A stretch of 27,689 nt of DNA from a virus: IMG/VR virus record IMGVR_UViG_3300045993_000485, positions 1 to 27,689 of that record; one strand, given 5' to 3'. This document shows positions 1-27,689 of this stretch, in pieces. Position numbers and translations under genes: made by a program. A model generated the notes under the pieces. The model ran no database searches. It worked only from the letters and a program-made list of their open reading frames with translations, and was not told where the DNA came from. Each line of letters begins with the position of its first letter. The stretch's first letter is position 1.

Positions 1-882
1 TTTGCGTTCAGCGATATTTTCTTCCAAAGAGAATTCACGAAGACCTAAACTCTTAATCATCTCCTCACGAAGTGCTTGTGCATCAGAATAACCAATTTCA
101 GTATCGATAATACATCTCACCCTGCATTTAGGAGGAAAGTCAATCTTACCTGCTAATACATCGGATAATTTTACTTTACGATATTTAGGGCAATCACCCC
201 AATCAGTAAAGGATACATCATTTTCTTCCGTATCTAATAACGCCATACCTCGAGCATCATCCCATGCATCACCATAGTTTGTTGGGAAAGTATTGCCGAT
301 GTAGATAACGTTATCTTGCATTTGACGTTTGTGATAGTGACCTGAGAATAAGTATTTTGGTATGGTGAAGAGTTCATGATCTGGACCATGATCCATTCTT
401 CTATCTGTTCCTGTCACGACAAAGTTTCTGAACTCAAAGTGACCAAATACATAATCAGGTTTTTCCTTTTCAATCTTTGCTGCAGCAGCGGGATATTCAT
501 TCTTAAACAAATATGGGAAGAACATTAACTTATCAACGCTTATCGGTTCATTCACTAAAACGATATTCTTAAACTTCGAATAGTGATACGTTGAAAACTG
601 ATGTCTATTTTCCCTGTGGAACAAATCGTGGTTACCAATACAGAAATAGATCGGGATATCCAATTCATCCAATGATGAAAGTCCATCTAATGATGCATTG
701 AGTGTGCCAACGTTGATCGCATTTCTATTTTCAAACCAATCGCCCATGAAAGAAATTGCTTCACATTTTTCAGCAATGACATGCTTCTTGAACCACTCGA
801 TATAATCTTTACAGTCTTGGTTGTGAGCATTGGAATTATTCTTAGCGCCCCAGTGAATGTCTGTGAACATTGCTATTTTCAT
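1..882 (-). CDS. 47: gp47-like (SbcD/Mre11-type) recombination nuclease subunit, 3' end cut by window
   Basis: This is the nuclease subunit that in T4 pairs with the gp46 ATPase to resect DNA ends for recombination-dependent replication. The frame is open for 294 codons from the ATG at 882 to the window edge, so the C-terminus is missing. The calcineurin-type metallophosphoesterase motifs appear in order: D8-I-H10, G47-D48 in GDWFENR, G83-N-H-D86, G147-H148, and G181-H-Y-H184. These residues bind the two catalytic metals. The start is preceded by GTAAGGAGC, a good Shine-Dalgarno sequence that overlaps the stop codon of the sigma gene upstream, with 11 bases between the genes. It is the third gene of the leftward unit after the homing endonuclease and late sigma factor. 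The family call is firm. The gp47 assignment rests on motifs plus linkage to gp55, and a gp46 partner should lie beyond the window. Confidence 0.9.
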   Translation of the reverse strand, partial: MKIAMFTDIHWGAKNNSNAHNQDCKDYIEWFKKHVIAEKCEAISFMGDWFENRNAINVGTLNASLDGLSSLDELDIPIYFCIGNHDLFHRENRHQFSTYHYSKFKNIVLVNEPISVDKLMFFPYLFKNEYPAAAAKIEKEKPDYVFGHFEFRNFVVTGTDRRMDHGPDHELFTIPKYLFSGHYHKRQMQDNVIYIGNTFPTNYGDAWDDARGMALLDTEENDVSFTDWGDCPKYRKVKLSDVLAGKIDFPPKCRVRCIIDTEIGYSDAQALREEMIKSLGLREFSLEENIAERK

Positions 883-893
883 ATCAATGCTCC

Positions 894-1637
894 TTACTTC
901 GCTGCTTTTGTAGATTTCTTAGCGACCTTAACTGGCGCTACGACTTCTTTCTTTTCTCGTGGTTTTCTTGGTTTTGGTTCTGGCTTAGGCTTCATCGTAA
1001 TGTTGCCATCAGCATCTATCTCGATATCCTTTGGACCGTATCTGGTAACTGCACCAGGCATACGATGTTGATAACGATATTTTGCTTCCTTTGGAGTCTT
1101 AGGAATAATTTCAGTAGCATCAACTGCCTTGGAAATTGTTTCATCGAGGTCTGCTAAATCATCTTCATCCATTTCTGGAAGAATAAATTCGTCAGAGTCT
1201 TTTACTTCGAAGTTGATTTCACCAGATTCTGTATCAAGGAAGTTGAAACTTGGGTTTGATCCAGCATCTATTAGCAGGGCATCACGAATGTTGCGGTGCT
1301 TCTTTTCATCAGCAAGATACTGAAGAAAGGAATTATGAATACCAGTGGTGTAATACGAGAAGGGGTTGTTTGACTTCTCAGGATTGAACTTGAGCGCATT
1401 GTTGCAGAGATTCATTACTGCAGCAGACACCATGTCTTCCCTAAACGAATAACCTATGAAGTTTGCTTTACGCGAATAGCGTTCGGCAATCATCTGAATC
1501 ATTCGTATCAATTTATCAGTTACTTTACCGAGAGCTTTTGCTTCGATAACTGCTGGGAGCAAAACGCTGTTTGTTACATAATGACCAACTGTGGACGTTG
1601 ATTTTTCTCTTTTTTGTTTTGGTTTTTTGATAATCAT
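894..1637 (-). CDS. 55: Late-transcription sigma factor, T4 gp55-like
   Basis: This small sigma-70-related factor directs host RNA polymerase to late promoters. It has 247 residues against 185 in T4. The region at residues 40-120 resembles sigma region 2 of gp55: a helical stretch around IRMIQMIAERYSRKANFIGYS, an acidic M-x-S/A-A stretch, then FNPEKSNNPFSYYTTGIHNSFLQ. The later HRMPGAV (191-197) matches the position of the TYRTPGAEK stretch of T4 gp55. The C-terminus differs. Instead of the T4 acidic/hydrophobic tail that binds the sliding clamp, residues 215-247 are rich in Lys and Pro. A clamp-motif-like NPSFNFLD lies internally at 128-135. The ATG overlaps the endonuclease stop as ATGA, and AAGGGAG lies 10 bases upstream of it. 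Five ATAAATA promoters in the window are its likely targets. Confidence 0.85.
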   Translation of the reverse strand: MIIKKPKQKREKSTSTVGHYVTNSVLLPAVIEAKALGKVTDKLIRMIQMIAERYSRKANFIGYSFREDMVSAAVMNLCNNALKFNPEKSNNPFSYYTTGIHNSFLQYLADEKKHRNIRDALLIDAGSNPSFNFLDTESGEINFEVKDSDEFILPEMDEDDLADLDETISKAVDATEIIPKTPKEAKYRYQHRMPGAVTRYGPKDIEIDADGNITMKPKPEPKPRKPREKKEVVAPVKVAKKSTKAAK

Positions 1638-2263
1638 TGTGCTTGCGCTCCCTTGTTTATTTTTCTTGCTTTTATAGTGGCACTAATTTTAGCCTTAGTT
1701 GATTCTGGAAGTGTTCGTCCAGTTTGCCAAGCACTCATTTTCGCTCTTGTTTCAGGTGAATGTTTTCTCCCAGTTAACCAATCAACTATTTTCTGTTTAG
1801 ATTCAGGGGTGTGTTTTTTTCGTGGAATTCCTCGCTGGGAATCTCCTATCAATTTCTTTTGTTTTTCTGTTTGTGGACCTAATTGCTGTCCTCGATGTTC
1901 ATTTCCAATTTCTTCTCTTCTCTTCTCAGATGGTGAAATTCCAAGTGTGCTGAATTTCATTTCACCATTTTCTCTATTAACATAGTGGTGATTTAAACAT
2001 AGCGGATTTTTTATATTTTCTTTAATTAGATCTTGTTCGTCCCAAAATGCAAGATCTCTATCCTCATAAATTTTTATTACTTCGGGGGTGAATGATTCAA
2101 CCCCATCGCTGTTGATGATATCGGCAATATATTTGCTTGATGTGAAATATCTAACCCACAGATCTTGTTCAGATGGGATTTTTTGATTTGTTGGTGTTCG
2201 AGATCCGAAATAGAATTTACCAGATCTATGAGTTATTTTATAAACGTATGCTTTTTTAATCAA
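1634..2263 (-). CDS. Free-standing GIY-YIG homing endonuclease with NUMOD3-like repeats
   Basis: This is a probable homing endonuclease that cuts a related phage genome so that its own gene is copied into the break. Numbered from the TTG at 2263 (209 residues), the GIY-YIG core reads YVY (6-8) and FYFGSR (17-22), giving the catalytic Tyr and Arg. A Glu near 76 in FWDEQDLI and an Asn near 91 in CLNHHY follow, as expected for the family. Residues about 145-195 hold three copies of a G-x(4)-K-H-S/T-P-E-S/T pattern typical of NUMOD3 DNA-binding repeats. The TTG at 2263 is preferred because GGAGAA lies 6 bases upstream. The longer frame from TTG 2287 has no Shine-Dalgarno and would begin about 8 bases from the predicted transcript start. 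It is the first gene of the unit and overlaps the sigma gene as ATGA. Confidence 0.85.
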   Translation of the reverse strand: MIKKAYVYKITHRSGKFYFGSRTPTNQKIPSEQDLWVRYFTSSKYIADIINSDGVESFTPEVIKIYEDRDLAFWDEQDLIKENIKNPLCLNHHYVNRENGEMKFSTLGISPSEKRREEIGNEHRGQQLGPQTEKQKKLIGDSQRGIPRKKHTPESKQKIVDWLTGRKHSPETRAKMSAWQTGRTLPESTKAKISATIKARKINKGAQAQ

Positions 2264-2270
2264 ACTAAGT

Positions 2271-2293
2271 TCTCCATATGATAACAACGGAGA
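2271..2293 (-). promoter_or_regulatory. Possible 5'-end hairpin covering the endonuclease ribosome binding site
   Basis: On the minus strand TCTCC (2293-2289) can pair with GGAGA (2275-2271) across a 13-base loop. GGAGAA is the proposed Shine-Dalgarno for the TTG start at 2263. The upstream arm would be the very 5' end of the transcript from the sigma70 promoter, so the pairing is available only if initiation is at or before about 2293. Five base pairs is weak, so this is a suggestion. Confidence 0.3.
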
Positions 2294-2301
2294 TTAAAGT
2301 A

Positions 2302-2330
2302 ATTATAAACTATTTGAATCATTTTGTAAA
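2302..2330 (-). promoter_or_regulatory. Host sigma70-type promoter for the endonuclease-sigma-nuclease unit
   Basis: Read on the minus strand, TTTACA (2330-2325) and TATAAT (2307-2302) are separated by exactly 17 bases. This is a perfect -10 and a one-mismatch -35. Transcription should start near 2295 and run left into the homing endonuclease, late sigma factor and gp47-like gene. It would make the late sigma factor with unmodified host polymerase, before late transcription begins. Confidence 0.8.
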
Positions 2331-2358
2331 CTGCACAATAAAACAAAAGGCGCTGATT

Positions 2359-2366
2359 AATAAATA
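2359..2366 (+). promoter_or_regulatory. Late promoter 1 (AATAAATA)
   Basis: AATAAATA is one mismatch from the T4 late consensus TATAAATA and lies 36 bases before the nucleotidyltransferase start. It heads the first rightward unit (nucleotidyltransferase to gp5). It sits about 60 bases from the divergent sigma70 promoter that makes the late sigma factor. Confidence 0.65.
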
Positions 2367-2402
2367 CCTTATCAATCACCAGCAAATTCGGCAGGACAAT
2401 AC

Positions 2403-3113
2403 ATGAATAACATTGACACAGAACTCGAACTAAGTGCGCTATTCGAAGACATTTCGCCTATGGGTAGCAAGAAAGTTGCAGTTGTCCTGGGCAGGTTTAA
2501 CCCACCAACCAAAGGCCATTACGCAGTTATCAATCAGGTTAAAAAATTCATTCGAGACAATCCTAAATTAGGACTAGATGTTTCACCTGTTGTAGTTATT
2601 ATTGGTGGCAGCAAGTCAGATGCGGATAAGAAACGCAATCCTCTCACGGTAGATGAAAGATCATCCTTCATGAAAGGATCAGGTAATGCTAATGGTGTTG
2701 TATTCAGACAGGCTGTCAATGCTTTTGCTGCTCTTGCAGACCTAAGAGATGCAGGATTAGAACCTATTGCTGTTGCTGCAGGAACAGATCGCATTGATGA
2801 GTATATTAAAATTCTCGATAAGAACTTCAAGACACCTGATGGTGGTGAAATCAAACACCACAAAATACATCTCGTGCGGAATAATGATGCTGTCCTCACT
2901 AAGAAGGATGACAAAGCGAAGGCAATGGATTCAGCTCTTGCTTCAATGAAAGACGGAGATGATCTATCTACAGATCTGGTTTCTGGTTCTCTCGCGAGAC
3001 GAGCAGTAGAACTAGGATATGAAAAGGAATTTGCAGAAATCGTAGGATTAGAATCCAAACCTGCAATAGCAAAAAAGATGTTCGCTAAAATAGCAGCATC
3101 ACTTAAGGAATAA
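2403..3113 (+). CDS. HIGH-motif nucleotidyltransferase (NadM/NMNAT-like)
   Basis: This is an adenylyl- or cytidylyltransferase-fold enzyme, probably transferring a nucleotide to a phosphorylated substrate such as NMN. The substrate cannot be read from the sequence. The 236 residues carry GRFNPPTKGH (30-39), the (T/H)xGH nucleotide-binding signature. They also carry RNPLTVDER (78-86), as in NadM-like enzymes, AGTDR (126-130), and SGSLARR (194-200) in the place of the usual ISSTxIR motif. Residues 1-20 precede the fold, and M20 is an alternative start. AGGA lies 6 bases before the chosen ATG. The gene is the first in a late unit followed two bases later by the tube-cap gene, which is an odd place for a metabolic enzyme. 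A virion-associated or late-infection role is inferred from position only. Confidence 0.8.
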   Translation: MNNIDTELELSALFEDISPMGSKKVAVVLGRFNPPTKGHYAVINQVKKFIRDNPKLGLDVSPVVVIIGGSKSDADKKRNPLTVDERSSFMKGSGNANGVVFRQAVNAFAALADLRDAGLEPIAVAAGTDRIDEYIKILDKNFKTPDGGEIKHHKIHLVRNNDAVLTKKDDKAKAMDSALASMKDGDDLSTDLVSGSLARRAVELGYEKEFAEIVGLESKPAIAKKMFAKIAASLKE

Positions 3114-3115
3114 TT

Positions 3116-4300
3116 ATGCCATCAGGTGATTCAGAAGCCCCAGTATCGTCGCCAAGTCCAATATCTCTTCCCAAGACATTTGCTGCTGCAGTATCAAGTG
3201 CAGCAACAAAATCAAAAGAAGCGCTTAATAAACTTGTGGGTGGTGGACAACTCGCTGGCTTCCAAAGTTTAATTAAGGGCGTTAATTTAACGCCAAATAC
3301 TCTAACCGGACAAACACTTCTGTCAGATGCTTCGACTGGGGCACCAATAGGAACTGTTGGAATCCCAGTTGCACAAGATCGTCAAGTAGTTGAAAATGAT
3401 ACTGATAGAACAATCGGACTTAAGGTAATGATTTCACAGCAGCCAGCATTAAGTGATAGTTCATATCCACTAATTATATTTGATGTTACCCCAACGATAG
3501 CAGAATCTCGTTCAATCAACTATAATGCTTTTGATCCTCTACATGCTCCAGGTGAAATCCTAAAATACAAAAACACTGCAAGTAGAACATGGAATATTTC
3601 TGCAAAATTAGTATCAAGGACTATTGAAGAGGCAACAAAAAATTTAGATAATTTGAATTTGATTAGATCATGGGCAATGCCATTCTATGGAACAGGAACT
3701 GCTGCTTATGCTGGGGAAAGACTAGGTGCTCCTCCTCCTATTTTAACTCTCCAAGCATACGGGGAAAATATGGTAGGCCCGGTAAAATGCGTCATGGATA
3801 GTTATAACTGGACATACCCGAATGATATTGATTATATCCAGGCGAATACCGTAGATGCAGGTGGGTCAACTGTAAAAGTTCCATTCCCAGTCATCATCGA
3901 TATAACAATAAGTTTAAAAGAAACATGGTCTCCAGCAGAACTTAGTGCTTTTGATTTGAACAAATATAGATCAGGTGATATGACAGCTGCATATAATCCT
4001 GTTCCAAAACAAGAACCTGCATTTGCTGGCCGTGGGAGTTATGCAGGATTTGATGCAGCTACAGCAGTAGCAAATTCTAATACTTGGGGTGAGGGCGCAG
4101 GCGCCGGTCGAGGAACATATAAGGGATATGATGCACTTCAAGATATAAGATCAAATGCCGTCTCTGTGACTAAGTCCGATATTCTTGGTAGTTCACCAAT
4201 GCGAGGATTACCAAATGTTATTGCCAATCCTGTTAGGGGTGGTTCATTGCCAAATGTATTAACAACACTCGCAACTCGCGGTGGACCATTAATAAAGTAA
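3116..4300 (+). CDS. Probable baseplate tail-tube cap/initiator, gp48/gp54-like
   Basis: This 394-residue protein is likely one of the baseplate proteins that cap the hub and start tail-tube assembly. T4 gp48 is 364 residues and gp54 is 320. The central part (residues 100-280) fits this type: a beta-rich segment SRTWNISAKLVSRT, a helix with MPFYG (188-192), then PPPILTLQAYGE and GPVKCVMDSYNWTYP, and finally PFPVIIDITISLKETWSP before the tail. Residues 1-60 are Ala/Ser-rich. The last 100 residues are Gly/Arg-rich, with two near-copies of GRG-S/T-Y-x-G-F/Y-DA at 305-314 and 331-340. It starts 2 bases after the nucleotidyltransferase stop, with AAGGAA overlapping that end. It lies beside gp53 and the hub. 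Which of gp48 or gp54 it matches is uncertain. Confidence 0.6.
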   Translation: MPSGDSEAPVSSPSPISLPKTFAAAVSSAATKSKEALNKLVGGGQLAGFQSLIKGVNLTPNTLTGQTLLSDASTGAPIGTVGIPVAQDRQVVENDTDRTIGLKVMISQQPALSDSSYPLIIFDVTPTIAESRSINYNAFDPLHAPGEILKYKNTASRTWNISAKLVSRTIEEATKNLDNLNLIRSWAMPFYGTGTAAYAGERLGAPPPILTLQAYGENMVGPVKCVMDSYNWTYPNDIDYIQANTVDAGGSTVKVPFPVIIDITISLKETWSPAELSAFDLNKYRSGDMTAAYNPVPKQEPAFAGRGSYAGFDAATAVANSNTWGEGAGAGRGTYKGYDALQDIRSNAVSVTKSDILGSSPMRGLPNVIANPVRGGSLPNVLTTLATRGGPLIK

Positions 4301-4310
4301 AGGAAAGATA

Positions 4311-4685
4311 ATGGCAAATGCTGATAGTCTCCAGAATAAATACTCTCGTTACGTAGCAGGTGGAACCACTGAGGTTGCAGATGGAAAGATTGAATGGTGG
4401 GAAAGATCTATTTTTCCTTCTAGCAATACGGATATTTCATATACGGTGGAAAAATTCTATGTTGGTAGAATGGACCTGATAGCAAATGTATTCTATAATG
4501 AACCTCGCTATTGGTGGGTTATTGCTCAATACAATAATATTCTTGATCCATTCTCAGAAATTACCGAAGGCAGAATTTTACTTATCCCAACTAAAGATAG
4601 ATTATCTCTAATGCTTGGAACAAAACTTGGTGGTACCGATTCTTTACGTCAGCCAATTAACACAATTTCACCTGTAGTAATATAA
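4311..4685 (+). CDS. 53: Baseplate wedge subunit gp53-like
   Basis: In T4, gp53 joins the six wedges around the hub. This copy has 124 residues against 196 in T4, so it keeps mainly the core. That core is LysM-like: residues 44-93 run YTVEKFYVGRMDLIANVFYN, then RYWWVIAQYNNILDPF, then EGRILLIP. This matches the T4 pattern of a small domain with a WW(V/F) centre and an FLP-type strand. An RBS (AGGAA) sits 6 bases before the ATG, and 10 bases separate it from the tube-cap gene. The family call is strong. The shortened C-terminus ends in ISPVVI. Confidence 0.88.
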   Translation: MANADSLQNKYSRYVAGGTTEVADGKIEWWERSIFPSSNTDISYTVEKFYVGRMDLIANVFYNEPRYWWVIAQYNNILDPFSEITEGRILLIPTKDRLSLMLGTKLGGTDSLRQPINTISPVVI

Positions 4686-4692
4686 AATATAT

Positions 4693-6765
4693 ATGGCACA
4701 ACTCGGAAACAATTATCCTAATCCTTTGGATAATTTTAGAACTTATTCTTATCATTTTATAATGACTGCTGCTTCTACTACAGAGGCTTTCGGCAAGATG
4801 ATAGGAAACGATAATGGATCATCCCCACTACTAGCAGCAATAAATGATGTTGGGCTTGGTGACAAGATTAACCTCGGCCCTAATACCGAAGCATTTTTAA
4901 TTTTAGATACCAGAAGATTTGCACAATATACCATAACTGATATTGAGATGCAGCACATCTATGGAACTGGTAAAGTGAATAATCCGACCGTTCCCGCAGG
5001 AACAATGAAGATCAAAATGCTAGATACTACGGGTCTAACATTTTTTAACTTCATGATGGATTTGATGCGCAATAAATTGCAGACATCTAGAGCATCGGCA
5101 TTCTTTTTACTTGCAATCGTATTCGTTGGTCATAAAGATGATGGCACAACTGAAACGATTTCTACATGTTATATTCCATTAACGTTGTTGTTGATGTCAT
5201 TTGAGTTTACCAGCTCTGGTTCGACGTATGATATGGAATTTATGGAACTAGAAGGTGCCCCTCAGGCGGGATCTTCTATGAAGCAAATCGCCAATCTCGG
5301 TAATGTAAGTTCCGCGACAACTAGTAAACGTGCAAAGACTATTGGCGGGTTAATGGACTCTTTAGAGGACCAGCTTAATACGAAATCTTTAGAGCACTTT
5401 GCAAAATATCATAATGCTGCAACGGCAAAGGCTGGAAATTCTTTAGTGCCCGGTAAGTTAGTTCAATATATGATTACTGTCCCGGAATTATGGAGACAGA
5501 TGGATGCAAATTTGGCTGCCTCAGATGGTTATTCTGAAATAAAATTTGCTAGTGCTGGTAAACCGGCTCGATCACAATCATCCCCAAGTGGAAAAGATAG
5601 GCAAGTATCATTTAGCCCTACTAGTAGTATAACTGATGCCATTAAATCTATCCTTGAATCTTCAAAAGCATTTATGGATTTATCCAGTGTAGAGAAAAGA
5701 AAATTGGGTCAGGCAATTGCATTCAAAACAGTTACAAATATAACCTCTGATAATTCTACATATGTGATTCACTTTGACATCTATCCATATAGAATGCCGA
5801 AGATGGATGATGCAAAAGATAAAGCTATTTCTGCGGGTGCACCATCAAAAGTGATGGGTGATTCAAACATTGTTAAAAATCTAATAACATATGATTATAT
5901 TTTCACCGGTAAAAATAGTCATATTAAAGATCTAAAGATAGAATTTTCACCAGAAAGCGTTGTTGCACTAGACACGAATCTTCAATTGGGCAAACAACGG
6001 TTTGCTGAAGTTGCATCAAAGGGGAATACACCCAAGGCTGTCGAATCTGCTTCTAAGGGTGCAAAGAAGACCGAAGACTTTGTTCCTAGCGTTCGTCCAG
6101 GAGATCCAGTATTTCTTCCAATGATCTCAAAAGAACAACGCAATAATAATTCTTCTCAACACGTTGAAGAACAAACCCCCGAAGCTGCCGCTGCATCTCT
6201 TAAATCAAAACAGGAATACAATCAAACATTTGCATTCCTACATTTTTTGAGTTCAATAAATTTAGACCTTGTTGTTAGAGGAAATCCCAACATCATTAAG
6301 AAATATGCAGACAGAAATGTGAGAGGCGGACAAGCGCCGCACGGTCAAATTATTACAGCCAATGATTTGAAATCAAAACTATCTGAGAATACCCGCACCA
6401 ATTTAGTTGATGCTGTTTCTAAAGGCGTTGCTTCATCAAAACAGCAATACATAAAAGAATATGTCAATCCTAGAATAGAAGCTGGAGAGAAAGCAAATTC
6501 CAGCAAAGATAATTTATTAAACGGAGTTGATATTTCAACTCTACCGGTATTTGTCAAATTAAATATCCTTGCACCAAACGTTGATTTTACTGGCGAATAT
6601 AAACCTGGCGAGCCAATGTTTACAGACAAATTTTTCTTTGATGGGGTATACCAGGTTTTAATAGTTACTACTTCATTCTCAGGCGGAGATTTCCAACATG
6701 CAATGTCTCTAATACCATATGACACATCCGGATCATATGAACAATCTGGTGATAGTAAAAAATGA
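4693..6765 (+). CDS. Putative baseplate hub protein (gp27-position)
   Basis: This 690-residue protein lies between gp53 and the gp5-like spike, where a hub protein is expected. It is far larger than T4 gp27 (391). The N-terminus NPLDNFRTYSYHFIM opens a beta-rich region that includes GTMKIKMLDTTGL and FFNFMMDLM. The C-terminal 75 residues (about 617-680) form a second beta-rich part, with PVFVKLNILAPNVDF, FFFDGVYQVL and SGGDFQHAMSLIPYD. The middle (about 470-510) is polar and probably flexible. No Shine-Dalgarno is visible before the ATG (TAAAATATAT), so translation may be coupled to gp53, which ends 7 bases upstream. Its stop overlaps the gp5-like start as ATGA, which fits hub and spike subunits made together. 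The hub role is an inference from position and general character. Confidence 0.55.
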   Translation: MAQLGNNYPNPLDNFRTYSYHFIMTAASTTEAFGKMIGNDNGSSPLLAAINDVGLGDKINLGPNTEAFLILDTRRFAQYTITDIEMQHIYGTGKVNNPTVPAGTMKIKMLDTTGLTFFNFMMDLMRNKLQTSRASAFFLLAIVFVGHKDDGTTETISTCYIPLTLLLMSFEFTSSGSTYDMEFMELEGAPQAGSSMKQIANLGNVSSATTSKRAKTIGGLMDSLEDQLNTKSLEHFAKYHNAATAKAGNSLVPGKLVQYMITVPELWRQMDANLAASDGYSEIKFASAGKPARSQSSPSGKDRQVSFSPTSSITDAIKSILESSKAFMDLSSVEKRKLGQAIAFKTVTNITSDNSTYVIHFDIYPYRMPKMDDAKDKAISAGAPSKVMGDSNIVKNLITYDYIFTGKNSHIKDLKIEFSPESVVALDTNLQLGKQRFAEVASKGNTPKAVESASKGAKKTEDFVPSVRPGDPVFLPMISKEQRNNNSSQHVEEQTPEAAAASLKSKQEYNQTFAFLHFLSSINLDLVVRGNPNIIKKYADRNVRGGQAPHGQIITANDLKSKLSENTRTNLVDAVSKGVASSKQQYIKEYVNPRIEAGEKANSSKDNLLNGVDISTLPVFVKLNILAPNVDFTGEYKPGEPMFTDKFFFDGVYQVLIVTTSFSGGDFQHAMSLIPYDTSGSYEQSGDSKK

Positions 6766-8042
6766 CACAAGAAGCTTCAGAAATATTCCATGACGGTATT
6801 CCATTTATTATGGAAGGACAAGTTGTTTCAAACACCGACCCCGACCAAATGGGTAGAGTTAAGATATGGGTGCCGGCAATGGATGGCGAAAACTTTGTAG
6901 TTGATCAACTTCCTTGGGCTGAATATGCTTCTCCATTTATGGGTTTCACCGTTGAATATCCTGCAGGAAACGGAACATCGAACAACAAGGCGCATGCTGC
7001 ATATGGGTTTTGGGCCATACCGAAAATTGGAGCAACAGTATTAGTATTCTGTTTGAACGCAAATCCAGCTGCTAGATTTTATTTTGCTAGTACAACTCGT
7101 CTTCACAGAAATAGATCGTTGCCAGCTGGTAGAAATACAGATTACAATGGAAAGCCCGGGCCATTTGGTGATGATGGAGACGAAGCAGGAAATCTTACGC
7201 CGCTTCAACCAGCATATGACAACCTACGCAGACAGTTTAGAGGCGGGGAAATTACTGACCCAATAGCTAAAACAAGAGGAGCATGGGAACGTCAAGTTGC
7301 TCAACACAAAGATGATAAAGATGGGAATGATGGATACGCAAAAAGTCCAGCAGATTCATCTCATCTAGATCCACAGACATATTGTATTACTACACCTGGT
7401 AGACATGCTATTATAATGCAGGATGATCCAAAAGGTTCTCGTATTCGTTTTAAAACTGCAGAAGGTCACCAGATTATATTTGATGATACTAATGAACGTA
7501 TCTATATGTCAACGTCAGAAGGAAATAGTTGGGTTGAATTGGATCGAGATGGGCACATTCATGTTTTTAGTTCTAAGTCTATAAGCTTCCGAGCCGAAGA
7601 AGATATTAATATATCTGCTAATAGAAATATAAACATTGAAGCAAAAAAGGCAATCAATATAAGAGCAATTGATGAAGATATACGAATTGGAACTGGTGCT
7701 TCTCTTCACATAAAAGCATACAAAGATATAAAGCAGTCTGCATGTGGAATTTTTGATATCGATTGTGAAAGTGCTATTAAGATTACAGCTACTAATAACC
7801 TAGATATAAAATCTGGTGCTGATCTGGCATTGACAAGTACTCGAAATACCCATGTGTTGGCGGGGGCAGGATTAATTCAAACTGCAGCTAGAATAGATCA
7901 AAATGGTCCTCAGGCTAAACAAGCAGAAGCTGCTACTTGTCCTGAAAAACCAATTGCACCACCAATCATTCCGGGTGTTGAACCTTGGCAAGGCAGACCT
8001 CTTGCAAAGCGAAATGCTAATTATATCGAAAAGAAACTCTAA
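6762..8042 (+). CDS. 5: gp5-like baseplate central spike, without a lysozyme domain
   Basis: This is the tail needle below the hub that pierces the outer membrane. Residues about 15-130 form the OB-fold domain: EGQVVSNTDPDQMGRVKIWVP, then LPWAEYASPF, YGFWAIPKIGATVLVFCLN and ARFYFAS. A polar linker follows (130-215). From about 215 to 370 there is a VgrG/gp5-type beta-helix with short alternating repeats such as ISFRAEEDINISANRNINIEA. The tail ends PWQGRPLAKR, a common ending for such spikes. T4 gp5 (575 residues) carries a lysozyme domain between these parts. Here the protein is 426 residues and no lysozyme-like segment is seen. The start overlaps the hub stop as ATGA. The unit ends here, 36 bases before the next late promoter. 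Confidence 0.88.
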   Translation: MTQEASEIFHDGIPFIMEGQVVSNTDPDQMGRVKIWVPAMDGENFVVDQLPWAEYASPFMGFTVEYPAGNGTSNNKAHAAYGFWAIPKIGATVLVFCLNANPAARFYFASTTRLHRNRSLPAGRNTDYNGKPGPFGDDGDEAGNLTPLQPAYDNLRRQFRGGEITDPIAKTRGAWERQVAQHKDDKDGNDGYAKSPADSSHLDPQTYCITTPGRHAIIMQDDPKGSRIRFKTAEGHQIIFDDTNERIYMSTSEGNSWVELDRDGHIHVFSSKSISFRAEEDINISANRNINIEAKKAINIRAIDEDIRIGTGASLHIKAYKDIKQSACGIFDIDCESAIKITATNNLDIKSGADLALTSTRNTHVLAGAGLIQTAARIDQNGPQAKQAEAATCPEKPIAPPIIPGVEPWQGRPLAKRNANYIEKKL

Positions 8043-8077
8043 CTGGAAAGAGTGATTCAGGTGACTTTAGACTTATT

Positions 8078-8085
8078 GATAAATA
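8078..8085 (+). promoter_or_regulatory. Late promoter 2 (GATAAATA)
   Basis: GATAAATA is one mismatch from TATAAATA and lies 23 bases before gp25. AGACTT occurs 3 bases upstream, at 8069-8074. It drives the gp25-gp6 unit. The expected leader is only about 17 bases, and it shows no Shine-Dalgarno before the gp25 ATG. Confidence 0.7.
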
Positions 8086-8108
8086 CATAACTACTCTCTT
8101 CTAATAAT

Positions 8109-8480
8109 ATGACACGTGCAATTTACCGAGGCTTTTCAACAGCCGATTGGAACACTAGAAGTTCTTTCAGTATTTCAAATATTGATTTGGTAAAGCGCGA
8201 CCTGTTAAATCACATTTACACCGTCAAAGGTGAGCGTTTGATGATGCCTAACTTTGGAACTCGTATTCCTATTTTAGCATTTGAACCAAATGATGATTAT
8301 ACAAAGAAGATTATCGAGGAAGATTTAAAAGAAGTTTTCAGTTATGACCCTCGGGTTAGATTAATTTCATTAGAAGTATTAACGCTTAGAGATAACAATG
8401 CTATTCTTGCAATAGCGGATTTACTATACGTTGAGTTCAACGTTAGGGATACACTCAATATCGAGGTTCAATCGAAATGA
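8109..8480 (+). CDS. 25: Baseplate wedge subunit gp25-like
   Basis: This small wedge protein (GPW/gp25 family) bridges the wedge and the sheath start in T4. Its 123 residues are close to the T4 length of 132. Family features are DLVKRDLLNHIYTVKGERLMMPNFGTRIP (about 26-54), giving the conserved F-G-x-R-I stretch. They are followed by a helix with DDYTKKIIEEDLKEVF and a C-terminal strand pair ending YVEFNVRDTLNIEV. No Shine-Dalgarno lies before the ATG (CTCTCTTCTAATAAT), although the late promoter is close. The stop overlaps the gp6 start as ATGA, as expected for proteins that work together in the wedge. Confidence 0.9.
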   Translation: MTRAIYRGFSTADWNTRSSFSISNIDLVKRDLLNHIYTVKGERLMMPNFGTRIPILAFEPNDDYTKKIIEEDLKEVFSYDPRVRLISLEVLTLRDNNAILAIADLLYVEFNVRDTLNIEVQSK

Positions 8481-11400
8481 CCATTAGAAATACCTATGCT
8501 GCAGAATCGTGGGACAAAGTTTACAATGCTTTCTCCCAGATCAATTTTACATCTTATGATTACGATACTGTCAAGGAATCCCTCCTTCAGTATTTGAAAA
8601 TTTATCACCCTGAAAACTTCAATGACTTTATTGAATCATCAGAACTTATTGCCCTATTAGAATTGTTCTCCTATGTAGCGGAACTTCTTGCATATAGAAT
8701 TGATATTGCATCTCACGAAAACTTTATTACAACTGCTCAACGTAAACAATCTGTTCTCAAACTTGCTCGTCTTATCTCCTATAGAGCATCGAGAAATATT
8801 CCTGCTCGCGGTCTAGTAAAAATTAATACTGTTAGAACGACTGAAGACACGTATGACTCTCTTGGTAATAATCTAGCAAATACGACTATCACTTGGAATG
8901 ATCCAAATAATACTAACTGGAAAGAACAGTTTTTGTTAGTGATGAACAAGTCAATGACATCAAAATTCGGACAACCATCTAAGCAGTTCCAAATTGGCGA
9001 TGTGTCGATGCAACTTTACACATTCAACAATGGTCTAACATCTTTTAGAAATGGTGTATATCCATTCTCTGCATCTGGAACTTCGGAGCAAGTTCAAATG
9101 GAATTTGTTCCAGCAGACATTGACGAAAATGGACCATTTGAAAGAGCACCAGATTTGAACTCGCAAATGAATATCATCTATGCTTCTGATGGCAAGGGCG
9201 ACGGTTCAAACTTTACAGGTTTCTTAGGATTCTTAAAACAGGGTTCCTTAATACGCACTGATTACGTTATCACAGAACCTACTGCAAATCGTAGAGTCGA
9301 ACTAAGTGCTATCAATGTCAATGACACCGACGTTTGGGTCTATCGTGTTGATGATGCAAATACTATCATCGAGAATTGGGCAAGGGTAGAAACACTTAAT
9401 GAACAGAATATCTATTTCAACAACAATATGTCTTCACGTAAGAAGTATGAAATAGAAACTCTTGAGAATGATAAGATCGCTTTTGTCTTTGGTGATGGTA
9501 ACTTCAGCGATACGGCAGTTGGAACATTCCAGTTCTGGACTCGAGTATCTGTTAACCAAGACTTAACAATCCCTGCTAACAGAATTTCTGGACAGCAAAT
9601 GGGATTCTCCTATGTGAATAAGAATAATGTGGGTCAAGAATTTTCGATGACCTTCTCATTGACTGCTGCTATTCAGAACAATGCTGGTTCAGAAACTATT
9701 GAACACGTTAGACAGTCTGCACCATCTACTTACTATGCCCAAAACCGCATGGTCAATGGCCAAGATTACAACACATACATGTTGAAAGACCCAACTATTC
9801 TACGTCTTAAGACCGTGAATAGAACGTTTGCTGGTCAACCAAAATATGTCGAGTGGAATGATTCATCTAGAAAATATGAAAATGTAAAATTGTTCGGTGA
9901 TGATCTAACATTGCTTTATGATATTACTGCCGATGTTGTTCAGACAAAAACGAATGCAAAAACTATCATCGACACATTCATCGAACCACTTCTACAAACG
10001 AATGGGTTATTGAATTCTTTGACATATGTTTTATCTGCTTCTACTAATTCTGAAGGCATCATCAGTTACCCACGTAGAAAATTTATAGAAGACAATCGTC
10101 AGATTTATAAAGATGTCGATGGTGCAAATGTTAAACCATATGGGTCGACAAGTTCAGGTGAAACTGGAAGTTTGAATGAGAAGTCGGCAATACAGTCTGC
10201 TCTTGACCAACATTGGTATGGTGAACCAACCGGGTATGCAACCATCAATGGTGTTCGTCACGTGATTATTCTTGATCCAACAACAAATCCTAAGGACGAT
10301 GGTAAGATTTACACCCCAGATATCCCTAGAACGGTTGATGGTATTAATACATATCCACCTGGTGATACTGGTTCTGGTCTTCAGTTGATCGGCAGTCAAC
10401 CTACATTTGGTTTAAGGTTCAATAGATTTTTATCTGCTTTTGGTACTGGTACCATTACATTATATGACCCAACAAATACTGCTTCTATAGCATATGATGG
10501 CGATGTTCATGCAGCACCCGCAGTAGGTATTGATTATTATAAGGGCAAGCCAGAAACTCTTACTTTAGAGATGACATCGGACCAGACAACTTTCACTGTC
10601 ATCAGTAATATTCGCGGTAAGTTACCTAACTATAGTTTAGATTTGGCACCTCGCTGGTCAGTTCAAACCTCTATTAATCTCCCGATAGATTTTATTATTA
10701 CTGCTGCTTCAACTGTATTTGAAGCAGGTGATGCATTTATTATTGACATATCATTTGGGACAACTTGGACTGCAAAGATTAGAAAATTTGGTACTGGAAA
10801 TAATAGGAAAGTAAATCTTAGTGGTTGGTGGCAGTTAGTATCTAGTTCAGAATTAGGTATCACATCTATTCCAAACCCTATCCAATCTACAAATTTTGAC
10901 CCAACAAGCACTGCTGATTCTTGGGTATTCTTAATAAGTAGAACTACTAGCACTACAACGGGCGAAGTAGATAATACGTATATCTACAGTAGAGATATAA
11001 AGATCGTTGCTGAGAGTCTATCAACGAAGTTCTGGTATAATCAAAATACTCAGATTATCGATTCGAGTACCAAAAAACCAGTCTATGATAAAGTTCGTAT
11101 CCTACGCTCGAACTTAGATGAATATGGAGTCCCACTTCAGAAAGCAGACATCTATGATGTTGTTGATTTTGTATATGATTCTGATGGCGTAGTCAACTTT
11201 AATAGAGTTGAGCTTCTTCCAACAGACACTATTAACTTTACACAAGCAGGTGATTCAACCCCAGATAATGTTCTTCAGTTTATTTCATTCTCTGAAAATA
11301 GGTATGAATATTTCTTGGTATTAGTTTCAAATAGTTCCATTGCATCAGTTCCAACATTAACGGCAGTGTTAGATCCGACCAATAGTAATATTGTTACTAT

Positions 11401-12109
11401 TGGATTATACGGAACATTTACCTTTGCTAATAGTGTCACGAATCTATCCGGGGAAGTTAGCGGATATAAACTTCTAAGACGTAGAACAGTTGTTGATCTC
11501 GACTTTATGTGGCAGCACTTTAGCCCAGTTACTCATTTGATCGACCCATCGGTTACAAATATTCACGATGCATTCTTGATGACCCGTGGTTATTATACCA
11601 ATGTCATTAACTTTGTTAAGGGTTATTCCTCAGTTGAACCTACACCGCCTACTCCATTAGAGTTAAGAACCTCATATGGTTACTTGTTGACTAACAAAAT
11701 GATTTCAGATACTGTAGTTCTTCATTCTGGTAAAATCAAACTTTTATTCGGTTCAAAAGCAGATCAGAAGTTGAGAGCAACATTCAAAGTTGTTAAGGCG
11801 ACTGGCGCTACATTCTCAGATGAACGTATCAAATCAGAAATTGTTTCAGTTATTGATACCTTCTTTGATATTCAGAACTGGGAATTTGGCGACAGGTTCT
11901 ATGCAACGGAACTTATATCTCTGATCCACCAAAAACTACCAACCCAAATCGCTTCGGTTGTTTTGGTTCCTCTTTACTCTGTCAACTCCTTTGGTTCTCT
12001 ATTCACAATCGATTCAGGTTTTGATGAGATACTACAATCTGCTGCAACAGTAAATGATATCGAGATGGTAGATGCACTTACCCCAACTATTCTTCGTCAA
12101 GTAAGATAG
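8477..12109 (+). CDS. 6: Baseplate wedge subunit gp6-like (baseplate J family), enlarged
   Basis: gp6 forms the inner ring of the baseplate that drives the hexagon-to-star change. T4 gp6 has 660 residues and this one has 1210. The N-terminus (about 1-110) is the usual helical region: NFNDFIESSELIALLELFSY, then AYRIDIASHENFITTAQRKQ, then VLKLARLISYRAS. The C-terminus has FSDERIKSEIVSVIDTFFDIQ, then EFGDRFYATELISLIHQKLP and IASVVLVP, the usual gp6 ending. The extra length lies in between and includes a beta-rich insert (about 690-760) ending FEAGDAFIIDI. Similar inserts appear in the next two genes. The start overlaps gp25, with GAGG 10 bases upstream. A late promoter lies 34 bases after the stop. 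Confidence 0.85.
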   Translation: MTIRNTYAAESWDKVYNAFSQINFTSYDYDTVKESLLQYLKIYHPENFNDFIESSELIALLELFSYVAELLAYRIDIASHENFITTAQRKQSVLKLARLISYRASRNIPARGLVKINTVRTTEDTYDSLGNNLANTTITWNDPNNTNWKEQFLLVMNKSMTSKFGQPSKQFQIGDVSMQLYTFNNGLTSFRNGVYPFSASGTSEQVQMEFVPADIDENGPFERAPDLNSQMNIIYASDGKGDGSNFTGFLGFLKQGSLIRTDYVITEPTANRRVELSAINVNDTDVWVYRVDDANTIIENWARVETLNEQNIYFNNNMSSRKKYEIETLENDKIAFVFGDGNFSDTAVGTFQFWTRVSVNQDLTIPANRISGQQMGFSYVNKNNVGQEFSMTFSLTAAIQNNAGSETIEHVRQSAPSTYYAQNRMVNGQDYNTYMLKDPTILRLKTVNRTFAGQPKYVEWNDSSRKYENVKLFGDDLTLLYDITADVVQTKTNAKTIIDTFIEPLLQTNGLLNSLTYVLSASTNSEGIISYPRRKFIEDNRQIYKDVDGANVKPYGSTSSGETGSLNEKSAIQSALDQHWYGEPTGYATINGVRHVIILDPTTNPKDDGKIYTPDIPRTVDGINTYPPGDTGSGLQLIGSQPTFGLRFNRFLSAFGTGTITLYDPTNTASIAYDGDVHAAPAVGIDYYKGKPETLTLEMTSDQTTFTVISNIRGKLPNYSLDLAPRWSVQTSINLPIDFIITAASTVFEAGDAFIIDISFGTTWTAKIRKFGTGNNRKVNLSGWWQLVSSSELGITSIPNPIQSTNFDPTSTADSWVFLISRTTSTTTGEVDNTYIYSRDIKIVAESLSTKFWYNQNTQIIDSSTKKPVYDKVRILRSNLDEYGVPLQKADIYDVVDFVYDSDGVVNFNRVELLPTDTINFTQAGDSTPDNVLQFISFSENRYEYFLVLVSNSSIASVPTLTAVLDPTNSNIVTIGLYGTFTFANSVTNLSGEVSGYKLLRRRTVVDLDFMWQHFSPVTHLIDPSVTNIHDAFLMTRGYYTNVINFVKGYSSVEPTPPTPLELRTSYGYLLTNKMISDTVVLHSGKIKLLFGSKADQKLRATFKVVKATGATFSDERIKSEIVSVIDTFFDIQNWEFGDRFYATELISLIHQKLPTQIASVVLVPLYSVNSFGSLFTIDSGFDEILQSAATVNDIEMVDALTPTILRQVR

Positions 12110-12132
12110 TCAGGTAATCACATTTCTAGACT

Positions 12133-12168
12133 TTAAGAAGTTGGATAAATATAATATCCACTTCTTAA
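12133..12168 (+). other. Inverted repeat enclosing late promoter 3
   Basis: TTAAGAAG (12133-12140) pairs with CTTCTTAA (12161-12168), and TGGATA (12142-12147) pairs with TATCCA (12155-12160), with one bulged T at 12141 and a 7-base loop. The late-promoter element 12144-12151 lies in the upper stem and loop. No T-run follows, so it is not a classical terminator. RNA read through from gp6 could fold it fully. RNA starting at this promoter (about 12157-12158) would hold only the right arm. Confidence 0.7.
12144..12151 (+). promoter_or_regulatory. Late promoter 3 (GATAAATA)
   Basis: GATAAATA, one mismatch from the T4 late consensus, lies 38 bases before the 2822-residue gene, within the inverted repeat at 12133-12168. 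AGACTT occurs 10 bases upstream (12128-12133). The leader has no clear Shine-Dalgarno before the ATG at 12190. Confidence 0.65.
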
Positions 12169-12189
12169 GACTATCGAGCACGCTCCAAT

Positions 12190-15100
12190 ATGGCAAGTCA
12201 AAATCTAGATCTAAAAAAACTACTACCTTCAGCAACTAGAAACGAACTATTAGATAGTTTGGTTTCTAATATGTTCAATCGCTTTGTGTCTGAGGAACAG
12301 AGTGTATTGGTGAATGGTAGAATAGGTAAAAATACAGTGGGTGATGCTCCTATTCAAGCATCGAATCTGGATAGAGAAGTAAATGCTATGATACCAGCAC
12401 TTTACTTTAAGTCGGGTAAAGAAGAAAATATCTTCACCTTTGAAGATATGCTTAACAGATTATATGCTTTAGATACCGATGTTCCAAATCTAAGAACTTG
12501 GATGGCAGAGCAGTCATTCAACTATACATACCCAATCAACTATGACAAGTTTATCAACTATGCAAACTATTACTGGGTACAATGGTCCAGCACTGGTCCA
12601 GCATTCAATCCGCTAAATCATCCAGATTACTATGTTATTGAAAATCCAAAGAAAACTGATTTGATAAAGTTGCCAGTTGAGTTAGCAACTACTGAGCCTA
12701 TTAGATTTTGGACTAATAATCGCCCACCAGAAACCTTCACAATATCATTTCAATCAAATCAAAACTATACCATCACCAGTAAGTTTGGAACCGTAGACAC
12801 TGGGTTAAATCAAACCGGTGTGTTAGCGACAATAACATCAGGTGCAGAAAATCTAATCACTATTACTGATGGAACAGATCCTTTAATCTCTTTTGTTATC
12901 ACTGTTGGTGGTTTGCACTTTAGTGCTGGAGATTATTTTACTTTAGACATTACCTATTTTACTAGCAACATTTTAATATCACTAACTGCCGCAAATAGTA
13001 TCGGTAAAGGAACTATTAGTGGAGTAGAAACATTATCACCTTATATGAAGATTGATGGTGTAACAGTTGCTATTGGAGAACGGGTACTTGTTAAAGATCA
13101 GGTTGACCCTACAGAAAATGGTATCTACATTGTCTCTCTTGGAACTAAGTGGTCACTCGCAGATGATGCCAATCAGGCAGCGTATTTTTATAACGGATCT
13201 TCTGTCTATGTCAAAAATGGAACTGCGAATGGACTAAAAACCTTTGTTGCTTCTGGTACCTATCCATCATTAACATTTACCACTGACGGATTTACATCTA
13301 CCGGCCCATTAAATGATTGGCAAAAATATAATACTTGGGTTCATAGAGAAGAACTCTTTACTCTTGAAGCGAGTGGAATTCATTTCACTTCTTATGTTCA
13401 AGCAACGCGTCCTATTATTGAATATAATAATACCTTAGAGTTGAATAGTGCTACACTAAATGGGTATCCATGCCAAACCGGATTTGGTCCAGTTTATGAG
13501 CAAGCAAAAATATCCTTTGGTCAAATACCACAGTTTAATCTTTATAGATATGACGGCACCCATTGCGGTTCAACATCTGGTATTTTCTATTATGTCGAAG
13601 ACCCAGATTTTACTACTGACAGCGTACTTAAAAAGCGTGTAAAAACTACTGCCAACTATGATTATATTTTTGGTATTGGTATTAAAGATACTGAAGGTCG
13701 TCTTTTATACTATAAAGATGCTGGGCAACTTAAATCTGTTTGGAGAGAAGGTGTCATAGCATCTGAGCATACGTTACCTATTATTTTTTCTGGTGGATAT
13801 AATCGTGGCACCTTAGTAGTCGACCACATTTTTGCTTCTGCTGATAATCAAGGTTGGACTGCTAAAGTGTTAACCCCTACTACATTTAGTATTACTGGAA
13901 CAAGAAGTGGATTTGTCGGGAATGCTACTGTTGGGATACAGTTTGCTTGTGATGATATTGCATTAACCATCTCTAATGGAATAACACCCTTTGTAGCAGG
14001 AGAGTTTTTCACTTTCATTGTTCACACCACTATTACTCCAAGATATGTTAAAAAGAACGTAGATGAAAGTATAGTGAACTATCCAGGTGGCATTGGTACT
14101 GATATTGCCGATGGTAATAATGATGGTACATGGATGAATCCTGCTAGAATGTTCGAGAACATAGAACGCGAAACAAGAACAGAAGTCAACTTTGGCGATT
14201 TACTCAATCATACTCGTAGCGTTATAAAAAACCAAAATGGTTTTGTTGGCACGTCCTTTGGCGTAAACAATCTTAGAACACTAGACTTTAATCCGGGTCT
14301 TGGCGGAACTATTCGTGAGTTTGGAAGCAACTTTCCATTGCTTGCTTCCATGCTTATTCAGAAGGATGTTTCACCTCTTACTATTATTGATTTTGCCGAG
14401 CAACAATATCTGACTGCACTATCTAGCGTTGATCAGTTTATGATCAATGATTTCCCAGAATATCTTGCTAGTATTTCGCACGTTGGGGTTACCGATATTA
14501 ATCCTAATCACCCAGACATTCAGAGACTTGTAGAATATTTTGAGCAACTTCGCACAGACAATGAAGTATTAAAACACACATTCAGCGATACTACCGCATT
14601 AGTTAAGTGCTGGCCGATTACTTTACCTATGATGGGATTAACACCTCGGGTAGTGCCTGATATTACATTTGATAGAGAACTTGGTTTAGATACGATCGTT
14701 CACCATGATGGTCACGTATCTTCTGTCACCCCAAGAAATATGGCATTAGACAGACAGTTACTTGCAACGGTTGTTACTCGCTCAGATGGATCCCAATCTG
14801 CTGGCATCTTTTCCGAAAGTATGCCAGCTATTCCATATGCTCGTCAGCTCTGGTTTAAACCATCTACTCAGCAGTTGTTTATGTTCAGTGTTGATACTGA
14901 TGCAACAAATCCAGTCGCTGGGGTATCAGGTGATATTTGGTATAACAGAAATCTAAATGAACTTAAAATATGGGATATAACCGGTAATGCATGGATTACT
15001 CCAAATGTCAATATGACAGTTGACAGTCGCTGGACAGAAATCTCTATTGCGAATATTAAGAACAGTTTAGTTATCGCTATCGAAAATAAGTTGTATGCAA

Positions 15101-18100
15101 GTGTTAGCACTCACCAACAGATAAACTTTGATATATTCTCAAACGCTTTATCGGGATATTCTTCAGTTGAACTAGCAAAGTTTTCTGCTAAGTATAACTA
15201 CGATACATTTGCAGCAGATTATTCAGCATCAGATCCATTTACATGGAATTATTCCTTATCACTTCCATATGCAAGATGGTATGATAACTACTTAGGTTAT
15301 TTTGAAGCTGCGGGATATCATGATGTCATTAGACCAAATCTTGAACCCTGGAAGTTAAGTGATGGTTTATTACCACTTGCTGTTTGGAATGCTATTTATA
15401 AATGTAATGTTGTCGCTACATCGGATCGTATATCTGCCAGAGTTGTCGCAACGACTGATGTCACATCACTATTTGGTATTCAAGTCATCGATGATACATT
15501 ACTATTTGTTGGCGATAAAGTATTGTTGCAAGCGCAAGCATCTCCAATATACAATGGGCTTTATATAGTTTCTTCTGTGGGCTGGAGTAGAAGTTCTGAT
15601 ACTCTTGCATATCAACAGACAGTAGATATTACTGATGGATATGAATATAAAGGCAGTACATGGGTATTAACGTCAGCACCAGCCGTTGGTGTGCTACCGT
15701 TAGTTTATGAACAGGCTCGCCTTTGGTCAAATCAGATGTGGGCTGATATAAAAGCTGCAAATCCGACTTTGAAGCTCTGTGTTAATACTCGCACAGATGA
15801 GTTGCTGCCACCTTATGTAAACCCTTCTTCATGGGGTGCATCAGAAGCAATACTGAATATTATCCCAACTGGGGTAAGTAATACATATTCGTTTGGTCAA
15901 AATGGTCCAATAGAAAATGTTTGGAAAAAATCTCTTGAATATAGATATGGGTTATGCAGAACCGCTTTTAGATTAAACCCACTTGGGTTTTTAGATAAAT
16001 CATGGGGTGAAACATATATCAAAGTTGAGGGTAATGTCCGTGTTGAACGAAACCTAATGTCACCATTATCTTCATCTAAGTTCTTGCTTCACGGTGAAAA
16101 ACTAAATGTCATTAACTCTTACTTACCTTCAGAAGTTCAGTCAAGAATATTTGGGTTAAACTTTACATCACCTACTCCAAAATCATTTGAGTTTGAAGTA
16201 ACCCATACTGCTGACAATGTCACCATCTTATCCGCAAAAATGGATGGTGTTTATCAAGGCGATATACAAGTCGGATTATTAAGTTCATTCGGAATTTTCA
16301 TATATGACATGGGAATTCCATATGAGTTAGGTGAAAAACTATTAGCAACATTCGATGGAACAACTGCTGTTTATTCACACGTCCCAGCAATGGTTAAGAA
16401 GTTCAAAGGCTTTGGACAGACATTTACCAATCTCCTGAGATATAGTTACATTGATACAGAGTTATCGGAAGTGTCTCAAGCATATCGCGGGTGGACAGTG
16501 AAACTCACGCATCGTTTGGGTGCGATGATTAGACCTGATACACTGTCTATTAATACTACTCAAGGGGTTATGCCTTCCACTGGATTTAATGTAGTCTTGA
16601 AGAAATCTGCTAATGTTAGAAGTCTTTGGATATCAGCATTGCGTATTCAGTTGTTAGAAATGGGAAGCAAGAAGCTTAATGCTGATGGATTGTTTATTCC
16701 ATCTAACGATGCAAGCGATTGGATATTCCGTATTGAAGGTTATAATGTCCAACACCCAACAGTTGATCGTTATATGTTAGACGATACTTCTGGATATGAA
16801 ACATTCTATGCGCTAAATAAACGCACCTCTGATAATGTATGGAAGAGATGCAATACTAGAACCGCATTTCTAACAACTACCATCCCGATTGCGGTCACTG
16901 GATTACAGAATGTTGTCAACTTTATCTACGGGTATATTGATAGATTGACAGAACTTGGTTGGACTATTAACGGGGATAATCCAGTAACTGATAAGGAAAC
17001 AGGTAGAAATATTGATTGGCAGTTAGAAGTAGAAAAACTTATTGATAGAGTTTATGGTGGCATGTTAGTGGATGAAGGTCACATTTTGAACCCATTCATG
17101 GGCAAACTTTCTGTTACTACCCCAGTAGGATTGCTTGCTAAATATTCTGATGCTAACTATATCGATGCATATTCTATGCAAGCAGCATATGATGTGACCG
17201 GATTGAATATCCCCGTATCTAATCTATCTGTTATTAGAACAGATGATGGGGCAATAACATACTCTTCTACACCTATATTCTCTGCTCATGTATTCCTAGA
17301 CGAATATGAACACGTCATTCTTATGAACCAGAAGTTCTCTGACGAATATTCTTCAGCGATGGTTTTTGATACCTTCTTAGGATTGCGTTTGGATACGGCA
17401 TATCTAAGTTTCATTAGACAGCAGACTGCTAATGGGAAACCAACCTTTGATGGTTTCTTCTTGAGTGGTAACGATGTGAAGCGTAATATGTCTTCTTCGA
17501 TAGATGCTGTCAGTAACTATTACGATGCTAATCAAACCTTCTATGAACCAACAACTGCTAAGCATGCTCTGTCATTGTTAGGATTTGTTAAGAAGGATTA
17601 CTTTAATGCTATCAATGTTAACGATACTACCCAGTTTAACTTCTGGAGAGGATTGATACAGGCAAAGGGAACTAATATGGCGATCGATGCTTTTGTAAAC
17701 TACAAAAAGTTTACATCAGCATCTACTGACGAATATTGGGCATATAAGTTAGCAACGTTTGGTGATGCTCGTGAAAGAACATTCCCTGAAGTCAAGATTA
17801 ATCCTGCCGACGTATTCCAAAAGTTTACTAAGTTGCAGTTCTATTCTCGCGATCTTCCACATGACCCACTTCCATTATTTACCCAGATAGAAAACATTGA
17901 TGATACCCGTTGGTATTCTATTGATGACTTGGGTAAAGGTATGAAGTTTGAAGCACAGTATATTACTGAAACTGTTACCGCCGCTCACTCCGGTTATGTC
18001 GTTCTTAATAACATCTATCATAATGGTGATAGCATGTCTCCTACTGTTACTGGTGGTGCAGTAATAATCAATGCTAAACTTATTTGGGTTCCTGGTGCTG

Positions 18101-20658
18101 GAACATATACTGTTACTGGTTATACATGGAACAATCCAACCAAGCATTCACCTATAAAACTATTCGACTACCAAGACAACGTATTGATAGATGAAATAGG
18201 ATTGTGGCACCCAGCAATAGGTATCCATTCTGCCAATGCATTGGAAGTTGTTAACATCATTTCTAATACTGACCCGGCACAATACAACTATTCTACTAAG
18301 ACAACAAATAACTCTCAGTATAGAACCTTGAAACCTTGGGGTGCTCGTGAAGTTGGTAGAGTATTCTGGGACACAAGTAATCTTGCTTACATTCCTTACT
18401 ATGATGCTACCATATTCCCATCAATAGATGCAAGACATGCACGTTGGGGAGCATTGGCAGAATATGCAAGCATTGACCTTTATCAGTGGACTGAAAGTTC
18501 TGTTCACCCCTCAAAATACAATGACCTTGCTACCGCAGAAGAAGGGGATTCCTCTATCGACAAATCAGTTCGTGCATCTGGTAAAGTAGCATTTGCTAAC
18601 TATTACAAACGCAACAGAACTATTACTGCACGTGCTATCGCTTGGTCTAAATCAGAAAATGGTTTTGCAGATGGACACCCAGCATTTGGTCCAGCAGAGT
18701 TTACAAAGGTTTATGTTTCTGGTAATACCCTTATCGCTGATGCAGGTCGAGTTGCAGATATTAACCTTGCTGCTGGTAGAAACTTTGGTGGATGGGATGT
18801 TGTTAATAACAAACCAGTCGGCGAAGTTAGTATAGGTTCTGTTCTGTCATATTCTATTGGTGTCGAAAATGATTTAAGCGCTCCAATTTTACCAAGTGGA
18901 TTGAGCATTTCTGCTATCACTAACGGATTGTTCGGTGTTCGTATTGGTAAAATAACCATTCAATCATATATTGAAAATGAAATCGAGTATCTAAGAATGT
19001 CAGATACTACTGGATTTTATCAAGATGTTGAACCAAAAACTCCATTAACAATAGACTCACAGTTTGATATCGAGTTTGATAAGTTTGGTCTAAAGATAAA
19101 TGTTGTTATCGACCCAACAACTATATCTACTATCATTGCAGCGATTGGAACAAGTGGTAGTATTTTTGTTCGTGAAGCAGTTACTTTTACCGAAATAATT
19201 CCTTTATCATCTGTAATGTATAACAATGACCAGACGTCAATCGACTATACATCTACGGAATATGAATGGCGCACATGGGAAGTTCCAACCCAGACTCAGT
19301 TAGATGCTGATTTGGTATCTCCTAACAATACCTGGTTACCATATCTTGGAAATACTGTTACTACAACAGCATCTTCTACTATTGCCGCAGCAATGAAGGA
19401 TGCTGGTAATGAACTAACTCTAAAATCTGGTGTTGTCATAAAACGCTTCAATTCATCTTGGTCTAACTGGGAAAGTTTAGTACCTATAAAAATGGAAACT
19501 GTTTCCGATGGCGCATCTGTTGTTGCTTTTGAGCTACCAGAAACCATTGATGAACACAGATTATCTCTTTACATTAATGGCATTCAGGTTAACCCAGATG
19601 GATATGTTGCAAATGGGATGATTGCAAGTCTTGTAAATAAAAATGGTAATGTTTACACCCCAAATATTCCACCAGAAGGTTCAACCATAACAATGCTTTA
19701 TCGGGCATACCACCCAACAGATAAAGAGTTAGCGTTTGATCCAGATGTTGCGGATGATGTTACTATCCAAATCCAATACAAGCAAGATTATCAATACACT
19801 GAACTCGAAATAAGAAATGATGATGGTAACATTACTGGCAAGAAATATTATTTCTGGGTCCAAGATAAATCTATTCCTCAGACCGGAAAAGCAATGTCAT
19901 TAGAGCAAGCAAAAATCCAGTTGAAGTCTGGGCCTAATGCATTCACTATCTTCTCTAGGTTGTTAGCAGATCCAACTATAAAGAATGTTCATCAAGCATC
20001 CTATGATTCTTGCTCGATATCCGGGTTGAACATGTATGTCACGAAGAACGATTCCTTTAAGTTGAGAATGCTACGTGACTTTACATTAAGGGATGACCCA
20101 GAAGAAATGAGTTTGAAAAATACTCATACTGAATGGGCACTTATTAGAAAGCAGCAGTCTTCTAAGATACCAGAAAAACTATGGGGTATTCTTACTGATG
20201 CTATTTGTGGTATGGATATCGGAGGAAATGTTCTCCCATCTCAAACTCGAGTCGATTATGACTTGAGGAATGGAACGAGAAGCAGATTTGGATTTAACTC
20301 AGGTCAGATATTTGCAGACACTGCACTACTTCGCACCTCAGTTACTAATACAATCCTCAATACCGGACTTACATTACATCTTGTAAATAAGACAGTACCA
20401 GATTATATTACTGCCCTTGATTTTAACAATAGCGATTTATGGTTTTCTAATGCTACTAATGCAAGAGTAACTATGAACCTAATATGGAATACTGGTCGAG
20501 CATTGCAGGTTAACGAAATATTTTTCAGTGCATTGGAAGATGCCCTTGCCAACAACTATGAATTTAGCGACATGTTCAAAACATCTCTTATAACTATTAA
20601 CTCTGCAACAACTATTACAGACCAATCTATTATGGAGCAGTTGGATGAGCTCTACTAA
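12190..20658 (+). CDS. Giant baseplate wedge protein in gp7 position (2822 residues)
   Basis: This very large virion protein directly follows gp6, where T4 has gp7 (1032 residues). No enzyme motif is visible. The N-terminus (1-130) is mostly helical and polar, with NMFNRFVSEEQSVLVNGRIG and FEDMLNRLYALDTDVPNL, then Tyr-rich NYTYPINYDKFINYANYYWV. The rest is rich in beta strands, Asn, Thr and Tyr. At least two kinds of small domain recur. One is a VLVKDQxDPxxNGIYxV domain at about residues 270-350 and 1075-1165. The other is a beta-sandwich-like stretch ending F-x-A-G-D/E-x-F at about 184-255 and 534-615. The C-terminus ends in helical ALEDALANNYEFSDMF and MEQLDELY. The start has no clear Shine-Dalgarno. 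The stop overlaps the next gene by 14 bases. The gp7 role is inferred from order and size. Confidence 0.6.
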   Translation: MASQNLDLKKLLPSATRNELLDSLVSNMFNRFVSEEQSVLVNGRIGKNTVGDAPIQASNLDREVNAMIPALYFKSGKEENIFTFEDMLNRLYALDTDVPNLRTWMAEQSFNYTYPINYDKFINYANYYWVQWSSTGPAFNPLNHPDYYVIENPKKTDLIKLPVELATTEPIRFWTNNRPPETFTISFQSNQNYTITSKFGTVDTGLNQTGVLATITSGAENLITITDGTDPLISFVITVGGLHFSAGDYFTLDITYFTSNILISLTAANSIGKGTISGVETLSPYMKIDGVTVAIGERVLVKDQVDPTENGIYIVSLGTKWSLADDANQAAYFYNGSSVYVKNGTANGLKTFVASGTYPSLTFTTDGFTSTGPLNDWQKYNTWVHREELFTLEASGIHFTSYVQATRPIIEYNNTLELNSATLNGYPCQTGFGPVYEQAKISFGQIPQFNLYRYDGTHCGSTSGIFYYVEDPDFTTDSVLKKRVKTTANYDYIFGIGIKDTEGRLLYYKDAGQLKSVWREGVIASEHTLPIIFSGGYNRGTLVVDHIFASADNQGWTAKVLTPTTFSITGTRSGFVGNATVGIQFACDDIALTISNGITPFVAGEFFTFIVHTTITPRYVKKNVDESIVNYPGGIGTDIADGNNDGTWMNPARMFENIERETRTEVNFGDLLNHTRSVIKNQNGFVGTSFGVNNLRTLDFNPGLGGTIREFGSNFPLLASMLIQKDVSPLTIIDFAEQQYLTALSSVDQFMINDFPEYLASISHVGVTDINPNHPDIQRLVEYFEQLRTDNEVLKHTFSDTTALVKCWPITLPMMGLTPRVVPDITFDRELGLDTIVHHDGHVSSVTPRNMALDRQLLATVVTRSDGSQSAGIFSESMPAIPYARQLWFKPSTQQLFMFSVDTDATNPVAGVSGDIWYNRNLNELKIWDITGNAWITPNVNMTVDSRWTEISIANIKNSLVIAIENKLYASVSTHQQINFDIFSNALSGYSSVELAKFSAKYNYDTFAADYSASDPFTWNYSLSLPYARWYDNYLGYFEAAGYHDVIRPNLEPWKLSDGLLPLAVWNAIYKCNVVATSDRISARVVATTDVTSLFGIQVIDDTLLFVGDKVLLQAQASPIYNGLYIVSSVGWSRSSDTLAYQQTVDITDGYEYKGSTWVLTSAPAVGVLPLVYEQARLWSNQMWADIKAANPTLKLCVNTRTDELLPPYVNPSSWGASEAILNIIPTGVSNTYSFGQNGPIENVWKKSLEYRYGLCRTAFRLNPLGFLDKSWGETYIKVEGNVRVERNLMSPLSSSKFLLHGEKLNVINSYLPSEVQSRIFGLNFTSPTPKSFEFEVTHTADNVTILSAKMDGVYQGDIQVGLLSSFGIFIYDMGIPYELGEKLLATFDGTTAVYSHVPAMVKKFKGFGQTFTNLLRYSYIDTELSEVSQAYRGWTVKLTHRLGAMIRPDTLSINTTQGVMPSTGFNVVLKKSANVRSLWISALRIQLLEMGSKKLNADGLFIPSNDASDWIFRIEGYNVQHPTVDRYMLDDTSGYETFYALNKRTSDNVWKRCNTRTAFLTTTIPIAVTGLQNVVNFIYGYIDRLTELGWTINGDNPVTDKETGRNIDWQLEVEKLIDRVYGGMLVDEGHILNPFMGKLSVTTPVGLLAKYSDANYIDAYSMQAAYDVTGLNIPVSNLSVIRTDDGAITYSSTPIFSAHVFLDEYEHVILMNQKFSDEYSSAMVFDTFLGLRLDTAYLSFIRQQTANGKPTFDGFFLSGNDVKRNMSSSIDAVSNYYDANQTFYEPTTAKHALSLLGFVKKDYFNAINVNDTTQFNFWRGLIQAKGTNMAIDAFVNYKKFTSASTDEYWAYKLATFGDARERTFPEVKINPADVFQKFTKLQFYSRDLPHDPLPLFTQIENIDDTRWYSIDDLGKGMKFEAQYITETVTAAHSGYVVLNNIYHNGDSMSPTVTGGAVIINAKLIWVPGAGTYTVTGYTWNNPTKHSPIKLFDYQDNVLIDEIGLWHPAIGIHSANALEVVNIISNTDPAQYNYSTKTTNNSQYRTLKPWGAREVGRVFWDTSNLAYIPYYDATIFPSIDARHARWGALAEYASIDLYQWTESSVHPSKYNDLATAEEGDSSIDKSVRASGKVAFANYYKRNRTITARAIAWSKSENGFADGHPAFGPAEFTKVYVSGNTLIADAGRVADINLAAGRNFGGWDVVNNKPVGEVSIGSVLSYSIGVENDLSAPILPSGLSISAITNGLFGVRIGKITIQSYIENEIEYLRMSDTTGFYQDVEPKTPLTIDSQFDIEFDKFGLKINVVIDPTTISTIIAAIGTSGSIFVREAVTFTEIIPLSSVMYNNDQTSIDYTSTEYEWRTWEVPTQTQLDADLVSPNNTWLPYLGNTVTTTASSTIAAAMKDAGNELTLKSGVVIKRFNSSWSNWESLVPIKMETVSDGASVVAFELPETIDEHRLSLYINGIQVNPDGYVANGMIASLVNKNGNVYTPNIPPEGSTITMLYRAYHPTDKELAFDPDVADDVTIQIQYKQDYQYTELEIRNDDGNITGKKYYFWVQDKSIPQTGKAMSLEQAKIQLKSGPNAFTIFSRLLADPTIKNVHQASYDSCSISGLNMYVTKNDSFKLRMLRDFTLRDDPEEMSLKNTHTEWALIRKQQSSKIPEKLWGILTDAICGMDIGGNVLPSQTRVDYDLRNGTRSRFGFNSGQIFADTALLRTSVTNTILNTGLTLHLVNKTVPDYITALDFNNSDLWFSNATNARVTMNLIWNTGRALQVNEIFFSALEDALANNYEFSDMFKTSLITINSATTITDQSIMEQLDELY
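12997..13260 (+). repeat. KDQ-NGxY domain, copy 1 (in the gp7-position protein)
   Basis: Residues about 270-357 hold ERVLVKDQVDPTENGIYIV followed by W-S-L-A-D-D. The pattern G-x-x-V-L-x-K-D-Q-x-D-P-x-x-N-G-I/L-Y-x-V, then a Trp and D-D, recurs at 15409-15690 and 21403-21740. The domain is common in phage tail and fibre proteins. Its exact role is unknown. Confidence 0.7.
15409..15690 (+). repeat. KDQ-NGxY domain, copy 2 (in the gp7-position protein)
   Basis: Residues about 1074-1167 hold DKVLLQAQASPIYNGLYIV followed by GWSRSSD. The spacing and order of the G-x-x-V-L, Q-x-x-P, NGLY and W-x-x-x-D positions match copy 1, but the K-D of KDQ is Q-A here. This suggests an older duplication inside the same gene. 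Confidence 0.65.
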
Positions 20659-23600
20659 TAGTCGATACCTTGCGGTTGCTTCTGGGCATATTGATAGTCT
20701 TATCAGTTATGTCCTAGATGTTAAACCTTATCACGTTAAACTTTCTGAGATTGTAGAACAGTATCTCTTCAATGATAATATCGGGGTAAAGATTACCGAA
20801 GATGATAGGATTTTAGCATTTTTAGGTGCTGACATTCTCCCAGCAGTTGGAACATCAAAGGTTCGTGCTCGTCGCTCTCAAAGCTGGCTTAAGGAACTGA
20901 CATCTGACGGGTCTAGAACTACTTGGCAAGTCCCATTAGTCTCAATGCCTAAACTTGCTAGTCAGTCTTCCGAAGCTGGTATGGGCTTCAATATCCATAA
21001 TAGTCTTACTCAAGAAGCATTCATTAAGGGTCGAGATGATGACCTCCAAATCCCAGGTATAGAAAATATTCCTACTAATGGGGTGTTTAATCAGAAGAGA
21101 TGGGAAGGTGTCGGCATTGCCGAAGTTAGAAAGAATGGCGTTCAACAACAAGATACTGTAGATTACTTTTTAAGTCACGGAGTATTTTCTTTTGATACAA
21201 GAGCTGGACAGAGATGGAAAGAACTTAACTTAGAAAATGTTTCTGCATTTGCTGAGAATCCTGGCGAGTTATTTTACCAAGATGTTAGTCAGGCATATGG
21301 TCATATTGTGGATATTACCGGTGGTGACTATGATGAGTGGACACTTACATGTATTGATGATTACACAGAACTAAAGGTGAACACATCAGCGATAGATTAC
21401 ATATCTAATGGGCCGCTAGCATTGTTCGGATCAAATACTGCATTTATTCCTCTTGGATATGGTGGCTCTGCATATAGTTCAACACCTTATCAGCTAGATG
21501 GGCTAGCACCCGATTTAACGAATGGCTTGCTTCCCGGACAGATTGTTTATGCTAAAGACCAAGCAGATCCAAATCAAAATGGTCTATACCGAGTTGAAGA
21601 AGGTGCTTGGACAAATATTAATAGGCACAATGCATTCAATGTTTATGCGGCTGATGGTCATACTGTTATAACACCTGGTATTTTACCTGACACGAATGAA
21701 AGCGAACCATATCTTTGGGTTGCTACGGGGTCAAATCCTGGACAATTAGAAGTTGTTGGTAAAATGCACGGAAGTATTGGAACCGTTACTCCTAACTCAG
21801 CATTTATCTTTACTAATCTAGATCCAGTGTGGTCATTTGGATTTACATATTCAGTAGCACCCGGAACAGTTCTTATTTCTCCCGGCGAATCATTTGTTCT
21901 TACACCATTTAATAAGATCACAGTTCATCCTACTGCACCAGAAGAAAAATGGTCTGTTATAAAAACGAATCCTATTGCTATCGATGGGGATGGTCCAAAT
22001 CTTACCCCTGCTGTATATCGACTCCATCAACCATCTTTAGAAATCCATACACAGTGTTTGGATAGTGCAACAATCCCATATACTTGGTATATTGATTTTA
22101 CTACTAACACCGATTATGTTTTGCATCGTACCCAAGCGGGTGTAGGAACAATAACATACCCTTCAAGAAATATTTTGACAGACGGATATTCTTATAAAGA
22201 TGCCGACATTTATTTTACCTTAACCCCTGGTGATGGTTTTGTTGAGGGTGACGTTATAGATTTTACAACTGGGGCGAATGCTGAAAACTTCATTGTTTAT
22301 GGTTCAGTTTCTGGATGGCAAGGAAATGCTACAATAGGTGAGTGGTATTGGAATGGTAAAATCGGTTTCAAAATACCAGCACTAGACTATTTCCCGAGGA
22401 TAATGAACTCGACTATCGTCTCATCAAGTAATGGTGCTGAGAATGAATGGGCAGTAAAAATAAGCAATAATCAGATTGTTAAAAGCGCGAGTTTTGAAGG
22501 TGGACAGTTTTATATTTCTGGGGATCAGTCTATCATTGCTGCTTCTACTGATGGTGCAGATTGGAAAACTGGAACAGAGGTTGTATTCACACCGACTGTT
22601 CCAGGTCAAAAACTTATTCTTATTGGTAATGATGGTAAGATTTTAACAAGTGTTAATGGTATAGATTGGCACGCAAGTTCTATTAACACAACTGCTAATC
22701 TTCACAACACTGCATTCATACCGGACTTTTTAACTAATGCAACAACCGGTGCATTGTTAAACTGTATTATTGTTGTCGGCGATTCTGGAACTATTCTTAC
22801 ATCTATCAGTGGATTGGGCTGGTCGCAGCAGACAACTAATACAACTGAAAACTTAAATGACATTGCCTGGAATAATGATGCTATAGTTGTAGTTGGAGAT
22901 AATGGAACTATTCTCCGTTCTTTGGATAGAGCAACTTGGACCCCAGTTGTTTCAAATACGACTAACAATTTGATGTCTGTCATCTATGTTGCAGACCATT
23001 CTAAGTTCTTTGCTGTCGGTTATAATGGAACTATTCTTACTTCGACCGATGGTTTAACTTGGTTAAATCTTAGTCCTTTCAACCGCGGATTATTTTGCGA
23101 TATTGCTTACGGATCTTCTATTGCTAATGGACAACAGTTTGTTATTGTTAGTGGCGATGGATTAATGGCAACTTCTTCCGATGGTGTTGCTTGGTCGTCA
23201 TATCAATATAAACCGTTTAACTCTATCACATATGGTAATGGAAAGTTCGTTGCTGTTGGTGGTAGTCTGAGTTTAACCAATCAGTTAGTTCCACTTAAAC
23301 CAGTAAACTCTTGCGCAGAACCTTCTGAATACACTATTACGTTTGTTTCAGATACTACAGCAACTGTCGTCAATAACATTTATGGGTATCGTCCAGCACT
23401 TAAGGTCAATACAGACTGGGATGATGGATATGCCGCATTCCGTTTAGATGCTGTTCCTGGAAGTATTAGTTATACTACTGGAGATATTGTAAAACTCTAT
23501 CTTGCTCCTCGTCAAGCATATGATATAAATGACATCAACAATAATCCTAACTCTGGATATGATGATGATGCGTATGGCGATCCATACGACATTGATTCGG

Positions 23601-24826
23601 ACGCGCGATACGATGATTACCCTTACGATACAGTAAAATACGATACACCTCAGAGCAAATACACCGACATTTTATTGTATGATCAGGAATATTTCCCACT
23701 TTATCATAGTCACGGGTCAGTAATCTTTAAGGGTCTAGCAGATGGTGATAAGATTATCATCGACAAACCAATAAATGATTTAGTTAGATTTAAGATAAGT
23801 GGTGGGGGTGCAGCATTCCCAGAACTTGGATGCGTAAATGATTGGTTACCATTAGAATTTAGAACGAATGCTTTGTTCCCAGACTTAGTAACGATTATCA
23901 ATGCATATTCTGGGGCAAACCCTGATTTGAAAGTGTTCACTATATCTCAGCCAAGATATGCCGAAACAAACATCAATGCTTCTGCAACTTTGATATTCGA
24001 TAAGGATTTTGTTAGCAACTATTTGAGGTTCAATACGAAATTCTCGTTGATGTTCTTGCCTGACCAATCTTATGGTCAGAGAATACGAGTTAAGATTACA
24101 GAAAATCTTAGAACATATGCAAGAGTTAGATTGAATTTTTCCGATATTTCTTACATCAATATTACTGAAAAAGAAATTTTTCATGTCACTGTTGGTAATA
24201 TGGAGTTTGCAGAATCTGTAGATGTTTTAATGGTTGAAGGCGGATCTATTCCAATGCTTATCAATCTTTATGAGGATATGGGATATGATTCTAACCCATA
24301 TGACAGTGCATACTATTCAAATATTGACTTACTTGGAAATATTACCAATCCTACTCCTGGTCCTTCAGCACTTGTTAAAGAAGTGCAAACTAACACAGCA
24401 TCTTCTCATATCGTTGAAAGTTTAATAATTCAAGAAAGACAGATTGCTGCTGTTGGTAGTGGGTATGGATCAGCAGGATATGCAAACCTTCCTTATCAAA
24501 CAAATTTGACATATGCAGCCATCAGGTTGAGTATAATTTATGACAGGTTGATAAGTGTTCTAGGTTTGATAGTGACACATACCGCAGATGAATACTTGGT
24601 AACAGTTAAAAACCGTTTGACATCACCGGTTCTTTATACCACTTCACCTAACCTTATAGTAGAACAACTTACAGAAGTGACGCCAGGGGTATATAGCGCT
24701 ACTGGGGTAACTGACAGTCCATTCGCCAATATGTTCCCGTTTATTCAGCATCCAACTTCTCTAAGTTTGGATTCTTTCTCATTCACCACAACTTGCCACG
24801 CCCCATTCAGGCTAAGAGTTGTGTAA
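20645..24826 (+). CDS. Large baseplate/virion protein with a BNR/YCF48-type beta-propeller
   Basis: This 1393-residue protein is likely a structural part of the baseplate or its edge, made with the gp7-position protein. The N-terminus has a helical segment with SYVLDVKPYHVKLSEIVEQY. A KDQ-NGxY domain lies at about 253-365. Three beta-sandwich-like stretches end G-D/E-x-F/I/V (about 412-423, 531-540 and 942-953). Residues about 615-880 hold six or seven repeats of the form V-G-x-x-G-T-I-L-T-S-x-D-G-x-x-W, spaced 36-45 residues, which is a BNR/YCF48-type propeller. A Asp/Tyr-rich stretch follows (957-1016), echoed at about 1212-1230. The ATG at 20645 has GGAG 7 bases upstream and overlaps the previous gene by 14 bases. 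No enzyme activity can be read; sugar or receptor binding by the propeller is only a possibility. Confidence 0.6.
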   Translation: MSSTNSRYLAVASGHIDSLISYVLDVKPYHVKLSEIVEQYLFNDNIGVKITEDDRILAFLGADILPAVGTSKVRARRSQSWLKELTSDGSRTTWQVPLVSMPKLASQSSEAGMGFNIHNSLTQEAFIKGRDDDLQIPGIENIPTNGVFNQKRWEGVGIAEVRKNGVQQQDTVDYFLSHGVFSFDTRAGQRWKELNLENVSAFAENPGELFYQDVSQAYGHIVDITGGDYDEWTLTCIDDYTELKVNTSAIDYISNGPLALFGSNTAFIPLGYGGSAYSSTPYQLDGLAPDLTNGLLPGQIVYAKDQADPNQNGLYRVEEGAWTNINRHNAFNVYAADGHTVITPGILPDTNESEPYLWVATGSNPGQLEVVGKMHGSIGTVTPNSAFIFTNLDPVWSFGFTYSVAPGTVLISPGESFVLTPFNKITVHPTAPEEKWSVIKTNPIAIDGDGPNLTPAVYRLHQPSLEIHTQCLDSATIPYTWYIDFTTNTDYVLHRTQAGVGTITYPSRNILTDGYSYKDADIYFTLTPGDGFVEGDVIDFTTGANAENFIVYGSVSGWQGNATIGEWYWNGKIGFKIPALDYFPRIMNSTIVSSSNGAENEWAVKISNNQIVKSASFEGGQFYISGDQSIIAASTDGADWKTGTEVVFTPTVPGQKLILIGNDGKILTSVNGIDWHASSINTTANLHNTAFIPDFLTNATTGALLNCIIVVGDSGTILTSISGLGWSQQTTNTTENLNDIAWNNDAIVVVGDNGTILRSLDRATWTPVVSNTTNNLMSVIYVADHSKFFAVGYNGTILTSTDGLTWLNLSPFNRGLFCDIAYGSSIANGQQFVIVSGDGLMATSSDGVAWSSYQYKPFNSITYGNGKFVAVGGSLSLTNQLVPLKPVNSCAEPSEYTITFVSDTTATVVNNIYGYRPALKVNTDWDDGYAAFRLDAVPGSISYTTGDIVKLYLAPRQAYDINDINNNPNSGYDDDAYGDPYDIDSDARYDDYPYDTVKYDTPQSKYTDILLYDQEYFPLYHSHGSVIFKGLADGDKIIIDKPINDLVRFKISGGGAAFPELGCVNDWLPLEFRTNALFPDLVTIINAYSGANPDLKVFTISQPRYAETNINASATLIFDKDFVSNYLRFNTKFSLMFLPDQSYGQRIRVKITENLRTYARVRLNFSDISYINITEKEIFHVTVGNMEFAESVDVLMVEGGSIPMLINLYEDMGYDSNPYDSAYYSNIDLLGNITNPTPGPSALVKEVQTNTASSHIVESLIIQERQIAAVGSGYGSAGYANLPYQTNLTYAAIRLSIIYDRLISVLGLIVTHTADEYLVTVKNRLTSPVLYTTSPNLIVEQLTEVTPGVYSATGVTDSPFANMFPFIQHPTSLSLDSFSFTTTCHAPFRLRVV
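21403..21740 (+). repeat. KDQ-NGxY domain, copy 3 (in the propeller protein)
   Basis: Residues about 253-365 contain GQIVYAKDQADPNQNGLYRV, followed by Trp (WTNINRHNAF) and a longer C-terminal part than in copies 1 and 2. It places the same domain in a neighbouring gene, so the domain has moved between genes or both genes drew it from a common source. Confidence 0.65.
22510..23194 (+). repeat. Beta-propeller repeats (BNR/YCF48-like), six clear units
   Basis: Units lie near 22510, 22612, 22765, 22882, 23010 and 23138, with a weak seventh near 23242. Each carries the hydrophobic strand, G-D/N-x-G, T-I-L-x-S and a Trp. At DNA level GGAACTATTCTTAC occurs identically at 22787-22800 and 23027-23040, which points to fairly recent copying among blades. 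Confidence 0.75.
23517..23690 (+). repeat. Asp/Tyr-rich low-complexity tract
   Basis: Within the propeller protein, residues about 957-1016 are dominated by Asp, Tyr, Pro and Asn, with recurrent YD, PYD and GYD steps (GYDDDAYGDPYDID, then ARYDDYPYDTVKYD). A short echo, GYDSNPYDSAYYSN, lies at about 24280-24330. The codon run TAC-GAT/GAC repeats. It could be a metal-binding or flexible linker. Confidence 0.6.
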
Positions 24827-24837
24827 TTCATCTAACC

Positions 24838-24845
24838 CATAAATA
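24838..24845 (+). promoter_or_regulatory. Late promoter 4 (CATAAATA)
   Basis: CATAAATA, one mismatch from the T4 late consensus, lies just after the propeller gene and 42 bases before the ATG at 24888. It heads the unit of three virion genes. An initiation point near 24852 would leave only about 6 bases before the upstream ATG at 24858, which argues against that start. Confidence 0.7.
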
Positions 24846-24887
24846 TTATATTCAAAAATGCTTAACTGCAAAGATACTGGAGATAAA

Positions 24888-25484
24888 ATGACTTCTAATA
24901 CTTTTACAACAAAAGTTACTGGCCACGTACAAATCATTGATGGAACTACTAAAGAAGTTCTGTTAGATGATTTTAATGCCGTTCACAATAAGAACATGGC
25001 AATAGCGATTGCTCGGGGATTATCAAATGAGCCTGCTTCTGCTGGAGTTGGTCGTCATCAAATCTACAAGATTAAACTTGGAAGAGGCGGATCAACTATC
25101 GATAGTAGTAACATGATTAGCTATCAGCCGCCGAACATTCTTGGTGACACTGCTGATTTATACTCTGCAACATATGAAGAAGTTATTGATGAATCGATTT
25201 CTGGAACTCCAGTAGAAAACTCGGTAACTTACCAAGAAAGTCCAGCACCTGATTTAACAACTGTTGTTATCTGTACAGCAACTATTGCTGCTGGCGAGCC
25301 TACTGGTCAAGACCTTACCGATTCTCCACCTAATCCAAATCCAGAAGCTCAATACGCTTTTGATGAACTTGGACTGTTTACATCTGACAATAAACTTTTA
25401 ACACATATTATTTTTTCTCCAATCCTTAAAACCGGAAACCGGGAATTAGTTATCACCTACACACTTACCATTGCTGTCAGTTAA
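24888..25484 (+). CDS. Virion structural protein, unknown family (198 residues)
   Basis: I do not recognise a named family. The protein is beta-rich, with no membrane segment or signal peptide. It opens with VTGHVQIIDGTTKEVLLDDF and NAVHNKNMAIAIARGL. It ends with FDELGLFTSDNKLL, then THIIFSPILKTGNRELVITYTLTI, a kind of ending often seen in myovirus tail and baseplate proteins. The start at 24888 is chosen because GGAG lies 5 bases upstream. The ATG at 24858 lacks a Shine-Dalgarno and would sit almost at the transcript start. It is the first of three genes in this late unit, in the area where T4 has gp8-gp12, but no T4 match can be claimed. Confidence 0.6.
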   Translation: MTSNTFTTKVTGHVQIIDGTTKEVLLDDFNAVHNKNMAIAIARGLSNEPASAGVGRHQIYKIKLGRGGSTIDSSNMISYQPPNILGDTADLYSATYEEVIDESISGTPVENSVTYQESPAPDLTTVVICTATIAAGEPTGQDLTDSPPNPNPEAQYAFDELGLFTSDNKLLTHIIFSPILKTGNRELVITYTLTIAVS

Positions 25485-25494
25485 GGGGTAAATT

Positions 25495-26544
25495 TTGAAA
25501 ATTAATTTTCGTCAAGGTATTGTAAGATATAAATCTATTGTAAATGGTTCGGCTTGGTTGCAAATATCAAGTTTAGACAATTTGAAAGTAGATATAAATG
25601 TTGGACAAGAACCAGTTATTTTGACATTTGCTCATTATGGTAATAATTACCTAATTGAAGAAACAAGATCGGTTGCTGGTGCATGGGGTCCTTTCCCTAA
25701 CAACACCACCCAGTATCTTTATTGGGATGTCGACTTAGGAACTGGTGCTCTCACTAGAGGGTGGACTCCTATTCCCCCTATTATTTCTGGAACAGAACCG
25801 ATTAATCCTCTGTCAGATGCCCATTGGTTTGATACTATTAATACTCGTATGAGAGTGTTTAAAAAACCTAATGCGAGCCCTGGATCTTGGCAAGATAAAG
25901 TTAGATTATTTGCTGGAGTATGGGGATCAATTCCTCAATCATATATTGAAAATAATAATTTGATAGGAACTACTAGTGGTCCTTTGAATTTTTATGGATT
26001 AGGAACTCAAGTTGCAATAGTTGGTCCTTCTGACCATGGTAATATTATTCTCGGTTCCAACAATAAACCGCTTAAACAGTCTGATGGTACATTTGCTACT
26101 ACAGAATCTGAGTTGATTATTCAGCAGACTTCTGGGCAGAATGTTAAGTTTGATATGGCTCTTGTTTATGCACAAGCGGAAGAAGAACTTCCAAAATATT
26201 CTTTGATTTCTTTTAGACCTTGGCATCGTATTGCATTAGCATCATGTACAAATCTTTATTCTTTTGTTTCTGGAATGGTAATCGCAGACCACCATCAAGA
26301 AGAAATGGCACAGGTCATTACAAATGGTGTAGTTCGAAATGAACAATGGGATTTCCAAGATGCTGAAATCAATAAACCTATATTCTGCGGACCTGCAGGG
26401 GAAATAACTCTTATTCCTCCTACACCAACTCCATCGTTAACTGTGGCAGGAACATTTGATCCTGTGGTAGTACAACAAGTAGGATTTGTATATGAACGAG
26501 ATTCAATCTATATGAACCTATTTCCTCCAGTGAGAACAAGATGA
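25495..26544 (+). CDS. Virion structural protein, unknown (349 residues, TTG start)
   Basis: A protein of unknown fold, probably a tail or baseplate component from its place between two structural genes. The N-terminus is MKINFRQGIVRYKS. It has many Trp and Pro residues (SDAHWFDTINTRMRVF, SFRPWHRIALASC) and ends YERDSIYMNLFPPVRTR. The TTG start is supported by AAGGGG 6 bases upstream, and no ATG gives a comparable start nearby. It lies 10 bases after the previous gene, and its stop overlaps the fibre gene as ATGA, so it may act with that fibre, for example as an attachment or connector protein. That is only inference. Confidence 0.6.
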   Translation: MKINFRQGIVRYKSIVNGSAWLQISSLDNLKVDINVGQEPVILTFAHYGNNYLIEETRSVAGAWGPFPNNTTQYLYWDVDLGTGALTRGWTPIPPIISGTEPINPLSDAHWFDTINTRMRVFKKPNASPGSWQDKVRLFAGVWGSIPQSYIENNNLIGTTSGPLNFYGLGTQVAIVGPSDHGNIILGSNNKPLKQSDGTFATTESELIIQQTSGQNVKFDMALVYAQAEEELPKYSLISFRPWHRIALASCTNLYSFVSGMVIADHHQEEMAQVITNGVVRNEQWDFQDAEINKPIFCGPAGEITLIPPTPTPSLTVAGTFDPVVVQQVGFVYERDSIYMNLFPPVRTR

Positions 26545-27500
26545 GTACTATTAATAAACCACTCATATTAGAAGACGATGGTATTTGGGGCCAGCTCGGC
26601 AATGGTGCATTAATTAATGCTGGTGGCACCACCAACCCTACATTCACTGTTGGCGGACGTGGATTATTGTTTGATGATGGTCAGAGTACCTCTGGAACTG
26701 CTGGTGCTATCACATTACAAACGGTATATGACAACACCCCAGAACTTGGTGGTACAGTTAGTATAAAGTTGGTTGCGGGTAAAGACTTTACCATCATTGA
26801 CGATACGGATAATAGCATTTTCTTTAAAGTAGATGCTGAAACCGGTCGAGTAACTATTACTGGTGATTTAGAAGTACACGGTAACTCTTCTGTCATTGAT
26901 ACGGTAATACAAGACAGTGATCATTGGTTGATTAGTCCTAAGCTTGGTACGACCACAGCACTTAAGATTGAACCAGATTTAGGGGTTACTCCTTCTGTAG
27001 ATTTAGTTTCTATCAGAAAAACATTCGGAACTGCCCCAGTATTTAGAGTAGATAGTCTTGGTAATCTTATTGCTTCCCAGAACTTAACAGTTGCTGGATT
27101 AATAAATACCGTAAACGTTCTACAGTTGAAAAATGATTTCAACAGTCACCTTGCTGGTAATGTTGGATATAGACATCTTGCAAATAAAGTAGATATTCAA
27201 ACTATTGCTACTTTACCAAATGCTAATAATGTTCAAGAGGCATTAGAACAATTAAATATCAAAATTGATACTGGTGGGGGTCCCGCTGGATCTGTTAGAG
27301 GCTTTGAATTCACTCAAGCTACAATTTCTTCAGTGTGGAATATTGCTCATAATCTTGCTTCTTCTAGAGCCCAGATAACAATCTATGATGCAGATTGGGA
27401 AGTTGTCATACCAAATACTATAAAAATAATGGATAGCAACAATATACAAGTTACTTTTGCAACGTCAATTGCTGGGAAAGCGATGATATTTGTGTTCTAA
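26541..27500 (+). CDS. Tail fibre-like protein (319 residues)
   Basis: A probable trimeric fibre or appendage. The N-terminal half is beta-rich with a short LEVHGNSSVIDTVIQDSDHW stretch (110-129). Residues 195-245 include HLAGNVGYRHLANK and NNVQEALEQLN, a spacer common in phage fibres. The C-terminal domain (about 253-319) runs GFEFTQATISSVWNIAHNLAS, then DADWEVVIPNTIKIMDSNNIQV, then TFATSIAGKAMIF. It resembles a widespread fibre-tip or particle-exposed domain. The start overlaps the upstream stop as ATGA. At 319 residues it is a small fibre; whether it is a main receptor-binding fibre or a minor one cannot be said. Confidence 0.7.
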   Translation: MSTINKPLILEDDGIWGQLGNGALINAGGTTNPTFTVGGRGLLFDDGQSTSGTAGAITLQTVYDNTPELGGTVSIKLVAGKDFTIIDDTDNSIFFKVDAETGRVTITGDLEVHGNSSVIDTVIQDSDHWLISPKLGTTTALKIEPDLGVTPSVDLVSIRKTFGTAPVFRVDSLGNLIASQNLTVAGLINTVNVLQLKNDFNSHLAGNVGYRHLANKVDIQTIATLPNANNVQEALEQLNIKIDTGGGPAGSVRGFEFTQATISSVWNIAHNLASSRAQITIYDADWEVVIPNTIKIMDSNNIQVTFATSIAGKAMIFVF

Positions 27501-27512
27501 AAAGACTTTTGC

Positions 27513-27520
27513 CATAAATA
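27513..27520 (+). promoter_or_regulatory. Late promoter 5 (CATAAATA)
   Basis: CATAAATA lies 13 bases after the fibre stop and 44 bases before the last ATG. AGACTT occurs 4 bases upstream (27503-27508), as near late promoter 2. Confidence 0.7.
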
Positions 27521-27564
27521 AATGTGTTAGTTTATCAAACAAACTTAGACCCATAGGAAAAATA

Positions 27565-27689
27565 ATGGCCGCAAAACAAATCGAAACTCAGGATATTGTC
27601 CTGGCAGCAACTTTAAAAGTATTAGGGTATCGTCTAGATACTATTGAGAAGATTGGTAACAAGGGTATCTTCTTCTTCAATGGTGTAGA
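27565..27689 (+). CDS. Small phage protein, partial, DUF5659-like
   Basis: Only the first 41 codons are in the window. The ATG at 27565 has AGGA 6 bases upstream and follows late promoter 5. The visible part, MAAKQIETQDIVLAATLKVL then LDTIEKIGNKGIFFFNG, resembles the start of DUF5659 proteins, which open with a D-I/L-x-L-A-A segment followed by two strands. Function is unknown. The frame runs open to the end. Confidence 0.5.
   Translation, partial: MAAKQIETQDIVLAATLKVLGYRLDTIEKIGNKGIFFFNGV

Follow-up and report, generated by a model that had tools for sequence, protein, structure and literature searches.

The window, i.e. the whole stretch of 27,689 nucleotides analysed here, is an IMG/VR record consisting of a 27.7-kb fragment. 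Its source is probably an uncultured jumbo myophage of the T4 type, the jumbo size being inferred from relatives found on contigs of up to 368 kb. The nearest gp6 relatives among named phages come from jumbo myophages, e.g. XacN1, GAP32 and CBB. Two giant genes lie here one after the other, the first encoding a gp7-like protein and the second a protein of 1393 residues with a beta-propeller; the end of the former ORF and the start of the latter overlap by 14 nt. Genes resembling gp53, gp5, gp25 and gp6 are also found on the 5' side of the propeller ORF. The features are as follows.

12190..20658, + strand: gp7-like giant wedge protein, 2822 residues (phrog_10938; homologous to XacN1 ORF325)
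20645..24826, + strand: propeller-bearing baseplate-operon protein (P0001), 1393 residues
20645..21349, + strand: conserved N-terminal region carrying the DVKPYH motif, residues 1-235 (HMM matches across the family; short weak matches within the gp7-like proteins of Atu_ph07, 30-2, GAP32 and CBB)
21530..21709, + strand: optional module of the KDQADPNQNGLY type, about residues 296-355 (phrog_17264 matches at 296-325 here and also in the gp7-like protein; missing in relative L002)
22052..22396, + strand: conserved core segment 5' of the insert, residues 470-584, ending in GEWYWNGKIGFKIP (HMM matches in 31/31 family members)
22400..23263, + strand: predicted seven-bladed Ycf48-like beta-propeller, residues 586-873 (blade HMM, AlphaFold, Foldseek, profile against the PDB, Pfam)
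22406..22468, + strand: N-terminal half-blade that supplies blade 7 with its outer strands (NSTIVSSSNGAENEWAVKISN; residues 590-594 and 603-607 are strands in the model; conserved in relatives)
22469..23209, + strand: blades 1-6 (motifs, blade HMM, model strands)
22469-22576, + strand: blade 1 (assigned by eye and from the model)
22592-22693, + strand: blade 2
22700-22837, + strand: blade 3
22841-22954, + strand: blade 4
22958-23077, + strand: blade 5
23084-23209, + strand: blade 6
23210..23263, + strand: inner strands of blade 7 (KPFNSITYGNGKFVAVGG; blade HMM 6.5 bits; model strands)
22787..22800, + strand: 14-nt repeat GGAACTATTCTTAC, copy 1
23027..23040, + strand: 14-nt repeat GGAACTATTCTTAC, copy 2
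23687..24139, + strand: conserved core segment 3' of the insert, residues 1015-1165 (HMM matches across the family)
24858..25484, + strand: 208-residue gene, conserved downstream neighbour (phrog_11259, E 1e-44)

The propeller gene belongs to a T4-type baseplate operon, in which it stands beside gp25, gp6 and gp7. This arrangement is conserved: the family has 31 distinct members, and a gp7-like gene lies directly or almost directly 5' in all 30 for which that flank is sequenced (in two of them across a gap, at most 672 nt long), while the 208-residue gene follows in 28 of 31 relatives. The earlier note had called the 1393-residue protein a virion protein, and this synteny supports a putative assignment to the baseplate. 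The same note had placed the propeller on the baseplate and not on the fibres, as a possible receptor-facing or docking module. This is partly supported: its insertion between core segments and the conserved operon agree with the placement. The gp7-like protein CBB_236 was detected in CBB virions, and CBB itself has no copy of the propeller protein (PMC5259590). Pfam, PHROGs and NCBIfam showed no Dit family match for the 1393-residue protein, whose operon is of the T4 type.

The domain had been described, by eye, as BNR/YCF48-type blades at 22510-23270, six of them clear and a seventh possible. The type was correctly recognized. Ycf48 ranked first in a Foldseek search of the PDB (E 3.3e-8), in which seven-bladed designs were also matched with target TM scores of 0.69-0.73, and a nine-member profile retrieved Ycf48 chains from the PDB with E 1.4e-15. 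DUF6242 (PF19755) is matched by six of the nine members and PSII_BNR (PF14870) by four; the window's own domain exceeds the cut-off for DUF6242 but not for PF14870. The blade motifs GxxGxIxxS and SxDGxxW recur across residues 634-850 at a spacing of 117-123 nt, which is also the spacing of the direct repeats at 22770, 22887 and 23010. A blade HMM trained on relatives only finds blades 2-7 in the window and gave no match in 500 shuffles of the same protein.

An AlphaFold model of residues 400-1200, run with eight relatives, contains the propeller with block pLDDT values of 66-95; the rest of the model is poor (mean 65.1, pTM 0.48), and the position of the propeller relative to the core is not predicted. 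The predicted fold is confirmed as a beta-propeller whose strands agree with seven blades, a count read from the strand list and the matches rather than from coordinates. Blades 1-6 are contiguous and blade 7 is split between the N- and C-terminal strands of the domain, the usual closure of a propeller. The six whole blades noticed earlier thus stand, and the split blade settles the count at seven. The domain, at 22400-23263, begins about 110 nt before the interval first proposed, a start at 22510 having missed the outer strands of blade 7 (22406-22468). The survey of relatives that had been suggested for variation in blade number found none, as a single profile covers each of the 11 copies over its full length.

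The near-identical DNA reported between two blades is an exact 14-mer, GGAACTATTCTTAC, at 22787 and 23027, with a partial third copy near 22904. Five 14-mers recur within 800 nt in the whole window, and all of them are inside the propeller domain. Since such repeats code for the G-T-I-L motif, they carry no information that the protein repeat lacks, and no separate explanation of them is needed. A recent blade duplication was considered and set aside as unnecessary: the encoded motif explains the repeat, and the relatives share the blades.

The propeller is present in 11 of 13 close relatives, the window included. In relative L077 the slot between the core segments is empty, with about 25 residues, and in L029 it holds a GSGYT-type module of about 80 residues, the flanking core segments being 31-45% identical. 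The propeller is an optional insert in this respect. In a tree calculated from the core only, L029 and L077 group together (88/88) inside a supported group that includes propeller-bearing members (97/94). At least two changes of slot content are required on this tree, a count that is blind to gain versus loss; with the propeller-less sister clade as the outgroup, one gain followed by one loss would be the simplest reading. Because the two relatives lacking the propeller nest among those that have it, the domain appears not to be needed for assembly of the core.

A propeller of this type is found in the slot of none of the 18 distant family members, in which the core segments and the EWYWNG motif were placed by HMM, not by MAFFT. 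One of these members, L049, carries in the slot interval a putative esterase, an alpha/beta-hydrolase assigned to BD-FAE above the cut-off (E 3.7e-10). Profile-profile alignment of the segments 3' of the inserts (global E 1.7e-6, local 2.5e-5) supports the placement of the esterase and the propeller in the same interval, and the two likely occupy the identical loop. Since unrelated modules of about 25 to >300 residues, including a putative sugar-esterase, are tolerated, the slot is probably an exposed, outward-facing insertion loop, accessible to solvent and facing the cell. A second site for surface modules, in the C-terminal part, is suggested by a BNR propeller in L046 (residues about 1617-1825) and by Laminin_G_3 (ConA-like) stretches in L038 (residues about 1860-2014).

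The origin of the core was sought in several ways. A tblastn search of 50,697 phage records gave no match to the core of the 1393-residue protein, all matches being via the propeller region, and zero matches in phages for the distant relatives L048 and L010. The whole protein retrieved nothing from the PDB with phmmer, and full-length scans of Pfam and PHROGs returned only DUF6242 below cut-off and weak module matches. The AlphaFold model of the propeller-less L029 protein (pLDDT 41.5) gave PDB matches that are not interpretable (best E 0.012). The N-terminus containing KPYH is similar to internal stretches of the gp7-like proteins of Atu_ph07 (E about 4e-5, searched among 19 sequences) and phage 30-2, and weakly to those of CBB and GAP32; it is the one part of the protein with such matches. 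This resemblance to internal gp7-like stretches is a hint that the 1393-residue protein may have split off from gp7. Neither XacN1 ORF325/326 nor CBB_236 showed homology to the core, save for the short KPYH stretch in CBB.

The KDQxDPxxNGxY-type module occurs once in the propeller protein (residues 296-355) and twice in the gp7-like protein (12190-20658, + strand; residues 281-350 and 1075-1175); its PHROG matches are to families of tail fibre proteins and of head decoration proteins. In Stenotrophomonas phage RAS14 (L087), the gene of a 1018-residue protein (32406-35462) lies directly 3' of a gp7-like gene; the propeller profile finds this protein with several weak hits (best E 2e-5, searched among 19 sequences), and Pfam has no match for it.

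The propeller and the flanking core have mean pairwise identities of 43% and 46%, respectively, and tree distances in the propeller are on average ~1.6x those in the core. The two distance matrices correlate (r 0.58, a value reached in 18 of 9999 permutations), and loop insertions in the propeller are as long as 83 residues. The domain is thus mostly inherited vertically, within one clade, and evolves moderately faster than the core, with freely varying edges. A rapidly swapped or hypervariable specificity domain was rejected as an explanation because the propeller evolves mostly along with the core.

The reading preferred here, to which a probability of about 0.5 is given, is that a large baseplate protein has a Ycf48-like propeller in one of its exposed loops and that this propeller would give the baseplate an accessory, multivalent contact with the host surface, probably directed at glycans, in analogy to the inserts of 'evolved Dit' proteins. 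The propeller would probably face outward and touch the bacterial surface, and the 83-residue loop insertions fit an exposed domain. The esterase that shares the slot in L049 and the ConA-like and BNR domains of L038 and L046 point to surface polysaccharide as a candidate target. A glycan is preferred to a protein ligand because of these module types and the phi11 precedent (PMC4901313); the propeller itself has no feature that marks a sugar site. The binding of Ycf48 to a protein, D1 (PMC10403576), counts against the host-contact reading, as does the finding that the propeller is not hypervariable.

This binding of D1 would suit instead a docking module, by which the propeller anchors another virion protein, either a tail fibre or an adjacent wedge subunit, to the baseplate. 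Propellers are common platforms for protein binding; in A-1(L) the long tail fibre is attached through an insertion domain of the wedge protein (PMC10966104), and in SU10 the short fibre docks on a loop of the nozzle propeller (PMC9509320). That the propeller is inherited vertically together with the core also suits a partner within the virion. Docking is nevertheless considered rather unlikely: L077 and L029 lack the propeller while keeping the same neighbouring genes, and an esterase in the slot interval, as in L049, is not what a dock would be expected to resemble. An unlikely reading too is that of a structural spacer or stabilizer, where the propeller packs on other baseplate proteins and binds no ligand. 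It has parallels in the structural propellers of the SU10 and T7 nozzle proteins (PMC9509320) and draws on a conservation near the core level, but the propeller evolves faster than the core, is dispensable in two nested relatives and is swapped for unrelated folds of 25 to >300 residues. A role of the propeller as a glycosidase that attacks the host surface is very improbable. GH74 enzymes are among the Foldseek matches and the distant relative L049 has its putative esterase in the slot interval, but the isolated domain matches no glycosidase family in Pfam or NCBIfam and its invariant residues are mostly blade-motif residues, namely Gly, Trp and Ser.

The propeller insert can be set beside several known phage proteins. 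Evolved Dit proteins of siphophages likewise carry an optional surface-binding insert in a baseplate structural protein and have insert-free relatives; their inserts with carbohydrate-binding domains promote adsorption (PMC10688798). They differ in that the hosts are Gram-positive, the carbohydrate-binding domains have other folds and the role in adsorption was tested. Phage phi11 Gp45 and phiKZ gp131 are likewise baseplate propellers proposed to contact the host, and gp131C is seven-bladed; Gp45, a five-bladed propeller protein, is a trimer that binds the receptor, and the same role is putative for gp131, whereas the window's propeller is an insert in a wedge-operon protein (PMC4901313). The nozzles of SU10 and T7 also have a propeller in a tail structural protein, that of SU10 with seven blades and velcro closure, but these phages are short-tailed and the nozzle propeller lines the tail channel and forms the core of the protein (PMC9509320).

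Closest in fold are Ycf48/PSII_BNR (PF14870) and DUF6242 (PF19755), with the same blade motifs and seven blades. Ycf48 is a thylakoid assembly factor, whereas the window's propeller is an insert in a phage protein; the six-Arg patch by which Ycf48 binds D1 (PMC10403576) has no equivalent in the 288-residue phage propeller, which contains 3 Arg. The gp7 'baseplate wedge initiator' of Synechococcus phages S-CAM9, S-SSM7 and S-8S53 to S-8S56 likewise has a Ycf48-like propeller in a giant baseplate protein. There the propeller is inside gp7 itself, and the core segments of the window's protein are unmatched in those gp7. In the gp7 of S-CAM9 (L015), GSGY-type modules precede the Ycf48-like propeller, so that it contains both module types that alternate in the slot of the window's family.

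Adhesion inserts (PMC10688798), receptor-binding propellers (PMC4901313), structural propellers (PMC9509320) and, from databases, the Ycf48-like propellers of Synechococcus gp7 were already known. What appears to be new is the host protein family together with one site that is either empty or filled by a propeller, by a small module or by an esterase; no published description of the propeller-slot family was found in the literature searched. It is suggested, tentatively, that an undescribed giant baseplate family, perhaps split off from the C-terminal part of gp7, is a modular display platform of uncultured jumbo phages, in which the wedge and not the fibres bears unrelated surface modules (Ycf48-like propeller, GSGYT domain and esterase, with lectin-like and BNR domains in other places). 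Should the slot serve host contact, host recognition would reside partly in the baseplate wedge, outside the fibre genes used by host-prediction methods, and jumbo phages with contractile tails would be a further case of the strategy known from evolved Dit in siphophages that infect Gram-positive bacteria. Slots that are empty or refilled in nature offer ready-made comparisons.

Two further genes of the window may be mentioned. The baseplate operon is headed by a Cytidyltransferase/NMNAT-like gene (2403-3113, + strand; phrog_3041, phrog_395); CBB_243, which has the same position in CBB, is listed as a virion structural protein (PMC5259590). A 217-residue ORF at 1634-2287 on the - strand, located between the late sigma factor and nucleotidyltransferase genes, resembles by eye a GIY-YIG homing endonuclease with NUMOD3-like repeats.
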